64,000 nt of DNA, from the NCBI RefSeq assembly GCF_001864835.1, contig NZ_MJGI01000023.1:204539-268538 (forward strand), in the 5' to 3' direction. Origin of the DNA: Curtobacterium sp. MCBA15_001. GTDB taxonomy: Bacteria > Actinomycetota > Actinomycetes > Actinomycetales > Microbacteriaceae. Numbering within the stretch: the first letter of the stretch is position 1; each line of letters begins with the position of its first letter. A program made the position numbers and the translations under genes. Positions 1 through 64,000 of this stretch are shown one piece after another. Under the pieces are notes generated by a model that made no database searches, had not been told where the DNA came from, and saw only the letters and a program-made list of their open reading frames with translations.

Positions 1-37
1 GGGATCTGTCGCTTTCGCGGCTGGGACGCGCTGACCG

Positions 38-1193
38 CTACTTGCGCGCGGACGCTGCCCGACGCTTGTTGAACACGTCGAACGCGACGGCGGCGAGCAG
101 CACCAGGCCCTTGATGAGCGACTGGAACTCGGTGCCGACACCGAGGATCGACATGCCGTTGTTCAGCAGACCGATGATGAGACCACCGATGATGGCGCCC
201 GGCACCGTGCCGATGCCACCCGTGACGGCCGCGCCACCGATGAACACCGCGGCGATGGCGTCGAGCTCGAAGCCGTTGCCCGCGCCCGGGGCCGCCAGGT
301 TGAGCTGACCGGTGAACACGACGCCGGCCAGGGCCGCGATGACGCCCATGTTGACGAACAGCAGGAAGGTGACCCGCTTCGTCTTCACGCCGGAGAGCTG
401 TGCTGCCAGGGCGTTGCCGCCGATGGCGTACACGTGGCGACCGAAGACCGCGCTGCGCATGACCACCGAGTAGACGACCACGAGCAGGCCGAGGATGACG
501 AGCACGATCGGCGTGCCGCTGTAGCTGGCGAGCAGCAGGGCGACGTAGATCACGAGCAGGGCACCGAAGGCCAGCTTGACGATGAACCAGACGAACGGCT
601 CGCTCTCGAGCTGGTACTTGCGACGCGTCGCACGACCCCGCAGCGAGACGACGACCATGACCGCTGCGGCGGCGAAGCCGAGGATCATCGTCAGCGGCTC
701 GTAGCCCGAGCTGCCGAAGGTCGGCAGGAAGCCGGAGCCGAGGGCACGGAAGCCCGTCGGGAACGGCGAGATCTGCTGGTTCTGCAGGACGATCTGCGCG
801 GCACCGCGGAAGGCGAGCATGCCCGCCAGGGTCACGATGAAGGCCGGGATCCCGAAGTAGGCGATCCAGAAGCCCTGCCACGCGCCGACCAGGCCGCCGA
901 GCACCAGGCACAGCACCACGGCGATCGGCCACGGGATGCCCCACTGGGTGATCATCACGCCGGCCATGGCACCGGTGAAGGCGACGATCGACCCGACGGA
1001 CAGGTCGATGTGCCCGGCGATGATGACCATCACCATGCCGATCGCCAGGATCAGGATGTAGCTGTTCTGGACGATCAGGTTCGAGACGTTGATCGGGGCC
1101 AGGGTGATGCCGTTCGTCGTCACCTGGAAGAAGACGACGATGACGATCAGTGCGATGAACAGCCCGATCTGGCGGAGCTGCCCGGTGAGGTAG

Positions 1194-1219
<26 letters not shown>
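38..1219 (-). CDS. mmsB: Multiple-monosaccharide ABC importer, membrane permease
   Basis: Inner-membrane channel of a CUT2-type (ribose/xylose class) sugar importer. The 393-residue protein is almost wholly hydrophobic, with about ten membrane segments, and carries the family signatures [10 protein letters not shown] near residue 70 and [15 protein letters not shown] near residue 330. The length of about 390-400 residues, with a charged cytoplasmic insert ([14 protein letters not shown]) in the middle, fits the GguB/MmsB branch better than the shorter RbsC (about 320). Its start overlaps the end of the ATPase gene by 26 bp, so the two are translationally coupled. It is the last gene of chvE-mmsA-mmsB. 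Likely substrates are L-arabinose, xylose or galactose; the shared operator with araBDA favours L-arabinose. The sugar is inferred, the transporter class is clear. Confidence 0.93.
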
Positions 1220-2756
<1,537 letters not shown>

Positions 2757-2800
2757 GTGGACGCCTTTCCGTCGTGCGCGCTGGGCGCGCTGGTGGAGAC

Positions 2801-2842
2801 GGACGGGAGGCGCGGTGCGGGCTGGCACCGCGCCTCCTGTCC
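2801..2842 (-). terminator. Strong hairpin between chvE and mmsA
   Basis: Arms at 2801-2818 and 2825-2842 pair over 18 bases with one mismatch around a 6-base loop (GGACGGGAGGCGCG begins the left arm). No T-tract follows. It lies in the 102-bp gap between the binding-protein gene and the ATPase gene, where such hairpins usually stabilise the upstream message or partly terminate, giving excess binding protein. Closely related hairpins occur at 33552 and 54421. Confidence 0.7.
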
Positions 2843-2858
2843 GACAGATGGCAAGGAC

Positions 2859-3989
2859 CTACTTGAGGTCGGCTTCCGTGTAGTAGCCGCTGTCGACGAG
2901 GACTTCCTTGTAGTTGTCCTTCGTGACGACGGTCGGCTGGAACAGGTAGGTCGGGACGACCTTGACCTTGTTGTCGTAGCTCTTCGTGTCGTTGACCTCG
3001 GGCTTCTTGCCGGTGAGCAGGTCCTCGGCCATGGTGACCGACTGCTTGGCGAGCTTGCGCGTGTCCTTGTAGATGGTCGAGTACTGCTGACCGGCGATGA
3101 TCGACTTCACCGAGGCGGCCTCGGCGTCCTGACCGGTGACGATCGGGAGCGGACGGTCACTCGAACCGTAGCCCGCGCCCTGCAGGGCCGAGATGATGCC
3201 GATCGACATGCCGTCGTACGGGGAGAGCACGCCGTTCAGCGTCTCGCCGCCCGAGTAGGACTTGGCGATGAGGTTCTGCATGCGGGCCTTGGCAGTCGCC
3301 GGGTCCCACTGCTGCGTCGCGGCCTGCGAGAGCTGGTCCTGGCCGGACTGGATCTTCAGCGTGCCGTCCTCGAGGTACGGCTTGAGGGTCTTCATCGCGC
3401 CGTTGAAGAAGAAGCTCGCGTTGTTGTCGTCGAGCGACCCGGCGAAGACCTCGATGTTGAAGGGGCCCTTCTTGCCGGTCGGCTTGCCGTCGGCGTCCAC
3501 GACGCCCAGGCCCGTGAGCAGGCTGGTCGCCTGGTCGACGCCGACCTTCTCGTTGTCGAACGACACGTAGTAGTCGACGTTCTTGTTGCCCGTGAGCAGG
3601 CGGTCGTAGGAGATCACCTTGATGCCGGCCTTGGCGGCGGCGTCGAGCTGGTCGGAGAGCGCGCCACCGTCGATCGACGCGATGATCAGGACCTTGGCGC
3701 CCTTGGTGATCATGTTGCTGACCTGCTGGGCCTGCTGCTGGACCTTGTTGTCGCCGTACTCGAGGTCGACCTTGTAGCCGGCCTTCTCGAGGTCGCTCTT
3801 GACGGCGTCGCCGTCCTTGATCCAGCGCTCGGAGACCTTGGTCGGCATGGCGACGCCCACCAGGGCGCCCTTGTTGTCGGTGGAGCTGCCGGCGCCGTCG
3901 GAGGACGCGCGGCCGCCGGCGGAGCAACCGGCGAGTGCGATGGCGATGCCGAGGGCTGCGACGCCCGCGACGATCCTGCGCTTCATCAT
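2859..3989 (-). CDS. chvE: ChvE-like sugar-binding lipoprotein of the ABC importer
   Basis: Extracellular solute-binding lipoprotein, 376 residues. The N-terminus MMKRRIVAG followed by a hydrophobic run and lipobox IALAGC (Cys about residue 21) marks a lipid-anchored Sec substrate. The mature part has a periplasmic-binding-protein type 1 fold: [18 protein letters not shown] at the start, [21 protein letters not shown] in the middle and a [12 protein letters not shown] motif near residue 270, characteristic of ChvE/MmsE proteins that bind arabinose, galactose and glucose. First gene of the chvE-mmsA-mmsB operon. AGAGGT sits just ahead of the ATG at 3989; a second ATG follows directly. Its leader holds a 20-bp palindrome and, further up, the GTGAGCGCTCAC operator shared with araB. 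Confidence 0.93.
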
Positions 3990-4008
3990 CGAAGTACCTC
4001 TGTTCCCC

Positions 4009-4028
4009 CCACGTCGACGTCGACGTGG
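4009..4028. promoter_or_regulatory. 20-bp perfect palindrome in the chvE leader
   Basis: Bases 4009-4028 read identically on both strands (CCACGTCGAC followed by its complement). It lies 20 bp upstream of the chvE start, between that start and the lac-like operator at 4081. It may be a second operator or a leader hairpin; no regulator can be assigned from sequence. Confidence 0.45.
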
Positions 4029-4080
4029 ATCGTGTGACCTCGGCTGCTGTGCCGTGAGTCGGAGATGTGATCGCTCGGAA

Positions 4081-4092
4081 GTGAGCGCTCAC
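4081..4092. promoter_or_regulatory. Lac-type operator GTGAGCGCTCAC between chvE and its LacI regulator
   Basis: Perfect 12-bp palindrome, identical to the core of the ideal symmetric lac operator. It is 92 bp upstream of chvE and 38 bp upstream of the chosen regulator start, so it can control both divergent units. The same 12-mer occurs at 8573-8584 and, with one change, at 8595-8606 ahead of araB. Repetition at functionally linked promoters makes it a credible operator. Confidence 0.8.
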
Positions 4093-4129
4093 ATCTTGTG
4101 GGTTGTGTGACGCCGTGTCAACTCAGGAC

Positions 4130-5221
4130 ATGAGCATCTTCTCGTCTGGCGCTTCGCGGACCGAGCGGTACGGTGTGCACGTGACCACCGCATCGACGAC
4201 GAACGGCAAGGGGCGCAAGGCCCCGACGATCTTCGACGTCGCCGAGCGTGCAGGGGTGTCGCACCAGACCGTCTCCCGCGTGATCAACGGGGACCCGACC
4301 GTCCGTGACCACTTCCGGGCCCGCGTCACGACGGCCGTGACCGAGCTCGGGTACCGTCCCCGGGCCGCGGCCCGGGCGCTCGCCGGCGGCCGGAGCAAGG
4401 CCCTCGGACTGGTGACAGCGGGGGACGCGCTCTACGGACCGTCCAGCACCGCGATCGGGTTCGAACGCGCCGCGCGGCACGCCGGCTACCACGTGCTGCT
4501 GTCGACCCTGCCCGACGACCCGCGCCCCGCCGACCTGTCGAGTGCGCTCACCACCCTGCTGGCCCAGGACGTCGCCGCCGTGGTGCTCGTCGCCGCCGAC
4601 AACCGCGTGCTCGACTCGCTCGCATCGCTCACCGTGCCGGTCGCCGTGCCTGTGGTCGTGTCGAACGCGGTGCAGCGGGACGCCCGACGGGCCGAGCGGC
4701 TCCCCACCGTGGCCGCGGTCGCGATCGACCAGGCCGCCGGTACCCGGATGGCGATGCAGCACCTGTTCGACCGAGGGCACCGGCGCGTCGTGCACATCGC
4801 GGGGCCGACCGTCTCGCAAGAGGCCGAGGTCCGCCGTGCGACCTACCGCTCGACGATGGAGTCAGCGGGACTCGAACCCGTCGTGCTCGACGGGGACTGG
4901 ACGCCGGCGAGCGGGTTCGCCGCCGCCCGGACGCTCGACACCACCGCGGTCGACGCCGTGTTCTGCGGGAACGACCAGATGGCGCTGGGGGTCCTGCACG
5001 CCTTCGCCGACGACGGACTGCGGGTGCCGGACGACATCGCGGTGCTCGGCTTCGACGACATCCCCGAGGCGGCGCACTTCACGCCGCCGCTGACCACCGT
5101 GCGGCAGGACTTCCAGGCGATGGGGGAGCGGGTGTTGGCGACGGCGCGGTCCCTGGTCGAGGGGGAGCCCCTCGACGAGATCCTGTTGCAGCCCGAGCTC
5201 GTGGTGCGCCGGAGCGCGTAG
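4130..5221 (+). CDS. LacI-family repressor, probable L-arabinose regulon regulator
   Basis: DNA-binding sugar-responsive repressor. After a Lys/Arg-rich start, the helix-turn-helix reads TIFDVAERAGVSHQTVSRVIN, followed by the hinge-helix region (AARALAGGRSKALGLV) and a PBP1-type effector domain to the C-terminus (VLGFDDIPEA, TTVRQDFQAMG). The recognition helix S-H-Q-T-V-S-R keeps the Gln and Arg that E. coli LacI uses to read its operator (S-Y-Q-T-V-S-R), and the neighbouring palindrome is the ideal lac operator core. It is divergent from chvE. The start is uncertain: ATG 4130 gives 363 residues, GTG 4181 gives 346 and places the HTH at the usual distance; neither has a strong ribosome site. 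The regulon assignment is inference from operator sharing. Confidence 0.88.
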   Translation: MSIFSSGASRTERYGVHVTTASTTNGKGRKAPTIFDVAERAGVSHQTVSRVINGDPTVRDHFRARVTTAVTELGYRPRAAARALAGGRSKALGLVTAGDALYGPSSTAIGFERAARHAGYHVLLSTLPDDPRPADLSSALTTLLAQDVAAVVLVAADNRVLDSLASLTVPVAVPVVVSNAVQRDARRAERLPTVAAVAIDQAAGTRMAMQHLFDRGHRRVVHIAGPTVSQEAEVRRATYRSTMESAGLEPVVLDGDWTPASGFAAARTLDTTAVDAVFCGNDQMALGVLHAFADDGLRVPDDIAVLGFDDIPEAAHFTPPLTTVRQDFQAMGERVLATARSLVEGEPLDEILLQPELVVRRSA

Positions 5222-5241
5222 GGCGCGGGGTGGCCCCGGGG

Positions 5242-7167
5242 TCAGGCGAGCGGTAGCCAGACGCGCATCGGCGTCGCGCCGCGGTTCGCCCAGGCGTAGT
5301 ACGGGATCGCGACCGCCGACACGGGCTGGAGGAGCGGCTCGGCTCCGCCATCGACCGTCACGTCGAGGCGCCGGTACGGCCAGGCCGGCTGCGCGTGCGT
5401 CGCGGGGGCGTGCGCCGGGATCCGCAGGGTGACGACGCCGTCGAGCAGCCCGTCCTGCGGCTCCTCGGTGATCGGTGCGGTCGCGTCCACGGTCAGGTCG
5501 TCGACCGTGAAGCCGTCCTGGTCGGGCTGCTCGACCGCGTAGACGAGCGGCCCGCGCTCGATCGCGACCTGACCCCGCGCAGCGTCGATCCGGGCGTCGG
5601 CCACGAAGCGGTGCGGGGTGGTGTCGAACACGACCTCGACCGTGTCACCGGCGTGCCAGTCGCGCTCGATGGTGTGCACGGTGCCGGCGGCGGGGTGCTC
5701 GGAGCTGCCGTCGACGGTCACGGTCGTGGTGTCCGACCACGCGGGGACCCGGAGGCCGAGCGCGAGGGGGCCGTCCTGCGTCACCGTGACCCGCACCGCG
5801 CCGTCGTGCGGGTACCCGGTCTCGACGCGCACCGGGCCGAGGTCAGCCGTCGCGTACTGGTGCACCTGCAGGCCGCCGTCGGTGGCGGTGGCCAGGTAGC
5901 CGTCCAGGCTGGCGAAGGTCCGCATGATGTTCGGCGGGCAGCACGCGCAGTCGAACCAGCCGCGGCGTCCGTGCGCGGGGGAGCGGTTCTCGTCGGCGTG
6001 GGCGTGGTCGCGCTGCTGCAGCGGGTTGACGTAGAAGTACTCGGTGCCCGCCAGGCTGACACCGGGCAGGAACGCGTTGTACAGCAGGCGCTCGATCGCG
6101 TCGGCGTACTCGGGCCCGCCGGTCGCCAGCAGCAGGCGCCACGCCCACTGCACGCCGCCGATCGCGGCGCAGGTCTCGGCGTAGCCGCGGTCCGTCGGCA
6201 GCTCGTACGGATCGCCGAAGGCCTCGAAGTCCCAGCGCGCACCGAGGCCGCCCGTGATGAAGGCCTTCGTCGCCATCATGTCCGCGAACTGCCGCTCGCT
6301 CGCGGCCAGCAGTTCGCCGTCGCCCGTCTCGATCGCGACGTCGACTGCGCCGGCGGCCAGGTAGACGGCCCGGACGGCGTGGCCCTCGACGGTGGTCGCC
6401 GTGCGCGCGGGCACCCGGTCCGAGAAGTACGTCGGTTCGCCGCCGGCGCGCTCGATGATCCCGTCTCCCCGGGCGTCGACGAACCAGTGGGCGAGGTCGA
6501 GGTAGGCGCGGGTACCGGTCTCGCGGTAGAGCTCGACCAGGCCCATCTCGACGACGGGGTGGCCGTCGACGTCGCGGACCTGGTCGGGGCCGTCGCCGAA
6601 CGTCCGGACCAGGTGGTCGGCGTTCCGGACGGCCACGTCGAGCAGCGCGGAGTCGCCCGTCGCGCGGGACTGGGCCACGGCCGCCTGCATCAGGTGCCCT
6701 GCGCAGTACATCTCGTGGCTCCACTTGAGGTCCGTGTAGCGCGCTCCGTCGAACCGGACCTGCTGGACGGAGTCGACGTAGCCGTCCTCCGCCTGGGCCG
6801 ACGCGACGAGGGCCGTCACCTCGCGCTGGAGGTCGCGCAGGTCGTCGGCGGGCTCGCGGCCGAGCTCCCACGCGACGGCCTCGAGCCACTTGTACACGTC
6901 GGAGTCCATGAAGATCGGGCCGACCGCCTCACCCTGCTCGACACCCGCCGCGATCCGCAGGTTCCGGAAGTTGCCGGCGGCGTCGAGCTGCCGGTAGCCG
7001 TCACGGATCGCGTCGCGACCGTTGCGTTCCTGCCGCAGGTGCCAGAACCCGCCGGTGATGCGCGCGACGCCGGTCGGGAGCGGCCGCACCGTCAGGTGCG
7101 CACCAGCGGTCGGCAGGACCGGGGTCGCGGTGCATGCACGGCTGTCGGTCGCGAGCGTGGTCGTCAT
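5242..7167 (-). CDS. GH127-family beta-L-arabinofuranosidase, intracellular
   Basis: Predicted to release L-arabinose from beta-L-arabinofuranosides such as arabino-oligosaccharides of plant hydroxyproline-rich glycoproteins. The 641-residue protein has the (alpha/alpha)6-barrel pattern of GH127: ITGGFWHLRQERN near the N-terminus, DSDVYKWLEA, DLKWSHEMYCAGH, YAETCAAIGG and the diagnostic CACCPPNIMRTFASL. In characterised GH127 enzymes a Cys of the CCPPN-type motif and nearby Cys and Glu residues bind zinc and supply the nucleophile. There is no signal peptide, so it acts in the cytoplasm on imported substrate. ATG 7167 was chosen over the longer reading because CCTGGAG precedes it. It is divergent from a LacI gene across 206 bp holding a cre-like box. 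Confidence 0.87.
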   Translation of the reverse strand: MTTTLATDSRACTATPVLPTAGAHLTVRPLPTGVARITGGFWHLRQERNGRDAIRDGYRQLDAAGNFRNLRIAAGVEQGEAVGPIFMDSDVYKWLEAVAWELGREPADDLRDLQREVTALVASAQAEDGYVDSVQQVRFDGARYTDLKWSHEMYCAGHLMQAAVAQSRATGDSALLDVAVRNADHLVRTFGDGPDQVRDVDGHPVVEMGLVELYRETGTRAYLDLAHWFVDARGDGIIERAGGEPTYFSDRVPARTATTVEGHAVRAVYLAAGAVDVAIETGDGELLAASERQFADMMATKAFITGGLGARWDFEAFGDPYELPTDRGYAETCAAIGGVQWAWRLLLATGGPEYADAIERLLYNAFLPGVSLAGTEYFYVNPLQQRDHAHADENRSPAHGRRGWFDCACCPPNIMRTFASLDGYLATATDGGLQVHQYATADLGPVRVETGYPHDGAVRVTVTQDGPLALGLRVPAWSDTTTVTVDGSSEHPAAGTVHTIERDWHAGDTVEVVFDTTPHRFVADARIDAARGQVAIERGPLVYAVEQPDQDGFTVDDLTVDATAPITEEPQDGLLDGVVTLRIPAHAPATHAQPAWPYRRLDVTVDGGAEPLLQPVSAVAIPYYAWANRGATPMRVWLPLA

Positions 7168-7245
7168 GTCGTCTCCAGGTGACGGGCGGCACGGCCACGA
7201 GCGGGCCGCGGTGCCCTCGGTCCGCAGCCATCGGTCGACGGGTAC

Positions 7246-7260
7246 GGAAAACGCTTTCTG
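7246..7260. promoter_or_regulatory. Cre-like LacI-family operator between GH127 and its regulator
   Basis: GGAAAACGCTTTCTG has a near-perfect dyad about a central CG (AAANCGNTTT), the usual layout of LacI/CcpA-type operators. It is 79 bp upstream of the GH127 start and 114 bp upstream of the regulator start. It differs from the lac-like operators of the chvE and araB units, suggesting that the regulator at 7374 has a separate target set. Confidence 0.6.
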
Positions 7261-7373
7261 ATCCGGGACGCTACGACACCTGGAGTCCGCGCACAAGAGT
7301 CCCGAAGTCGATCGCGCCGTATGCTCGGGAACGTCCCCCGCGCCCGTCCCCGACCCGGAAAGGAGTTGCCGCG

Positions 7374-8381
7374 ATGCTCGAACGTCCCGGCAGGCTGAGC
7401 GGCGCCCCCGTGCGCATCACGGACGTGGCAGCGCTCGCCGGGGTCTCGATCGGCACCGCGTCGAAGGCCCTCAACGACACCGGACAGCTGCGCGAGGAGA
7501 CGCGGGCCCGGGTGCGCGCCGCTGCGGCGAAGCTCGGTTTCGTCGGGGATGCACGAGCACGGGCCCTGTCGTCCGGCCGGACGTACACCGTCGGCATGGT
7601 CACCACGGACTCGTTCGGTCGCTTCTCACTGCCGGTGCTGCTCGGCGCCGAGGACGTCCTCTCTGCGGGACAGATGGCCGTGCTGCTGTGCGACACCCGC
7701 GACGACCACGTCCGCGAGGCGCACTACCTCCGCTCGCTGGTGGCCCGCGGCGTCGACGGGGTCATCGTGACCGGACGATCCGCGGACGCACGGCCGCCCA
7801 TCGACGTCGACATCCCCGTGGTCTACGCATTCACCCCCTCGACCGACGACGCCGACGTGTCGATCACGCTCGACGACGCGCTCGGGGCGCAGCTCGTGGC
7901 AGCGCACCTGCGCACCATCGGTCGGCGCCGGGTCGCGGTCGTGACGGGGCCCGCGCGGCACCGGTCGGCGACGTCACGCGCGGCTGGGGCGTCCGAGGTG
8001 CTCGGGTCGGCGCTCGTGGGTCCGGCGCTCTTCGGGGAGTGGTCGGAGCGCTGGGGCCGGCAGGCGGTCGACGTCCTGGTCCGCGGCGACGACACGATCG
8101 ACGCCGTGGTGTGCGGCTCGGACCAGATCGCGCGCGGCGTGTGCGACCGGCTGCGGGAGCTCGGCCGGTCGGTGCCGGACGACGTCGCGGTGACGGGGTT
8201 CGACGACTGGGACGTGATGGCGCTGGCGAGCCGGCCGCCGCTGACGACCGTCGACCTGCGTCTCGAGGAGCTCGGTCGGGTCGCGGGGCGGGCGCTGCTC
8301 GACCTGATCGAGGGCTCCGCTGCCCAGTCCGCCGTCGTCGCCCCGTCCCTCGTGCTGCGCGAGAGCACCCTCGGCGCCTGA
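7374..8381 (+). CDS. LacI-family repressor, divergent from GH127
   Basis: Transcriptional repressor of 335 residues. HTH at residues about 15-40 (RITDVAALAGVSIGTASKALN), then a hinge (RARALSSGRTYTVGMV) and a periplasmic-binding-like sensor domain ending in VTGFDDWDVMALASRPPLTTVD and the typical LVLRESTLG tail. The start at ATG 7374 follows an excellent ribosome site (AAAGGAG, 7 bases away); the upstream open frame is not needed. Its recognition helix (SIGTASKALN) differs from the other three LacI proteins of this window. Divergence from the GH127 gene and the cre-like box at 7246 suggest local control of arabinofuranoside use. The effector is unknown. Confidence 0.88.
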   Translation: MLERPGRLSGAPVRITDVAALAGVSIGTASKALNDTGQLREETRARVRAAAAKLGFVGDARARALSSGRTYTVGMVTTDSFGRFSLPVLLGAEDVLSAGQMAVLLCDTRDDHVREAHYLRSLVARGVDGVIVTGRSADARPPIDVDIPVVYAFTPSTDDADVSITLDDALGAQLVAAHLRTIGRRRVAVVTGPARHRSATSRAAGASEVLGSALVGPALFGEWSERWGRQAVDVLVRGDDTIDAVVCGSDQIARGVCDRLRELGRSVPDDVAVTGFDDWDVMALASRPPLTTVDLRLEELGRVAGRALLDLIEGSAAQSAVVAPSLVLRESTLGA

Positions 8382-8420
8382 CCCGCGGCGGGACAGCACT
8401 GCTCCGAGCCCCTCGAGGTT

Positions 8421-8432
8421 CCAGAATTCTGG
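8421..8432. promoter_or_regulatory. 12-bp palindrome CCAGAATTCTGG in the gap before araB
   Basis: Perfect inverted repeat 40 bp after the LacI stop and 214 bp before the araB start. The same 265-bp gap also holds GCGGGACAGCAC twice (about 8388 and 8513). Possible operator for a further regulator, or a weak terminator; neither can be decided from sequence. Confidence 0.3.
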
Positions 8433-8572
8433 CACCGCAAGCGTGCGCACCGACCGTTCGTGGAACCGGGGCGGACGTGATCGGCGAGTTGCGTCACCTC
8501 GGCGTCCGAGAGCGGGACAGCACCCCGATCGACGTGGTGGCAACCGGACGAGAGGCGCGCCGCGTTGCGAGA

Positions 8573-8606
8573 GTGAGCGCTCACGTGCCAGGATGTGAGC
8601 GCTCAT
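8573..8606. promoter_or_regulatory. Tandem lac-type operators upstream of araB
   Basis: Two palindromes, GTGAGCGCTCAC at 8573-8584 and GTGAGCGCTCAT at 8595-8606, with centres 22 bp apart (about two helical turns), so two repressor dimers could bind on one face. The nearer is 40 bp upstream of the araB start. The first is identical to the site at 4081 in front of chvE. Confidence 0.82.
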
Positions 8607-8646
8607 CCGACGGGTGGCGCAGACGACGGAGTCTCGGGAGGACACC

Positions 8647-10410
8647 ATGGGCGAGGACCGCCGACAGCAGGTCGCGGACGGCCGGACGACCCTCGGGATC
8701 GAACTCGGATCGACGCGCATCAAGGCCGTCCTGATCGACGAGCAGCACCGCCCGATCGCCAGCGGCGACCACGAGTGGGAGAACGCCTTCGTCGACGGCC
8801 GGTGGACCTACTCGCTCGAGGCCGTCGAGACCGGGCTGCAGGCTGCGTACGCCGCCCTGGTCGCCGACGTCGAGGCGCAGTACGGCGTCCGCCCCACCAC
8901 GTTCCGCGCCGCCGGTGTGTCCGCGATGATGCACGGCTACCTGGCGTTCGACGCCGACGACGCACTGCTCGTGCCCTTCCGCACGTGGCGGAACACCTCG
9001 ACCGGTCCCGCGGCGGCCGCCCTGAGCGAGGCGCTCGGCTTCAACGTGCCGCTCCGCTGGTCGGTCGCGCACCTGTACCAGGCCGTCCTCGACGAGGAGC
9101 CCCACGTCGCCGAGGTCGCCCGGGTCACCACACTGGCCGGGTACGTGCACCACCGCCTGACCGGCCGCGACGTCCTCGGGGTCGGCGACGCGAGCGGGAT
9201 GTTCCCCATCAGCACAGACCCCATCAGCACCGACCCCATCGGCACCGACCCGATCGACGCAGCCACCCGCGACTACGACGCCGCGATGCTCACGACGGCT
9301 GACGAGCTCATCGGCACGGCACGACTCGGCACGGACCTCCGCGCCCTGTTCCCCGAGGTCCTGGTCGCCGGGCAGGACGCCGGCGCGCTCACCCCGGAGG
9401 GCGCCGCGTGGCTCGACCCGACCGGCACGCTCGAGCCCGGCCTGCCGCTCTGCCCGCCGGAGGGTGACGCGGGCACGGGCATGGTCGCCACGAACGCCGT
9501 CGCGCCCCGGACCGGCAACGTCAGCGTCGGCACGAGCATCTTCGCGATGGTCGTCCTCGAACGCCCGCTGGCCCAGGCGCACGAGGAGCTCGACGTCGTC
9601 ACCACCCCCGCCGGCGACGCCGTGGCGATGGTGCACTGCAACAACGGCGCGAGCGAGATCGCCGCCTGGGCGCGGGTGTTCGGACGCTTCTCCGACGCCG
9701 CGGCCGAGCGGACCGGTGGCACGCGCATCGACATCGACGACGTCTACGCGACGCTGCTCGCCGAGGCCGCCGACGCCGACCCCGACGCGGGTGGCCTGCT
9801 GTCCTACAACTACCTGGCCGGCGAGCCGGTCACCGGCGTCGCCGACGGCCGCCCGGTGCTCGTGCGCAGCCCCGACGGCCGCTTCACGCTCGGCAACCTG
9901 GTCCGGGCCGAGGTGCAGGGGGCGTTCGCGACCCTGGCGATCGGCATGGACGTGCTGCACGACGAGGACGTGGCCGTCGACCGGATGACCGCGCACGGTG
10001 GCCTCTTCCGGACGCCCGGCGCTCCGCAGCAGCTGCTGGCGGCGGCGCTCGACGTGCCCGTCGCCCTCGAGGAGACCGCGGGTGAGGGCGGCGCGTGGGG
10101 CATCGCGGTCCTCGCGGCGTACCTGGCCCACGCCGACACCACCGACCTGGCGACGTTCCTCGGCGAGCAGGTCTTCGACGGTGACGGCGTGCACGTGGCC
10201 GAGCCGGCCGAGCGCGACGTGGCCGGCTTCCGCGCGTACCTCGAGCGCTTCCGCGCCGGCCTGCCGCTGCAGGCCGCGGCAGTGGCAGCAACGACCACAC
10301 GACCAACCGAGACGACGGCCGGAGCCGAGCCGAGCCTCCAGACCGACACGGCCGGAACGGCCGACACGGCCCAGACGGCCGACACCACCGAGAAGGAGCC
10401 GACCCGATGA
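8647..10410 (+). CDS. araB: FGGY-family kinase, probable L-ribulokinase
   Basis: Phosphorylates L-ribulose to L-ribulose 5-phosphate in arabinose catabolism. The 587-residue protein opens with the FGGY/actin-fold phosphate loop [15 protein letters not shown], has [10 protein letters not shown] and the [15 protein letters not shown] region of the second domain, and the [19 protein letters not shown] signature near residue 450. Position ahead of araD and araA supports ribulokinase over xylulokinase. ATG 8647 follows GGGAGG. Two oddities: residues 187-201 are three tandem copies of a five-residue unit ([15 protein letters not shown]) inserted just before a conserved-looking DAATRDYD, and the last 40 or so residues form a Thr/Asp/Ala-rich tail. 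Overlaps araD by 4 bp. Confidence 0.88.
9205..9249 (+). repeat. In-frame 15-bp tandem repeat within araB
   Basis: Three consecutive 15-bp units (CCCATCAGCACAGAC and two variants) at 9205, 9220 and 9235, followed by a partial fourth (CCGATCGAC). They encode the pentapeptide repeat [15 protein letters not shown]. Being a multiple of three, a change in copy number alters length but not frame. Confidence 0.85.
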
Positions 10411-11108
10411 CGGAAGCAACGACCCAGGAGGCCGTGGCCGCCACCCGCGCACGCGTCGCGCGCCTGCACGGCGAGCTGGTGCGGTACGGCCTGGTCATCT
10501 GGACCGGCGGCAACGTCTCCGAGCGCGTCCCCGGGCACGACCTGTTCGTCATCAAGCCGAGCGGGGTGTCCAGCGACGACCTGACGCCGGAGAACCAGGT
10601 GGTGTGCACGCTGGACGGCGTCCCGGCCGACGGCTGGGGCAACGCCCACGGGCCGAGCTCCGACACCGCCGCGCACGCCTACGTGTACCGGAACATGCCC
10701 GAGGTCGGCGGCGTCGTGCACACCCACTCGACCTACGCGACCGCGTGGGCGGCCCGCGCCGAGGCGATCCCGTGCGTCATCACGGCGATGGCGGACGAGT
10801 TCGGCGGACCGATCCCCGTCGGCCCGTTCGCGATCATCGGCGACGACTCGATCGGCCACGGCATCGTCGACACCCTCAGCGGCCACCGCAGCCGCGCCGT
10901 CCTCATGCAGAACCACGGCGTGTTCACGATCGGCAAGGACGCGAAGGACGCCGTGAAGGCCGCGGTCATGTGCGAGGACGTCGCCCGGACCGTGCACATC
11001 GCCAAGCAGGGCGGCGACGTCGTCCCGATCGCGGCAGCAGACATCGATCGACTCTTCGATCGCTACCAGAACGTCTACGGACAGAACCCCGAAGGAGCCA
11101 TGCGATGA
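10407..11108 (+). CDS. araD: L-ribulose-5-phosphate 4-epimerase
   Basis: Zinc-dependent class II aldolase-fold enzyme converting L-ribulose 5-phosphate to D-xylulose 5-phosphate, the exit to the pentose phosphate pathway. The 233-residue length is normal. Visible motifs: [11 protein letters not shown] (phosphate binding), the [11 protein letters not shown] loop, metal ligands in [13 protein letters not shown], and [19 protein letters not shown] with the third His. The ATG overlaps the araB stop by 4 bp (ATGA), and its own stop overlaps the araA start in the same way, so the three enzymes are translationally coupled. Confidence 0.95.
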
Positions 11109-12631
11109 CGCAGGTCAACCCCCGAGCCACCCTCGAGAGCTACGAGGTCTGGTTCCTCACGGGCAGCCAGGGCCTGTACGGCGAGGAGACCCTGCGCCAG
11201 GTCGAGGCGCAGAGCCGCGCCGTGCACGCCGAGCTGGCGCCGCACGTGCCGGTGAAGCTCGTGTGGAAGCCGGTCCTCAAGGACGCCGACGGCATCCGCC
11301 GCGCCCTGATCGAGGCCAGCGCCGACGACAAGGTCATCGGCGTCACCGCCTGGATGCACACGTTCAGCCCCGCGAAGATGTGGATCGGCGGGCTCAACGC
11401 GCTGACGAAGCCGCTGCTGCACCTGCACACGCAGGCGAACGTCGCGCTGCCGTGGTCGGAGATCGACTTCGACTTCATGAACCTGAACCAGGCCGCGCAC
11501 GGCGACCGTGAGTTCGGCTACGCCCTGGCGCGCATGGGCGTCCGGCACGCGACCGCGATCGGCCACGTGTCCGACGAGCGCGTGCAGCAGCGGGTGTCCG
11601 ACTGGTCCCGCGCCGCGGCCGGTGCCGCCGCGATCCGCACGCTCAAGCTGACGCGCTTCGGCGACAACATGCGCTACGTCGCCGTCACCGAGGGCGACAA
11701 GACCGAGGCGGAGATCGAGCTCGGCGTGCAGGTCAACACCTGGGCCGTGAACGAGCTGGCCGCAGCGGTGTCCGCGGCCGAGTCGGACACAGCTGCGATC
11801 GACGAGTTGGTCGCGGTCTACGAGCGCGACTACGACGTCGACCCGTCTCTGCGCCGCGACGGCGGTGACCGCCACCAGTCGCTCCGTGACGGCGCCGCGA
11901 TCGAGCTCGGCCTGCGCGCCCTGCTGTCGCAGAACGACAGCGCCGCCTTCACCACGAACTTCGAGGACCTCGGGACGCTCAAGCAGCTCCCCGGCCTGGC
12001 CGTCCAGCGGCTGATGGCCGACGGCTACGGCTTCGGCGCCGAAGGTGACTGGAAGACCGCGGTCCTGGTCCGCGCGATGAACGTCGCCGGTGCCGGGCTG
12101 CCCGGTGGCGCGTCGCTCATGGAGGACTACACGTACGACCTCACCCCGGGTGCGGAGAAGATCCTCGGTGCCCACATGCTCGAGGTCTCGCCGACGCTGT
12201 CCTCCGCCACCCCGACCCTCGAGATCCACCCGCTCGGCATCGGCGGGAAGGACGACCCGGTGCGCCTGGTCTTCACCGCCGACTCCGGCGAGGCCGTCGT
12301 GGTCGCGCTCTCCGACACCCGCGACGGCTTCCGCCTCACCGCGAACGTCGTCGACGTGGTCCCGCCGACCGAGGCGCTGCCGAAGCTCCCCGTCGGCCGC
12401 GCCGTCTGGGAGCCCCGACCGTCGTTCCCCGTCGCCGCAGAGGCCTGGCTCACCGCCGGCGCCGCCCACCACACCGTCATGACGACGGCCGTGGGCCTGC
12501 AGGTCGTCGAGGACCTGGCGACGATGCTCGGCACCGAGCTCCTGGTCATCGACGAGCACACGACCTCGCGCGGCTTCCGCGACGAGGTCCGTGGGCAGCA
12601 GACCTGGCACCGGCTCGACCGCGGGTTCTAG
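11105..12631 (+). CDS. araA: L-arabinose isomerase
   Basis: Converts L-arabinose to L-ribulose with a Mn ion; 508 residues, the family's usual size. The N-terminus [21 protein letters not shown] is typical of AraA, as are [49 protein letters not shown] and the metal-site segments TNFEDLG and LMEDYTYDL with GAHMLEVSP. The open frame extends far upstream within araD, but ATG 11105 overlaps the araD stop by 4 bp, has GAAGGAG just before it and gives the family start. The gene is followed after 4 bp by the oxidase gene, so all four genes form one transcription unit under the tandem lac-like operators. Confidence 0.96.
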
Positions 12632-12635
12632 GCTC

Positions 12636-13907
12636 GTGACCGTGACGACGACGGAGCGCACCCGGACGAACTGGGCCGGCAACGTGACCTACGGGGCGTC
12701 GGCGCTCGCGCGCCCGACCTCGGTCGTATCGCTCCGGTCGCTCGTCGCGGCCACCCCGCGCCTGACGGCGCTCGGGTCCACGCACTCGTTCAACACCATC
12801 GCGGACACCGACGCCGTGCAGGTCACGCTGGCCGACCTGCCGCCCGTGCTCGACATCGACACGGAGCGGCAGGTGGTCCGCGTGGCCGCCGGCATGACGC
12901 ACGCTGCCGTCGCCGCCGGCCTGGAGGCGCGGGGCTGGGCCCTCGCGAACCTCGCGTCCCTGCCCCACATCTCCACTGCCGGGGCGGTCGCCACCGGCAC
13001 GCACGGTTCCGGCGTGCGCAACCCCTCGCTCGCCCAGGCCGTCGTCGGGCTCGACGTGGTCCGGGCGGACGGTTCGCTCGACCGGGTGGACGGCGGTTCC
13101 GGCGCCGGTCAGCTCGACGCGCACCGGGTCGCCCTCGGTGCGCTCGGCGTCGTCACCGCGGTCGAGCTCGCGATCGAGCCGTCGTTCCAGGTCGCCACGA
13201 CCGTGCACCTGGACCTGCCGTGGGACGCCGTGCTCGCGCACTTCGACGCCGTGATGGCCGACGCGTACTCGGTGTCGATGTTCACCGCGTTCGACGACCG
13301 TGGCGCACGGCAGGTCTGGACGAAGCACCGCGTCGACGAGCCCGCACCGCGCGTCGACCTCGTCGCACTCGGTGCCCGCATCGCCGACGGGCCGGTGCAC
13401 CCGGGGGAGAACGACACCGCCGGGGTCACCGAGCAGGGCGGCGTGCCGGGGCCGTGGTCCGAGCGACTGCCGCACTTCCGGTCGTCGTTCACCCCGTCGA
13501 CCGGGGCCGAGATCCAGGCGGAGTACCTCATCCCAGCCGCGTCGGCCGTCGACGCGCTGCAGTCACTCCGTCCGCTGCACGACCTGTTCGCGCCGATCCT
13601 CATCGCCGCCGAGCTCCGGACCGTCGCGGCCGACACCGCCTGGCTGGCGCCCTCGTCCGAGCGGCAGTCCGTCGGCTTCCACTTCACGTTCCGACGGGAC
13701 GTGGACGCCGTCGCCGCTGCGGTCGTCCGGATCGAGGAGGCGCTGGCCCCGTTCGACCCCCGGCCGCACTGGGGGAAGGTGTCGGCGGCGTCGCCCGAAC
13801 GGTTGCACGCGGCGTACCCGCACCTGGCGGCGTTCGCCGACCTCGCGCGGGACCTGGACCCGGCGGGGCGCTTCCGCAACCCGTTCCTGGAGCGCGTGCT
13901 GGCCTGA
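12636..13907 (+). CDS. FAD-linked alditol oxidase-like protein (aldonolactone oxidase family)
   Basis: Predicted flavoenzyme oxidising a sugar alcohol (xylitol, sorbitol, arabinitol) or an aldonolactone, with release of H2O2. The 423-residue protein has a PCMH-type FAD domain: TALGSTHSFNTIAD, where the His of the S-x-H-S-F-N motif carries covalent FAD in Streptomyces AldO, then LPHISTAGAVATGTHGSG, and the C-terminal PRPHWGKV motif of the ALO domain. No signal peptide. It starts with GTG 12636 (or GTG 12642), 4 bp after araA, and is the last gene of the ara operon. An oxidase here suggests that arabinitol or a lactone is also handled; this is inference, since the canonical pathway does not need it. 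Confidence 0.8.
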   Translation: MTVTTTERTRTNWAGNVTYGASALARPTSVVSLRSLVAATPRLTALGSTHSFNTIADTDAVQVTLADLPPVLDIDTERQVVRVAAGMTHAAVAAGLEARGWALANLASLPHISTAGAVATGTHGSGVRNPSLAQAVVGLDVVRADGSLDRVDGGSGAGQLDAHRVALGALGVVTAVELAIEPSFQVATTVHLDLPWDAVLAHFDAVMADAYSVSMFTAFDDRGARQVWTKHRVDEPAPRVDLVALGARIADGPVHPGENDTAGVTEQGGVPGPWSERLPHFRSSFTPSTGAEIQAEYLIPAASAVDALQSLRPLHDLFAPILIAAELRTVAADTAWLAPSSERQSVGFHFTFRRDVDAVAAAVVRIEEALAPFDPRPHWGKVSAASPERLHAAYPHLAAFADLARDLDPAGRFRNPFLERVLA

Positions 13908-14092
13908 CAGGGGCGACCCGGGCCTCCTGTCCGGCGTCGTGCGAGGAGCGGGCTCCGGTGGTGACGCAGCCCCGGTACCAGCCTACCGGCATTGATGTTC
14001 TACTCCGGCTCACAGGGGATCCGCACCGGACCCGCGGGTGCTGCACCGGCGTGATGCTGAGTGCTCACATGTGGGAACGCAAAGGTCGGTCC

Positions 14093-14974
14093 ATGGCGAA
14101 CCTCTCTCGATTCATCGGCATGGCCTCGAAGGTCATCTCCAAGCAGATGCAGCAGCGCGGGCAGGGGAGCGCCGCTGCGAGCACCGGGCAGCAGCCGCAG
14201 GGTGGGACGGACTGGCGGGGCATGGTCCGGACTGCGGCGGACAAGCTGACCGGCGACGACCGGAACCCCCAGCAGCGGCCCGTGCAGCAGCGCCCGCAGT
14301 CGCAGCAGTTCGGCGCTCCGCAGCAGCGCGGGCCGGTCGATGCCGACAAGGTCGCGTTGGCGAAGTACGACTACCTGCTCCGGACCGCGTCGCCGGAACA
14401 GCTCGAGCAGGTCCACCACGACGCCTTCGCCCGGCTCACCCCCGAGCAGCGCCAGCAGGTGCTCCAGCGGATGAACACCGAGCTCCCGCCGCACGAGCGT
14501 CCCACCGACGACTCCGCTCAGGGCATGGCCCGGGCGATGACCCGCGGCGAGGTCGCGCGGCCCGGACTGATCCGCCGGGTGCTCGGCGGCGGTGGCACGA
14601 ACGGCGCGGGACGCAGCCGCATGGGTGCGATGGCCGGCGGCGCCGCCGTGGGTGCCGGTGCGATGGCGATCGGTGGCATCGCGGTGGCCGTCGCCGGCGG
14701 CGCGATCGTGAGCGCGGCCGCTGGTCCGGTGCTGGCAGGCGCGATGGACATGGGCGTCGACTTCGAGGGGATCGCCTCGGGCATCGGCGACCTCGGCCTC
14801 GCAGACCTGGGCGAGGACCTCGGCGGGGACCTCGGCGCCGGGGTCGACGGGCTCAGCGAGCAGGCGTCGGGCCTCGGCGACCACGTCTCCGGGCTCGGGG
14901 AGCAGGCGTCCGGACTGGGAGAGCAGGCCTCGAACCTCGGCAACGACCTCCTCGGCGGGCTGTTCGACCGCTGA
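14093..14974 (+). CDS. Uncharacterised protein with Gly-rich hydrophobic hairpin and C-terminal heptad repeats
   Basis: I do not recognise a functional family. The 293-residue protein has a Gln/Gly/Pro-rich N-terminal third (RGQGSAAASTGQQPQGG, QQRPQSQQFGAPQQRG), a helical middle (LAKYDYLLRTASPEQLEQVHHDAFARLTPEQRQQVLQRMN), a Gly/Ala-rich hydrophobic stretch about residues 180-225 that could form two membrane passes, and a C-terminal run of seven-residue repeats (GLSEQAS, GLGDHVS, GLGEQAS, GLGEQAS, NLGNDLL). ATG 14093 follows AAAGG; the long upstream frame overlaps the oxidase gene and is not used. A hairpin at 15013 follows. It stands alone between the ara operon and the peptide importer. A role at the membrane is only suggested. 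Confidence 0.75.
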   Translation: MANLSRFIGMASKVISKQMQQRGQGSAAASTGQQPQGGTDWRGMVRTAADKLTGDDRNPQQRPVQQRPQSQQFGAPQQRGPVDADKVALAKYDYLLRTASPEQLEQVHHDAFARLTPEQRQQVLQRMNTELPPHERPTDDSAQGMARAMTRGEVARPGLIRRVLGGGGTNGAGRSRMGAMAGGAAVGAGAMAIGGIAVAVAGGAIVSAAAGPVLAGAMDMGVDFEGIASGIGDLGLADLGEDLGGDLGAGVDGLSEQASGLGDHVSGLGEQASGLGEQASNLGNDLLGGLFDR

Positions 14975-15012
14975 CCCTGCCACGGGACGCGCCCGATCGG
15001 GAATGGGCGCAG

Positions 15013-15046
15013 GGACGCACGACTTGCATTGTTTCGTCGTGCGTCC
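15013..15046 (+). terminator. Hairpin after the 14093 gene
   Basis: GGACGCACGA at 15013-15022 pairs with TCGTGCGTCC at 15037-15046 around a 14-base loop, 39 bp after the stop at 14974. There is no clear T-tract, as is common in actinobacteria. It separates the preceding gene from the peptide importer operon. Confidence 0.65.
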
Positions 15047-15151
15047 TCCTCTGCGTGCCGCCCGCCGCGCGCGGTGCCAGGATGGACGCCGCCGTGGCGT
15101 GACACCGCCGCGCGCACCGCAGCAACCACCCCCACGAGGAGCACCACCGTC

Positions 15152-16819
15152 ATGAGACGCCCGAAGCGCCTGACCATCACCGCGGCCGTGGCCGCAGCCG
15201 CAGCCCTGGTCCTCACCGGCTGCTCGGGCGGCGGCGCCTCGGACGACGCGTCGGCCGGCACCAGCAAGGGCGGCACGCTCGACATCCTCACGCCGCAGAC
15301 CGCGCTGCACTTCGACCCGGCGACCAGCCAGAGCCTCGGCATCACGTCGATGGGCCTGGTCGCGCGCCGCCTGACGACGTGGAGCGTCGAGCCCGGCAAG
15401 ACCGCGAAGGTCGTCCCGGACCTGGCCACGACCACGGGTGACTCCAGCGACGGCGGCAAGACCTGGACCTACCACCTCAAGTCGGGGCTCAAGTTCCAGG
15501 ACGGCTCGGCGATCACGACCAAGGACATCAAGTGGGGCATCGAGCGCTCGTTCGCGCCGACGCTGACCGGTGGTCTGAGCTACCACAAGTCGCTGCTGGT
15601 CGGCGGCGACACCTACCAGGGGCCGTTCGAGGGCGGGACCCTCGACAGCATCGAGACCCCGGACGACTCGACGATCGTCTTCAAGCTCAACGCGCCCTAC
15701 GGTGACTGGCCGTGGCTCGCATCGATGCCCGCGTTCACCCCGGTCCCCGAGGGCCAGGGCACCGACACCGGCGCGTACGACGCCAAGCCGGTCGCCAGCG
15801 GCCCGTACCAGATCGAGTCGAACACGCAGGGCTCGCAGGTCACGCTCGTCCGGAACAAGGAGTGGAGCGCGAAGACCGACTCGGTGCGCACCGCCGGTCC
15901 GTCGAAGATCGTGTTCAAGGAGGGCCAGGACGCCTCCACGATCACCCAGAGCCTGATCGCCGACAACGGCGACGCGAAGAACTCGTTCGGCGCGATCTAC
16001 CTCGGTGCCGCCGAGCTCAACCAGGTCCGCTCGAACCCGGCCGCCCAGGACCGTCTCGCCACGAGCAAGGCCGGCCCGATCACGTACATGGCGATCAACA
16101 CCCAACGCGGGCAGCTCAAGGACCTCAAGGTGCGTCAGGCGCTGCAGTACGCGGTCGACCGCAAGTCCTTCCGCATCGCGGCCGGTGGCGCGCTCGCCGG
16201 GTCGTACGCCTCGACGCTGATCACCCCGGGCATCGCTGGTCGTCAAGACTACGACCTGTACAAGACCGGCGCCTCGGGTGACGTCACCAAGGCGAAGGAA
16301 CTCCTCAAGGAGGCCGGCGCGTCCGACCTCGAGCTGACCCTCGTCACGCAGAACGACCCGACCTACCTCGCGCAGGCGCAGGCACTGCAGTCCGGCCTGA
16401 AGCGCGCGGGCATCACCGTCACGCTCAAGCCGCTCGACTACGACTCGTTCACGCAGGCCACGACGAACGGCACGGACTTCGACCTGTCGCTCTCGAGCTG
16501 GCAGCCCGACTTCCCGAGCGCGAACGCCAACCTGCAGCCGCTGTACGCGTCGTCGCAGATCGGTGGCGGCGGGTACAACGTCTCGAAGTACAGCAACCCG
16601 GACGTGGACGCGCTCATCGCGCAGGCGACCAGCACGGTCGACCAGCAGGACGCGCAGAAGCTGTGGGCCGAGGCCGACGAGAAGATCATGGCGGACGCCC
16701 CGGTCGTCCCGCTGATCTACGCCAAGCAGTCCTTCCTGGCGGGCTCGAACGTCCAGAACTTCCGCATCGCGGACTTCCCGGCGTACCCGAACTACCTCAC
16801 GGTGTCGCTCGCCAAGTGA
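15152..16819 (+). CDS. Peptide/nickel-type ABC importer, solute-binding lipoprotein
   Basis: Family 5 extracellular solute-binding protein, 555 residues, anchored to the membrane by lipid. The signal sequence MRRPKRLTITAAVAAAAALVLTGC ends in lipobox VLTGC. Hallmarks of the DppA/OppA fold follow: FDPATSQSLG, TWTYHLKSGLKFQDGSAITTKDIKWGIERSF, LKVRQALQYAVDRKSF and the C-terminal LWAEADEKIMADAPVVPLIY. ATG 15152 is preceded by GAGGA. It heads a four-gene operon in which every junction is a 4-base overlap. The substrate is probably a peptide or a small polar compound; nothing in the sequence fixes it. Confidence 0.92.
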   Translation: MRRPKRLTITAAVAAAAALVLTGCSGGGASDDASAGTSKGGTLDILTPQTALHFDPATSQSLGITSMGLVARRLTTWSVEPGKTAKVVPDLATTTGDSSDGGKTWTYHLKSGLKFQDGSAITTKDIKWGIERSFAPTLTGGLSYHKSLLVGGDTYQGPFEGGTLDSIETPDDSTIVFKLNAPYGDWPWLASMPAFTPVPEGQGTDTGAYDAKPVASGPYQIESNTQGSQVTLVRNKEWSAKTDSVRTAGPSKIVFKEGQDASTITQSLIADNGDAKNSFGAIYLGAAELNQVRSNPAAQDRLATSKAGPITYMAINTQRGQLKDLKVRQALQYAVDRKSFRIAAGGALAGSYASTLITPGIAGRQDYDLYKTGASGDVTKAKELLKEAGASDLELTLVTQNDPTYLAQAQALQSGLKRAGITVTLKPLDYDSFTQATTNGTDFDLSLSSWQPDFPSANANLQPLYASSQIGGGGYNVSKYSNPDVDALIAQATSTVDQQDAQKLWAEADEKIMADAPVVPLIYAKQSFLAGSNVQNFRIADFPAYPNYLTVSLAK

Positions 16820-18543
16820 CCGATCCGATCCTGCAGGTCGAGGGGCTCCGCGTCGCGTTCAGCGGCGCGGAGCCCGTCGTCCGTGACGTCTCCTTCGCCC
16901 TGACACCCGGCCGCGTGCTCGCCCTGGTCGGGGAGTCCGGCTCGGGCAAGTCCGTCAGCGCCATGAGCGTGCTCGGGTTGCTGCCCCCGCAGGCCCGGGT
17001 CTCGGGCAGCATCCGGTTCCGTGGCCAGGAGCTCGTGGGTGCGACCACCGAGCAGCTCCGCGCGGTCCGCGGCGCCGGCATCGGGGTCGTGTTCCAGGAA
17101 CCGATGAACTCGTTCACGCCGGTGCTGTCGATCGGGACGCAGATCGCCGAGGCGGTCCGGGCGCACCCGCGCGGGCTCGACCGGGCCGGGGTGTCCGCGC
17201 GCATCGACGAGCTCCTGCGCGCTGCGGGCCTGTCCGACCCGGCACGGATCCGCCGCGCCTACCCGCACGAGCTCTCCGGTGGCCAGCTCCAGCGCGCCAT
17301 GATCGCCATGGCACTGGCCGGTGACCCGGTCGCGCTCATCGCCGACGAGCCGACGACCGCGCTCGACGTCACCGTGCAGGCGGGCACCCTCGACCTGCTG
17401 CGGGGCCTCTGCCGCGAGCGGGACCTCGCCGTGCTGCTCATCACCCACGACATGGGCGTGGTCGCGGACGTCGCCGACGAGGTCCTGGTCATGCGCCGGG
17501 GCGAGCCCGTCGAACACGGCGCGGTTGACGCGCTGTTCCGCGCGCCGCGGGCCGACTACACGCGCGCCCTGCTGGCGGCCGTCCCCGTCCTGGAGGCTGG
17601 ACCCGCGTCCGCCACGCAGCTCGCCTCCGACGACGCGACCGGCGGGGCGGACGCCAGCCGCGCCTCTCCCCACCGGCACGGCCGGCCCGCCGCTGGCGCG
17701 TCGGTCCGGGACCGGCGGCGTGGGCCCAGTCCGGTGGTGGCGCGCGTCCGCGACGTGAGCGTCCGGTACGAGCGGCGCGGGGCGCCGACCGTCTCGGGCA
17801 TCGACTTCGAGCTGCGTGCCGGTGAGACCCTCGGCCTGGTCGGGGAGTCCGGTTCCGGCAAGTCCACCATCGGCCGCGCGCTCGCCGGCCTGGTGCCGGT
17901 CGTCGCCGGGTCGGTCGAGGTCGACGGCAGTGACCTGCGCACCGCCCGCGGCCGGCGACTCCGGCAGGTGCGGAGTCGTGTCGGGATCGTGTTCCAGGAC
18001 CCCGCGTCGTCGTTGAACCCGCGGCAGACCATCGGGTGGAGCATCGCGGAACCGCTGCTGGTGCACGGCTCCGACGCGGCCGAGCGTGCTCGTCGCGTCC
18101 GCGACCTGCTCGAGGCCGTCCAGCTCGACCCGACGTGGGCGGAGCGGTTCCCGCACGAGCTGTCCGGCGGGCAGCGGCAGCGGGTCGCGGTGGCCCGTGC
18201 CCTGGCGCTCCGACCCGCGCTCGTGATCGCCGACGAGCCGACCTCGGCGCTCGACGTCACCGTGCAGGCCGCCGTGCTCGAGCTGCTGTCCGCGCTGCAG
18301 GACGAGTTCGGGTTCGGCATGCTGCTCATCAGCCACGACCTGGCCGTCGTGCGCCAGCTCGCCGACGAGGTCGTCGTGCTGCGTGACGGCCGCGTCGTCG
18401 AACGCGGTGCGACCGCCGTCGTGCTCGACGACCCGCAGGAGGACTACACCCGCATGCTGCTCGCCGCCGCTCCCGTTGCCGACCCGGCTCGTCAGACCGC
18501 GCGCCGCGAGGCCTGGCGCCGTCTGACGGAGGTCGCCTCGTGA
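16816..18543 (+). CDS. Dipeptide-type ABC importer, fused double ATPase (DppD-DppF fusion)
   Basis: Cytoplasmic ATPase of 575 residues in which both subunits of a peptide importer are joined. Each half has its own Walker A (GESGSGKS near residues 39-46 and again near 345), signature (ELSGGQLQRA and ELSGGQRQRVAVA), and Walker B (ADEPTTALDV and ADEPTSALDV). An Ala/Arg-rich linker of about 60 residues separates them. The GTG start at 16816 overlaps the binding-protein stop (GTGA); no other start gives the MTDPILQVEGLRV N-terminus. The fusion keeps the two ATPases at equal amounts and is common in actinobacteria. Confidence 0.92.
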   Translation: MTDPILQVEGLRVAFSGAEPVVRDVSFALTPGRVLALVGESGSGKSVSAMSVLGLLPPQARVSGSIRFRGQELVGATTEQLRAVRGAGIGVVFQEPMNSFTPVLSIGTQIAEAVRAHPRGLDRAGVSARIDELLRAAGLSDPARIRRAYPHELSGGQLQRAMIAMALAGDPVALIADEPTTALDVTVQAGTLDLLRGLCRERDLAVLLITHDMGVVADVADEVLVMRRGEPVEHGAVDALFRAPRADYTRALLAAVPVLEAGPASATQLASDDATGGADASRASPHRHGRPAAGASVRDRRRGPSPVVARVRDVSVRYERRGAPTVSGIDFELRAGETLGLVGESGSGKSTIGRALAGLVPVVAGSVEVDGSDLRTARGRRLRQVRSRVGIVFQDPASSLNPRQTIGWSIAEPLLVHGSDAAERARRVRDLLEAVQLDPTWAERFPHELSGGQRQRVAVARALALRPALVIADEPTSALDVTVQAAVLELLSALQDEFGFGMLLISHDLAVVRQLADEVVVLRDGRVVERGATAVVLDDPQEDYTRMLLAAAPVADPARQTARREAWRRLTEVAS

Positions 18544-19478
18544 CCGCGAACGTCGTCGACCGTCCGGTCGCCGCGTCGGGCTCGCGCTCGACCGGGTTCC
18601 GCGCGGTGGTCCGCCGGGTCCGCGGTGACCGCTGGGCGGTGGCCTCGGCCCTCGTCATCGTCGTGTTCGTGCTCGTCGCGGTGCTCTCCCCGGTGATCGC
18701 CGCGATCAGCGGGCAGGACCCGTACAGCTACCACATCGACGCGCTCAACTCGTTCGGCGCACCGAGCGGTTCGCTGGGTGGGGTGAACGGGATGCACTGG
18801 TTCGGCGTCGAACCACTGACCGGGCGGGACCTGTTCGCCATCGTGACGTACGGCGCGCGGACCTCGCTCGGGATCGGGCTCGCGGCTACGGGCATGTCCA
18901 TCGTCATCGGGGTGCTCGTCGGCGTCACGACCGGGTTCTTCGGCGGCTGGTACGACCGCGTGCTGAGCCGGGTCGTCGACGTGATGTTCGGGTTCCCGTC
19001 GCTGGTGTTCATGATCGCGCTGACGGCCGTCGTGCCGACCTCGTTCCCGAAGCCGCTGCTGGTGGTGCTGGTCATCGGGTTCTTCGGGTGGCCGGCCGTC
19101 GCCCGCGTCGTCCGCGGTCAGACCCTCTCGCTGCGGACCCGGAACTACGTCGTCGCGTCGATCGCGCTCGGAGCCGGTCGCTGGCACGTCATCCGTACGC
19201 AGCTGCTGCCGAACCTGGCGGCGACGATCACCGTCTACGCGACGATCTCGATCCCGTCGATGATCGGGGCCGAGGCGGCGCTGTCGTTCCTGGCCGTCGG
19301 CGTCACCCCGCCGACACCGTCGTGGGGGCGCAGCATCGGCGACGCGATCGGGTGGGTGCAGACCGACCCGATGTACCTGGTCTTCCCGGGTGCCGCGCTG
19401 TTCCTGATCACCCTGGCGTTCAACGTGCTGGGCGACGCCCTGCGTGACGCCCTCGACCCGCGAGGAGGCACCCGATGA
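18540..19478 (+). CDS. Dipeptide-type ABC importer, permease DppC-like
   Basis: Membrane subunit of 312 residues. A basic N-terminus precedes a first membrane helix (ALVIVVFVLVAVLSPVIAAI), then the extracellular loop with HWFGVEPLTGRDLFAIVTYGARTSLGIG typical of the DppC/OppC class, four or five further helices, and the EAA loop RNYVVASIALGAGRWHVIRTQLLPN that contacts the ATPase. It starts with GTG overlapping the ATPase stop. The order SBP, ATPase, C-type permease, B-type permease differs from the usual SBP-B-C-D-F. Confidence 0.92.
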   Translation: MTANVVDRPVAASGSRSTGFRAVVRRVRGDRWAVASALVIVVFVLVAVLSPVIAAISGQDPYSYHIDALNSFGAPSGSLGGVNGMHWFGVEPLTGRDLFAIVTYGARTSLGIGLAATGMSIVIGVLVGVTTGFFGGWYDRVLSRVVDVMFGFPSLVFMIALTAVVPTSFPKPLLVVLVIGFFGWPAVARVVRGQTLSLRTRNYVVASIALGAGRWHVIRTQLLPNLAATITVYATISIPSMIGAEAALSFLAVGVTPPTPSWGRSIGDAIGWVQTDPMYLVFPGAALFLITLAFNVLGDALRDALDPRGGTR

Positions 19479-20473
19479 GCGCCCTGCGGTTCCTGCTCTT
19501 CCGCGTGCTCGGTGCCGTGGTCGTCCTGCTCGTGGTCGCCGCGGTGACGTACGCGCTGTTCATGCTGCTGCCGACGAACCCCGCGCGCGCGATCTGCGAC
19601 AAGCCCTGCACGCCCGACCGGCTGGCGCAGGTGCAGGCGTTCCTGGGCACGGACAAGCCGTGGATCGCGCAGTTCGGGGCCTACCTCGGTGGGATCTTCA
19701 CCGGGCGGACCTTTGGCAGCGGTGTCAGTGCCATCCACTGCGCCGCCCCGTGCTTCGGGTACTCGTTCCAGCTGCACGACAGCGTGACGTCGCTCATCCT
19801 GACGCGCCTGCCCGTCACGGCGTCGATCGCCGTGGGGGCAGCGGTGCTGTGGCTCGTCGCCGGTGTGGCCGGGGGAGCGGCCTCGGCGCTGCGCCGGGGA
19901 TCGGTGCTCGACCGCACGGTGATGGGCATCGCGGTCGCGGGGGTGTCCTCGCCGGCGTACCTGATCGGGCTGCTGTCCATCTTGCTGTTCGGCTTCGTGC
20001 TCGGCATCCTGCCCACGAGCGGGTACGTCCCGTTCGGCGAGGACCCCGTCGGCTGGCTGACCCACCTGGTGCTGCCGTGGTGCGTGCTCGCGTTCATCAG
20101 TGCCGCGATCTACGCGCGCCTGACCCGCGGCGAGATGCTCGAGGCGATGTCGCAGGACTTCGTCCGGACGGCCCGCGCGAAGGGCATCCGCGAGCGCCAG
20201 GTCGTCGTGCGGCACGGGCTGCGGACGGCGATCCTGCCCGTGGTGACGCTGTTCGGGCTCGACCTCGGGTCGTTGCTCGGCGGGGCCGTCATCACCGAGA
20301 AGGTGTTCTCGATGCAGGGGCTCGGCGCGCTGCTCATCGACGCGGTGCACACGCTCGACCTGCAGGTCGTAGTGGGCTTCACGCTGTTCTCGGCGTTCCT
20401 CGTGGTCACCGCGAACGTGATCGTCGACGTGGTCTACGCCGTCGTCGACCCTCGGGTGCGGCGCCGGGCGTAG
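19475..20473 (+). CDS. Dipeptide-type ABC importer, permease DppB-like
   Basis: Membrane subunit of 332 residues with six predicted helices. An N-terminal helix (FLLFRVLGAVVVLLVVAAVTYALFMLLPTNPA) is followed by the DppB-class GTDKPWIAQFGAYLGG segment and the EAA loop SQDFVRTARAKGIRERQVVVRHGLRTAILPVVT, then GGAVITEKVFSMQGLGALL. Its ATG overlaps the DppC-like stop by 4 bp. A CysXXXXCys pair in the first external loop (CDKPC) and CAAPC later are unusual for DppB and might form disulfides. Last gene of the operon; a palindromic hairpin follows 14 bp after the stop. Confidence 0.92.
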   Translation: MSALRFLLFRVLGAVVVLLVVAAVTYALFMLLPTNPARAICDKPCTPDRLAQVQAFLGTDKPWIAQFGAYLGGIFTGRTFGSGVSAIHCAAPCFGYSFQLHDSVTSLILTRLPVTASIAVGAAVLWLVAGVAGGAASALRRGSVLDRTVMGIAVAGVSSPAYLIGLLSILLFGFVLGILPTSGYVPFGEDPVGWLTHLVLPWCVLAFISAAIYARLTRGEMLEAMSQDFVRTARAKGIRERQVVVRHGLRTAILPVVTLFGLDLGSLLGGAVITEKVFSMQGLGALLIDAVHTLDLQVVVGFTLFSAFLVVTANVIVDVVYAVVDPRVRRRA

Positions 20474-20486
20474 GCGCTGCGCGCTG

Positions 20487-20503
20487 GCTCGCACCGTGCG
20501 AGC
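20487..20503. terminator. 17-bp palindrome between convergent genes, likely bidirectional terminator
   Basis: GCTCGCACCGTGCGAGC is a perfect odd palindrome lying between the stop of the DppB-like gene (20473) and the stop of the convergent eis-like gene (20596). Its core CTCGCACSGTGCGAG recurs at 56901-57036 and partly at 54618, so it belongs to a dispersed family rather than being a one-off terminator. Confidence 0.6.
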
Positions 20504-20595
20504 TTGCTGCCTGGTGCGCGGTCGTCCGCTCGGTGCGCGGTCGTTGCCGTGCACCGAGCGGTCGACCCGTCACCAGCCGGAGACGGTTCAGTGCG

Positions 20596-21951
20596 TCAGA
20601 AGTACGTGATGCCGTGCGGGGTCCGCGCGGGCAGCAGCATCGCGCGCAGCCGCACCGGCACCGCCGGGTCCGACGCCCGCAGGAGCCCGGCAGCGGCGAG
20701 CGTGACCGGCGACACCGCCCCGATCAGCAGCGCGCCGAGGTCCGCCACGTCGAGCCGGACGTCGACGTCGTGGCGCTCGTCCACGTCGTGCCCGTCGTCG
20801 TCGTGCCCGTCGACGTCATCGGCCAGACGGGTGACGCTGCCGACCCCGTCGACGACGTCGAGCCGGTACGTGCCCGTGGCGAACCCCATCGCGTCGGCGA
20901 CGGCGAGCACCACGCTGCCGTCGACCGCGTACGGCCGCGAGGTCAGCGCCGCAGCGACGTCGAGCACGCGGAGCCACACGTGGTCCTCCTCGTGGTCGAC
21001 GTCGTACGCCCGGTTGTCGCCGAGCGCCGCGACGATCGGGTCGTCGAGCCGCGAGCGGTTGTACTTCACGACGTCGTTGAGGTCGATCGAGAGCAGGAAC
21101 TCCCAGAGCGACAGGTACGCCGCGTCCGTCGCGTAGACGAGGTCGAGGACCTCGACCACGGTCTCCGAGCCGGACTCCGAGACGCGCCAGGTGACGTACC
21201 CGTCGACCTCGTCCGACGCCGTTGGCCGGTGCACGGCGGCGCGGACGCCCTTCGCCTTCTCGCCGTCGCCGCCGTACTCGCCGAACACGATCGGCCAGGT
21301 GCCGGCGTTCCGGACCATGGAGCCCGGGGTGCGCTCGTGGAAGCGTGCGAAGACGTCCTTGCCGACACCGTCCGCGAGCCACGTCGTCGGGACCATGGTG
21401 ACGACGCCCGAGGTGGGTGCGACGAACGGCAGTGCGCGGTTGCGGCGCACGCGGACGGCGCGCTCACGGATGGCGCACCCGAACCCGAAGCGGCGGTAGA
21501 TCGTGCCCTCGGACGCCGTGAGGGACGCCATCGCGTAGCCCTCCTCGACGCCGCGCTCGAGCGCGTGCGTCATCATCGCGCGGAGGATGCCGCGGCGACG
21601 TTCCGTCGGTCGGACGGTGACCGCGGAGATCGCCTGGGTGTCGACGAAGGACCCGTCGCCCCAGCTGAGCGCCTTGCGGAACCAGGTGAACGTGCCGGCG
21701 GGCCAGGTCTCGTCGACGGATCCGGGCACCGGGTCCTTGACGTACGCGCCCAGGAAGGTCTCCTGGTCCGCGATGAAGTTCGCTGCCATGCGCGCCGCGA
21801 GCTCGGGGGAGGGCGACGCCTCGTGGAAGCCGAGGCCGACCGCCTCCATCCAGGGAGCGGTCTGCGTGTCTGGAGCTCCGTCGGCATCGGTGCCGGGCTG
21901 GAACTCGCGCAGGTCGAAGCGGGCGGTGAACGCGTCGTTGATCGATGCCAC
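20596..21951 (-). CDS. eis: Eis-family N-acetyltransferase
   Basis: Acetyl-CoA-dependent acetyltransferase of the Eis family, whose members acetylate lysines and several amines of aminoglycosides. The 451-residue protein has the family's three-part layout: an N-terminal GNAT domain with the acetyl-CoA loop ISAVTVRPTERRRGILRAMMTHAL (residues about 108-131), a second degenerate GNAT domain, and an SCP2-like C-terminal domain. It ends in ITYF, whose terminal carboxylate lies in the active site of characterised Eis, and keeps the Tyr-rich SEGTIYRRFGFG segment. Monocistronic-looking, downstream of the seven-helix protein on the same strand with an 87-bp gap. Actual substrates are unknown. Confidence 0.86.
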   Translation of the reverse strand: MASINDAFTARFDLREFQPGTDADGAPDTQTAPWMEAVGLGFHEASPSPELAARMAANFIADQETFLGAYVKDPVPGSVDETWPAGTFTWFRKALSWGDGSFVDTQAISAVTVRPTERRRGILRAMMTHALERGVEEGYAMASLTASEGTIYRRFGFGCAIRERAVRVRRNRALPFVAPTSGVVTMVPTTWLADGVGKDVFARFHERTPGSMVRNAGTWPIVFGEYGGDGEKAKGVRAAVHRPTASDEVDGYVTWRVSESGSETVVEVLDLVYATDAAYLSLWEFLLSIDLNDVVKYNRSRLDDPIVAALGDNRAYDVDHEEDHVWLRVLDVAAALTSRPYAVDGSVVLAVADAMGFATGTYRLDVVDGVGSVTRLADDVDGHDDDGHDVDERHDVDVRLDVADLGALLIGAVSPVTLAAAGLLRASDPAVPVRLRAMLLPARTPHGITYF

Positions 21952-22038
21952 GAGCCGACCCTACCGGTGCCGTGTGTCCGGCGGCCCCGCGGCCAGCGCC
22001 CGCACCCGGCGTGCCGCCCGCTGATCGTCCGGCCGGGG

Positions 22039-22656
22039 TCAGAGCGCCGCTGCCACCATCCACGCGACCGCCGAGATCCCTGCCGCGCGCAGCACCGATG
22101 CCGCTGCCGGACGCCCGCGCCACGTCGCCACGAACTCGGCGACCGCTGCGACGAGCGCCGTCAGGGTGATCGCCACGACGATGCCCGGCAGGGGATGCCC
22201 CACGAGTCCCGCGCCCACCTGGTGGAACGCGATGATGCCCCACGGCACGATCCCGACCGCCGACCCGAGGCCGAGCGGAACCCGCGAACGGTCGGGGGAG
22301 CGCCGCTGGACCACCGCGAACAGCACGCCCGCGGACGCGAGCGCGTAGATGCCGACCAATGCCCCGACGTCGCGGATCCCGTTGAGCTGCGCGACGACGA
22401 ACACGGTGACCGGCGTGGTCAGGAGCGGGTCGAGCGTGCCGGACCACCGCGAGGACCACGCCCACGCCACGGCCGCCAGCGCGAGCACCACGACCATCGC
22501 CACGGCGACGTCGACCTGCGACAGCGTCGACGTCGGCTGCTCACCGAGGGTCACCGTCACCGGCCGGGTCGTGGGCGCTCCGAGCAGCGCGACAGCGAGG
22601 ACGGCCACGGCCTGCACCGCCATCAGGATGCTGATCGTCCTGCTGTGTCGGCGCAT
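22039..22656 (-). CDS. Seven-helix membrane protein, heliorhodopsin-like but lacking the retinal lysine
   Basis: The 205-residue protein has seven hydrophobic segments at about 8-27, 48-67, 77-94, 96-117, 128-149, 156-178 and 187-205. Compared from memory with heliorhodopsins, it shares an N-terminal helix starting shortly after MRR, an RW-initiated helix 3 ending in GIRDVGALV, a helix 5 reading GSAVGIVPWGIIAF, LPG before helix 6, and SAVAW in helix 7 matching the SALAW that follows the retinal lysine. At the lysine position stands Ile194, and the whole protein contains no Lys. Asp76 falls where helix 3 carries the Glu counterion. If correct it cannot bind retinal by a Schiff base. ATG 22656 was preferred to an upstream ATG because basic MRRH then precedes helix 1. 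Alternative: an unrelated seven-helix membrane protein. Confidence 0.6.
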   Translation of the reverse strand: MRRHSRTISILMAVQAVAVLAVALLGAPTTRPVTVTLGEQPTSTLSQVDVAVAMVVVLALAAVAWAWSSRWSGTLDPLLTTPVTVFVVAQLNGIRDVGALVGIYALASAGVLFAVVQRRSPDRSRVPLGLGSAVGIVPWGIIAFHQVGAGLVGHPLPGIVVAITLTALVAAVAEFVATWRGRPAAASVLRAAGISAVAWMVAAAL

Positions 22657-22712
22657 GCCCGAGAGCCTGCCACGCGGGCCGGTGTGCACCACCAGCGTCC
22701 GTTGGTCCTGGC

Positions 22713-23696
22713 TCAGCGGCGGGCGGTCAGCACCTCACTGAGTCGCCAGAGCCGCTCGGCGTCGTCGGGGTCGAGCATCGCGGAGTTGGCGTCGGCGGGG
22801 ATGCGCTGTGCGGTGAGGGGACGCACTTCGTCGTCGATCACGGCCACCTCGCTGTCCTTCAGGTAGACGCCCCCGACGCCGTCGAGGGCCGGGTGCACGG
22901 CGCCGAACACCAGGGTCGCGGCGCCCTGCTCGATCGTCTTCGTGCCGCGCTCGGGGTCGATGACCGTCGCCCCGTGCTCGTCCACGAGGCCCTGCTCCCG
23001 GTACGCCGCGACCCGATCGGGTCGGTGCGGACCCGGGCCGATCACGACACCGGGGTGCGCTGCCGTGGCTCGGATGCCCTCAGCAGCATGGCGGAGGTCG
23101 AACGCGACCGAGAAGAGTACGTTCGCCCGCTTCGACTGTGCGTACGCGGCGCCGGCGTCGTACCCGTGGGCGAAGGTGGGGTCGTTCCAACGGATCGCAC
23201 CGATGCGGGCTGCCCCGGACGTCACGGTCACCACCCGGGCTCCCCCCGCTGACCGCAGCGCCGGCAGCAGGCCCTGCGCCAGCTGGAAGTGCCCGAGGTG
23301 CGACGTCGAGAACGCCAGTTCGTTCCCGCGGGCGTCGAGCCGTCGCTCCAGGGAGAAGAGCACCGCCGCGTTGGCCACGAGCGCCTGGAGCGGCCGGCCG
23401 GAGGCGTTCCACCGTGCGGTGAACGAATCGACGGAGCCGGGGTCCGTCAGGTCGAGGTGTTCGACCTGCACGCGGGGAATCCCCGCAACGACGGCCGACG
23501 CGCGTGCGACGTCGCGGGAAGCGACGGTGACGGTCGCACCCGCCACCGCGAGCGACCGGGTGACCTCGAGGCCGAGCCGACCGTGGCCGCCGGTGACGAC
23601 GACGTGGTGGCCGGTCAGGTCGAGCCCGGCGAGGACTTCGGAGGCTGTGGTCGCGGTACGGAAACCAGATCCGACGGGGTGCTGTTGCTCGATCAC
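22713..23696 (-). CDS. Short-chain dehydrogenase/reductase
   Basis: NAD(P)-dependent oxidoreductase, 327 residues, of the retinol-dehydrogenase/WWOX-like SDR group by length. The Rossmann motif reads VVVTGGHGRLGLEV (residues about 33-46), a variant of TGxxxGxG with Arg at the middle Gly. NAAVLF matches the NNAG motif, and the catalytic Ser-Tyr-Lys appear as VTVTSGAAR and AAYAQSKRAN. The Asn-His-rich SHLGHFQLAQGLLP segment is typical. It is divergent from a VOC-family gene across 119 bp holding two strong TetR-like operators, so expression is probably ligand-controlled. Substrate unknown. Confidence 0.88.
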   Translation of the reverse strand: MIEQQHPVGSGFRTATTASEVLAGLDLTGHHVVVTGGHGRLGLEVTRSLAVAGATVTVASRDVARASAVVAGIPRVQVEHLDLTDPGSVDSFTARWNASGRPLQALVANAAVLFSLERRLDARGNELAFSTSHLGHFQLAQGLLPALRSAGGARVVTVTSGAARIGAIRWNDPTFAHGYDAGAAYAQSKRANVLFSVAFDLRHAAEGIRATAAHPGVVIGPGPHRPDRVAAYREQGLVDEHGATVIDPERGTKTIEQGAATLVFGAVHPALDGVGGVYLKDSEVAVIDDEVRPLTAQRIPADANSAMLDPDDAERLWRLSEVLTARR

Positions 23697-23726
23697 GGTG
23701 ATGGCCTCTCCTCAGTGGCGTTCCAA

Positions 23727-23764
23727 ACGGAATGCTGTTCCGAATATACGGAACGGCGTTCCGT
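23727..23764. promoter_or_regulatory. Two TetR-like operators between SDR and VOC genes
   Basis: CGGAATGCTGTTCCG (23728-23742) and CGGAACGGCGTTCCG (23749-23763) are 15-bp dyads of the form CGGAAN5TTCCG. Their centres are exactly 21 bp apart, two helical turns. The second is a perfect 17-bp palindrome when flanks are included (23748-23764). A further dyad, GTTCCGAATATACGGAAC, links them (23737-23754). The layout fits cooperative binding by a TetR-family repressor; no such gene adjoins. Confidence 0.75.
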
Positions 23765-23815
23765 TCTGCAAGACTGCCCTTGACCGTCGCCCCGGACACG
23801 AGGACCATCGCCGAC

Positions 23816-24214
23816 ATGAGCCTCTTCATCGCCTGTCCGGTCGAGAGCGTCGAACGCGCGACCGCCTTCTACACAGCCCTCGGCTGGACCCACAACGCGG
23901 AGATGTCGAACGACCAGGTGGCGTGCTTCGCCGTCGCGCCGGAGCAGTACGTCATGCTCAGCAGCCGCGAGATGTACGCGAGCGTCGGCGGGACCGAGGA
24001 CCTGATCGGCGGTCCGGACACCCCGTCGAAGGTCACCGTCTCCTTCGACCTCGACAGCCGCCAGGCGGTCGACGACCTGCTCGATCGGGCCGCTGCCGCT
24101 GGCGGGCGGATCGGCGACACCGACGAGTACCCGTTCATGTACCAGCGCCAGTTCGACGACCCGGACGGCTACCACTGGTCGCCGTTCTGGATGAAGCCGG
24201 AGCCGGATGCCTGA
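23816..24214 (+). CDS. VOC (glyoxalase/dioxygenase-fold) family protein
   Basis: Small metal-site-fold protein of 132 residues. Two beta-alpha-beta-beta-beta modules are visible: MSLFIACPVESVERATAFYTALGWTHNAEM and the second half ending in FDDPDGYHWSPFWM, a typical VOC terminus with the last metal-site region. The sequence resembles the extradiol-dioxygenase-like VOC group often annotated as glyoxalase of unknown substrate. ATG 23816 was selected since the earlier in-frame ATG lies in the operator region. It faces the SDR gene and shares its operators, so both may act in detoxification of the same compound. Confidence 0.85.
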   Translation: MSLFIACPVESVERATAFYTALGWTHNAEMSNDQVACFAVAPEQYVMLSSREMYASVGGTEDLIGGPDTPSKVTVSFDLDSRQAVDDLLDRAAAAGGRIGDTDEYPFMYQRQFDDPDGYHWSPFWMKPEPDA

Positions 24215-24865
24215 TCACCCCCGCGGCTGCGGGTCGTGCGGATGCTCCGGGTCGGCCGCGAAGACGCGCTCGTACACGTCGTACACGACCGCGGCCTTGG
24301 CGTCGTTGTAGCGCAGCGTCGTCCCGGGTGCAGCGGCCGCCAGCTTGGCGTCGGCGTACGCCTGGCGGTCCGATGGGTGCGTCCGCAGCCAGGCCACGAA
24401 GGCACGGTGGCGGGCGGGCTCGCGGGCGTCCGGCGCCCAGACGTGCAGGTTCGTGTTCGGCTCGGCGAGGGTGAGCTGCCGGTGCGCGTCCCCGCCCAGG
24501 TCGTCACGGAACAGCAACCGGAAGCCGACGGCCTCCAGGGGCGGGAGCCAGGCGTCCTCGTCGAGCACGTCCGGCACCAGCAGGTCCGCGTCGACCACCG
24601 GTTTGGCGACCAGGTCGGGGACGGCGGTGGAACCGACGTGGGTGAGCCGGACGCCGGGGCCGAGCGCAGCCTCCACTGCGGCGCGGACGGTCCGGAACGC
24701 GTCCGCCCAACCGGGGTCGTGGGCCTGCAACGGGCCGGGCTCGGTCTGCCGGAACGCCACACGCTCCGACTGTCGGGCGGCGTTGGCGCCGCCGTCGAAC
24801 GGCCGCCAGAGGGGATGCAGGACCACACCGGCACTCTGGCACGCAGCGACGTCGTGCGGAAGCAC
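24215..24865 (-). CDS. GrpB-family protein (nucleotidyltransferase-fold, UPF0157)
   Basis: Family with a nucleotidyltransferase-like fold and no settled function. The diagnostic run RLTHVGSTAVPDLVAKPVVDADLLV is clear near residue 85, preceded by the usual opening DPGWADAFRTVRAAVEAALG. The C-terminus YNDAKAAVVYDVYERV is typical of GrpB (family ending: YxxAKxxFI). The first 45 or so residues, up to QAHDPGW, exceed most relatives; a later start is possible. It directly abuts the convergent VOC stop and lies 16 bp after the end of the photolyase reading frame on the same strand. Confidence 0.82.
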   Translation of the reverse strand: MLPHDVAACQSAGVVLHPLWRPFDGGANAARQSERVAFRQTEPGPLQAHDPGWADAFRTVRAAVEAALGPGVRLTHVGSTAVPDLVAKPVVDADLLVPDVLDEDAWLPPLEAVGFRLLFRDDLGGDAHRQLTLAEPNTNLHVWAPDAREPARHRAFVAWLRTHPSDRQAYADAKLAAAAPGTTLRYNDAKAAVVYDVYERVFAADPEHPHDPQPRG

Positions 24866-24881
24866 GGACCGTCGCGGGCCG

Positions 24882-26367
24882 CTACGGCATCGTGCGGTGG
24901 GCCTCCTGGGCGACGACCTGCTCGCGGTCGGCCAACCCGCGCAGCTGCTGGAGCGGCCGCATCATCCGCGAGTTCCCCCGCAGCGCCGGTTCGGCACGGT
25001 CCAGGAACGCCCAGTAGCCGGCGGTGAACGGGCAGGCGTCCTCGCCGAGCCGCTTCGTCGGGTCGAACCGGCACCCGCCGCAGTGGTCGGACATCCGGTC
25101 GACGTAGCGCCCACCCGCGGCGTACGGCTTCGTCGCGACGCGGCCACCGTCGGCGTGCTGCGACATCCCGACGATGTTGGCGGGCATCACCCAGTCGGTG
25201 CCGTCGACGAACACGTCGGTGAACCACTCGGTCAGCTCGACCGGGTCGTAGCCCCGCTGCAGCGCCCAGTTGCCCAGGACCATGAGCCGCTGGATGTGGT
25301 GCGCCCAGCCGTGCTCGGCGACGGTGTCGATCGCGGTGGACAGGCAGACGGCCTCGACCTCGGAGGCGTCGAGCTCTCGCCACCAGCGCGGCAGGCGGAC
25401 CCGGGGGAGCGGCTCCGAGCGGTGCGGCGGACGCCGCGTACTCGTCGCCGAACCACCAGTAGAGGTGCCAGACGTAGTCGCGCCAGCCCGCGATCTGGCG
25501 GACGAAGCCCTCGACGCTGTGCAGGGGAGCCGACTGGTCGGCGTACGCGGAGAGCGCCGCGTCGATCGCGGTGCGCGGGTCGAGGACGCCGAGGTTCATC
25601 GGCACGCTGAGCAGCGAGTGCGCCATCGTCCAGTCGTTCGTCAGGACCGCGTCCTCGTACGGGCCGAAGTCTCCGAGACGGACCTCGACGAAGTCCGCCA
25701 GCGCGGCCTCGGCCTCGGCGGCGGTGACCGCGAAGCGCCGACGGTCGTCCTGCCCGACGAACTGCACGACACCGTCGCGCTCCCACCGGTCCAGGTCGTG
25801 GCGCACCTGGTCGTCGACATCGTCCTCGGTGGGCCACCACGGGTCGGGCAGCCCGAGCGTCGTGGCGCCCTTCGGCGGCGGCTGCCGGTTGTCGGCGTCG
25901 TGGCTGAACTGCCCGCCGACGGGGGCGTCGCGGTCCATCAGCCAGCCCTCGCGGCGACGGACCTGCTCGTAGAAGGTCTCCATCAGGAACCGGTCACCAC
26001 GCCCGGCAGCCCAGGCGCCGAACTCGTCCTCGCTCGTGACGAACCCGCGACTCGGCAGGATGCGCGTCCCGTCTCCCCAGTGTCGGACCTGCCCGCGCAG
26101 GTGTCGCGACGGCGGGTCGACGACCTCCAGGTCGTCCCGCCCGACCAGGGCGTCCCGCAGGTGATCCACCTGGACGTGCTCGGCCCGGTCGCCGAGTTCG
26201 CGCACCCGGTGTCGCAGTGCGCTCAGCCACAGGTGGGCCTTCGCCCGGTGCACGGGGCGGGCGGCGAAGAACTCGGTGGCCTCGACGACCAGGGTCGGCC
26301 CGCCGTCGTCGAAGAGCGGGCCGTACTGGCCGGGCAGGACCAGGCGGGTACGCGGGGCATCGGTCAC
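24882..26367 (-). pseudogene. phrB: FeS-type cryptochrome/photolyase (PhrB class), broken by a frameshift
   Basis: Member of the FeS bacterial cryptochrome/photolyase (CryPro, PhrB) family, which repairs UV photoproducts with FAD and a 4Fe-4S cluster. The first part from GTG 26367 reads MTDAPRTRLVLPGQYGPLF, then RILPSRGFVTSEDEFGAWA, METFYEQVRRREGWLMD and GWRDYVWHLYWWFGDEY. Beyond about base 25425 the frame changes: homology resumes one frame over with LPRWWRELDA, GWAHHIQRLMVLGNWALQRG, NIVGMSQHADGG, MSDHCGGCRFDP and EDACPFTAGYWAF, ending at 24882. The Cys residues for the cluster lie in the second part. A single extra base between about 25390 and 25425, within a C/G-rich stretch, explains the shift. 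It is either a true recent mutation or a sequencing error. Confidence 0.85.
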
Positions 26368-26483
26368 CCCGCGGACGGTACGCGAGCGGTCTGCGGCGCG
26401 CCCGACACTGGCCGCCGTGCGCGCTGGCCGGCAGTCCGCAGCGGATCCGGACGGGAGGCTCGGCTCGGCCGTGCGCGCCGGGC

Positions 26484-27017
26484 TCAGTCCGTCGCGCCTG
26501 CTGGAGGGTCGACGAGCAGGCCGACACGGTCCGCCAGGTAGTCGGCCAGGGGCACCGCGGTGGCGGCGGTCGGGGACCACCGCACCATGGGCACGTCCCC
26601 GTCGACGAAGAGCGCGCCGTCCCCATCGACGAGCGAGTCGTCGAGGGGCACCTCGCGCGCGCCGTGGTTCACGGTGTCGCCCGCGGCGAAGTGCCCGCGG
26701 ACCGCCGCTGCCCGGTACGCCCGTCGGGTCTCGGCGGACACCGACTGGAACTGCGCACGTCCGGGCTCGGTCACGCGGGTGATGGTGCCGGTCGCCCAGA
26801 CGCGGCCGCCGGTCTCGACGCTCGACCCCACCAGCAGGGCGCCCACCCGCCAGACGCGACCCAGGGACCGCATCGTCGGTTCGCGCCGGATGCCGAGCAC
26901 GGGCTTGGGCTCGACGTACTCGCCGAGCGCCTCGTCCGGCACGGCCGCATCCCGCAGTCGTCGGGCCGCCGCGTCGAGCAGCTCCCGCGCCTGGGTCACA
27001 CCGTCCGTCACGTCCAC
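26484..27017 (-). CDS. Uncharacterised protein, 177 residues
   Basis: I recognise no domain. From GTG 27017 the protein begins with MDVTDGVTQARELLDAAARRLRDAAVPDEALGEY, an amphipathic helix, followed by a beta-rich core (VWRVGALLVGSSVETGGRVWATGTITRV) and ends with an acidic/proline segment. No signal peptide or membrane helix, so probably cytoplasmic. GTG 27011 is an equally possible start. It follows the signal peptidase gene after only 5 bp on the same strand and may be the last gene of that operon, though its composition does not suggest a secretion role. Confidence 0.7.
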   Translation of the reverse strand: MDVTDGVTQARELLDAAARRLRDAAVPDEALGEYVEPKPVLGIRREPTMRSLGRVWRVGALLVGSSVETGGRVWATGTITRVTEPGRAQFQSVSAETRRAYRAAAVRGHFAAGDTVNHGAREVPLDDSLVDGDGALFVDGDVPMVRWSPTAATAVPLADYLADRVGLLVDPPAGATD

Positions 27018-27022
27018 CGAGC

Positions 27023-27646
27023 CTAGACGCGCCGCCCCCGGGCCGGTGCGGCCGAACGGCGACCGTGCGGACGACCAGCCTGCCGGCGGCCGGCGCGGCG
27101 ACGTCGGACGGACGACACGGCGCCCGTCGTGACCATCACGGCACCGTAGGTGATGAGCACCCCGGCGACGAGGGGCACCACCCAGCCCCGCGATCCGTTG
27201 ACCACCTGGTTGACGTACCCGAGCCCGGGGAGGCTGTACCAGAGCACGCCCCGCACCTGGACGGCACGGACCGGGGCGTCCGGCTCGGCGTTGGCGTCGC
27301 CCTGCACGACGAACGTGCGCGCGCCGTCGGACGACGACGACACGGCGACGACCCGGTGGCTGATCACGGCGGGTTGCCCGGAGACGACCTGGTACGTCAG
27401 GACGTCCCCGACGCGGACGTCGTCGAGCGGGACCGGGCGGACGACGAGCAGCGTGCCGGGCGGCAGCGCGGGCTCCATCGACCGGGTCAGCACCGTCAGC
27501 GGCGTGGACCCGGTCGCCTTCGGGACGACGATGAGCACGACGGCCAGGCCGGCCACGACCAGGAGCATGCCGGTGCTCAGCCCGAGCACGACGGCGTGCA
27601 CGACCGCGCGCCACCCGGTCCGCTCGGCCGCGCCACGCGACCTCAT
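27023..27646 (-). CDS. sipW: SipW-type signal peptidase I
   Basis: Membrane-bound endopeptidase that removes non-standard signal peptides. The 207-residue protein has an N-terminal membrane helix (VVHAVVLGLSTGMLLVVAGLAVVLIVV), then LTVLTRSMEPALPPGTLLVVRPV with the catalytic Ser of the SM motif, VGDVLTYQ, and ISHRVVAV, in which a His replaces the Lys of ordinary bacterial enzymes. Ser-His chemistry marks the SipW/archaeal/ER class. A second membrane helix lies near the C-terminus before an Arg-rich tail. Its ATG overlaps the stop of the preceding substrate gene by 4 bp, so enzyme and substrates are made together. Confidence 0.9.
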   Translation of the reverse strand: MRSRGAAERTGWRAVVHAVVLGLSTGMLLVVAGLAVVLIVVPKATGSTPLTVLTRSMEPALPPGTLLVVRPVPLDDVRVGDVLTYQVVSGQPAVISHRVVAVSSSSDGARTFVVQGDANAEPDAPVRAVQVRGVLWYSLPGLGYVNQVVNGSRGWVVPLVAGVLITYGAVMVTTGAVSSVRRRRAGRRQAGRPHGRRSAAPARGRRV

Positions 27647-28536
27647 GCGCCGCACCGGATCGCCGGGCCGTCGTTCTGGGTGAAGAGCGTGACCGGCCCG
27701 CTGCCGGCCACGGTCGTGGTCGGGTTGCCAGCGCTGTCCAGCACCTTCACGACGACGGTCTGCGTGCCGGTCGTGGCGGCGGGCGCCAGGTCGTTCGGCG
27801 CGAGGGTGATGAACCCCGAGTACATCTGCGCCCGCGAACCGACCATGGTGTCGCGCACGTAGGCGGCGTACCACGTGTCCATCGGCCGCGAGGAGGACGG
27901 CCACGTGACGTCGACGTAGTTCCCGCTGTGGTCGGTGCAGGTCAGTGCGGGCGCGGCGGCGGACGTCGCCGCGCCCGTGTTGAGGTAGAAGCCGCCTGTG
28001 ACCGCCGCCGACCGCCAGCTGCCCCAGCTCGTCGTCAGCGAGATCACGACGTTCGAGGTGCTCGACGCCGGCGCGGTCGACTGCAGGGTGCTCCGGGTGC
28101 ACCACACGGCGCTCGCTCCGGCCGCGAGCGACGAGGTCATGCTCGGCAGCGACGCCCAGGTACCGGTGACGGAACCCGTGCCGACCGCGGCGCCGTCCGT
28201 GCAGGCGTCGGTCGACGCGACCGGCCACGCGACGACGTCGACCGCCTGGGCCAGCGCCGTCGAGGCACCGGCGGGCGACGACACCGTGGTGCTCGTCGTC
28301 CCGGCGATGTTGCCCGCGTTCGTCAGGGTCACCGGCTTGGTCATCGACGGCACCGAGTCGGAGAACGTCACGGTCATGGCGTCCGTGCCGGCGATCCCGG
28401 CGGCCAGCTTGCCGATCGTGGTGCTCGAGGTCGCAGTGCCGCTCGTCGTCCACAGTGCCCAGGCCGCGCTCGATCCGCCGACGACGAACAGCGCGCTGAG
28501 CACGAGCGCGACGGCCACACGCATCCGGCGGGTCAC
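27643..28536 (-). CDS. SipW-dependent-type secreted protein
   Basis: Secreted protein of 297 residues beginning at GTG 28536 (MTRRMRVAVALVLSALFVVGG), with the alternate-type signal peptide marked by SSAAWALWTTSGTA, the same A-L-W-x pattern as the two genes upstream. The mature part is Ser/Thr/Ala-rich, beta-strand-like, with a TasA/CalY-like start (TIGKLAAGIAGTDAMTVTFSD). Its second half contains GNYVDVTWPSSSRPMDTWYAAYV and a terminal VTLFTQNDGPAIRC, resembling an Ig-like or fibronectin-like surface domain. Overlaps both neighbours by 4 bp. Likely a matrix or pilus-like component; the function is inferred from the peptidase partner. Confidence 0.82.
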   Translation of the reverse strand: MTRRMRVAVALVLSALFVVGGSSAAWALWTTSGTATSSTTIGKLAAGIAGTDAMTVTFSDSVPSMTKPVTLTNAGNIAGTTSTTVSSPAGASTALAQAVDVVAWPVASTDACTDGAAVGTGSVTGTWASLPSMTSSLAAGASAVWCTRSTLQSTAPASSTSNVVISLTTSWGSWRSAAVTGGFYLNTGAATSAAAPALTCTDHSGNYVDVTWPSSSRPMDTWYAAYVRDTMVGSRAQMYSGFITLAPNDLAPAATTGTQTVVVKVLDSAGNPTTTVAGSGPVTLFTQNDGPAIRCGA

Positions 28537-29138
28537 GGCGCGACCTGCGTCCCGGTCACGGTGAGGGTGAAGTCGGTGACGGCGCCGGAGACGCTCTGCG
28601 GCGCGTCGGAGGCGAGCACGACCTCCAGGCAGGCGGTCCCGGTCGCACCGACGGGGAGCGTGTAGTACCCGCTGCCGGTGTCGAACGACGCGAGCGGTCC
28701 GCTCGCACCGCCGAGGCCGGCACGGCAGGCGGACGCCGACGCCACGCTCGCCAGCTTGAGCGTCTGCGTGCCGAGCACGACCGCGTCGGTGGTGCCGGCG
28801 TAGGAGACCTTGGTCGCGGTCGTCATGACCCGGACGGACAGCGGGACCGTCCCGCTGTTCCGGACGGTGAAGGACCCGACGGTGCTCGATCCCGGTCCGA
28901 GCGCGGGGGAGTACATCGCCGACAGCGGGCTGACGGTGAGCGTGGCGGTGCCGGACTTCACGGTGGCGCCCTTCGTGCTGGCCGAGGCGTTCCAGAGGGC
29001 GTAGGTGCCGCCCGTGCCGAGCAGGGAGACCAGGACGGCGACGAGGAGGACGACGACGGCGGACCACAGCACCCGGGCGCGCAGGGCTCGGGAGCGGGGC
29101 GCGCGGTGGCGTGCCGTGGTGGTCGTGCTGCGGGTCAT
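28533..29138 (-). CDS. SipW-dependent-type secreted protein, TasA/CalY-like
   Basis: Protein of 201 residues with a long basic N-terminus (MTRSTTTTARHRAPRSRALRAR), one hydrophobic helix, and the alternate-type cleavage region GTYALWNASAS. The mature domain (ATVKSGTATLTVSPLSAMYSPALGPGSSTVGSFTVRNSGTVPLSVRV) is a beta-sandwich pattern like TasA/camelysin. Two Cys near residues 137 and 169 (SACRAG, TACLEV) could form a disulfide. The stop overlaps the next start (GTGA). The N-terminal stretch before the helix is longer than usual; a downstream start cannot be excluded. Confidence 0.83.
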   Translation of the reverse strand: MTRSTTTTARHRAPRSRALRARVLWSAVVVLLVAVLVSLLGTGGTYALWNASASTKGATVKSGTATLTVSPLSAMYSPALGPGSSTVGSFTVRNSGTVPLSVRVMTTATKVSYAGTTDAVVLGTQTLKLASVASASACRAGLGGASGPLASFDTGSGYYTLPVGATGTACLEVVLASDAPQSVSGAVTDFTLTVTGTQVAP

Positions 29139-29219
29139 CCTCGGTCACCCCCTGTGCTTCGTGGTCGACGGTGGTGGGGCCGGCGCGGTCGGCGGATCAG
29201 GGACCGACCGCGCCGGGGT

Positions 29220-29774
29220 CTAGGAGCCGATCGCGGTCTGCGTCAGCGTGAAGGCGAGCGCGCCGACGTTGACGCTGCCGTTCTGCCCGGTCGTCGCCGA
29301 CGACGGCAGCTCGATCGTGAAGAGCACCTTGACGGCGCTGGTCGCACTCGACGGCGAGACCACGAAGGTGTTCGCGTCCGCGGTGGACTGCACGACCGAG
29401 GCGCTCGTCGACGTCACGGACAGGGTCTTCGTCGTCGCTGCCAGCAGGCCGGCGTCGCCGGTGATGCTCTGGGTGGCGTAGGTCAGGTTCGCCTTGAGGT
29501 CCTGACCGGTCGCGCCGATGTTCAGGGTCTGCGTGAACTGGTACTTGTTGCCCGGCACCATCAGCACCGAGGCGGGGTCGATCGTGTTCGACCGACCGTT
29601 CGTGACGTCGGTCCAGACACCGTCGTTCGCGGCGCTCAGCGTCAGCGTGCCGGAGTTCACGGTGGTGGCGGCGGTGGAGGCGTTGGCGTTCCAGAGTGCG
29701 AAGGTCCCGGCGCCGCCCAGGAGCAGCGCGATGCCGGCGGCGCCGGCGATGGTGCCGGTGACGATCTTGTGCAT
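29220..29774 (-). CDS. Alternate-type signal peptide protein, TasA-like fibre subunit candidate
   Basis: Secreted protein of 184 residues. MHKIVTGTIAGAAGIALLLGGAGTFALWNANAST is the textbook alternate-type signal peptide, cleaved by SipW-class enzymes around the ALWN motif. The mature part is Thr/Ser/Asn-rich and beta-strand-like, with NSGTLTLSAANDGVWTDVTNG and repeated STATTVN-like stretches, compatible with a self-assembling matrix fibre of the TasA type. It is the first gene of the cluster, 81 bp ahead of the next. A possible promoter lies about 195-220 bp upstream. It is divergent from pnuC. Fibre formation is inference. Confidence 0.85.
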   Translation of the reverse strand: MHKIVTGTIAGAAGIALLLGGAGTFALWNANASTAATTVNSGTLTLSAANDGVWTDVTNGRSNTIDPASVLMVPGNKYQFTQTLNIGATGQDLKANLTYATQSITGDAGLLAATTKTLSVTSTSASVVQSTADANTFVVSPSSATSAVKVLFTIELPSSATTGQNGSVNVGALAFTLTQTAIGS

Positions 29775-30147
29775 GAGGTGTCCGTTTCCGCGCAGGGGGA
29801 TGCGCTTCGAGCCAGCGGCACGGTGGTTCGGGTCGAGGTGCCGGTGGGACGGTGTCTGTCGCCCCTGCGTGAACGCGGGGGCGCGGCTGACCGGTGCCGA
29901 GGAGGATCGCCGGGCTCCGGAGCTCGCAGGGAGGCGGCTCGGGCGGGCTGGATCGCTCCTGTCTTCGACCGTACCCGTCCCCCAAAGTGCTGACAACGAA
30001 GATGATGCAAATTCATGGACCCAGAACGGGGGTGATTTTCGTCCCCGAGAGTGTGGACATTGTTTGTACCCCGTTCCTCGGGTCCGTGCCGATGGAATGT
30101 CGGGCATGCTCGGACAGTTGCACGCAGCGGAACGAGGAGGGACCCAG
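29775..30147. promoter_or_regulatory. 373-bp divergent gap between TasA-like operon and pnuC
   Basis: No gene seen. On the minus strand TTGTCA (29996-29991) and TACGGT (29973-29968) are 17 bp apart and could be a promoter for the secreted-protein operon, leaving a leader near 190 nt. A small hairpin (CGGGG at 30027, CCCCG at 30043) lies in a less GC-rich patch towards pnuC. GAGGAGG precedes the pnuC start by 7 bases. No riboswitch class could be recognised. Confidence 0.4.
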
Positions 30148-30813
30148 ATGGGCATCGTGCGCTGGCTGTTCGACGCGCAGATCGTCATCGGTGACCAGAC
30201 GGTGCTCTGGCGCGAGGTGATCGGCAACGTCTTCGGGCTGCTCAGCGCGCTCGGGGGCATGCGCCGCAAGGTCTGGGCGTGGCCGGTCGGCATCGTCGGG
30301 AACGCCCTGCTCTTCACGGTCTTCATGGGTGCGCTCTTCGACACCCCGAACCCGGTGAACCTGCTCGGGCAGGCCGGGCGCCAGGTGATGTTCATCGTCG
30401 TCAGCGTCTACGGCTGGTACCGGTGGACGCACCGTCCCGCCGAGGCGACCACCGTGATCGACCCGCGCTGGGCCTCCTGGCGGACCCGCGGTCTGCTGGC
30501 CGTCGCACTCGTCGGTGGGACCGCGCTGCTGACGCCCCTGTTCCGGGCCCTCGGCTCCTACGAGCCCGTCTGGTCGGACGCCTGGATCTTCGTCGGCTCG
30601 CTGCTGGCGACCTACGGGATGGCGAAGGGCTGGGTGGAGTTCTGGCTCATCTGGGTCGCCGTCGACCTGGTCGGGGTGCCGCTGTTGTTCTCCGCCGGCT
30701 ACTACGCCTCCGGGTTGATGTACGTGGTCTACGGCGTCTTCACGCTGACGGGCTTCTTCGTGTGGATGCGCCAGCGGACCCGGCCGTCGGCGGCGCCCGT
30801 GACGGTCGGCTGA
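30148..30813 (+). CDS. pnuC: Nicotinamide riboside transporter PnuC
   Basis: Membrane carrier of 221 residues importing nicotinamide riboside for NAD synthesis by the salvage route. Seven hydrophobic segments; typical PnuC features are the early REVIGNVFGLLSALGGMRRKVWAWPVGIVGNALL, GQAGRQVMFIVVSVYGWYRW (with the W-x-x-W-type segment) and the late KGWVEFWLIWVAVDLVGVPLLFSAGYYASGLMYVVY. The ATG has an excellent ribosome site (GAGGAGG). Other NAD genes are not in the window. It is followed after 32 bp by an unrelated membrane protein on the same strand. Confidence 0.94.
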   Translation: MGIVRWLFDAQIVIGDQTVLWREVIGNVFGLLSALGGMRRKVWAWPVGIVGNALLFTVFMGALFDTPNPVNLLGQAGRQVMFIVVSVYGWYRWTHRPAEATTVIDPRWASWRTRGLLAVALVGGTALLTPLFRALGSYEPVWSDAWIFVGSLLATYGMAKGWVEFWLIWVAVDLVGVPLLFSAGYYASGLMYVVYGVFTLTGFFVWMRQRTRPSAAPVTVG

Positions 30814-30845
30814 CCCCGCGCCCCTGCCCGGAGCAGGATGGGCCG

Positions 30846-31532
30846 GTGAACGATGGCGTGTTGGTCACCGGGCTGCGGGAGTACCGCGCGCACCGGTCCG
30901 AGGTCCTCGACCCGACGCGCGTGCGTCGCCGTCGGGTCGTCAGCGGCGCTGCCGCCGCCCTCGCCGGGACGGTCCTGGTCGTGTCCCAGATGCTGTCCGG
31001 CTGGACGGGTGCTCCCGCCCTGGAGGCCGTGGTCGGTCTGGTCGCTTCGGCTGCGGCGGTCGGGTGCCTCGTCGCGGTCTTCTGCCGGACCGGTCGGACT
31101 GCCTCCGCGACGCGGAGTGCGCCGCTCCCCGGCGGCTGGCGGCGATCCGAGCGGATCGGCGCGCAGTTCTCGGCCCGCCCGCCCGAGCTCCTGCCCGAGG
31201 ACCGGGACGCGGTGCTCGCGCGCGCGGCCGAGGTGGTGGCGCCCGCGGTCGTGACGGTCGACCGGCTTCGCTGGATCCCCGCCATGTGGCTCGCCGCCTG
31301 GGTCGGTGGCATCGCCCTCGGGCTCGCCTCGCAGAGTGTCGTCGCACTCCTGCTGCCGCCGGTGTTCGCGCTGGTGCAGGGTGGCACCACCATCACAGCG
31401 GTCGTCTGGCTCGGCCGTGCGGAGCTGACGCGACGACGGGTCGTTGCGCTGCCGCCGATCGAGCCCGAGTCGCCGTTGCGCCCGCGCAACCCAGAGCCGC
31501 GCGGGTCGAAGGTCGTCCTGCCCGACGAGTGA
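30846..31532 (+). CDS. Uncharacterised four-helix membrane protein
   Basis: No family recognised. From GTG 30846 the 228-residue protein has two N-terminal hydrophobic helices (residues about 35-53 and 57-77), a hydrophilic stretch with QFSARPPELLPEDRDAVLARAAEVV, then two more helices (IPAMWLAAWVGGIALGLASQSVVALLLPPVFALV) and a basic, proline-rich tail. The start assignment is tentative, with no strong ribosome site. It may be co-transcribed with pnuC (32-bp gap). Its stop is followed by the GC-rich repeat block. Confidence 0.65.
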   Translation: MNDGVLVTGLREYRAHRSEVLDPTRVRRRRVVSGAAAALAGTVLVVSQMLSGWTGAPALEAVVGLVASAAAVGCLVAVFCRTGRTASATRSAPLPGGWRRSERIGAQFSARPPELLPEDRDAVLARAAEVVAPAVVTVDRLRWIPAMWLAAWVGGIALGLASQSVVALLLPPVFALVQGGTTITAVVWLGRAELTRRRVVALPPIEPESPLRPRNPEPRGSKVVLPDE

Positions 31533-32003
31533 GCCCGGCGTGGTGCTGGGGGTGGGGAACTGCGGCGGGGGCACTGCGGCTCCGCGACAGGGCCGATGTC
31601 GGACGACAGCGGTGGTGTCGCGCGGGCGGTGGCGCGGGCGGGGACTGCGGCGGGCGCGGCGGCGCTGCGGCGCTGCGGCGCTGCGGCTCCGGCGACACGG
31701 TCGATGTCGTGCGACAGCGGTGGTGTCGCGCGGGCCGTGGAGCGGGCGGCGATTGCGGCTCCGGCGACATGGTCGATGTCGGACGACGGCGGTCTTGTCG
31801 CGCGGGCGGTGGCGCGGGCACGCGCGGGCGCTGCGGGCGGGGGCGCGGGCACGCGCGGGCGCTGCGGGCGGGGGCGCTGCGGCTCCGGCGACACGGTCGA
31901 TGTCGTACGACAGCGGTGTTGTCGCGCGGACGGCAGCGCGAGCGGCCTGCCCGACGAGCGAGCGGACACGCCCCCCGCTCTGGGACACGACACCAGCGCG
32001 GGG
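31533..32003. repeat. GC-rich repeat block with four copies of a 41-bp palindromic element
   Basis: Copies start at 31585, 31693, 31765 and 31889. Each contains CGACA, then TGTCG, then CGACA (or CGACG), then TGTCG in fixed spacing, giving nested inverted repeats, and ends in TGTCGCGCG. Copies 2-4 are preceded by GCGGCTCCGG. A separate 31-bp unit is repeated in tandem at 31812 and 31843. Open frames across this block are low-complexity Arg/Ala/Gly strings and were not taken as genes. The block precedes a TetR-family gene. Confidence 0.8.
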
Positions 32004-32669
32004 ATGGGGTGGGATGTCCTCGTGGAGACTCGCACTGACGACACCATCGTCGAAGAACAGACGATCGCGGAGCGCCTGACCCGGGCTGCCATCCGCGCCT
32101 ACCGCATGTACGCGTTCACCGACGTCGACGCCGCCGTCGTGGCCGAGGTCGCCGGCGTGACCCTCGAGGACGTGCACCGGGCCTTCCCCTCGTGGGACGC
32201 GCTCCTCCTGGTGACCTACGACTACTGGGTCCAGCTGCGCGGTTCGACCCGCCGCCGCAAGGCCTCGTGCGCGATCGAGCACGTCCGCATGACCCTGGCC
32301 GAGGACGTCGCCGACCCGGGCCTCGTGCGGGTCCTCGCCGGTGTGATCAACATCGCCGGTGCCGAGACGAGCTTCGCCGAGCTGTTCCGCAAGCGCTACG
32401 AGGAGTACGCCACGGAGCTCGCCACCGCACTGCGTCGGGACTTCGACACCGGCGTCGAGCAGTCCGTCATCACGGCGGAGCGTGCGGCGACCCAGCTGCT
32501 CGCCCTGTACGAGGGCTTCCAGATCCAGCTGCTCGTCCGTCCCGGCGTGGACGTGCTGGCAGAGTGGGACGAAGCCGTGCGCGGTCTGCGGGAGGGCTGG
32601 CGGAAGCCGCGTCCGGTCCCGGCGTGGGACCTCGACTCCGTGCCGACCTCGCCGATCCTGCCGGTCTGA
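32004..32669 (+). CDS. TetR-family transcriptional regulator
   Basis: DNA-binding protein of about 221 residues. The N-terminal HTH reads IAERLTRAAIRAYRMYAFTDVDAAVVAEVAGVTLEDVHRAFPSWDALLLVTYDYW, the TetR_N pattern with the recognition helix LEDVHRAFPSW (usual form: xGTLYRHFPSK). The C-terminal ligand domain is helical and unassigned. The ATG at 32004 or the GTG at 32022 may be the start; the long open frame upstream runs through the repeat block and is rejected. No neighbour is an obvious target: the next gene has its own operator-like element. Confidence 0.83.
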   Translation: MGWDVLVETRTDDTIVEEQTIAERLTRAAIRAYRMYAFTDVDAAVVAEVAGVTLEDVHRAFPSWDALLLVTYDYWVQLRGSTRRRKASCAIEHVRMTLAEDVADPGLVRVLAGVINIAGAETSFAELFRKRYEEYATELATALRRDFDTGVEQSVITAERAATQLLALYEGFQIQLLVRPGVDVLAEWDEAVRGLREGWRKPRPVPAWDLDSVPTSPILPV

Positions 32670-32727
32670 CACGACCGGACCGGTCTGCCGCGACCGATCC
32701 GATCTGTCGTGGCGGTCCGCACGGAAA

Positions 32728-32760
32728 CCACTTGCCAAAGTGGAAACTTGTTGCCATGAT
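32728..32760 (+). promoter_or_regulatory. Promoter with overlapping inverted repeat before the small membrane protein gene
   Basis: CCACTTGCCAAAGTGG (32728-32743) has 6-bp arms around GCCA and overlaps a possible -35 (TTGCCA, 32733-32738); CATGAT at 32755-32760 lies 16 bp downstream as a possible -10. The position of an operator over the -35 fits autoregulation by the winged-helix protein encoded second in this unit. It also argues for ATG 32783 rather than 32757 as the start. Confidence 0.5.
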
Positions 32761-32782
32761 GGAGTCACCGAGAGGGGACACC

Positions 32783-33220
32783 ATGACCGACTCCACCACC
32801 GGCAGCATCGGCCCGACCGAGGCCCGCGCCCTGCTCGACCACGCCGAGCGCACCAGCCGCCGCGCACACGACGCGGTGCGCTGGCCCTACGTCACGTTCA
32901 TCACCGCGCTGGGGGTCGCGACCTCGCTCGGTACCCTCGGCATGGGGCTGACGACGGGGACGGCGTTCGCCGCCGTCTACGTCGGCACCCTCGCCGCGGT
33001 CTTCGCGCTCCTGCTCGGGTTCATGGTCGCGATCCGCGGCCGAGCGGCCTTCGCACGCAGCCGACGGTGGACCGCCTACATCGCTGCTTGGGCCGTGAGC
33101 TACTGCGCCGCGATCGCCGTGGTCGCCTGGGTGCACGGCTCGGTGGTGTGGTCGGCCACCACGTCCGGACTGGTCCTGCTGGTCGCACTGGCCTGCGCCG
33201 CGTGGGAGTCGCGCTCGTGA
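32783..33220 (+). CDS. Small four-helix membrane protein, partner of a winged-helix regulator
   Basis: Protein of 145 residues with a hydrophilic N-terminus (TEARALLDHAERTSRRAHDAVRW) and four hydrophobic helices: YVTFITALGVATSLGTLGMG, AVYVGTLAAVFALLLGFMVA, TAYIAAWAVSYCAAIAVVAWV and ATTSGLVLLVALACAAW. No specific family can be named. AGAGGGG precedes the ATG. The stop overlaps the GTG of the regulator gene (GTGA). Such pairs are frequent in actinobacteria, and the regulator is likely to control this gene. Confidence 0.78.
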   Translation: MTDSTTGSIGPTEARALLDHAERTSRRAHDAVRWPYVTFITALGVATSLGTLGMGLTTGTAFAAVYVGTLAAVFALLLGFMVAIRGRAAFARSRRWTAYIAAWAVSYCAAIAVVAWVHGSVVWSATTSGLVLLVALACAAWESRS

Positions 33221-33537
33221 GCGTCGAGCAGGGCACGCACCCGCGGCACCGGCTCGACGACCTGCTGCAGAACCCGGTCCGGTTCTCGGTGGTCGCGGCG
33301 CTCGACCGTGCTGGAACGCTGGGGTTCCGCGAGGTCCGCGACGCCGTGGAGGTCACCGACTCGGCACTGAGCAAGCAGGTCGCCGCGCTCGAGGGGGCAG
33401 GGTACGTGGACGTCGGCAAGGCCTTCGTCGGCAAGACACCGCGGACCTCGTTGACGTTGACGCGCGCGGGTCGCGCCGCCTGGCGCGACCACCTCGACGC
33501 GCTCCGCCAGATCGCGGGGAGCGACCAGGCGCCCTAG
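33217..33537 (+). CDS. Winged-helix transcriptional regulator (MarR/HTH_34-like)
   Basis: Protein of 106 residues, close to the size of the single-domain winged-helix group. From the GTG start: HPRHRLDDLLQNPVRFSVVAALDRAGTLGFREVRDAVEVTDSALSKQVAALEGAGYVDVGKAF, then a wing (GKTPRTSLTLTRAGRAAWRDHLDALRQI). The DSALSKQVAALEGAGYV helix is the recognition helix of the MarR-like HTH_34 family. Translationally coupled to the membrane protein gene. Convergent with the GH13 gene; a terminator lies between. Confidence 0.86.
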   Translation: MSVEQGTHPRHRLDDLLQNPVRFSVVAALDRAGTLGFREVRDAVEVTDSALSKQVAALEGAGYVDVGKAFVGKTPRTSLTLTRAGRAAWRDHLDALRQIAGSDQAP

Positions 33538-33551
33538 GCCGGTCCTGGGAC

Positions 33552-33649
33552 GGACAGGAGGCCCGGTGCCTGCCAGCACCGTCCTCCCTCGCAGGCTCGG
33601 TCGGCGCGCCCCGCGCAACGCTTCGCGTCGCCGCTGAGCGGGGCGCGCC
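33552..33649. terminator. Two hairpins between convergent genes
   Basis: GGCGCGCCCCGC (33603-33614) and GCGGGGCGCGCC (33638-33649) form a perfect 12-bp stem with a 23-base loop, suited to terminate from either side. A second, imperfect hairpin at about 33552-33588 starts with GGACAGGAGGCCCGGTGC and belongs to the same sequence family as those at 2801 and 54421. Confidence 0.7.
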
Positions 33650-33671
33650 CGTCCGTCTCCTGGTCGCGTCC

Positions 33672-35348
33672 CTACGCGCGCAACCAGACCGTCCCCACGC
33701 CCGTCAGGGCACCGTCTGCCACCGGTGCCGAGGCGAGCAGGAGCTCCCCAGCGGGGAGGTCGTAGGGCGTGTCGGTGAAGACCGTCACGCTCGTCCAGCC
33801 GTTCGGGCGACGGAAGGCCAGGACGTCCTCGCGTCCGGTCTCCAGCCACTCCAGGTGCTCGTCGGACTGCAGCTGACCGCGCAGGGCGAGCGCCCGGCGG
33901 TACAGGTTCAGCGTCGAGCCGGGGTCGGCGTCCTCGGCCTCGACGCTCGACTCGCCGAACCACGCCGGCTGCGGCAGGTGCGACCCGCCGGGACCGAAGC
34001 CGAACGACGAGCCCTCGCGCGTCCACGGCAGCGGCACGCGGCACCCGTCGCGCCCGATGTCGATGCCCGGGTTCCGGAAGAACGCCGGGTCTTGCCGGTC
34101 GGCATCGGGGATGTCGCCGACCTCGTGCAGGCCGAGCTCCTCGCCCTGGTACAGGTACGCCGAACCGGGGAGCGCGAGCTCGAGCAGCGTCGCGGCCCTT
34201 GCCCGGCGCAGGCCGAGCTCGCGGTCGAGGGCGTCCGGCGCGCCGCCGGCCAGCAGCCAGGCGCCGCCCTGCTTCTCGTCGGGGTCGCTCCGGTCGGGCA
34301 GGGCGTAGCGCGTGGCGTGCCGCACGACGTCGTGGTTCGAGAACACCCACGTCGTCGACGACCCGGACTGCTCGGCCAGACCGAGGTTGAACTCGATGAT
34401 GCTGCGGAAGGACCCGGCGTCGAAGTCGGCCTCCAGCAGGTCGAAGTTGAACGCCTGCCCGAGCCCCTCAGCGCTGGCGTAGCGCGCACGACGGTCAGCG
34501 GCGACCCAGGCCTCGGCGACCGCGGTGCGTGCAGGGGTGTACTCATCGAAGACCCGGCGCCACTCGGCGTAGATCTCGTGCACGTCGTCGCGGTCCCACA
34601 GCGGGTGCGACCCGTCCTTCGGCATCGCGGAGAGCTCCGCCCAGGTCGGCAGCACCGCGCCGAGGTCCTTCGACAGCCCGTGTGCGACGTCGATGCGGAA
34701 ACCGTCGACCCCGCGGTCGGACCAGAAGCGCAGCGTGTGCAGGAAGTCGTCACGGACCTCGCGGTTCGCCCAGTTCAGGTCGGGCTGCTCCTTCGCAAAG
34801 CTGTGCAGGTACCACTGGCCGTCGCCGACCGCGGTCCAGGCCGGTCCGCCGAAGATCGACACCCAGTCGGCGGGGGCGTCCTGGCCGTCGGGGCCGGTGC
34901 CGTCGCGGAACACGTAGCGGTCCCGGGCGGGGGAGCCCTTCGACGCAGCCAGGGCCTCGCGGAACCAGGCGTGCCGGTCGCTGGAGTGGTTCGGCACGAT
35001 GTCGACGATCACGCGGATGCCGGCACCGTGGAGCGCGGCGACCATCGTGTCGAAGTCGTCGAGCGTGCCGAGCTTCGGGTCGACGTCACGGTAGTCGTCG
35101 ACGTCGTAGCCGCCGTCGGCCAGTGCGGACGGGTAGAACGGGCTGAGCCACACCGCCTCGATGCCGAGCGAGGCCAGGTACGGGACCCGGTCGGTGATGC
35201 CGGCGAGGTCGCCGATGCCGTCGCCGTTCGCGTCGGCGAACGACCGGGGGTACACCTGGTAGACGCTCGCCTGGCGCCACCAGGTCTCGTCGGGCGTCGA
35301 GGCGGTCGGGGTGGCGGTGGTGGCGGGCGAGGTCATGGTGTCCGTCAT
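33672..35348 (-). CDS. GH13 alpha-glucosidase (oligo-1,6-glucosidase/alpha-glucosidase type)
   Basis: Cytoplasmic retaining glycosidase of 558 residues releasing glucose from imported alpha-glucosides. The (beta/alpha)8 barrel regions are all present: region I DIVPNHSSDRH, region II GVDGFRIDVAHGL with the nucleophile Asp, region III RTAVAEAWV with the acid/base Glu, region IV WVFSNHDVVRHATR with the third acid. VYQVYPRSFADANGDGIGDLAGI near the N-terminus has the QxDxxGDGxGD-type calcium-site pattern of the oligo-glucosidase group, as does KEQPDLNWANREV. No signal peptide. Last gene of a four-gene operon with a sugar importer, 28 bp after the permease. Confidence 0.93.
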   Translation of the reverse strand: MTDTMTSPATTATPTASTPDETWWRQASVYQVYPRSFADANGDGIGDLAGITDRVPYLASLGIEAVWLSPFYPSALADGGYDVDDYRDVDPKLGTLDDFDTMVAALHGAGIRVIVDIVPNHSSDRHAWFREALAASKGSPARDRYVFRDGTGPDGQDAPADWVSIFGGPAWTAVGDGQWYLHSFAKEQPDLNWANREVRDDFLHTLRFWSDRGVDGFRIDVAHGLSKDLGAVLPTWAELSAMPKDGSHPLWDRDDVHEIYAEWRRVFDEYTPARTAVAEAWVAADRRARYASAEGLGQAFNFDLLEADFDAGSFRSIIEFNLGLAEQSGSSTTWVFSNHDVVRHATRYALPDRSDPDEKQGGAWLLAGGAPDALDRELGLRRARAATLLELALPGSAYLYQGEELGLHEVGDIPDADRQDPAFFRNPGIDIGRDGCRVPLPWTREGSSFGFGPGGSHLPQPAWFGESSVEAEDADPGSTLNLYRRALALRGQLQSDEHLEWLETGREDVLAFRRPNGWTSVTVFTDTPYDLPAGELLLASAPVADGALTGVGTVWLRA

Positions 35349-35376
35349 CGGGAGTCCTTCCGTCGGTCGCGGCGCG

Positions 35377-36285
35377 TCACTTGATGGCGCCCTGGGTCAC
35401 ACCGGACATGACCCACCGCTGGGTGAGCACGTACACGATGATCGACGGGGCCATCGCCATGAGGTACGAGGCGAACGACACGTTGTAGTTGTTGCTGAAC
35501 TGGCTCTGGAAGATCTGCTGCAGCACGGGGAGCGTCTGCAGCGCGGGATCGGCGGTGATGAGCGCCGGCATCATGTAGTCGTTCCACGACGCCAGGAACG
35601 CGAAGATCCCGACGGTGGCGCTCATCGGGGCGAGCAGCGGGAACAGCAGCCGCCAGAACACCTGGCCGACGCTCGCGCCGTCGATGCGGGCGCTCTCCTC
35701 GAGCTCGCCCGGGATCGACCGCAGGAACGCGGTGAACAGCAGCACGCTGAACGACAGCTGGAACATGATGTGCAGGATCGCGACGCCGATGGGGTTGTCG
35801 AGGTGGACCATGCCGGTGAGCTTCACCTGCGACAGCGCGAGCACCGGGAACGGCAGGAACATCGCCGCGAGCAGGTAGAAGAACGACCAGCGGAACAGCC
35901 GGTGCTGCCAGTTGTGCGAGATCGCGTAGGCAGCGAACGACGCGAGCAGGATCGTGCCGGACACCGAGATCGCGGCGACCAGGACCGAGACGCCGAACGC
36001 CCGCGGGAAGTCGGTCAGCTCCCATGCCTTGACGAAGCCCTCGATGCTGAACGGAGCCGGCAGCGAGAACGCGTTGCCGTCGATGGCCTGCCCGGTCGTC
36101 TTGAACGCCATCACGACGGTGACGTACAGCGGGACCAGGACGGTCAGCGTGCAGACCGCCAGGATGATCGTCAGCGGCCAGTTCCAGCCGCTCTTCGACC
36201 GTCGTCCGCGGGCGCTGTCGGCGTCGACGGACTGCATGCTGCCGGTGCGGGTCGTGCCCGGCTGGAGGGGTGCCTGGAGCGTCAT
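35377..36285 (-). CDS. Alpha-glucoside ABC importer, MalG-type permease
   Basis: Membrane subunit of 302 residues in the CUT1 class. Six helices, with the EAA loop GELEESARIDGASVGQVFWRLLFPLLAP contacting the ATPase near residue 200, and the C-terminal GVTQGAIK typical of MalG-like proteins (usual ending: GAVKG). ATG 36285 overlaps the MalF-like stop by 4 bp. The operon contains no ATP-binding subunit; in actinobacteria such importers use the shared MsiK ATPase, which must be encoded elsewhere (inference). Confidence 0.92.
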   Translation of the reverse strand: MTLQAPLQPGTTRTGSMQSVDADSARGRRSKSGWNWPLTIILAVCTLTVLVPLYVTVVMAFKTTGQAIDGNAFSLPAPFSIEGFVKAWELTDFPRAFGVSVLVAAISVSGTILLASFAAYAISHNWQHRLFRWSFFYLLAAMFLPFPVLALSQVKLTGMVHLDNPIGVAILHIMFQLSFSVLLFTAFLRSIPGELEESARIDGASVGQVFWRLLFPLLAPMSATVGIFAFLASWNDYMMPALITADPALQTLPVLQQIFQSQFSNNYNVSFASYLMAMAPSIIVYVLTQRWVMSGVTQGAIK

Positions 36286-37268
36286 GAGAAGAGGGCCTTC
36301 CCGCGGCTGAGCCGCAGCTGGACGAGCGCGAGGACGACGGTGATGACGAAGAAGATCGTCGCGTTCGCCATCTGGTACGAGTAGTCGCCGCTGTTGAACC
36401 CGTTGAAGATCGACATCGCGACGCTGGTCGTCGAGGTTCCGGGGCCGCCCGCCGTCAGGCCGACGATGATGTCGTACGCGTTCAGGAAGTTCTTGAACCC
36501 GAGGATGAGGTTGATGACGATGTAGCCCGCGGTGAGGGGCATCGTGATCGAGATCAACTGGCGCCACGACGACGCGCCGTCGATCGCGGCCGCCTCGTAC
36601 ACCTCGCCCGGGATCGCCAGCACGCCGGCGATGTAGATGAGGAGCGTGCCGGGGATCGCCTGCCACGTCGTGACGATGACGATCGCGACCCAGGCCAGGT
36701 CCGGGTTCGCAAGGATGCTGGTCTCGAGCGGTGCGAAGCCGAGCGACGTCGCCAGGGCGGGGAGACTGTTGCCGAACAGGAACGAGAACACGTAGGCGAT
36801 GACGATGCCCGAGATGACCATCGGCAACACGAAGACCGCGCGGAGGGTGACCTTCGCCCGGATCCGGCTCGTCAGGGCGATCGCCAGCAGCAGGGCGATC
36901 GCGTTCACCACGAGCACGGTGACGAGCGAGAAGCCCATCGTGAACAGGTACGCGTTGAGGATCGCGGGGTCGCTGAAGATGGCGAGGTAGTTCGTCAGCC
37001 CGGTGAAGCCGAACTCGCCGAAGCCGACCGAGTCCGTGAAGCTCAGCACGATGCCCATCACCGCCGGGACCGTGATCGCGAGCGTGAACACGACCAGGGT
37101 CGGCAGCAGGAAGGCCAGGAACACCGGCTGGATGCGGTGCATGTGGGCACGGGGGGTCCGCGTGGTGCGGGAGCCCGCCGTGGGGGAGCCGTGCGGCGCG
37201 GTGTCCGGGCTTCCTGGGCGTTGTTCGTTCCGGCGACTGCCGCCGGATGACGTCGTGGCGATGGCCAT
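36282..37268 (-). CDS. Alpha-glucoside ABC importer, MalF-type permease
   Basis: Membrane subunit of 328 residues, CUT1 class. A hydrophilic, Arg/Pro/Thr-rich cytoplasmic N-terminus of about 45 residues precedes the first helix (PVFLAFLLPTLVVFTLAITVPAVMGIVLSF). The EAA loop reads GEVYEAAAIDGASSWRQLISITMPL; LTAGGPGTSTTSVAMSIF near the end is characteristic of MalF-like permeases. It follows the binding-protein gene after 30 bp and overlaps the MalG-like gene by 4 bp. Confidence 0.92.
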   Translation of the reverse strand: MAIATTSSGGSRRNEQRPGSPDTAPHGSPTAGSRTTRTPRAHMHRIQPVFLAFLLPTLVVFTLAITVPAVMGIVLSFTDSVGFGEFGFTGLTNYLAIFSDPAILNAYLFTMGFSLVTVLVVNAIALLLAIALTSRIRAKVTLRAVFVLPMVISGIVIAYVFSFLFGNSLPALATSLGFAPLETSILANPDLAWVAIVIVTTWQAIPGTLLIYIAGVLAIPGEVYEAAAIDGASSWRQLISITMPLTAGYIVINLILGFKNFLNAYDIIVGLTAGGPGTSTTSVAMSIFNGFNSGDYSYQMANATIFFVITVVLALVQLRLSRGKALFS

Positions 37269-37298
37269 GGGGATCGTCTCCTCGGTCCGCGGACCGGG

Positions 37299-38594
37299 TC
37301 AGGCCTTCCGACGCGCCACGCGCGCCCAGTCGGCATCGAGGGTGCGGAGCTGCGGAGCGGGTGCGCCGCCGAGGGCGATCGACTGCGCGTAGTTCGCCAC
37401 CGGGATCTCGGCGGGGACCAGCTGGGACACCCCGAGGTAGAACGCGGCGTCGTCGTAGTACTGCTGCATGCCCTTGAGCGTCGGGTTCGCGACGGGCGGC
37501 GAGTCCTTGCGCGTGCCGAACCCGTTGTTGTCCGCGTTGTACTGGTCGGCGATCTCGGGCGACATCAGGAACTTCAGGAACGTCCGCGCCGCCTCCTGCT
37601 TCTTCGACGCCTTCGGGATCCAGAGCGCCAGGTCGACGTTGACCCGCACCTTCAGGTCGTCCGGGTCGTCGGTCGCGGGCAGCGGGAAGGTCCCGAGGTC
37701 CATGTCCGGCGTCGTCTTCGCGATCTCGATGAGCGCCCACGGTCCCTGCAGGTACATGGCCGACTCGCCCTTGGCGAACGCCAGGTTGCCGTCGCCGTAC
37801 GCGCGGCTGGCGGCGTTCTTGTTCATCCACTTCGCCAGCTGCTCCATACGGCCCATCGGCGGTTCGAAGTCCTTCGAGAACGAGACCGGCGACGACGGGG
37901 TGAGCGACGTCCCCTCCTGGTCGAGCGCCGAGAAGGTCTTCTCCACGTCGAGCATCCCGCCGATGGAGTAGTCGAACATCCCCTGCGCGATGGTCCACGT
38001 GTCCTTGTACGTGCCGTAGAACGGGGTGATGTCCGCGGCGAGCAGCTTCTCGCACACCGCCGTCAGCTCGGTCCAGGTCGTCGGGACCTCGAGACCCTGC
38101 TCGGCGAAGATCTTCTTGTTGTAGATAACCGACGCGGCGGTCACCGAGTACGGCAGCGCGTTCCGTTCACCCGGGTAGGACGCGGTCTGCTCCATGAGCG
38201 TCCAGAGGTCCGGGTTGATCGCCTTCGCCTCGTCCAGGTCGGACAGGTCGGTGAGCGCGCCGTGCTCGACGAACGACACCATGGCGTAGTTGTAGTTCAG
38301 GCAGCCGAGGTCCGGCGGCGAGCTCCGCACGAAGTCGGCGGGCAACGACGACGTCGAGTCGCGGATGACCCGGATCTTCGACTGGCTCTTGTGGAACTTC
38401 GCGATGACGTCGTCGAAGTAGCCGATGACCTCGGGCTTCGAGACGTAGAACGTGATCGTCTCGGTGCCGCTCGAGGACGAGGACATCGGGGCGCATCCAG
38501 CGAGGGCGAAGCCGCTGGCGATGCCACCGGCCCCGAGCAGGAAGGAGCGTCGGCTGAACCCGGCGGTCTTCCGTGTCGTGGCGTGTTGTTGCAC
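37299..38594 (-). CDS. Alpha-glucoside ABC importer, solute-binding lipoprotein with Tat-type signal
   Basis: Family 1 extracellular binding protein of 431 residues. The signal region reads TAGFSRRSFLLGAGGIASGFALAGC: a twin-arginine motif (SRRSFLLG) followed by a lipobox, so it is probably exported folded by Tat and then lipidated. The mature protein shows CUT1 features: TITFYVSKPEVIGYFDDVIAKFHKSQ, ALPYSVTAASVIYNKKIFAEQGLEVPTTWTEL and FAKGESAMYLQGPWAL. GTG 38594 follows CGGAG at the right distance. First gene of the operon, divergent from a ROK regulator. Confidence 0.92.
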   Translation of the reverse strand: MQQHATTRKTAGFSRRSFLLGAGGIASGFALAGCAPMSSSSSGTETITFYVSKPEVIGYFDDVIAKFHKSQSKIRVIRDSTSSLPADFVRSSPPDLGCLNYNYAMVSFVEHGALTDLSDLDEAKAINPDLWTLMEQTASYPGERNALPYSVTAASVIYNKKIFAEQGLEVPTTWTELTAVCEKLLAADITPFYGTYKDTWTIAQGMFDYSIGGMLDVEKTFSALDQEGTSLTPSSPVSFSKDFEPPMGRMEQLAKWMNKNAASRAYGDGNLAFAKGESAMYLQGPWALIEIAKTTPDMDLGTFPLPATDDPDDLKVRVNVDLALWIPKASKKQEAARTFLKFLMSPEIADQYNADNNGFGTRKDSPPVANPTLKGMQQYYDDAAFYLGVSQLVPAEIPVANYAQSIALGGAPAPQLRTLDADWARVARRKA

Positions 38595-38727
38595 GTCGTC
38601 TCCGATCAACCGGGCCCGGCATCCTTGCCGTCCTGGTCCCGCGTCCGGCTCCGGTGCCGCCCGCATGACTAAATGTAGCGAGAAAATCTAATAGCGCAAG
38701 GAACTTCTGGCGCGGTAGTCTCACCGC
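38595..38727. promoter_or_regulatory. Divergent promoter region of the alpha-glucoside operon and ROK gene
   Basis: The 133-bp gap contains an AT-rich island (38667-38693, around CTAAATGTAGCG and GAAAATCTAATAG) that stands out from its GC-rich surroundings. Such islands are the usual site for ROK-family operators and the -10 regions of both divergent promoters. No dyad is convincing enough to name an operator. Confidence 0.45.
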
Positions 38728-39972
38728 ATGCCGCTGCGTCGTGGGACCGTCCGCGGGTCGAGCACCGAGACCGTGCTCGACCATGCCTTCGCCGCGCGCG
38801 GCTTCACTGCGACCGAGGCGATGCACGCCACCGGACTGACCCGCTCCACCGTCCTGGCGGCGTGCGACGAGCTCGTCCGGCTCGGGTGGATCCGCGAACT
38901 GCGCGATGCCCGCGCCGTGGGGGAGTACCGCATCGGCCGGCCCGCCAAGCGCTACGGCCTCGACGAGCGCGCGGGCGTGGTCGTCGGCGTCGATGCCGGC
39001 CAGCACCGGGTCACCGCGTTCGTGGCCGACCTGCGCGGGCGCACGCTGGCGCGGGCCGAGGGCTCCACGGGGATCGACGACCTCGACGTCCCGCACCGCA
39101 TCCGCACGGTCGCGGACACGATCGCGACGGCCCTCGCCACCGCCGGCGTCGGTCCGGGCCGCGTGCTCGTCACCACGATCGGCGTCCCGGCACCCGTCTC
39201 CGCCGACGGCACCTCCCTGCCCGGCGACGGCGGCTACTGGGCCGCGATGAACCCCGGCTTCGGTGACGTCACCGGACACGGCCGGATCGTCGTCGAGAAC
39301 GACGCCAACCTCGCCGCGGTCGCCGAACGCGACGTCCGCGCCGACCGCTCGTTCGCAGCCCTGCTCGCCGGGGAGCGCTTCGGCACCGGCCTGGTCGTCG
39401 ACGGGCGCCTGCTGCGCGGCGCGCACGGCGGCGCCGGTGAGATGCGCGTGCTCGGCATGGTCGAGGGCGTGGGGTCGGCCGACGGGCTCGGCAAGACCGC
39501 CAAGGCCCTCGTCGAACGCGCCGCCCAGGAGGGCCGGATCGCCTCCGGCACACCGCTCGCGACCGCGGTGCGCGCCGGCCGCACCGACGCTGCCGCCGTG
39601 TTCGCCGCCGCCCGCAGTGGTGACCCGGTCGCGCAGCAGGTCGTCGACCAGTTGGGGGACCGGCTGGCGCGGGTCTGCATCGTGCTCGCGAGCCTGCTCG
39701 ACATCGATCGAGTGGTCGTCGCCGGCGCGATCGCTCAGCCCGCCGGCGCGGTGATCGAGCACGCGCAGGAGCTGCTGGCCGCGTGGAGCCTCGACCCGGT
39801 GCCACGCATCGTCGCGTCGGGACTCGGTGCGGACGTCGTCGTGCACGGCGCCATCGCGCTGGCGCTCGAGGTCGTGCAGGACGATCCGCTGGGGATGGCG
39901 CTGCCCGTCGCTGCCGCCACCGGGCCGGTCGCCGCCGACACCGGGGTGACCGACGTGGTCGTGCCCGCCTAG
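38728..39972 (+). CDS. ROK-family transcriptional regulator lacking the zinc-cysteine motif
   Basis: Sugar-responsive regulator of 414 residues. An N-terminal winged helix (STETVLDHAFAARGFTATEAMHATGLTRSTVLAACDELVRLGWIRE) joins a ROK sugar-kinase-like domain: GVVVGVDAGQHRVTAFVADLRGRTLAR (phosphate-loop region), IVVENDANLAAVAERDV (ROK signature ENDAN), and GTGLVVDGRLLRGAHGGAGEMRVLG. After the GxGE segment, ROK proteins usually carry the zinc site CxCGxxGC; here the sequence runs VLGMVEGVGSADGLGKTAKA with no Cys at all in that place. The protein is divergent from the alpha-glucoside operon, its most likely target. Confidence 0.87.
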   Translation: MPLRRGTVRGSSTETVLDHAFAARGFTATEAMHATGLTRSTVLAACDELVRLGWIRELRDARAVGEYRIGRPAKRYGLDERAGVVVGVDAGQHRVTAFVADLRGRTLARAEGSTGIDDLDVPHRIRTVADTIATALATAGVGPGRVLVTTIGVPAPVSADGTSLPGDGGYWAAMNPGFGDVTGHGRIVVENDANLAAVAERDVRADRSFAALLAGERFGTGLVVDGRLLRGAHGGAGEMRVLGMVEGVGSADGLGKTAKALVERAAQEGRIASGTPLATAVRAGRTDAAAVFAAARSGDPVAQQVVDQLGDRLARVCIVLASLLDIDRVVVAGAIAQPAGAVIEHAQELLAAWSLDPVPRIVASGLGADVVVHGAIALALEVVQDDPLGMALPVAAATGPVAADTGVTDVVVPA

Positions 39973-40024
39973 CGCCCAGCACGCAGTGCCCAGCAGGCAG
40001 TGTCCAGCAGGCAGTGTTCAGCGC

Positions 40025-41256
40025 CTACTGGCCCGAGTCCGTCCGCCCCCGGCCCCGGCGCCAGGACAGGACCTGGCGCACGGTGACCTTCGAGCCGTAC
40101 TGCGCGACCGAGTGCCGGAACAGGTACTGCGCGAACCAGAGCAGCACGACCGCCACGGCGAACACCTCGACGATGCAGATGACCGACTCGACCGGTGACA
40201 GCGCGCCCACCGCGTTCCGGACCATCGCGGTCACCGGGGTGAACGTCGGGAAGTACGTGAAGAACGCCGCGACGGGGGTGGTCGGGCTGGTCATGACGAA
40301 GAACGCGGCGTAGACGGGGATGATCAGCGCGAAGATCGCCGCCGACTGCAGCGTCGAGGCGTCCTTGATCGTCGGGACGGCAGCGCCGACGACGACGAAC
40401 AGGGCCGAGGCCAGCAGGACCCCGCCGATCAGCAGCAGCGCGCCCACGACCATCCGCCAGGGGTCGATGACCACGTGGCCGACGCGGCTCGCCAGGAGCG
40501 GCACGACGACCGCGAGCGAGAGCAGTCCCGGGACCAGGAAGACCCCGATCTGCACCAGGCCCACCAGCAGCATCGCGATGACCTTGCCGCGGATCAGGTC
40601 ACCGGCGGTCACCGTGGTGAGGATCATCTCGGAGATCCGGTTCTCCTTCTCCTCGACGACCACCGTGACCATGCGGGCGGCGAGCAGCAGCACGAGACCG
40701 AAGAACGCGGCGACGAAGACCAGCGGCGGCACGATCGACAGCCACCCGGGTGCGACCCTGCCTTCGACGTACGCCGTGACCTCGGCGTTCGGGGGCGAGC
40801 GGAGGATGCTGACCGACTCCGGGTCGTCGACGCCGGCAGCGACGCTCTGCTCGAGGACCCGCTCTGCCAGCGACGAGTACGACCCGTTCTCGAACAGGCC
40901 GCGGTCCTTCGCGGTGACCTGGATCGACTGGCTCGACGGGGTGCGCGGGAAGACGATCAGCGCGTCGAGCCGCCCCGCGACGACGTCGGCCCGGTCGCCG
41001 GCCTCGTCGGTCGAGGGAGTGCCACCCCAGCGGGCCGCGACGGACTCGGACACCAGCCCCGAGCGGTCGACGTAGTGGAACGGGGTCTTCGTCGCCGAGG
41101 AGCTCGACAGCACGGAGTCGGTGCCGGCGCTCTGTCCGACACCGACCAGCAGCGACACGACCACGATGACGACCGGCAGCGCGAGTGTCCCGATCCAGAA
41201 CGCCGGCTTCTTGACGGCCCGGACGAACTCGAACCGGATGACGGTGCCCAGGCGGC

Positions 41257-41260
<4 letters not shown>
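40025..41260 (-). CDS. natB: NatB-like ABC exporter permease
   Basis: Membrane protein of 411 residues of the NatB/COG1668 type (sodium or drug exporter permeases). One N-terminal helix (AFWIGTLALPVVIVVVSLLVGV), a large extracellular domain of about 150 residues, then five or six helices including PPLVFVAAFFGLVLLLAARMVTVVVEEKENRISEMILTTVTAGDLIRGKVIAM, the EEKENRxxEMILT hallmark of the family. ATG 41260 overlaps the ATPase stop by 4 bp. The substrate is unknown; sodium or a toxic compound are the usual suggestions. Confidence 0.87.
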
Positions 41261-42243
<983 letters not shown>

Positions 42244-42312
42244 GGAGCCCCCAATCTCGTCGCGCTGACCCTACTGGCGACGCCGGGGGTGCTGCTGGGT
42301 GCGATGCAATGC

Positions 42313-42351
42313 AACGCGAACGCGAACGCGAACGCGCCGCGCCGCGCCGCG
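42313..42351. repeat. Short tandem repeats between lldD and natA
   Basis: AACGCG is repeated four times (42313-42336), immediately followed by CCGCG repeated three times (42337-42351), ending at the lldD stop codon. The 108-bp gap shows no clear terminator or promoter beyond these. Confidence 0.8.
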
Positions 42352-43677
42352 CTACGGACGCGCGATCGGTGACAGCCGCGCCAGCTGGGTGACGTGCCCG
42401 GGTTCGAGTTCGTCGAGGGACGCGACCCCGAGCAGGCGCATGGTCCGCTCGATCTGCTCGGACAGGATCTGGATCATCCGGTCGACCCCGGCCTCGCCGC
42501 CCGCCATCAGCCCGTACAGGTAGGCGCGGCCGACCATCGTGAACTTCGCCCCGAGCGCGACCGCGGCGACGATGTCGGCGCCGGACATGATGCCGGTGTC
42601 CAGGTGCACCTCGGTGTCCATCCCGACCTCCTTGACCACGGACGGCAGCAGGTGGAACGGGACGGGTGCGCGGTCGAGCTGCCGGCCGCCGTGGTTCGAC
42701 AGTGTGATGCCGTCGACGCCCATGTCCGCAAGGCGCTTCGCGTCCGCCAACGACTGCACGCCCTTGACGACGACCTTGCCCTGCCACTGCGACCGGATCC
42801 ACGCAAGGTCCTCGTACGTGACGGTCGGGTCGAACATCGAGTCGAGCAGCTCGCCGACGGTGCCGGACCAGCGGTCGAGCGAGGCGAACGACAGGGGCTC
42901 GGTGGTCAGGAAGTCGAACCACCACCACGGGCGGGGGATCGCGTTGACGACGGTCTTGATGCCGAGCTGCGGTGGGATCGAGAACCCGTTGCGTTTGTCC
43001 CGCAGGCGCGCACCGGCGACGGGGACGTCCACGGTGACGAGCAGCGTGTCGAACCCGGCCTTCTCCGCGCGGGAGACCAGCGCCATCGACTTGTCGCGGT
43101 CCTTCCACATGTACAGCTGGAACCAGTTACGGCCGTGCGGGTTGGCGTCGCGGACGTCCTCGATCGCGGTGGTGCCCATCGTGGACAGGGAGAACGGGAT
43201 GCCGGCGCGACCTGCTGCCCGGGCACCGGCACGCTCGCCCTCGGTCTGCATCATCCGCGTGAACCCCGTCGGGGCGATGCCGAACGGGTACGCCACCGGC
43301 GCTCCGAGCACCTCGCGCGACGTGGACACCTGCGACACGTCGCGCAGGATCGCGGGGGTGAACTCGATGTCCTCGAACGCCTGCCGTGCACGCGCGAGCG
43401 AGATCTCCGCCTCGGCCGCGCCTTCGGTGTAGTCGAACGCCGCCTTCGGGGTTCGTCGGGCCGCGATGGCGCGCAGGTCCCAGATCGTCAGCGCGGACTC
43501 CAGGCGCTGCCGCCGACCCGGCAACGCGGGCTTCTTGAACTGCATGAGCGGCGCCAGGTCGCGCACCGTGGGCAGCTGTCGCTTCACCGGCGTGCGGCGC
43601 GTCGAGGGTGCTCCCGGGGTCGGCGCAGGCGCTCCGGTCGCCGGGTCGACACGTCGCTGGTCATCGGTCGAGGTCAT
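42352..43677 (-). CDS. lldD: FMN-dependent L-lactate dehydrogenase / alpha-hydroxy-acid oxidase
   Basis: Oxidises L-lactate to pyruvate, linked to the respiratory chain. The 441-residue protein has a TIM-barrel FMN fold: [74 protein letters not shown], the Lys of [10 protein letters not shown] and the active-site [14 protein letters not shown] with catalytic His and Arg, then [20 protein letters not shown]. An N-terminal extension of about 45 residues is Pro/Thr-rich. The ATG overlaps the rhaB stop by 4 bp, which places it inside the rhamnose operon, where it would use the lactate formed from lactaldehyde by RhaEW. Confidence 0.93.
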
Positions 43678-45149
43678 ACAGACATCCTACGTCTCGGGGT
43701 GGTCCGGGTGGGGGTACGTTCTGCGGACGGCGTGTAGCGGACCGGCTCGACCGTCCGCGCGACCACGGCCCGCAGCGCTTCGAGTGACGCTCCGCCGAGG
43801 CCGGCCAGCCCCGCGGCCCGCGCCTGCACCAGGACGTTGCCGAGTGCGGTCGCCTCGACGGGGCCGGCCAGGACCGGGCGCCCGGTGCGGTTCGCCGTCA
43901 GCTGGCAGAGCAGTCGGTTCTGTGATCCGCCCCCGACGATGTGGACCTGTCGGATGTCCTTGCCCGTCACGGCGCCGATGGTCGCGAGCGTGGCGGCGTA
44001 GGCATCGGCGAGGGACTCCAGGATGGAGCGGACGACCTCGGCACGCGATGCCGGCGCCGACAGCCCGTGCTCGACGCACCACGTGCTGATCCGGGCCGGC
44101 ATGTCCCCGGGGGGCGTGAAGGACTCGTCCGCGACGTCGAAGACGGGGACCGGTGCGGTGACGGCCGCGGCGGCGGCGAGCAGGGCCTCCAGGTCGATGT
44201 GGTCGCCGGTGCGCTCCCAGGTCCGCACGCTCTCGGACAGCAGCCACAGGCCGGACACGTTCTTGAGGAACCGGACCCGGCCGTCGACGCCGCCCTCGTT
44301 GGTGCAGTTGGCGGCGCGGGCCGCGTCCGACAGGACGGGCGCGTCGAGCTCGACGCCGACGAGTGACCACGTGCCGCTGGAGATGTACGCGAAGTCGCCG
44401 GTCGTCGCGGGGACCGCGACCACGGCGCTCGCCGTGTCGTGCGACCCGACGAGCGTGACGGGTGCGCTGCCGCCCACGGCGTCGGCGACGGAGGGCAGCA
44501 GGGGACCGAGCCGGTCGCCCGGGTCGCGCAGCGTGGGCAGCAGGCCGGACGGGAGGCCCGCGGCAGCCCGCAACGCCGGGTCCCATCCGCGGGTGGTCGC
44601 GTTCAACGCTCCGGTGGTGGACACGTTGGTCCGCTCGGCGGCCTGGACGCCGGTGAGCCAGTACCCGAGCAGGTCCGGCACCAGGAGCGCGCGGTCGGCC
44701 AGGGCGAGCGAGGGGTCCGCAGCCCACTGGAACAGCGTGTTGAACGGCAGGTGCTGCAGGCCGTTCCTGGCATAGAGCTCGGCGGCGTCCACCGCGGCGT
44801 GCACCCGCGCGACACCGCGTTGGTGCCGCTCGTCGCGGTAGTGCGTGGGGAGCCCGAGCAGGCGGCCGTCGCGGAGCAGCCCGTAGTCGACCGCCCACGA
44901 GTCGATGCCGATGCTGGCGATCTCCGCGTGCTGGCCGAACGCGGTGCGGAGCCCGTCGACGACCTGGCGGTACAGCTCGACGACGTCCCAGTGCAGGGTG
45001 TCGGTCGTCCCCTCGTGCAGGGCGACCGGCCCGTTCGGGAACCGGGCGACGTGGTCCATCCGGACGCCGTCGGCGTCGACGTGGCCGACGATGACCCGGC
45101 CGCTGGTCGCGCCGAGGTCGACCGCTGCCACGCTGCCGCTCGTGTGCAT
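43674..45149 (-). CDS. rhaB: L-rhamnulokinase
   Basis: FGGY-family kinase converting L-rhamnulose to L-rhamnulose 1-phosphate, 491 residues. [17 protein letters not shown] at the N-terminus is the RhaB variant of the phosphate loop (DLGASSGR-type), followed by [43 protein letters not shown] and [24 protein letters not shown], all characteristic of rhamnulokinase rather than xylulokinase. It lies 4 bp after rhaEW and overlaps lldD by 4 bp. A basic tail ([11 protein letters not shown]) overlaps the lldD start. Confidence 0.95.
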
Positions 45150-45153
45150 CGCG

Positions 45154-47247
45154 CTACCTCAGGAAGGCCGCGGCGACCCCGGCGTCGACGGGGACGTGCA
45201 GGCCGGTCGTGTGCGAGAAGTCGGACGTGCAGATGGCGTACACCGCGTTGGCGACGTTCTCGGGCACGACCTCGCGCTTGAGGATCGTGCGCTGCGCGTA
45301 GAACGCCCCGAGGTCCTGCTCGTCGATGCCGTACGTCTTCGCCCGGTTCGCACCCCACCCGCTGGCGAAGATGCCGGAGCCCCGGACGACGCCGTCGGGG
45401 TTGATGCCGTTGACGCGGATGCCGTGCTCGCCGAGCTCGGCCGCCAACAGCCGCACCTGGTGGGCCTGGTCGGCCTTGGTGGCGGAGTAGGCGATGTTGT
45501 TCGGACCGGCGAACACCGAGTTCTTGCTCGAGATGTAGACGATGTCGCCGCCCAGGCCCTGTTCGATGAGGACCTTCGCCGCGGCCTTCGACACGAGGAA
45601 CGAGCCCTTGGCCATGACGTCGTGCTGCAGGTCCCAGTCCTGCTCGGTGGTCTCCAGCAGGCTCTTGGACAGGCTCAGTCCCGCGTTGTTCACGACGAGG
45701 TCGAGGCCGCCGAAGTGCAGCAGGGTCTCCTGGACCGCCCGTTCGATGTCTGCGGCACTCGTCACGTTCGCCGCGACGCCGATGGCCTGGTCCAGCCCGC
45801 CGATCTCCGCGGCGGCATCCTGCGCCTTGGTGAGGTCGAGGTCCGCGATCACCACTGCGGCGCCCTCGGCCGCCAGGCGCTTCGCGATCGCCTTGCCGAT
45901 GCCGGACGCGGCCCCGGTCACGAGGGCGATGCGCGTGCTCAGCTGCTTCGGCGCGGGCATCCGCTGGAGCTTGGCTTCTTCGAGGGCCCAGTACTCGATG
46001 CGGAACTTCTCGGCCTCGTCGATCGGGGCGTAGGTGGAGAGGGCCTCGGCGCCGCGCATGACGTTGATGGCGTTGACGTAGAACTCGCCGGCGACGCGGG
46101 CGGTCTGGGCGTCCTTGCCGTAGGAGAACATGCCGACGCCGGGAACCAGCACGATGAGCGGGTCGGCGCCGCGGATCGCCGGGCTCGTCGCGTCCGCGTC
46201 CGCGTGCCGGTCGTAGTACGCCTGGTAGTCCGCGCGGTACTGCTCGTGGAGTTCGTGCAGGCGGGCTCGTGTGTCGTCGATGCTCGCGGTGGCGGGCAGG
46301 TCGACGAGGAGTGGTTTGACCTTGGTGCGGAGGAAGTGGTCCGGGCAGCTCGTGCCGAGTTCGGCCAGGCGCGGTGCTGCCTCGCTCGCGAGGAAGTCGA
46401 GCACGGCGTCGCTGTCGGTGAAGTGCCCGACGACCGGCTTGTCGTGCCCGGCGATGCCGCGGATCGTCGGGGCGAGGGCGGCGGCGCGGGCGCGTCGTTC
46501 GGTGTCGGGCAGTGCCGCGAAGCCGGGGCGGACGGCGCCGAACGGCTGGTCCTTGCCGTGCTCGGCGATGTACTGCTCGGCGGTGTCGATGATCCACCGG
46601 GAGTTGCCTTGCGCCTCGTCGCTCGTGTCGCCCCACGCGGTGATGCCGTGCCCGCCGAGGACCGCGCCGATCGCCTCGGGGTGGTCGCGCTGGACGGCGG
46701 CGATGTCGAGCCCGAGCTGGAACCCGGGCCGGCGCCACGGGACCCACACCACGCGGTCGCCGAAGACCGTCGTGGTGAGGGCCGGGCCGTCCGCCGCCGT
46801 GGCGATCGCGATGCCGGCGTCCGGGTGCAGGTGGTCCACATGTGCGGCGTCGACCAGGGCGTGCATCGCGGTGTCGATCGACGGGGCGGCACCGCCCTTG
46901 CCGAAGAGGGTGTGGTCGAACGCGGCGACCATCTCGTCCTCGTGCTCGGGCCCGCGGTAGACGCCCTGGAGGGCCCGGACCCGGTCGACCCGCAGCACGG
47001 CGAGGCCCGCCGGGGTCAGCGTGCCGAGGTCACCCCCGGAGCCCTTCACCCAGAGCAGCTCCACCGGTTCGCCGGTCACCGGGTCGGTGTCGGTGCCCTT
47101 CGCCGAGGTGTTCCCTCCGGCGTAGTTCGTGATCCGGGGATCCGAGCCGAGCGCGTTCGAGCGCGCGATGAGCGCGGTGACCGTCTCGTCTGCGGTCGTG
47201 GCTGTCGTTGCGGGGTCCACCCGAGCCTCCAGGTCGTTCATCGTCAT
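45154..47247 (-). CDS. rhaEW: Bifunctional rhamnulose-1-phosphate aldolase / L-lactaldehyde dehydrogenase
   Basis: Two-domain enzyme of 697 residues. The N-terminal class II aldolase domain (to about residue 430) has DPRITNYAGGNTSAKG, ELLWVKGSGGDLGTL, HVDHLHPDAGIAIA with metal His residues and GGHGITAWGDT; it splits rhamnulose 1-phosphate into dihydroxyacetone phosphate and L-lactaldehyde. The C-terminal SDR domain has VTGAASGIGKAIAKRLAAEG, NNAGLS, ISSKNSVFAGPNNIAYSATKADQ with Ser, Tyr, Lys, and oxidises lactaldehyde to lactate in characterised RhaEW proteins. Start ATG 47247 (or ATG 47241) lies 4 bp after rhaI. Fusion channels the reactive aldehyde to the second activity. Confidence 0.94.
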   Translation of the reverse strand: MTMNDLEARVDPATTATTADETVTALIARSNALGSDPRITNYAGGNTSAKGTDTDPVTGEPVELLWVKGSGGDLGTLTPAGLAVLRVDRVRALQGVYRGPEHEDEMVAAFDHTLFGKGGAAPSIDTAMHALVDAAHVDHLHPDAGIAIATAADGPALTTTVFGDRVVWVPWRRPGFQLGLDIAAVQRDHPEAIGAVLGGHGITAWGDTSDEAQGNSRWIIDTAEQYIAEHGKDQPFGAVRPGFAALPDTERRARAAALAPTIRGIAGHDKPVVGHFTDSDAVLDFLASEAAPRLAELGTSCPDHFLRTKVKPLLVDLPATASIDDTRARLHELHEQYRADYQAYYDRHADADATSPAIRGADPLIVLVPGVGMFSYGKDAQTARVAGEFYVNAINVMRGAEALSTYAPIDEAEKFRIEYWALEEAKLQRMPAPKQLSTRIALVTGAASGIGKAIAKRLAAEGAAVVIADLDLTKAQDAAAEIGGLDQAIGVAANVTSAADIERAVQETLLHFGGLDLVVNNAGLSLSKSLLETTEQDWDLQHDVMAKGSFLVSKAAAKVLIEQGLGGDIVYISSKNSVFAGPNNIAYSATKADQAHQVRLLAAELGEHGIRVNGINPDGVVRGSGIFASGWGANRAKTYGIDEQDLGAFYAQRTILKREVVPENVANAVYAICTSDFSHTTGLHVPVDAGVAAAFLR

Positions 47248-47251
47248 CGGT

Positions 47252-48421
47252 CTACGCGCCCCAGCCGGCCTGGACGCCGCCGACGCGGTCCTCGGCGATC
47301 TGCCGCTGGTAGCCGGACTCGCGGTAGGCGCGCATCGGGTCGGCGGGGAGGCCGCGGGACTCGCGCCAGGCGGCGAGGTCTGCCCGGATGTCGGTCTGGT
47401 ACGCGTCCATGAACACCTCGTTCGCACCGAGGACGTCGTGCGCCTCTTGTGCCGCGGTCAGCGCAACACGGTCGAGGAGGAGCGCACGGGCCGTCATCTC
47501 CTGCACGTTGAGCACCGAGCGGATCTGGCCGGGGATCTTGTCCTCGATGTTGTGGCACTGGTCGAGCATGAACGCGACGTCGGGGTTGTCGTAGCCGCCG
47601 CCGCGGATCACCTCGACCAGGATGCGGAACAGCTGGAACGGGTCCGCGGCCCCCACGATGAGGTCGTCGTCGGCGTAGAAGCGCGAGTTGAAGTCGAAGC
47701 TGCCGAGCTTGCCGAGGCGGAGCAGCTGCATCACGATGAACTCGATGTTCGTGCCGGGCGCGTGGTGGCCGGTGTCGAGGCAGACCATCGCCTTGTCGCC
47801 GAGCGCTGCGGTCTGCACGTAGCTCGTGCCCCAGTCCGGGACGTCCGTGTGGTAGAACGACGGCTCGAAGAACTTGTACTCGAGCACCAGGCGCTGGTCC
47901 GGGCCGAGACGGTCGTAGATCGTGGACAGGCTGTCGTGCAGGCGGTCCTGGCGGGAACGCATGTCCTCTTGTCCGGGGTAGTTCGAGCCCTCGGCGAGCC
48001 AGATCTTCAGGTCGCGGCTGCCCGTTGCGTCCATCACGTCGATGCAGCGCAGGTGGTGGTCGATCGCCTTCTGCCGGATCGTCTCGTCGACGTGGGTCAG
48101 GGCGCCGAACTTGTAGTCGTCGTCCTGGAACGTGTTCGAGTTGATCGTGCCGAGGCGGACGCCGTGCTCCTCCGCGTGGCGCTTGAGGTCGGCGAAGTCG
48201 TCGACGAGGTCCCACGGGATGTGCAGCGCCACGGTCGGGGCGAGCCCGGTGTACCGGTGCACCTGGGCGGCGTCCGCGATCTTCTCGTAGGGGTCGCGGG
48301 GGGTGCCGGGCGTTGCGAACACCTTGAAGCGGGTGCCGGAGTTGCCGAACGCCCAGGACGGCAGCTCGATCTGCTGCCGTGCCAGTTGCCCCGTGATGGA
48401 GCCGAAGTCCGTTGATGTCAT
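47252..48421 (-). CDS. rhaI: L-rhamnose isomerase, Gram-positive/actinobacterial type
   Basis: Converts L-rhamnose to L-rhamnulose, 389 residues, xylose-isomerase-like TIM barrel rather than E. coli RhaA. Metal-site and substrate segments: VALHIPWD, GTINSNTFQDDDYKFGALTHVD, LKIWLAEGSNYPGQEDMRSRQDRL, RLVLEYKFFEPSFYHTDVPDWG, MVCLDTGHHAPGTNIEFIV and GSFDFNSRFYADDDLIVGAADPF. ATG 48421 has GAGGAAG 7 bases upstream. First gene of rhaI-rhaEW-rhaB-lldD. The operator TGAATCGTTTCA lies 22 bp upstream of the start codon. Confidence 0.95.
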   Translation of the reverse strand: MTSTDFGSITGQLARQQIELPSWAFGNSGTRFKVFATPGTPRDPYEKIADAAQVHRYTGLAPTVALHIPWDLVDDFADLKRHAEEHGVRLGTINSNTFQDDDYKFGALTHVDETIRQKAIDHHLRCIDVMDATGSRDLKIWLAEGSNYPGQEDMRSRQDRLHDSLSTIYDRLGPDQRLVLEYKFFEPSFYHTDVPDWGTSYVQTAALGDKAMVCLDTGHHAPGTNIEFIVMQLLRLGKLGSFDFNSRFYADDDLIVGAADPFQLFRILVEVIRGGGYDNPDVAFMLDQCHNIEDKIPGQIRSVLNVQEMTARALLLDRVALTAAQEAHDVLGANEVFMDAYQTDIRADLAAWRESRGLPADPMRAYRESGYQRQIAEDRVGGVQAGWGA

Positions 48422-48443
48422 CGTGTCACTTCCTCGTGTCGAT

Positions 48444-48455
48444 TGAATCGTTTCA
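48444..48455. promoter_or_regulatory. Rhamnose-regulon operator upstream of rhaI
   Basis: TGAATCGTTTCA is the exact reverse complement of TGAAACGATTCA at 57113 upstream of the MFS-rhaM unit. Placed 22 bp before the start codon, where a bound LacI-family repressor would block transcription. Related sites precede the rhamnoside importer at 54324 and 54358. Confidence 0.8.
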
Positions 48456-48518
48456 TAGGCTAGCTCGCGGGACCGCGCCGCGCAAGCGGCGGCCGCCCCG
48501 GGCCGGCGGCGGTGGCGC

Positions 48519-48584
48519 ATCGCACCCCGCCTCGGACATCGCACCCCGATTCTGCGGGGTGCAATGTCCGTACCGGGGTGCGAT
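48519..48584. terminator. Nested double palindrome between GH78 and rhaI
   Basis: Inner hairpin: GGACATCGCACCCCG (48534-48548) pairs with CGGGGTGCAATGTCC (48555-48569), one mismatch, 6-base loop. Outer arms ATCGCACCCCG (48519-48529) and CGGGGTGCGAT (48574-48584) are perfectly complementary. Lying between the GH78 stop (48634) and the rhaI promoter, it probably terminates the importer-GH78 transcript. Confidence 0.75.
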
Positions 48585-48633
48585 CCGTGCCGGCGCCGCG
48601 GGCCAGGCCGGTCGGCCGGTCGGCCGGGCCGCG

Positions 48634-50958
48634 CTACCCCGCGGGCACCGCGGCCGGCGCACGCAGCTCGTGCGTCCCGCCGCCGACCCGCTGCTCCGGC
48701 AGACCCGGCAAGCGCACCACCGCGGTCACCCCGTCCGGCACGGTCGCGCGCACGAGCAGCTCGCCGTCGACGAGTTCCCACCGCAGGGCGACGTGCCCGT
48801 GCACCGTGTCGAGCGAGGTCGCCGCCCACGTCAGACCCCCGCCCGGCTGCGGCGCGATCAGCACGGACTCGTACCCGGGCGTCAGCGGCGCGAGGCCACC
48901 CACCACCCGGTGCATCCAGTCCGCCACGGCGCCGAGCGCGTAGTGGTTGAACGAGGTCATCTGCCCCGGGTTGATCGAGCCGTCCGGCAGCAGCGAGTCC
49001 CACCGCTCCCACACCGTCGTCGCCCCCATCGTCACCGGGTAGAGCCACGACGGGCACTCCGTCTGCAGCAGCAGCTGGTACGCGTCGTCCAGGTGGCCGG
49101 TCTGCGTCAACGCGTCCGTGATGAACGGCGTCCCCGCGAACCCGGTCGAGATCCGGTGTCCGGAGGCCTCGACCAGCTCGGCGAGCCGGTCGCCGGCCGC
49201 CGCCTCGTCATCCGGCGACAGGATCCCGAACACGATCGCGAGCGCGTACACCGTGGTGCAGTCGGAGCGGATCCGACCGTCGGTCACGTAGTGCTGCCGG
49301 AACGCGGCCTGGAGGCCCGTGGCCAGCTCCTCCGCTTCTGTCGCCTCCGCCTCGTGGCCCGTCACCCGCGCGGCCTGCGCGACGAGCGTCGCCGACCGGA
49401 ACGCACACGCCGTCGCGACGACCCCCGGGTCGGCCTTGGCCGCGGCGGCGTCCTCCGGCGGCGCGTCCGGGTCGAGCCAGTCGCCGAACTGGAAGACCGT
49501 GTCCCACAGACCCTGGGGCGACAGGTGGTCCCGGATCCGTCGGAGGTGCGCCATCATCGATTCGAGCTGGTCCTCGAGCACGGCGCTGTCGCCGTAGGCC
49601 TGGTAGAGCGTCCACGGCACCCAGACCCCGGCGTCCGACCAGATCGCGGTGGCGTCCGGGTCCTTGAAGTCCTCGGCGGGGGAGTACTTCAGCACGTCCG
49701 GCACCACGAACGGGATGATCCCGTCGGCGTGCTGCTGCTCGAGCCAGACGTCGCGCAGCCAGTCGCCGAGGAACGCCCTGGTGTCGAACAGGTACGACGC
49801 CGTCGGGGCGAACGCGGCGATGTCGCCCGTCCACCCGAGCCGCTCGTCGCGCTGCGGGCAGTCCGTCGGGACGCTGAGGAAGTTGCCCTGCATGCCCCGG
49901 ACCACGTTGTCGTGGAAGGTGTTCAGCAGGTCGTGGCTCGACGCGAACGTGCCGGTGCGGGTCAGGTCACTCCCCACCTGCACGGCGACCACGGCGGCGC
50001 GGAGCTCGTCGAGCGTGCCGGGCCACCCGTCGACCGAGGCGTAGCGGAACCCGTGGAAGGTGAACCGCGGCTCGAAGGTGTCCGGTGACGGACCGCCGCT
50101 CAGCGTGCAGTGGTCCGTCGCCTTCGCGGTGCGGAGCGGACGGGTGCCGAGCTCGTCGTGCTCGAGCACCTCGGCGTGCCGCAGCGTCAGCACGGTGCCG
50201 GCCGCACCGGACGCGGTGAGACGGATCCACCCGACCAGGTTCACGCCGAAGTCGATCAGCGGGACGCCCGACGGACTGGTCCACACCTCGACGGGGGCGA
50301 TCTCGGCGAGCGGGCGCACCGGCGGGACCGTGTCGGCGACGAGCTGTCGGGACCCGATGTCGACGGTGTGCACCCCGACGGTCCGGCCCTCGTGCCCGTC
50401 GACGCTCGGCACGGTCACCTCGCCCGGCTGCAGGAACGAGCCGTCGCGGAGCCGTGCGTCGATGTCCTGTCCGTCGTAGAGCTCATCGGTGGTGATCGCG
50501 CTCGACAGGGCCTGCCAGTCGGTGTCGGTGCCGACGGTCTGCACGTGGCCGTCCTCGAACGTGACGCGGAACGTGACGCGGAGCTCGGCGAACCCGGCGC
50601 GCTCGTCGGTGTACCAGCTGCGACCACCGCCCCACGCCAGACGGCCGGCGGCCCAGCCGTTCCCGATGACGAGCGCGAGGACGGTCTCCGTGCCCGGCGC
50701 GACCGCGCTCAGGTGTGCCAGGACGTCGTGCGACGCGACGCGGATGCGCCACTCGTAGCTCGTCCACCCCGGTTCGAGCAGGTGGTCGGAGACCCGGCTG
50801 CCGCCGAGCCACGCCTCGACCACGCCGAGGGCGCTGACGTCGAGGGTCGCGCTGCGGATCGCGCCGTGCCCCGCGTCGATGGTGACTGCGCGACGCAGGA
50901 TCGGTGCGCTGCCGAGGTCCGAGTCCGCGGCGATGAACGATGCGGTCCAGCTGGTCAT
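48634..50958 (-). CDS. GH78 alpha-L-rhamnosidase, intracellular
   Basis: Inverting glycosidase of 774 residues that frees L-rhamnose from rhamnosides. Domain order is typical: N-terminal beta-sandwich domains (YEWRIRVASHDVLAHL, LALVIGNGWAAGRLAWGG, TDELYDGQDIDAR), a concanavalin-like domain (IDFGVNLVGWIRLTASG, LRHAEVLEHDELGTRPLRTAKATDHC, FEPRFTFHGFRYASV), then the (alpha/alpha)6 catalytic barrel with SVPTDCPQRDERLGWTGDIAAFAPTASYLFD carrying the acidic residues, and GATTVWERWDSLLPDGS with the catalytic-region Glu. No signal peptide, so the substrate must be imported by the adjacent ABC system. ATG 50958 follows GGAAGGA. Confidence 0.93.
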   Translation of the reverse strand: MTSWTASFIAADSDLGSAPILRRAVTIDAGHGAIRSATLDVSALGVVEAWLGGSRVSDHLLEPGWTSYEWRIRVASHDVLAHLSAVAPGTETVLALVIGNGWAAGRLAWGGGRSWYTDERAGFAELRVTFRVTFEDGHVQTVGTDTDWQALSSAITTDELYDGQDIDARLRDGSFLQPGEVTVPSVDGHEGRTVGVHTVDIGSRQLVADTVPPVRPLAEIAPVEVWTSPSGVPLIDFGVNLVGWIRLTASGAAGTVLTLRHAEVLEHDELGTRPLRTAKATDHCTLSGGPSPDTFEPRFTFHGFRYASVDGWPGTLDELRAAVVAVQVGSDLTRTGTFASSHDLLNTFHDNVVRGMQGNFLSVPTDCPQRDERLGWTGDIAAFAPTASYLFDTRAFLGDWLRDVWLEQQHADGIIPFVVPDVLKYSPAEDFKDPDATAIWSDAGVWVPWTLYQAYGDSAVLEDQLESMMAHLRRIRDHLSPQGLWDTVFQFGDWLDPDAPPEDAAAAKADPGVVATACAFRSATLVAQAARVTGHEAEATEAEELATGLQAAFRQHYVTDGRIRSDCTTVYALAIVFGILSPDDEAAAGDRLAELVEASGHRISTGFAGTPFITDALTQTGHLDDAYQLLLQTECPSWLYPVTMGATTVWERWDSLLPDGSINPGQMTSFNHYALGAVADWMHRVVGGLAPLTPGYESVLIAPQPGGGLTWAATSLDTVHGHVALRWELVDGELLVRATVPDGVTAVVRLPGLPEQRVGGGTHELRAPAAVPAG

Positions 50959-51069
50959 GGTGTCCTTCCGGCGGCCGTCGTCGATGACGGTCGCGTCGAT
51001 GGTCGTGTGGTCCACCGGCGGTGGGCCGACCTGCGCGGGGCGGGTCGGGCCTCCTGGCCGGGTCGGGCG

Positions 51070-51978
51070 TCAGCCCTTGACTGCGCCGCTGGTCATGCCG
51101 GCGACGATCTGACGGTTGAAGAAGACGTACAGGATGAGCGGGGGGATCGTGATGAGCAGCACGTCCGTGAACAGCAGGTTGAGCTGGCTGACGGACTGGC
51201 TCTGGAACGCGTAGAGCGTCTGCTGCACGGTGGCGTTCTCGGACCCCGGCAGGAAGTAGAGCGGGTTCGCGAAGTCGTTGAACACCGCGACCGACTGGAC
51301 GAGCACCACCGTGATGATGACCGGCTTGAGCAGCGGCAGGACGACCCCGAAGAACAGGCGGATCGGGCCGGCGCCGTCGAGGACCGCTGCCTCGTCGAGC
51401 TCCTTCGGGATGGTGGCGACGAACGCGCGGAACAGCAGGATGCAGAACGAGAGCCCGAAGGTCGCCTCGATCAGGATCATGCCGCCCATCGTCTTGAACA
51501 GGTTCAGGCCCTGCAGCACCCAGATCGTGGGGACGATCGCGGGCGGGACGATCAGGCCGGCGAGGACGAAGAAGTTGATGACCCCGTTCCACCGCCCCGG
51601 ACGCCGTTGCAGCACGTAGCCGACCATCGCCGAGAAGACGACCATGATGACGACGCTGCCGACGGTGAGCACGGCGCTGTTGAGGAACGCCCGGACGATG
51701 CCGGACTCGCCGGTCTGGAACACCGCCTGCAGGTTCTGCCACAGCTGCCACTGGGTCGGCAGGGTGAATCCGAGCTGGTTCGCCTCGGCCGGGGACTTCG
51801 CCGCCTGCAGCAGCACGAAGACGAAGGGCACGAGGAACACCACGAAGCTGACGACGATCGCGATGATGCCGATCACCCACTTGCGGACGATGTCGGGACG
51901 GCGGCGCCTGGGGGTGGTGGGCCGGTCGGTGCGCTTGCGCGCGGTGCGCGTGTCGTTCGGGGTGTCGACGGCGGTCAC
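51070..51978 (-). CDS. Rhamnoside ABC importer, MalG-type permease
   Basis: CUT1 membrane subunit of 302 residues starting at GTG 51978. A basic cytoplasmic N-terminus (RKRTDRPTTPRRRRPDIVRK) precedes six helices. EAA loop: KELDEAAVLDGAGPIRLFFGVVLPLLKPVI; C-terminus IVAGMTSGAVKG, the classic ending of MalG-like permeases. The GTG overlaps the stop of the MalF-like gene. No ATPase gene lies in the operon, so a shared MsiK-type ATPase is likely (inference). Confidence 0.92.
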   Translation of the reverse strand: MTAVDTPNDTRTARKRTDRPTTPRRRRPDIVRKWVIGIIAIVVSFVVFLVPFVFVLLQAAKSPAEANQLGFTLPTQWQLWQNLQAVFQTGESGIVRAFLNSAVLTVGSVVIMVVFSAMVGYVLQRRPGRWNGVINFFVLAGLIVPPAIVPTIWVLQGLNLFKTMGGMILIEATFGLSFCILLFRAFVATIPKELDEAAVLDGAGPIRLFFGVVLPLLKPVIITVVLVQSVAVFNDFANPLYFLPGSENATVQQTLYAFQSQSVSQLNLLFTDVLLITIPPLILYVFFNRQIVAGMTSGAVKG

Positions 51979-52913
51979 AGTTCCGGCTCCTTCCGGTTGA
52001 GCAGCCATGACACCGGGACCATGATCGCCGTGACGACCACGAACAGGACCACGTTGCCGGCGGTCGACAGGCCGTAGAAGCCCGCCTGGTACTGCTTGTA
52101 GATGACGCTCGCGATCACGTCGCTGGTGAACCCGGGGCCGCCGCCGGTCATCGCCCAGATCAGGTCGAACGACCGCAGGCCGCCGATGAGCGAGAGGATG
52201 ATGACCGTCCCCATCGCCGGGCGCGAGAGCGGCAGCGTGATGTTCTTGAAGATCGTCCACGCGCTCGCGCCGTCGACCCGTGCCGCTTCGAAGTACTCCT
52301 GCGGGATGGCGACGATGCCGGCGATGAAGATGAGCGTCGCGATGCCGACGCCCTTCCAGACGTCCACCGCGGCGACGCTCCAGAGTGCGAGCGCCGGGTC
52401 GGTCAGCCACCCGGGGGTAGGCAGGCCGACCGAACCGAGCAGGCCGTTCACGATCCCGTGGAAGGGGTCGAGCAGGGCCTTGAAGGTGATGCCGATGCCG
52501 ATCGTGGACACGAGCACCGGGAAGAACACGACCGCCCGGAGGTAGCCGCGGCCGAGCACGGGGCTCGTGAGGAGCAGGGCTAGGGCGAGTCCGAGGACCA
52601 CCTTCGCCGCGCTCGTCACGAAGCCGTACTCGAACGTGTGCACGAACCCGGAGACGAGCTGCGGGTCCTGGAAGAACCGGACGAAGTTGCCGACGCCGAT
52701 GAAGGTCTGGTCGAACAACGTCCAGCGGGTGAGCGAGAACCAGAAGCCGGCGAAGGTCGGGACCGCGAAGAACACGACGTACAGCGCGATCGCCGGGATG
52801 AAGAACCATGCGGGGTAGAAGGAGCGCATCCGCTTCCGGGCCGGCCCACCACCGGGGCGGGCCTGTCGCGGCGGGACCACTGCCGTCGTGAGCGTCGCGG
52901 TCACCGCCGTCAC
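51975..52913 (-). CDS. Rhamnoside ABC importer, MalF-type permease
   Basis: CUT1 membrane subunit of 312 residues. After a Pro/Arg-rich start, the first helix reads AWFFIPAIALYVVFFAVPTFAGFWFSLTRW. EAA loop QEYFEAARVDGASAWTIFKNITLPLSRPAMG and the late SFDLIWAMTGGGPGFTSDVIASVIY segment are family hallmarks. It starts at GTG 52913, overlapping the binding-protein stop by 4 bp, and is coupled in the same way to the MalG-type gene. Confidence 0.92.
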   Translation of the reverse strand: MTAVTATLTTAVVPPRQARPGGGPARKRMRSFYPAWFFIPAIALYVVFFAVPTFAGFWFSLTRWTLFDQTFIGVGNFVRFFQDPQLVSGFVHTFEYGFVTSAAKVVLGLALALLLTSPVLGRGYLRAVVFFPVLVSTIGIGITFKALLDPFHGIVNGLLGSVGLPTPGWLTDPALALWSVAAVDVWKGVGIATLIFIAGIVAIPQEYFEAARVDGASAWTIFKNITLPLSRPAMGTVIILSLIGGLRSFDLIWAMTGGGPGFTSDVIASVIYKQYQAGFYGLSTAGNVVLFVVVTAIMVPVSWLLNRKEPEL

Positions 52914-54235
52914 CAGCCCTTGATGCCGAGCTGCTGGGCCTGCTGCACGACGTCCTGGTCGTACTGCTTGGCACCGACTGCTGCGGTGGAGATCCCGGAG
53001 CCGACCTGCACGCAGATCTTCTCGAGGTTCGGCCCCTTGATCGGCGACAGGAACTCGAGCGCCGGCTTCGCCTTGCCGTCGTCGATGTACTGCTTGACGT
53101 CACCGAGCATCGGCGGGACCGATTCGGGGAGCTTGCACGTCGAGATCACGTAGGGCCCGCCCGGGGTCCCGGTGTCGTTCTGCACCTTGCAGCCGTCCGA
53201 CGAGTTGGCGAAGGCGATGAACTTCTTCGCCGCCGCGAGCTCGTCGCCCGTGGTCGTCTTCGGGATGTACAGCCCGTTGGGTTCCCAGATCGTCAGGTTC
53301 GTGTCGCTCGCGTCGGCTGCCGGCAGGGCGAAGGCGCCGATGTCGTCGACCGCGTCGGGGCTGTCCTGCTGCAGGGTCGAGATGGCGTTGGTGAGCATCG
53401 GGTACTGCGCTCCGGTGCCGTCCGCGAGCATCTTCAACCCGTTCGCCTGCGTGGCCGAGGCGTAGTCCTGGTTCAGCAGGCCCTTGCCCTCGACGTCCGC
53501 CAGGTGCTGGAAGCCCGCCAGCGCCGGCTGCTTGGCGTAGGACTCCTTGTTCGCCGTGTACTTCGTCGCCCAGTCCGCCTGCTGCGCTGTGATGTTGGCG
53601 AAGTCCCCGAGGATGAAGAGCTGGCTGGTCCAGGTGTCGCCGTACGTCTGGATGATCGGCGCGATGCCGCCCGCGGCCTTGATCTTCTCGCTGTTGCTGA
53701 TGAACTCGTCCCAGGTCGTGGGGACGCTGAGCCCGAGCTTCGCGTAGACCTTCTTGTTGTACATCACCCCGCCGCCGAAGCTGGTGCCGATCGGAGCGCC
53801 GTACATGCCCTTGTCGGTGCTGACGACCTGCTTGAACTGCTTGTCGACGTCCTTCGCCCAGCTCTGGTCGGAGAGGTCGACGAGTGTGTTGTCCGGGTTG
53901 AGCGCCTGGAAGAGCGAGCCGGAGTTGTAGTTGAAGACGTCGTCCATCTCGCCCGTCGACAGCTGCGTCTTGACCAGGTTGTCGCCGTCGGTGCCCTGCG
54001 GCTTCGTGTCGACCTTGACCGTGACGTCGGGGTTCGCCTGCTCGAACGCTGCGACGAGTGCCTTCGTGGTGGCTGCCGTGGCGGTCGAGTTGTCGACCAG
54101 GTAGCTGATCTGGACCTTGCCGCCGTTGCTGCCGGTGTCGGCCGAGCCGCCCGACGAACACGCGGCGAGGCCGCCGATGAGGACCGTGGCGCCGCCGATG
54201 GCGAGCAGCCGGGTGGTCAGGGAACGAGCTGACAT
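52910..54235 (-). CDS. Rhamnoside ABC importer, solute-binding lipoprotein
   Basis: Family 1 extracellular binding protein of 441 residues. Signal peptide MSARSLTTRLLAIGGATVLIGGLAAC with lipobox GLAAC. The mature protein: VQISYLVDNSTATAATTKALVAAFEQANPDVTVKV, MYGAPIGTSFGGGVMYNKKVYAKLGLSVPTTWDEFI, and WEPNGLYIPKTTTGDELAAAKKFIAFA. ATG 54235 with GAGGAGG upstream was chosen over an earlier ATG. First gene of the importer-GH78 operon. Its 402-bp upstream region holds two rha-type operators, a strong hairpin and a 19-bp tandem repeat. Rhamnosides as substrate are inferred from GH78 and operators. Confidence 0.92.
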   Translation of the reverse strand: MSARSLTTRLLAIGGATVLIGGLAACSSGGSADTGSNGGKVQISYLVDNSTATAATTKALVAAFEQANPDVTVKVDTKPQGTDGDNLVKTQLSTGEMDDVFNYNSGSLFQALNPDNTLVDLSDQSWAKDVDKQFKQVVSTDKGMYGAPIGTSFGGGVMYNKKVYAKLGLSVPTTWDEFISNSEKIKAAGGIAPIIQTYGDTWTSQLFILGDFANITAQQADWATKYTANKESYAKQPALAGFQHLADVEGKGLLNQDYASATQANGLKMLADGTGAQYPMLTNAISTLQQDSPDAVDDIGAFALPAADASDTNLTIWEPNGLYIPKTTTGDELAAAKKFIAFANSSDGCKVQNDTGTPGGPYVISTCKLPESVPPMLGDVKQYIDDGKAKPALEFLSPIKGPNLEKICVQVGSGISTAAVGAKQYDQDVVQQAQQLGIKGW

Positions 54236-54323
54236 CCTTACCTCCTCGTAAGGCCCGGACCTGGGGGAGCCCGGGTGGAACGGAGCCGGTCGCCGCATCG
54301 TCGCGGGGACCGGTCGTGCTGTT

Positions 54324-54369
54324 TAGAACGTTTCAATCGGAATGGAACCACGAGGATTGAAGCGTGTCA
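54324..54369. promoter_or_regulatory. Two rhamnose-type operators upstream of the importer operon
   Basis: TAGAACGTTTCA (54324-54335) and TGAAGCGTGTCA (54358-54369) share the TGAANCGNNTCA layout with the perfect sites at 48444 and 57113 but are less symmetrical. They are 89-134 bp upstream of the binding-protein start and 34 bp apart (centre to centre). Confidence 0.65.
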
Positions 54370-54420
54370 ATCGTTCGTCCGGATCTGTCGGGAGGCCACC
54401 GGCCCGGCCTGCTGTCCTGT

Positions 54421-54464
54421 CGGACGGGAGGCGCGTGGCGGCGCCGCCCCGCGCCTCCCGTCCG
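54421..54464. terminator. Perfect 15-bp hairpin after the LacI gene
   Basis: CGGACGGGAGGCGCG (54421-54435) and CGCGCCTCCCGTCCG (54450-54464) are exactly complementary, with a 14-base loop. It lies downstream of the minus-strand LacI gene and upstream of the importer promoter region, suiting a terminator. Same sequence family as the hairpins at 2801 and 33552. Confidence 0.75.
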
Positions 54465-54501
54465 GCGGGTGGTGCGCTGGTGCGCTCGGTGCGCGGTCGA
54501 T

Positions 54502-54555
54502 TCGCGCGTAGGGGGTCTGGTCGCGCGTAGGGGGTCGAATCGCGCGTAGGGGGTC
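54502..54555. repeat. Three 19-bp-spaced copies of a 16-bp repeat
   Basis: TCGCGCGTAGGGGGTC occurs at 54502, 54521 and 54540, separated by three bases (TGG, then GAA). Period is exactly 19 bp. It is intergenic, 83 bp after the LacI stop at 54638 on the minus strand. No coding or operator function is evident. Confidence 0.85.
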
Positions 54556-54637
54556 AGGAGTTCGGGCCTCCAATGCGCGATCCCGCTTTCCATGACGCGC
54601 GCGATGGGACAGAACGCACACGGTGCGAGGTCCGCCG

Positions 54638-55738
54638 TCAGGGCTCGGAGCGCCGGGGGTCCGTCGAAACGACTGCCGCTCGGGCCTGGACGGCGCTCGG
54701 ACGTTCGCGACCGAGCGTGCTCTCGCGGGGGACCAGGTCGCTGCCGAGCACGACCGTCCGGTGCACGTGCTCGGCGGGGTCGTCCGTGAGCTCGGCGAGC
54801 AGCAGGTCGACGGCGACCCGCCCCATGTCTGCCCCGTGCATCGTCACCGAGGTCAGCGGCACCGCTCCGCCCCACGCGATCGAGTTGTGGTCGCAGCCGG
54901 AGACGGGGATGTCCTCGGGGACGCGGATGCCGGCGGCGCGCAGCTCGGTGACGACGGCCATCGCGAGCAGGTCCGTCACGCCCAGGACGCCGTCGGGGCG
55001 CTCGTCCACGGGCATCCGGGCGATGCGAGCGCCCGCGTCGGTTCCACCGGGAGGGTCGATGTCGCCCGCGTCGACGTCGACCAGCGAGACGCCGGGGTGC
55101 TCGGCGATCGCGCGCAGGACGCCGGTGCGTCGGCGGGCCACGGGTTGCAGGTCGGGGCGTGCGCTCACGAACCCGATGCGTCGTGCCCCGCGCTCGATGA
55201 GGTGCGCGGTCGCGATGTAGCCGGCCTGCTCGTTGTCGACGACGACCGCGCAGGCATCGACCTCGGTCGGTTCGTAGTTGACGTAGACGACCGGGTGGCC
55301 GTGACGACGGGTGCGCTCGACCTGGTCGCGCGACTCGGTCATCGTGGCCAGGAGGATGCCGGAGGTGCGGGTGCTCTCCAGGAACGCCAGGTGGTCGCTC
55401 TGGGCCTGCTCGTCGTTCTCGCTGCTGGCGATCAGCAGGGCGAACTCCTGGGCCCGGGCCGCCAGTTGCGCGCCGTTCAGGAGGTCGCTGAACAGGGAGT
55501 TCTGCAACGAGGACACCACCAGGCCGATCGACCGCGTGCTGCCCGAGGCCAGCGCCCTGGCGTTGCGGTCGGGGGTGTAGCCGAGGTCGGCGATCGCGGC
55601 TCGGACCCGATCCGCGGTGGCATCACGGACGCGCTCGGGGTGGTTCAGGACGTTCGACACCGTCGCCAGCGACACGCCCGCCCGAGCAGCGACGTGGCGC
55701 ACGCTCGGCGGTCCGTCACGGCGAGGCGGCTGGACCAT
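54638..55738 (-). CDS. LacI-family repressor, candidate rhamnose regulator A
   Basis: Regulator of 366 residues. HTH at residues about 12-37 (SVRHVAARAGVSLATVSNVLNHPERV), hinge RNARALASGSTRSIGLVV, then a PBP1-type sensor with GVTDLLAMAVVTELRAAGIRVPEDIPVSGCDHNSIAWG and the family tail LVPRESTLG. The recognition helix SLATVSNVLN is almost the same as SLGTVSNVLN in the next LacI gene, so the two may bind similar operators. It sits between the importer operon and the second LacI, all on the minus strand. A C-terminal extension of about 22 residues follows the usual end. ATG 55738 is the first in frame. Confidence 0.88.
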   Translation of the reverse strand: MVQPPRRDGPPSVRHVAARAGVSLATVSNVLNHPERVRDATADRVRAAIADLGYTPDRNARALASGSTRSIGLVVSSLQNSLFSDLLNGAQLAARAQEFALLIASSENDEQAQSDHLAFLESTRTSGILLATMTESRDQVERTRRHGHPVVYVNYEPTEVDACAVVVDNEQAGYIATAHLIERGARRIGFVSARPDLQPVARRRTGVLRAIAEHPGVSLVDVDAGDIDPPGGTDAGARIARMPVDERPDGVLGVTDLLAMAVVTELRAAGIRVPEDIPVSGCDHNSIAWGGAVPLTSVTMHGADMGRVAVDLLLAELTDDPAEHVHRTVVLGSDLVPRESTLGRERPSAVQARAAVVSTDPRRSEP

Positions 55739-55800
55739 CCCTCGATCGTAGGGGAACTCCGGGGAGGTGAGCGGTGCTCGCGGTCTCGCTGCTCGTGGTC

Positions 55801-56811
55801 TCAGTGCTCGCGGACGGTGGACTGGCGCACCACCAGCTCCGGGGTGAACTCCACGTGGTCGAGCTCCAGGTCGGAGCCGCCGTCCACCTGGCGGACGAGC
55901 AGTTCGATGGCCTGGCGTCCCAGGTCCTGCGCCGGCTGTCGCACGCTCGTCAGGGGGACGACCGCGGCCTCGGCGAACGCGATGTCGTCGTAGCCCACGA
56001 TCGCGATCTCCTCCGGCACGGCCACGGACCCGCGCATGATGAACGCCTGCTCGAGCCCGACCGCGATCAGGTCGTTCGCCGCGAACACCGCATCGGGGCG
56101 TTCGGCGGCGGGACGGCGCTGGAGTGCTTCGCCGATGCGCCGGCCCTCGAGCACCGACAGCGAGGTCGTGCGCAGCACCTCGAGGGACGCGCCCGCAGCG
56201 GTCACCGCCGCGAGGGCTCCGGCGTGGCGGTCCACGACCTGCCGGATGCCGAACGGGCCGCCGACGTAGGCGATCCGACGACGACCGATCGCGAGCAGGT
56301 GCTCGACGGCGATGCGGCCCCCCGCGACGTCGTCCACCGAGACCGACGCGAAGTGCTCGTCGTCCGCCCGCCGGTCGACCAGCACGACCGCGGTGCCCTG
56401 GTCTCGGAGTCGAGCCAGGCGCGCGAGGTCGTCGCCGGCGGGGGAGACGAGCAGCCCGGCGACGCGGCGCTCCTCGAACAGGTCGATGTAGGTCCGCTCA
56501 CGCTCCGTGGACTCGTCCGAGTTGCCGATCAGCACCGCGAGGCCCTTCGACATCGCCGCGTCCTCGGCGCCGCGGGCGACGTCGGTGAAGAACGGGTTGC
56601 CGCCGTCGAGGACGATCAGGCCGACGGTCGAGCTGCGTCCCGCGCGGAGCTGCCTGGCGGAGTCGTTGCGCACGAAGCCGAGTTCCGCGATGGCCTGCTG
56701 CACGCGTTCGACCGTCGCGGGGGCCACCTTCTCGGGTCGGTTCAGCACGTTCGACACCGTGCCGAGGGACACGCCGGCGAGTGCTGCGACCTCCCGAACG
56801 CTCACCGTCAT
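55801..56811 (-). CDS. LacI-family repressor, candidate rhamnose regulator B
   Basis: Regulator of 336 residues. HTH: SVREVAALAGVSLGTVSNVLNRPEKV near the N-terminus, hinge SARQLRAGRSSTVGLIVLDGGNPFF, sensor domain with VVLVDRRADDEHFASVSVDDVAGGRIAVEHLL and VGYDDIAFAEAAVVPLTSVRQPAQDLG. ATG 56811 was chosen because the longer frame upstream crosses the palindromic repeat cluster at 56901-57036. It is divergent from the MFS-rhaM unit, whose leader has the perfect operator TGAAACGATTCA, making it the better candidate for the rhamnose repressor; not proven. Confidence 0.89.
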   Translation of the reverse strand: MTVSVREVAALAGVSLGTVSNVLNRPEKVAPATVERVQQAIAELGFVRNDSARQLRAGRSSTVGLIVLDGGNPFFTDVARGAEDAAMSKGLAVLIGNSDESTERERTYIDLFEERRVAGLLVSPAGDDLARLARLRDQGTAVVLVDRRADDEHFASVSVDDVAGGRIAVEHLLAIGRRRIAYVGGPFGIRQVVDRHAGALAAVTAAGASLEVLRTTSLSVLEGRRIGEALQRRPAAERPDAVFAANDLIAVGLEQAFIMRGSVAVPEEIAIVGYDDIAFAEAAVVPLTSVRQPAQDLGRQAIELLVRQVDGGSDLELDHVEFTPELVVRQSTVREH

Positions 56812-57152
56812 GCGGTCATCCTGACATCCCGTCCAGGGTTCCGGCGCGCTTGCGGTGTCCGACGTTGCGGTGTGGCGGTGCTGCTGGGCGGTCCGGCGAC
56901 CTCGCACGGTGCGAGGTTGCGGCGCGGCCGGGGTGTGGCGCGGGCGTTCGGTGCGAGGTTCCGGACACGGTGCGAGGTGGCAGGCTCGCACGGTGCGCAC
57001 AACCTCGCACGGTGTGCACAACCTCGGACGGTGTGGGTGCAGTGCGGGTGCGGCGGGCGCACCCCACCCCTTGCGCCGTCAGCCCGCCCGGCGTATGGTC
57101 TCGCTGACCCGTTGAAACGATTCACTGACGAACACGCACGAACGGAGGACCA
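56812..57152. repeat. 341-bp gap with six copies of a CACGGTGCGAGG-type element
   Basis: CTCGCACGGTGCGAG (56901-56915) is a perfect palindrome. Related or half copies follow at about 56947, 56966, 56985, 57003 and 57022, some in the form CCTCGCACGGTGTGC. The same core is found at 20487 between other genes. The end of the gap holds the operator at 57113 and GGAGG before the MFS start. No gene is supported; frames here are low complexity. Confidence 0.75.
57113..57124. promoter_or_regulatory. Rhamnose-regulon operator upstream of the MFS-rhaM unit
   Basis: TGAAACGATTCA, 28 bp before the MFS start codon; exact reverse complement of the site before rhaI (48444). The position close to the start fits a repressor site. 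It could also serve the divergent LacI gene, though that start is 300 bp away. Confidence 0.8.
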
Positions 57153-58526
57153 ATGGCGGTCCGCATCGGAGCCCGGAACACCACGGGCTGGAAGGCGACG
57201 ATCTCCGTCGCCATGTCGAACTACATCGAGTCGGGGTCGATCATCGCGATCGCCACGAGCCTGAGTCTCTGGCAGGCGCAGTTCCACGTCGGGGACCTGC
57301 AAGTCGGCCTGCTGGCCAGCCTGTCCGCGAACGCGTTCGGCGCCGCGGCCGGTGCGATCATCGGCGGCCCACTGTGCGACCGCTACGGCCGCAAGTTCAT
57401 CTACACGTACGACCTGCTGCTCTACATGCTCGGCATCCTGCTCGCCGTCTTCGCGGGCAGCTACGGCATGCTGCTCGTCGGCTTCATCCTCACCGGGATC
57501 GCGGTCGGCGCGGGCGTCCCCGCCAGCTGGACGTACATCGCCGAGCAGGCACCCGCCGACAAGCGCGCCGCCCACGTCGGCACGGCGCAGCTCGCATGGT
57601 CGATCGGCCCGATGGTCGGGTTCGCGCTGGCCATCGCTGCGGCACCGCTCGGCCTGCTCGGCAGCCGGCTGATCTTCGCGCACCTGTTCGTCGTCGCCGC
57701 GGTCGTGTGGTGGCTCCGACGCGGTCTGCCCGAGTCGACGATCTGGAAGGACGAGCGCGCGGCCAGCGGCAGCGCGAACTTCTTCCACGGCTTCACCCAG
57801 CTCTTCAGCCGCCGGAAGAACCTCACCGCGATGCTCTTCCTGTTCGGCGTCTACGCCCTGTGGAACACCGTCGCGGGACAGGCCGGCATCTTCCAGCCCC
57901 GCGTCTACTCGGCGACCGGCGTGACGAGCGTCACGGAGCAGTACGGGCTGCAGATCCTGGTGTGGGGCTGCACCGTCGCAGCGACGTACTTCGGCTTCAT
58001 GCGCTTCGCTGACCGGATGAGCCGCCGGGTCCTCTACGCGATCGGCGCCGCACTCGCGATCGTCGCCTGGGCCGTGCTCATCTACGCTCCGGCGAACCTC
58101 GGCACGCTGTTGTTCTTCGCGGTCGCGTGGGGGATCTCGTCGGGCATCGGTGCGCAGGCGTTCTACGGCCTCTGGACGAGCGAGCTCTTCGCCACCCGGT
58201 ACCGCGCCAGCGCCCAGGGCGTGCTGTTCCTGGCGGCGCGCGTCATGGTCGGCCTGCTGAGCATCTGGTTCCCGCTGCTGCTGTCCGACATCGGCCTCCG
58301 GGCACTCGGCGGCCTGATCCTCGGCCTGCTCGCGCTGTCGTTCCTGATCGGCACGATCTGGGCCCCGAACACGCGCGGCAAGACCCTCGAGGAGATCGAG
58401 GCCGAACGACACGGCACCGTCACCAGCCTGACGGGCACCGCTCGCACCGTCGACGAGCACGAGGAACGTCAGCGGTCGCTCAGCGGCCAGGTGCGCGGTG
58501 CGCGCGACGAGCGGATGCCCAGGTGA
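57153..58526 (+). CDS. MFS sugar transporter, probable L-rhamnose carrier
   Basis: Twelve-helix proton-linked or facilitated carrier of 457 residues. MFS sugar-porter features: GPLCDRYGRKFIYTYDLLLYMLG (the loop 2-3 GxxxDRxGRR motif), GVPASWTYIAEQAP (PESPR-like region of helix 4-5) and LPESTIWKDERA after helix 6, RYRASAQGVLFLAARVMVG in the second half. GGAGGACCA precedes the ATG. It is coupled to the rhamnose mutarotase gene by a 4-base overlap and has the perfect rhamnose operator in its leader, which together suggest free L-rhamnose as cargo. This would be a second entry route beside the ABC importer. Confidence 0.87.
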   Translation: MAVRIGARNTTGWKATISVAMSNYIESGSIIAIATSLSLWQAQFHVGDLQVGLLASLSANAFGAAAGAIIGGPLCDRYGRKFIYTYDLLLYMLGILLAVFAGSYGMLLVGFILTGIAVGAGVPASWTYIAEQAPADKRAAHVGTAQLAWSIGPMVGFALAIAAAPLGLLGSRLIFAHLFVVAAVVWWLRRGLPESTIWKDERAASGSANFFHGFTQLFSRRKNLTAMLFLFGVYALWNTVAGQAGIFQPRVYSATGVTSVTEQYGLQILVWGCTVAATYFGFMRFADRMSRRVLYAIGAALAIVAWAVLIYAPANLGTLLFFAVAWGISSGIGAQAFYGLWTSELFATRYRASAQGVLFLAARVMVGLLSIWFPLLLSDIGLRALGGLILGLLALSFLIGTIWAPNTRGKTLEEIEAERHGTVTSLTGTARTVDEHEERQRSLSGQVRGARDERMPR

Positions 58527-58927
58527 GCGCGACCGGCGGCGGTGACCCGGGCCTCCAGACCGGACCGCCTGGAGGCCCGACCAGCGTCACGCGCGTCTGC
58601 TTCCGACTGCAGGTGGCTGCGGCGCACATGGACGCCTACCGGGAGCGGCACGTCGCGGTCTGGCCGGCGATGCTCCGGGCGATCGCTGCGGCGGGACGGC
58701 GGAACTACTCGCTCTTCCTCGACGACGACGGCCTGCTCATCGGGTACTACGAGACGGACTCGGTGGCCGACGCGGACGCCGCCCTGGCGGCGAGCGAGGT
58801 GGCGACGGCCTGGGAGACCCACATGCAGGACCTGTTCGACGGTGCCACCGGCCGCGCCGACCAGACCGCACGGGTGCTGCCCGAGGTGTTCAACCTCGAG
58901 GACCAGCTGGCCGCGGCCGGGGACTGA
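58523..58927 (+). CDS. rhaM: L-rhamnose mutarotase with N-terminal extension
   Basis: Interconverts alpha and beta L-rhamnose; the core is about 105 residues of a ferredoxin-like fold: VTRVCFRLQVAAAHMDAYRERHAVWPAML type start with the catalytic His of the YRERH motif, NYSLFLDDDGLLIGYYET, and a conserved Trp in TAWETHMQDLF. The only usable start is GTG 58523, which overlaps the MFS stop and adds about 22 residues (SATGGGDPGLQTGPPGGPTS) not expected in the family. That extension is encoded by a perfect hairpin at 58548-58579. Total 134 residues. It completes the rhamnose island. Confidence 0.9.
   Translation: MSATGGGDPGLQTGPPGGPTSVTRVCFRLQVAAAHMDAYRERHVAVWPAMLRAIAAAGRRNYSLFLDDDGLLIGYYETDSVADADAALAASEVATAWETHMQDLFDGATGRADQTARVLPEVFNLEDQLAAAGD
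58548..58579 (+). repeat. Hairpin inside the 5' end of rhaM
   Basis: CGGGCCTCCAG (58548-58558) and CTGGAGGCCCG (58569-58579) form a perfect 11-bp stem with a 10-base loop. It lies within the reading frame just after the start codon and resembles the intergenic GGACAGGAGGCCCGG-type hairpins, as if such an element had inserted in frame. Confidence 0.7.
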
Positions 58928-58987
58928 ACCTGCAGGGCACGACGCAGGCACAGCGCGCTGCTGGCATCGCTGGCTAGCGTCGGCGCC

Positions 58988-59950
58988 ATGCAGACTCCCG
59001 CTCCAGGCACCCTCCGCGTCCTGCACCTGTCCGACACCCACCTGACCGGGGACGGCGCCCTGCACCAGGGGGCCGTCGACACGACCGCCGCGCTCGAGGC
59101 CCTGCTCGCCACCGTCGACACGGTCCCCGGTGTCGGGCTGGTCGTCGTCTCCGGCGACGTCTCCGAGGACGGCTCGCCCGAGTCGTACACCACGCTCGTC
59201 GACCGGGTCGGGGGATGGGCTCGCCGGCACGGTGCGGCGCTCGTCGCGGTGCCGGGCAACCACGACCAGCGGGCCGGGTTCCGGCAGGTGCTCGCGAACG
59301 GGCACGTCCTCGGCGAGGGCGGCATGCCGCTGATGCACACGATGGAGCACCACCCGCCGACCGTCCCCGTGTGGGGACAGTCGGTCGTCGCCGGGCGCCG
59401 GGTCGTCACACTCGACACCAGCGTGCCGGGAGCTGGCTACGGGCGACTCGAGCCCGAGGTCCTCGACCGACTCCGGACCACGCTGGCCGATCGGTCCTCG
59501 GCGCCGCTCGGCACCCTCGTCGTGCTGCACCACCCGCCGCTGCCGGCACCGACCGCACTGCACGAGGCACTGCGCCTGCAGGACCCGGGAGCGCTCGCCG
59601 AGGTGCTGCGCGGCTCCGACGTGCGGGTGGTCCTGGCCGGGCACTACCACCACCACTTCGCGGGGTCCATCGGAGGCGGCGTGCCCGTGCTCGTCGCGCC
59701 CGGGGTGGCGAACGACACCGACGTCACCGGGTCCTGGGACGAGGAGACCGCCTTCGCCGCGACGGGTGCGCTCGTGGTCGACGTCGCCGAGGACGGCTCG
59801 GTCTGGTCGACCCCGGTGCGGGTGCCGGTCGCGGGGGACGACGTCGTCGCGCTGCACCTCGACGCGGCGGCGGTCGCGCGCGTCGCCGCAGAAGCCGGGC
59901 CGGGGAGCGCGTCGGAAGTCGGGCCGGGCAGCGCGTCCGGGCTGCGCTGA
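58988..59950 (+). CDS. Calcineurin-like metallophosphoesterase (CpdA-like)
   Basis: Dinuclear-metal phosphodiesterase of 320 residues. All five metal-site motifs are present: LHLSDTHL, VVSGDVSEDG, VPGNHDQR, VVLHHPPLP and LAGHYHHHFAG. This set and the size match the cyclic-nucleotide phosphodiesterase CpdA/Icc group; cAMP as substrate is only one possibility. The C-terminus ends in an imperfect duplication (AGPGSAS, VGPGSASG) of no known role. Single gene, 60 bp after rhaM on the same strand, no evident link to rhamnose. Confidence 0.88.
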   Translation: MQTPAPGTLRVLHLSDTHLTGDGALHQGAVDTTAALEALLATVDTVPGVGLVVVSGDVSEDGSPESYTTLVDRVGGWARRHGAALVAVPGNHDQRAGFRQVLANGHVLGEGGMPLMHTMEHHPPTVPVWGQSVVAGRRVVTLDTSVPGAGYGRLEPEVLDRLRTTLADRSSAPLGTLVVLHHPPLPAPTALHEALRLQDPGALAEVLRGSDVRVVLAGHYHHHFAGSIGGGVPVLVAPGVANDTDVTGSWDEETAFAATGALVVDVAEDGSVWSTPVRVPVAGDDVVALHLDAAAVARVAAEAGPGSASEVGPGSASGLR

Positions 59951-60025
59951 GAAGTACCCCGGACGCGCGGGCGGTGTCGGGGCTCTCCGAGTATCACGGT
60001 GCAACAAGGTCCGAAGGAGTGAGCC

Positions 60026-61060
60026 ATGCGAACCGGCAACGCAGTGCAGTACGACCGCTACGGCGGCTTCGACGTCGTCGAGCTCGTCGCGCAGGAGCGG
60101 CCGACGCCCGGCCCCACCGACGTCGTGGTCGAGGTCTCCGTCGCGGGACTCAACCACATCGAACGGTTCCTGCGCGAAGGGCGCCTGCAGGAGTTCATCG
60201 ACCTCGAGTTCCCGGCGCACCAGGGCGTCGACTTCGCCGGGGTCGTCGCGGCCCGCGGGTCCGACGTCCGTGACCTCAAGGTCGGCGACGAGGTCATGGG
60301 CCACGCGCCGCACGGGGGCTCCCACGCCACGTGGGTGAGCGTCCCGCGGAGCGCCGTCGTGAAGAAGCCCTCGACCATGAGCTTCGAGGTCGCCGGCAGC
60401 CTGTACCTGGCCGGGTGCACGGCCCTGTCGATCGTCCGGTCGCTCAAGCTCGGCCCCGAGGACACGGTCGTCATCAGCGCCGCTGCGGGCGGGGTCGGGC
60501 ACATCGAGTGCCAGCTGGCCAAGGAGACCGGCGCGACGGTGATCGGGCTCGGCAGCCCGCGCAACCACGACGCCCTCCGGCAGATCGGCGTGCTGCCGGT
60601 CGCCTACGGCGAGGGCGAGGAGGACCGCATCCGCGAGATCGCGGACGGCCGCACCGTCACCGCCTTCATCGACAACCGCGAGCACAACGAGAACGTGGCG
60701 CTGGCCGAGCGGCTCGGCGTGACCGGCTCGCGGTTCGTGACCAGCGACGACCGGCGCGACCTGGAGATCCGCTTCCTGCGGGCACCCGGCGACGACACCG
60801 AGGCGATCGAGATGCTCACCACGCTCGGCGACCTGGTGCAGCGGCACAAGGTCCAGTTCATCATCTCGGGCTACTACCCGTTCGAGTACATCGTCGACGC
60901 GTACGAGGACCTGGCCGAGATGCACTCGCGCGGCAAGGTCGTGGTGGGGATGCAGCCCGTCGAGACCGGTGCACGCCTCCACTGGTACAAGTCCGAGAAG
61001 TCCCGGGACCTGCGTGACCCGGTGTCGAGCGGCGCTCCCGCCCGGCCCGAAGCACACTAG
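60026..61060 (+). CDS. Zinc-free alcohol dehydrogenase/quinone oxidoreductase-like protein
   Basis: NAD(P)H-dependent medium-chain reductase of 344 residues, COG0604-like. N-terminal GroES-like fold (GRLQEFIDLEFPAHQGVDFAGVVAARGSDVRDLKVGDEVMGHAPHGG), then a Rossmann domain with VVISAAAGGVGHIECQLAKETGATVIGLGSPRNHD, a variant of the AxxGxxG nucleotide motif. The Cys ligands of zinc alcohol dehydrogenases are missing, so it belongs to the quinone-oxidoreductase type. A basic C-terminal extension follows the usual end. GAAGGAG precedes the ATG. Followed by a 38-bp perfect palindromic terminator. Substrate unknown. Confidence 0.87.
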   Translation: MRTGNAVQYDRYGGFDVVELVAQERPTPGPTDVVVEVSVAGLNHIERFLREGRLQEFIDLEFPAHQGVDFAGVVAARGSDVRDLKVGDEVMGHAPHGGSHATWVSVPRSAVVKKPSTMSFEVAGSLYLAGCTALSIVRSLKLGPEDTVVISAAAGGVGHIECQLAKETGATVIGLGSPRNHDALRQIGVLPVAYGEGEEDRIREIADGRTVTAFIDNREHNENVALAERLGVTGSRFVTSDDRRDLEIRFLRAPGDDTEAIEMLTTLGDLVQRHKVQFIISGYYPFEYIVDAYEDLAEMHSRGKVVVGMQPVETGARLHWYKSEKSRDLRDPVSSGAPARPEAH

Positions 61061-61072
61061 CCACGTCACGGA

Positions 61073-61110
61073 CGACCGAGGGCCCCGGCGATCGCCGGGG
61101 CCCTCGGTCG
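61073..61110. terminator. 38-bp perfect palindrome terminator
   Basis: The 38 bases form a perfect self-complementary sequence (CGACCGAGGGCCCCGGCG and its complement around AT). A 17-bp stem with a 4-base loop is possible. It lies 13 bp after the oxidoreductase stop and 58 bp before the stop of the convergent permease gene, suited to stop both. Confidence 0.85.
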
Positions 61111-61117
61111 TGTGACC

Positions 61118-61163
61118 GTCGTCAGTCGTCGCGCGCGGCTGTCGTCAGCCGTCGCGCGCGGCC
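61118..61163. repeat. 23-bp tandem repeat running into the permease stop codon
   Basis: Two copies (61118-61140 and 61141-61163) differ at two positions; both start GTCGTCAGYCGTCGCGCGCG. A third partial copy (GTCGTCA) begins at 61164 and supplies the TGA stop of the minus-strand permease gene at 61168-61170. Confidence 0.8.
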
Positions 61164-61167
61164 GTCG

Positions 61168-62070
61168 TCAACTCAGCACGTCCTTCGAGGCGAACCTGCC
61201 GTACGCCAGCGTGCCGAACACCGCGACGTAGCCGAGCTGCAGGAGTGCGTTGCTGCCGAACGAGTCGAACGCGATCGGGTCGCGCAGCAGGTCGCCGAAG
61301 CCGAGCCACTGGTGCGAGAACAGGAACGGGTGCAGCCAGTCCAGCTGCGGGAGCTGGTCGAGCACCTGGGACGCCCCGGCGAGCACCACGGTCGCGGCCA
61401 TCGCCCCGACGGGCACGTTCGTCAGCGACGAGGCGAACAGCCCGATCGCCGCGAGCCCCAGCATCGACAGCGTGACGTAGAGCGCCAGCAGCAGGGCTCG
61501 GCCGGCGTACGACGCTCCGTCCACCTGGGTGCCGGACAGCAGGGTCACCGGCCCGATCGGGAACAGCAGCGCCCCGATCGCCGCGCCGACCAGCACGATC
61601 ACCAGCGTGGCGGCGAGGCAGAACGCCACCGCGCCGACGTACTTGACGAGCATGAAGCGCAGCCGGCCGGTCGGTGCGACGAGCAGGTAGCGGAGCGTGC
61701 CGTGGCTCGCCTCGCCGGCCACCGTGTCGCCGGCGACCACGCCGACCGTCAGCGGCAGGAACAGCGGGATCGAGACCGTCAGTGCGGTGAACGACACGAA
61801 CAGGCCGTTGTTGGTGATGGCGTTGAGGAACGCCGGGCCGCGGCTGTCGTCGCCGGTGGTGAGGCGGACCGCGACGGCGATCAGGACGGGGACGAGTGCC
61901 AGCGCGCCGAGCATCGCCCAGGTGCGACGACGTCGGAACACCAGCGCGAGTTCCGACCCGAGCAGCGCGAACGTGCGTCTCCGCGCCGCGGACGGAGCGG
62001 CCGGCGGTGTCGTGGCACCGTCGGCCGGACGGGAGGCCGTGGTCGCGGTGGTCGGCTCAGGCAGCGACAT
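61168..62070 (-). CDS. ABC exporter permease (ABC-2 type)
   Basis: Membrane protein of 300 residues with six hydrophobic helices. After a Pro/Thr/Ala-rich N-terminus, LALVFRRRRTWAMLGALALVPVLIAVAV forms the first helix; VVAGDTVAGEASHGTLRYLLVAPTGRLRFMLVKYVGAVAFC is the ABC-2 permease signature (E-x-x-x-G-T-L-R-Y-L-L). ATG 62070 overlaps the ATPase gene by 14 bp. Works with the ATPase upstream, probably exporting a drug, peptide or lipid. The 23-bp repeat provides its stop codon. Confidence 0.87.
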   Translation of the reverse strand: MSLPEPTTATTASRPADGATTPPAAPSAARRRTFALLGSELALVFRRRRTWAMLGALALVPVLIAVAVRLTTGDDSRGPAFLNAITNNGLFVSFTALTVSIPLFLPLTVGVVAGDTVAGEASHGTLRYLLVAPTGRLRFMLVKYVGAVAFCLAATLVIVLVGAAIGALLFPIGPVTLLSGTQVDGASYAGRALLLALYVTLSMLGLAAIGLFASSLTNVPVGAMAATVVLAGASQVLDQLPQLDWLHPFLFSHQWLGFGDLLRDPIAFDSFGSNALLQLGYVAVFGTLAYGRFASKDVLS

Positions 62071-63040
62071 CGAAGCCCTCCCCGGTGAGTGCGACGAACA
62101 GGTCCTCGAGGGTGCCGCCACCCACGGCGACCCCGCGGACGCGGACGTCCGCGTGCACCAGCTCGGTGACGATCGTCTCGGGCAGCAGCGCAGCGGGGAG
62201 GTCGGCGACGAGCACGTCGGCGCCGCCGTCGTGCCGGGGTGTGAGCCCGAGGCGCATGAGCACCGAGCCCGCGTGTCCGACGTCGGGCGTCCGGACCGTG
62301 ACCGTGCGGGCACCCGCGGAGCGCAGGTCGTCGAGCGTGCCCTGCGCGACGAGCTTGCCGGCGCGCATCACCCCGGCGTGCGTGCAGACCTGTTCGATCT
62401 CGGCCAGCAGGTGGCTCGACACGAACACCGTGGTGCCGTCGTCCGCCAGGGAGCGGATCAGGTTGCGGACCTCGCGCGTGCCCTGTGGATCGAGGCCGTT
62501 CGTGGGTTCGTCCAGCACGAGCAGGTCGCGCGGGGTGAGCAGGGCGTTCGCCAGGCCCAGTCGTTGCTTCATGCCGAGCGAGTAGGCGTGTGCCTTCTTG
62601 TCGGCAGCGTGGGACAGTCCGACGCGGTCGAGCGCTCGGGCCACCCGCTCGCGACGGGTGCGTGGGTCCGAGGTGGGGTCGGCGGCGTCGAAGCGGGACA
62701 GGTTCGCCCGGCCGGACAGGTACGGGTAGAACGCCGGCCCCTCGACGAGCGCCCCGACCCGGGGGAGCACGGTGTGCAGCGCAGCGGGCATCGTCTCGCC
62801 GAGGACCTGGATCGACCCGCCCGTCGCGGACGACAGGCCGAGCAGCATCCGGATGGTCGTGGTCTTGCCCGAGCCGTTCGGTCCGAGGAAGCCGTAGACC
62901 GACCCCCGGGGGACCGCCAGGTCGATGCCGTCGACGGCGCGCTGCTTCCGGAACACCTTCGCGAGTCCGCTCGTGCGGATCGCCAGGTCCGGCTCCACAG
63001 CCGCCGGGGTGCGGTCGGTCGTCGGTGCGGTCGTGCTCAC
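62057..63040 (-). CDS. ABC exporter ATPase (CcmA/DrrA-like)
   Basis: ATP-binding protein of 327 residues. Walker A LGPNGSGKTTTIRMLLGL near residue 50, signature AYSLGMKQRLGLANALL (variant of LSGGQ typical of bacitracin/antibiotic-type exporters), Walker B LLVLDEPTNGLDPQGTREV, H-loop VFVSSHLLAEIEQV. The LSGG to SLGMKQR change is characteristic of the BcrA-like group. Its start overlaps the stop of the LolA-like gene by 4 bp. Confidence 0.9.
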   Translation of the reverse strand: MSTTAPTTDRTPAAVEPDLAIRTSGLAKVFRKQRAVDGIDLAVPRGSVYGFLGPNGSGKTTTIRMLLGLSSATGGSIQVLGETMPAALHTVLPRVGALVEGPAFYPYLSGRANLSRFDAADPTSDPRTRRERVARALDRVGLSHAADKKAHAYSLGMKQRLGLANALLTPRDLLVLDEPTNGLDPQGTREVRNLIRSLADDGTTVFVSSHLLAEIEQVCTHAGVMRAGKLVAQGTLDDLRSAGARTVTVRTPDVGHAGSVLMRLGLTPRHDGGADVLVADLPAALLPETIVTELVHADVRVRGVAVGGGTLEDLFVALTGEGFDVAA

Positions 63041-64000
63041 TTGGCGGCGGCCACCAGCGACGACACCGGCACGGCACCGGCCAGCACGCGGCCGTCGTCG
63101 GTCAGGTACACCGACACCAGCGAGGTCTGGATCGCGCGGCCGCCGTCGACAGCGCGGGTCAGCTGGTCCAGCAACGCGGTGCTGTCGGTCCCGAGACCAC
63201 TCCGGTCAGCAGTGCCCGCGGGCAGTTCGGCGATCGTGTCCCAGCCCGAGCCGGTCACCGTCGGCGCGCTGCCGTCGGTCCCCGGGCGCGAGCCGTGGTG
63301 GGCGCCGTGCGCAGCCGCACCGGAGAGGTCCTTCGTGGTGACCTTCGCGTCGGACGGCGGCGTGAAGTCGAAGAGCCGGGCGGCGGGAGCGCCGTAGGAC
63401 AGGCTCGTGTACCCGACCTGGAACGCGGCATCCGACTGGCCCTTCGCCTGCACCGCGGCGCTGAGCGGCAGCCCGGTCTGCTGGTCGACAGCCAGCTCGA
63501 CGCGGCCCACCAGGGTGTCCGAGGACTTCGGCGTGAGCACGATCTGCCACGCGCGCTGTCCGGCGACGGTGGTGCTGGTCGGCTTCGACACGGTGGTGCT
63601 CGGCGTGATGGCGTCGATGGCCTGCTTCGCGATGTCGGCCGGGGTCGTCGTGCCGTCCTGCATCGACGTCGCAGTGCTCTTCGGCAGGGTCACGTGCGTG
63701 GCTTCGTTCTGCTTCGAGTCCCAGGTCCACACGTCGCTGCCGTTGCGGACGAGGTCCTGCTCGGCGAGCTGCTGCGTCACCTGCACGCGCTGCTTGGTCG
63801 GCCCGTCGACGTAGACCCGGGCGGTGTGCGACGCGGTGAGCATGCTGAGGGCGTCCGATGCGTTGCCCTCGAGCGACGAGCCACTCGACCCCGTCGGCAG
63901 CTCCGGGAGGCCGAGGTCACTCGTCTGCGAGAGCTTGCCCGAGTACTGCGCGTCGGAGGACTTCGCGACGCTGGCGATGACGTCCGCCGCGGTCGGGTTC
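63037..64000 (-). CDS. LolA/RseB-like secreted or anchored protein, 5' end outside the window
   Basis: Partial gene; the open frame continues past base 64000 (NPTAADVIASVAKSSDAQYSGKLSQTSDLG is read before any likely start), so the N-terminus and any signal peptide are missing. The part seen is beta-strand-rich, with ARVYVDGPTKQRVQVTQQLAEQDLVRNGSDVWTWDSKQNEATHVTL and WQIVLTPKSSDTLVGRVELAVDQQTGLPLSAAVQAKG, the pattern of LolA/LppX/RseB-fold proteins (COG2834). A Ser/Gly/His-rich loop precedes the C-terminal helix. It is translationally coupled to the ABC exporter and may present a hydrophobic cargo to it or sense envelope stress. Confidence 0.78.
   Translation of the reverse strand, partial: NPTAADVIASVAKSSDAQYSGKLSQTSDLGLPELPTGSSGSSLEGNASDALSMLTASHTARVYVDGPTKQRVQVTQQLAEQDLVRNGSDVWTWDSKQNEATHVTLPKSTATSMQDGTTTPADIAKQAIDAITPSTTVSKPTSTTVAGQRAWQIVLTPKSSDTLVGRVELAVDQQTGLPLSAAVQAKGQSDAAFQVGYTSLSYGAPAARLFDFTPPSDAKVTTKDLSGAAAHGAHHGSRPGTDGSAPTVTGSGWDTIAELPAGTADRSGLGTDSTALLDQLTRAVDGGRAIQTSLVSVYLTDDGRVLAGAVPVSSLVAAAK

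Follow-up and report, generated by a model that had tools for sequence, protein, structure and literature searches.

A lysine-less sister branch of the heliorhodopsins in Microbacteriaceae, with an arginine accompanying the retained counterion acid

The heliorhodopsin-like gene described here lies in the 64,000-nucleotide stretch of Curtobacterium DNA that was analysed (the window; 71% GC), and is one member of HeR-noK, a lysine-less branch that is sister to the heliorhodopsins. Throughout this branch the retinal-binding lysine of helix 7 is lost, and an arginine in the Schiff-base cavity co-occurs with the acid at the counterion position. The one-clade status and the arginine that accompanies the retained acid both go beyond the earlier observation, which concerned a single sequence. 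We therefore file the window protein as a lysine-less relative, rather than as a heliorhodopsin photoreceptor, because the defining lysine is absent when the site is aligned.

Family membership, fold and retinal site

The open reading frame runs on the minus strand from an ATG at 22656 to 22039 and encodes 205 amino acids and a stop. Starting instead from a GTG at 22692 would lengthen the protein to 217 residues; the ATG is in register with four Curtobacterium orthologues (MGARSRTIS... or MGARGRTIS...). The gene and the residues that matter most are as follows:

22039..22656, minus strand: lysine-less heliorhodopsin-like gene, 205 amino acids (open reading frame, Pfam, PDB sequence match, AlphaFold2 model, structure fit)
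22075..22077, minus strand: Ile194, at the retinal-lysine position (48C12 Lys241; alignment, codon checked)
22087..22089, minus strand: Arg190, at the 48C12 Ser237 position, one turn ahead of the lost lysine (alignment, codon checked)
22429..22431, minus strand: Asp76, at the counterion position (48C12 Glu107; alignment, codon checked)
22462..22464, minus strand: Trp65, at the 48C12 His80 position (alignment, codon checked)

The window protein is almost certainly homologous to heliorhodopsins. Its match to the Pfam heliorhodopsin family PF18761 scores 40 bits (E 3.8e-10), where the cut-off is 26.7. A scan to E 10, whose filters drop most weak matches, returned this family alone, with no match to the type-1 rhodopsin family PF01036. 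Sequence comparison with the PDB gives 6uh3, 9ljj and 6su3, all of them heliorhodopsins, at E 8.5e-6 to 3e-5, over residues 78-169 (helices 3 to 6); the TaHeR entries 7clj and 6is6 appear at E 1.4-2 only.

The AlphaFold2 model (52 rows; mean pLDDT 91.5, pTM 0.86) comprises seven predicted helices, at residues 2-25, 50-66, 69-91, 97-118, 126-151, 158-179 and 183-204, and a two-stranded A-B hairpin; according to the accessible part of one source (PMC9385722), this loop is found in heliorhodopsins only. All ten PDB structures that Foldseek matches to the model at E <= 0.001 are heliorhodopsins. Superposition with VIA-align on heliorhodopsin crystal structures gives 1.6-1.8 A over 198-202 residues, with Z 25.0 for 7u55 and 6uh3, compared with 20.8 for the best type-1 rhodopsin. 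A second member, from Subtercola (L107, with arginine at position 80), is predicted with pLDDT 88.8, and its ten matches at E <= 0.001 are likewise all heliorhodopsins. The proposal of a heliorhodopsin-family seven-helix protein, made in the sequence-only reading, is thus borne out both by the profile match and by the predicted fold. The positive-inside count (10+/1- inside, 2+/3- outside) puts the N terminus inside and fits the inverted topology predicted for this protein.

The 48C12 numbering was transferred onto a Microbacteriaceae heliorhodopsin (L018) for alignment of helices 3 and 7. In helix 3 the alignment is gap-free, with L-D76-PLLTTPVTVFVVAQLNGIRD opposite V-E107-YSLSSSIMIWLIAQITGITD, and in helix 7 RAAGI194SAVAW lies opposite SLVAK241TALAW. 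These alignments place Asp76 at the counterion site and Ile194 opposite K241 at the retinal site, as had been proposed before any alignment was made. The RW pair that had been read as a family motif ahead of helix 3 fares worse: R70 and W71 are out of register with the conserved R104-W105 of 48C12, which align with G73 and T74.

The same reading had stressed that there is no lysine in any of the 205 residues. The count is correct, but we reject it as evidence in its own right, since at 71% GC six of the 50 genes that a simple gene finder calls in the window are free of lysine, the opsin-like gene included. Thirty-six of the 47 sequences of the clade lack lysine altogether. The telling feature lies at the aligned retinal site, where the lysine of the SxxxK motif is missing from all 47 rows.

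Much of the remaining cavity is altered, so that the old signal path may fail in the window protein. His23 and His80 are replaced by Met12 and Trp65 (H23 is present in 8 of 47 lysine-less rows and H80 in 2); R104, E230 and E149 are substituted, and N16 and Y92 lie opposite gaps. The signal-path residues Q26 (as Q15) and W246 (as W199) are retained, the latter in 26 of the 47 rows. Compared with the type-3 rhodopsins 48C12 and TaHeR (PF18761), the window protein shares the fold, the predicted inverted topology, the A-B hairpin, the helix 5 GIVPW motif, an acid at 107 and the A-V-A-W of helix 7. It differs in the absence of Lys241, H80 and H23, in the arginine at the S237 position and in its length, 205 amino acids against 245-256 residues in the solved chains.

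A single lysine-less clade

PF18761 is matched above cut-off in 9 of 66 Curtobacterium genomes, and none of the nine copies has the retinal lysine. One further Curtobacterium match (genome G004; L017, L077) scored 20.6 bits, below the cut-off, was left unconfirmed by a custom profile and was set aside. In the wider family sample of 398 genomes, 80 have a match, 77 of them above cut-off. A lysine-less copy is found in 28 of the 80, from 10 genus codes; three of the 28 score below the Pfam cut-off and were found by the custom profile and then aligned. Ten of the 28 genomes also hold a second copy at 308-326 bits, and the six of these that were aligned all have the lysine.

Named genomes, when scanned, gave 77 loci in total, the lysine-less ones coming from Curtobacterium, Frondihabitans, Subtercola, Frigoribacterium, Cryobacterium, Agromyces, Microbacterium, Microcella, Yonghaparkia and metagenome-assembled genomes (MAGs). 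The search for lysine-less relatives in Microbacteriaceae that had been suggested for the single sequence yielded 47 distinct ones, nearly all from this family and spread over about ten genera. Judged by score, the only low-scoring match among the 25 of 347 genomes that match in the order sample is the window's own, and those among the 109 of 396 in the phylum sample are fragments or pieces, one with an internal stop.

All 47 lysine-less sequences were placed in an unrooted tree with 25 lysine-bearing ones, thinned from 72 distinct, on an alignment of 259 columns that includes the lysine column. The lysine trait changes once, the two kinds forming the two sides of one branch, which has support 100/95 and is present in 100% of 200 bootstrap trees. 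Three sequences were omitted from the tree and from all counts: L074, a lysine-type fragment; L110, a truncated relative from Salinibacterium; and L143 (5666-6013 and nearby; Cryobacterium breve), a relative broken over two open reading frames, with arginine at the lysine position. On a simple reading the lysine is the older state, because all 25 other rows have it. Most simply, its loss would have happened once and then spread through Microbacteriaceae.

Two sequences lie near the clade boundary, L119, with arginine at 241, and L122, in which the lysine is kept. The latter (5989-6756; Cryobacterium algoritolerans) is a divergent copy that may offer a view of the state before the loss; a photolyase-related (DPRP) gene lies ~3.5 kb away, and the same strain holds an ordinary copy, L165. 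The record of L119 is titled as an Acidobacteria MAG, a label that is likely wrong, the matching genome (G153) being in the window's family.

We found no description of a lysine-less heliorhodopsin subfamily in the literature searched, whose coverage excluded most subscription papers and all bioRxiv preprints. The closest parallels are the Rh-noK proteins of Guillardia and betaproteobacteria and the FArhodopsins, which have likewise lost the retinal lysine and in some genomes sit beside true rhodopsins, as far as the accessible parts of the two reports go (PMC7714340, PMC10308929). These are type-1 rhodopsins, whereas the present subfamily is heliorhodopsin-like. About 600 Rh-noK are counted among 5,558 rhodopsin genes "including HeRs", and no lysine-less heliorhodopsin subfamily is named in the accessible part of that paper (PMC7714340). 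According to the available text of another survey, only sequences with the helix-7 lysine were retained (PMC9601134), and under such a filter a lysine-less branch would stay hidden.

Arginine and acid in the Schiff-base cavity

The acid at position 107 is retained in 41 of the 47 lysine-less rows (E in 29, D in 12, A in 4, G in 2), the window protein carrying Asp, an acid other than Glu. An arginine at 80, 237 or 241 is found in 40 of the 41 acid-keeping rows and in none of the six acid-less ones (L067-L069, L125, L131 and L138), a difference with a Fisher value of 6.5e-7 that is to be read with the rows being related rather than independent, and with the three positions having been picked after the rows were inspected. 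The sole acid-keeping row with no such arginine is L065. This co-occurrence of arginine and acid within the Schiff-base cavity of a lysine-less heliorhodopsin branch is new here.

Position 80 is Arg in 32 of 47 rows, position 237 in 12 and position 241 in one. Asp107 goes with R237 in 12 of 12 rows, which form one clade, and Glu107 with R237 in 0 of 29; in 27 of the 29 Glu107 rows it is R80 that accompanies the acid. Among the 25 lysine-bearing rows, 24 have H80 and all have S237. As a control, we compared the columns that hold 10 to 44 arginines, and the link to the acid is strongest, by p value, for column 80 (4.7e-4). Other arginine columns are linked as well (R104, p 0.0036; one more, p 0.0069), and shared descent may therefore account for part of the association. 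The tree holds three independent losses of the acid, and on average the arginine changes in the same direction in 2.8 of 3 pairs, with no pair going the opposite way; with only three losses, significance is out of reach of a phylogenetic sign test (p = 0.25).

The combination in the window protein is W65 at 80, R190 at 237 and D76 at 107. S237 is part of SxxxK, described as the counterpart of DxxxK in type-1 rhodopsins in the accessible portion of PMC11561045, and this makes a putative contact between R190 and D76 plausible on the alignment. In 48C12, where light protonates H80, simulations pass the Schiff-base proton to E107 and then to H80, and Ser237 is oriented toward the Schiff base; in the simulated M state, a charged H80-E107 salt bridge affects both sides of the membrane and sets off the conformational change (PMC9726877, as far as its available text goes).

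With the lysine lost, retinal has no usual residue on which to form a Schiff base, so the protein cannot be a normal heliorhodopsin photoreceptor, and it very probably binds no retinal covalently. We tentatively propose that the arginine would take the place of the positively charged retinal Schiff base and pair with the acid at 107, from position 80 in most members, from 237 in the Curtobacterium branch and from 241 in one. Because the charged H80-E107 pair of 48C12 triggers the change, a permanent Arg-acid pair may, even in the dark, lock the protein in a state that resembles the signalling one. The locked protein would then act on a partner encoded nearby as a membrane regulator, either constitutively or under some other gate such as pH. 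Such a charge replacement, with its light-independent regulatory role, is a reading that we hold with less than even confidence. It is a doubtful though real possibility that these are natural "locked" heliorhodopsins, whose Arg-counterion pair copies the light-activated state and which signal constantly or answer to another stimulus.

If the proposal is true, a photoreceptor has been converted to a constitutive regulator through charge replacement. The fold and, mostly, the cavity acid are kept while the retinal lysine is dropped, which suggests that the fold has a light-free job; a match to the Pfam heliorhodopsin family is not in itself a sign of light sensing. The arginine seemingly assumes the electrical role of the pigment, and the lysine-less proteins are therefore probably light-independent. 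For the heliorhodopsins, a family of largely unexplained function, the arginine swap offers a direct test of the signalling charge state.

Constraint, retinal supply and gene neighbourhood

The gene is under purifying selection, as measured in Curtobacterium. Among six genomes its dN/dS (Nei-Gojobori) is 0.24-0.43, with a median of 0.36, and the range widens to 0.21-0.55 once the window and more distant rows are added. It evolves faster than its neighbours, whose medians are 0.29 (Eis), 0.23 (DPRP) and 0.13 (ABC permease, one pair only). Thirteen columns are invariant in 34 of 34 lysine-less rows: A89, N92, G93, L100, Y104, A105, V137, P138, W139, G140, A143, T164 and L168 in window numbering. 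Six of them (N92, Y104, G140, A143, T164 and L168) differ or vary in 18 lysine-bearing rows. The dN/dS values and the subfamily-specific invariant columns together suggest a protein that is probably in use, with a specific task of its own.

These invariant positions suggest a newly selected core, as would be expected if the former retinal pocket now bound a carotenoid, a lipid or another apolar molecule without a covalent bond and the protein served as a chemical sensor. The membrane fenestration over the ionone ring in canonical heliorhodopsins, described in the accessible text of PMC9385722, points the same way. Several large residues in helices 4 and 6 have become small (F214 of L142 to Ala171, N146 to Ala or Thr), at positions that we take to line the retinal pocket, and this counts against a receptor of this kind, which we consider unlikely.

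Retinal itself would be a poor candidate for such a ligand. Seven of the nine Curtobacterium carriers have no BCD dioxygenase gene, which occurs in 15 of the 66 genomes, an RPE65-type oxygenase is found in 0 of 66 genomes, and 6 of 9 carriers have neither BCD nor a type-1 rhodopsin (present in 16 of 66); other ligands are unaffected by these counts. Within Curtobacterium, presence of the lysine-less gene does not track retinal synthesis. The light-independent or non-covalent-ligand role suggested in the sequence-only reading stays conjectural, and gains from the carriers in which the searched retinal-making genes are missing. The window genome has a BCD dioxygenase gene and a type-1 rhodopsin gene ~1.6 kb apart, so its host can probably make retinal; helix 7 of this rhodopsin reads ADIVAK. 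Curtobacterium sp. Leaf261 (G068; L093, L103) has a type-1 rhodopsin and no match to BCD or RPE65, and may import retinal or use another enzyme.

The regulatory reading calls for a partner encoded nearby. Genes around the opsin-like gene in the window include:

20596..21951, minus strand: GNAT acetyltransferase and SCP2 domain gene, downstream on the same strand, 87 bp past the opsin-like gene; nearest candidate partner
22713..23696, minus strand: short-chain dehydrogenase gene, upstream on the same strand
23732..24214, plus strand: glyoxalase-family gene, on the opposite strand; at seven other Curtobacterium loci it is the divergent neighbour of the opsin-like gene
24885..26367, minus strand: photolyase-related (DPRP) gene, split in two frames, in the neighbourhood

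The first of these is presumably Eis-like, and a gene of this kind is immediately downstream in 8 of 9 Curtobacterium carriers. In seven other carriers the order is DPRP, GrpB (in three), divergent glyoxalase, opsin-like and Eis-like; DPRP is PF04244 in the one carrier scanned. The window has the same order, with GrpB, a split DPRP and an extra dehydrogenase, which is present only here among 12 loci searched (nine Curtobacterium and three of the Frondihabitans group). Residues 1-308 of its DPRP are in frame 26367-25438 and residues 333-502 in frame 25394-24885. In 40 other matching Curtobacterium genomes the gene is in one piece (one with an internal TGA); the split may be a real frameshift or a sequencing error.

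A photolyase-superfamily gene near the opsin-like gene in 9 of 9 carriers (eight DPRP, one of them split, and one FAD_binding_7) would also suit a structural scaffold, in which the Arg-acid pair only stabilises the fold and the protein binds a photolyase, acetyltransferase or transporter with no switch. So would the Eis-like neighbour, and the arrangement in Leaf261 (L103), where the FAD_binding_7 gene ends right before the lysine-less gene with a gap of 0 bp. The heliorhodopsin TfHeR binds and boosts its photolyase TfPHR, as given in the accessible part of PMC9769723, and its gene too lies near a photolyase-superfamily gene. By the same account, TfHeR uses retinal and green light and shares one operon with the photolyase gene, whereas the Curtobacterium genes have lost the lysine and, in 8 of 9 carriers, the divergent glyoxalase gene separates the two, so that DPRP and the opsin-like gene are not one operon there. 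DPRP and Eis also occur together at loci with no opsin-like gene (30 loci from 41 DPRP-bearing genomes were compared), and of the 23 opsin-less loci among these, 18 have Eis in their flank and none has glyoxalase. The idea of a photolyase operon in Curtobacterium, initially the favoured account of function, is weakened accordingly. Outside Curtobacterium, two photolyase queries matched no lysine-less locus and two lysine-bearing Cryobacterium loci (L122 and L140). The neighbourhood is no more than suggestive of a link between heliorhodopsin and photolyase, and we regard a scaffold as quite improbable.

That the gene is a relic under relaxed selection and on its way out, as its patchy presence (9 of 66 Curtobacterium genomes), the broken L143 and truncated L110 and the somewhat raised dN/dS might suggest, is very improbable given a dN/dS well below 1 in Curtobacterium, the 13 invariant positions across 34 rows and 47 distinct open-frame sequences in about ten genera (selected as open reading frames, broken ones being excluded).

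Across the lysine-less subfamily, no single neighbour gene is conserved, and neighbours are clade-specific. The Microcella group context comprises a NIPA-like transporter, a glycosyltransferase, the opsin-like gene and DUF1684, and at several loci (L129, L063, L138 and related) the lysine-less gene lies between the glycosyltransferase and DUF1684 on the same strand. The Frigoribacterium context, judged by eye, is an ABC transporter. In Frondihabitans (L105:4434-5902), the lysine-less gene is immediately preceded by two GAF-ANTAR regulator genes, which gives it a signalling context.
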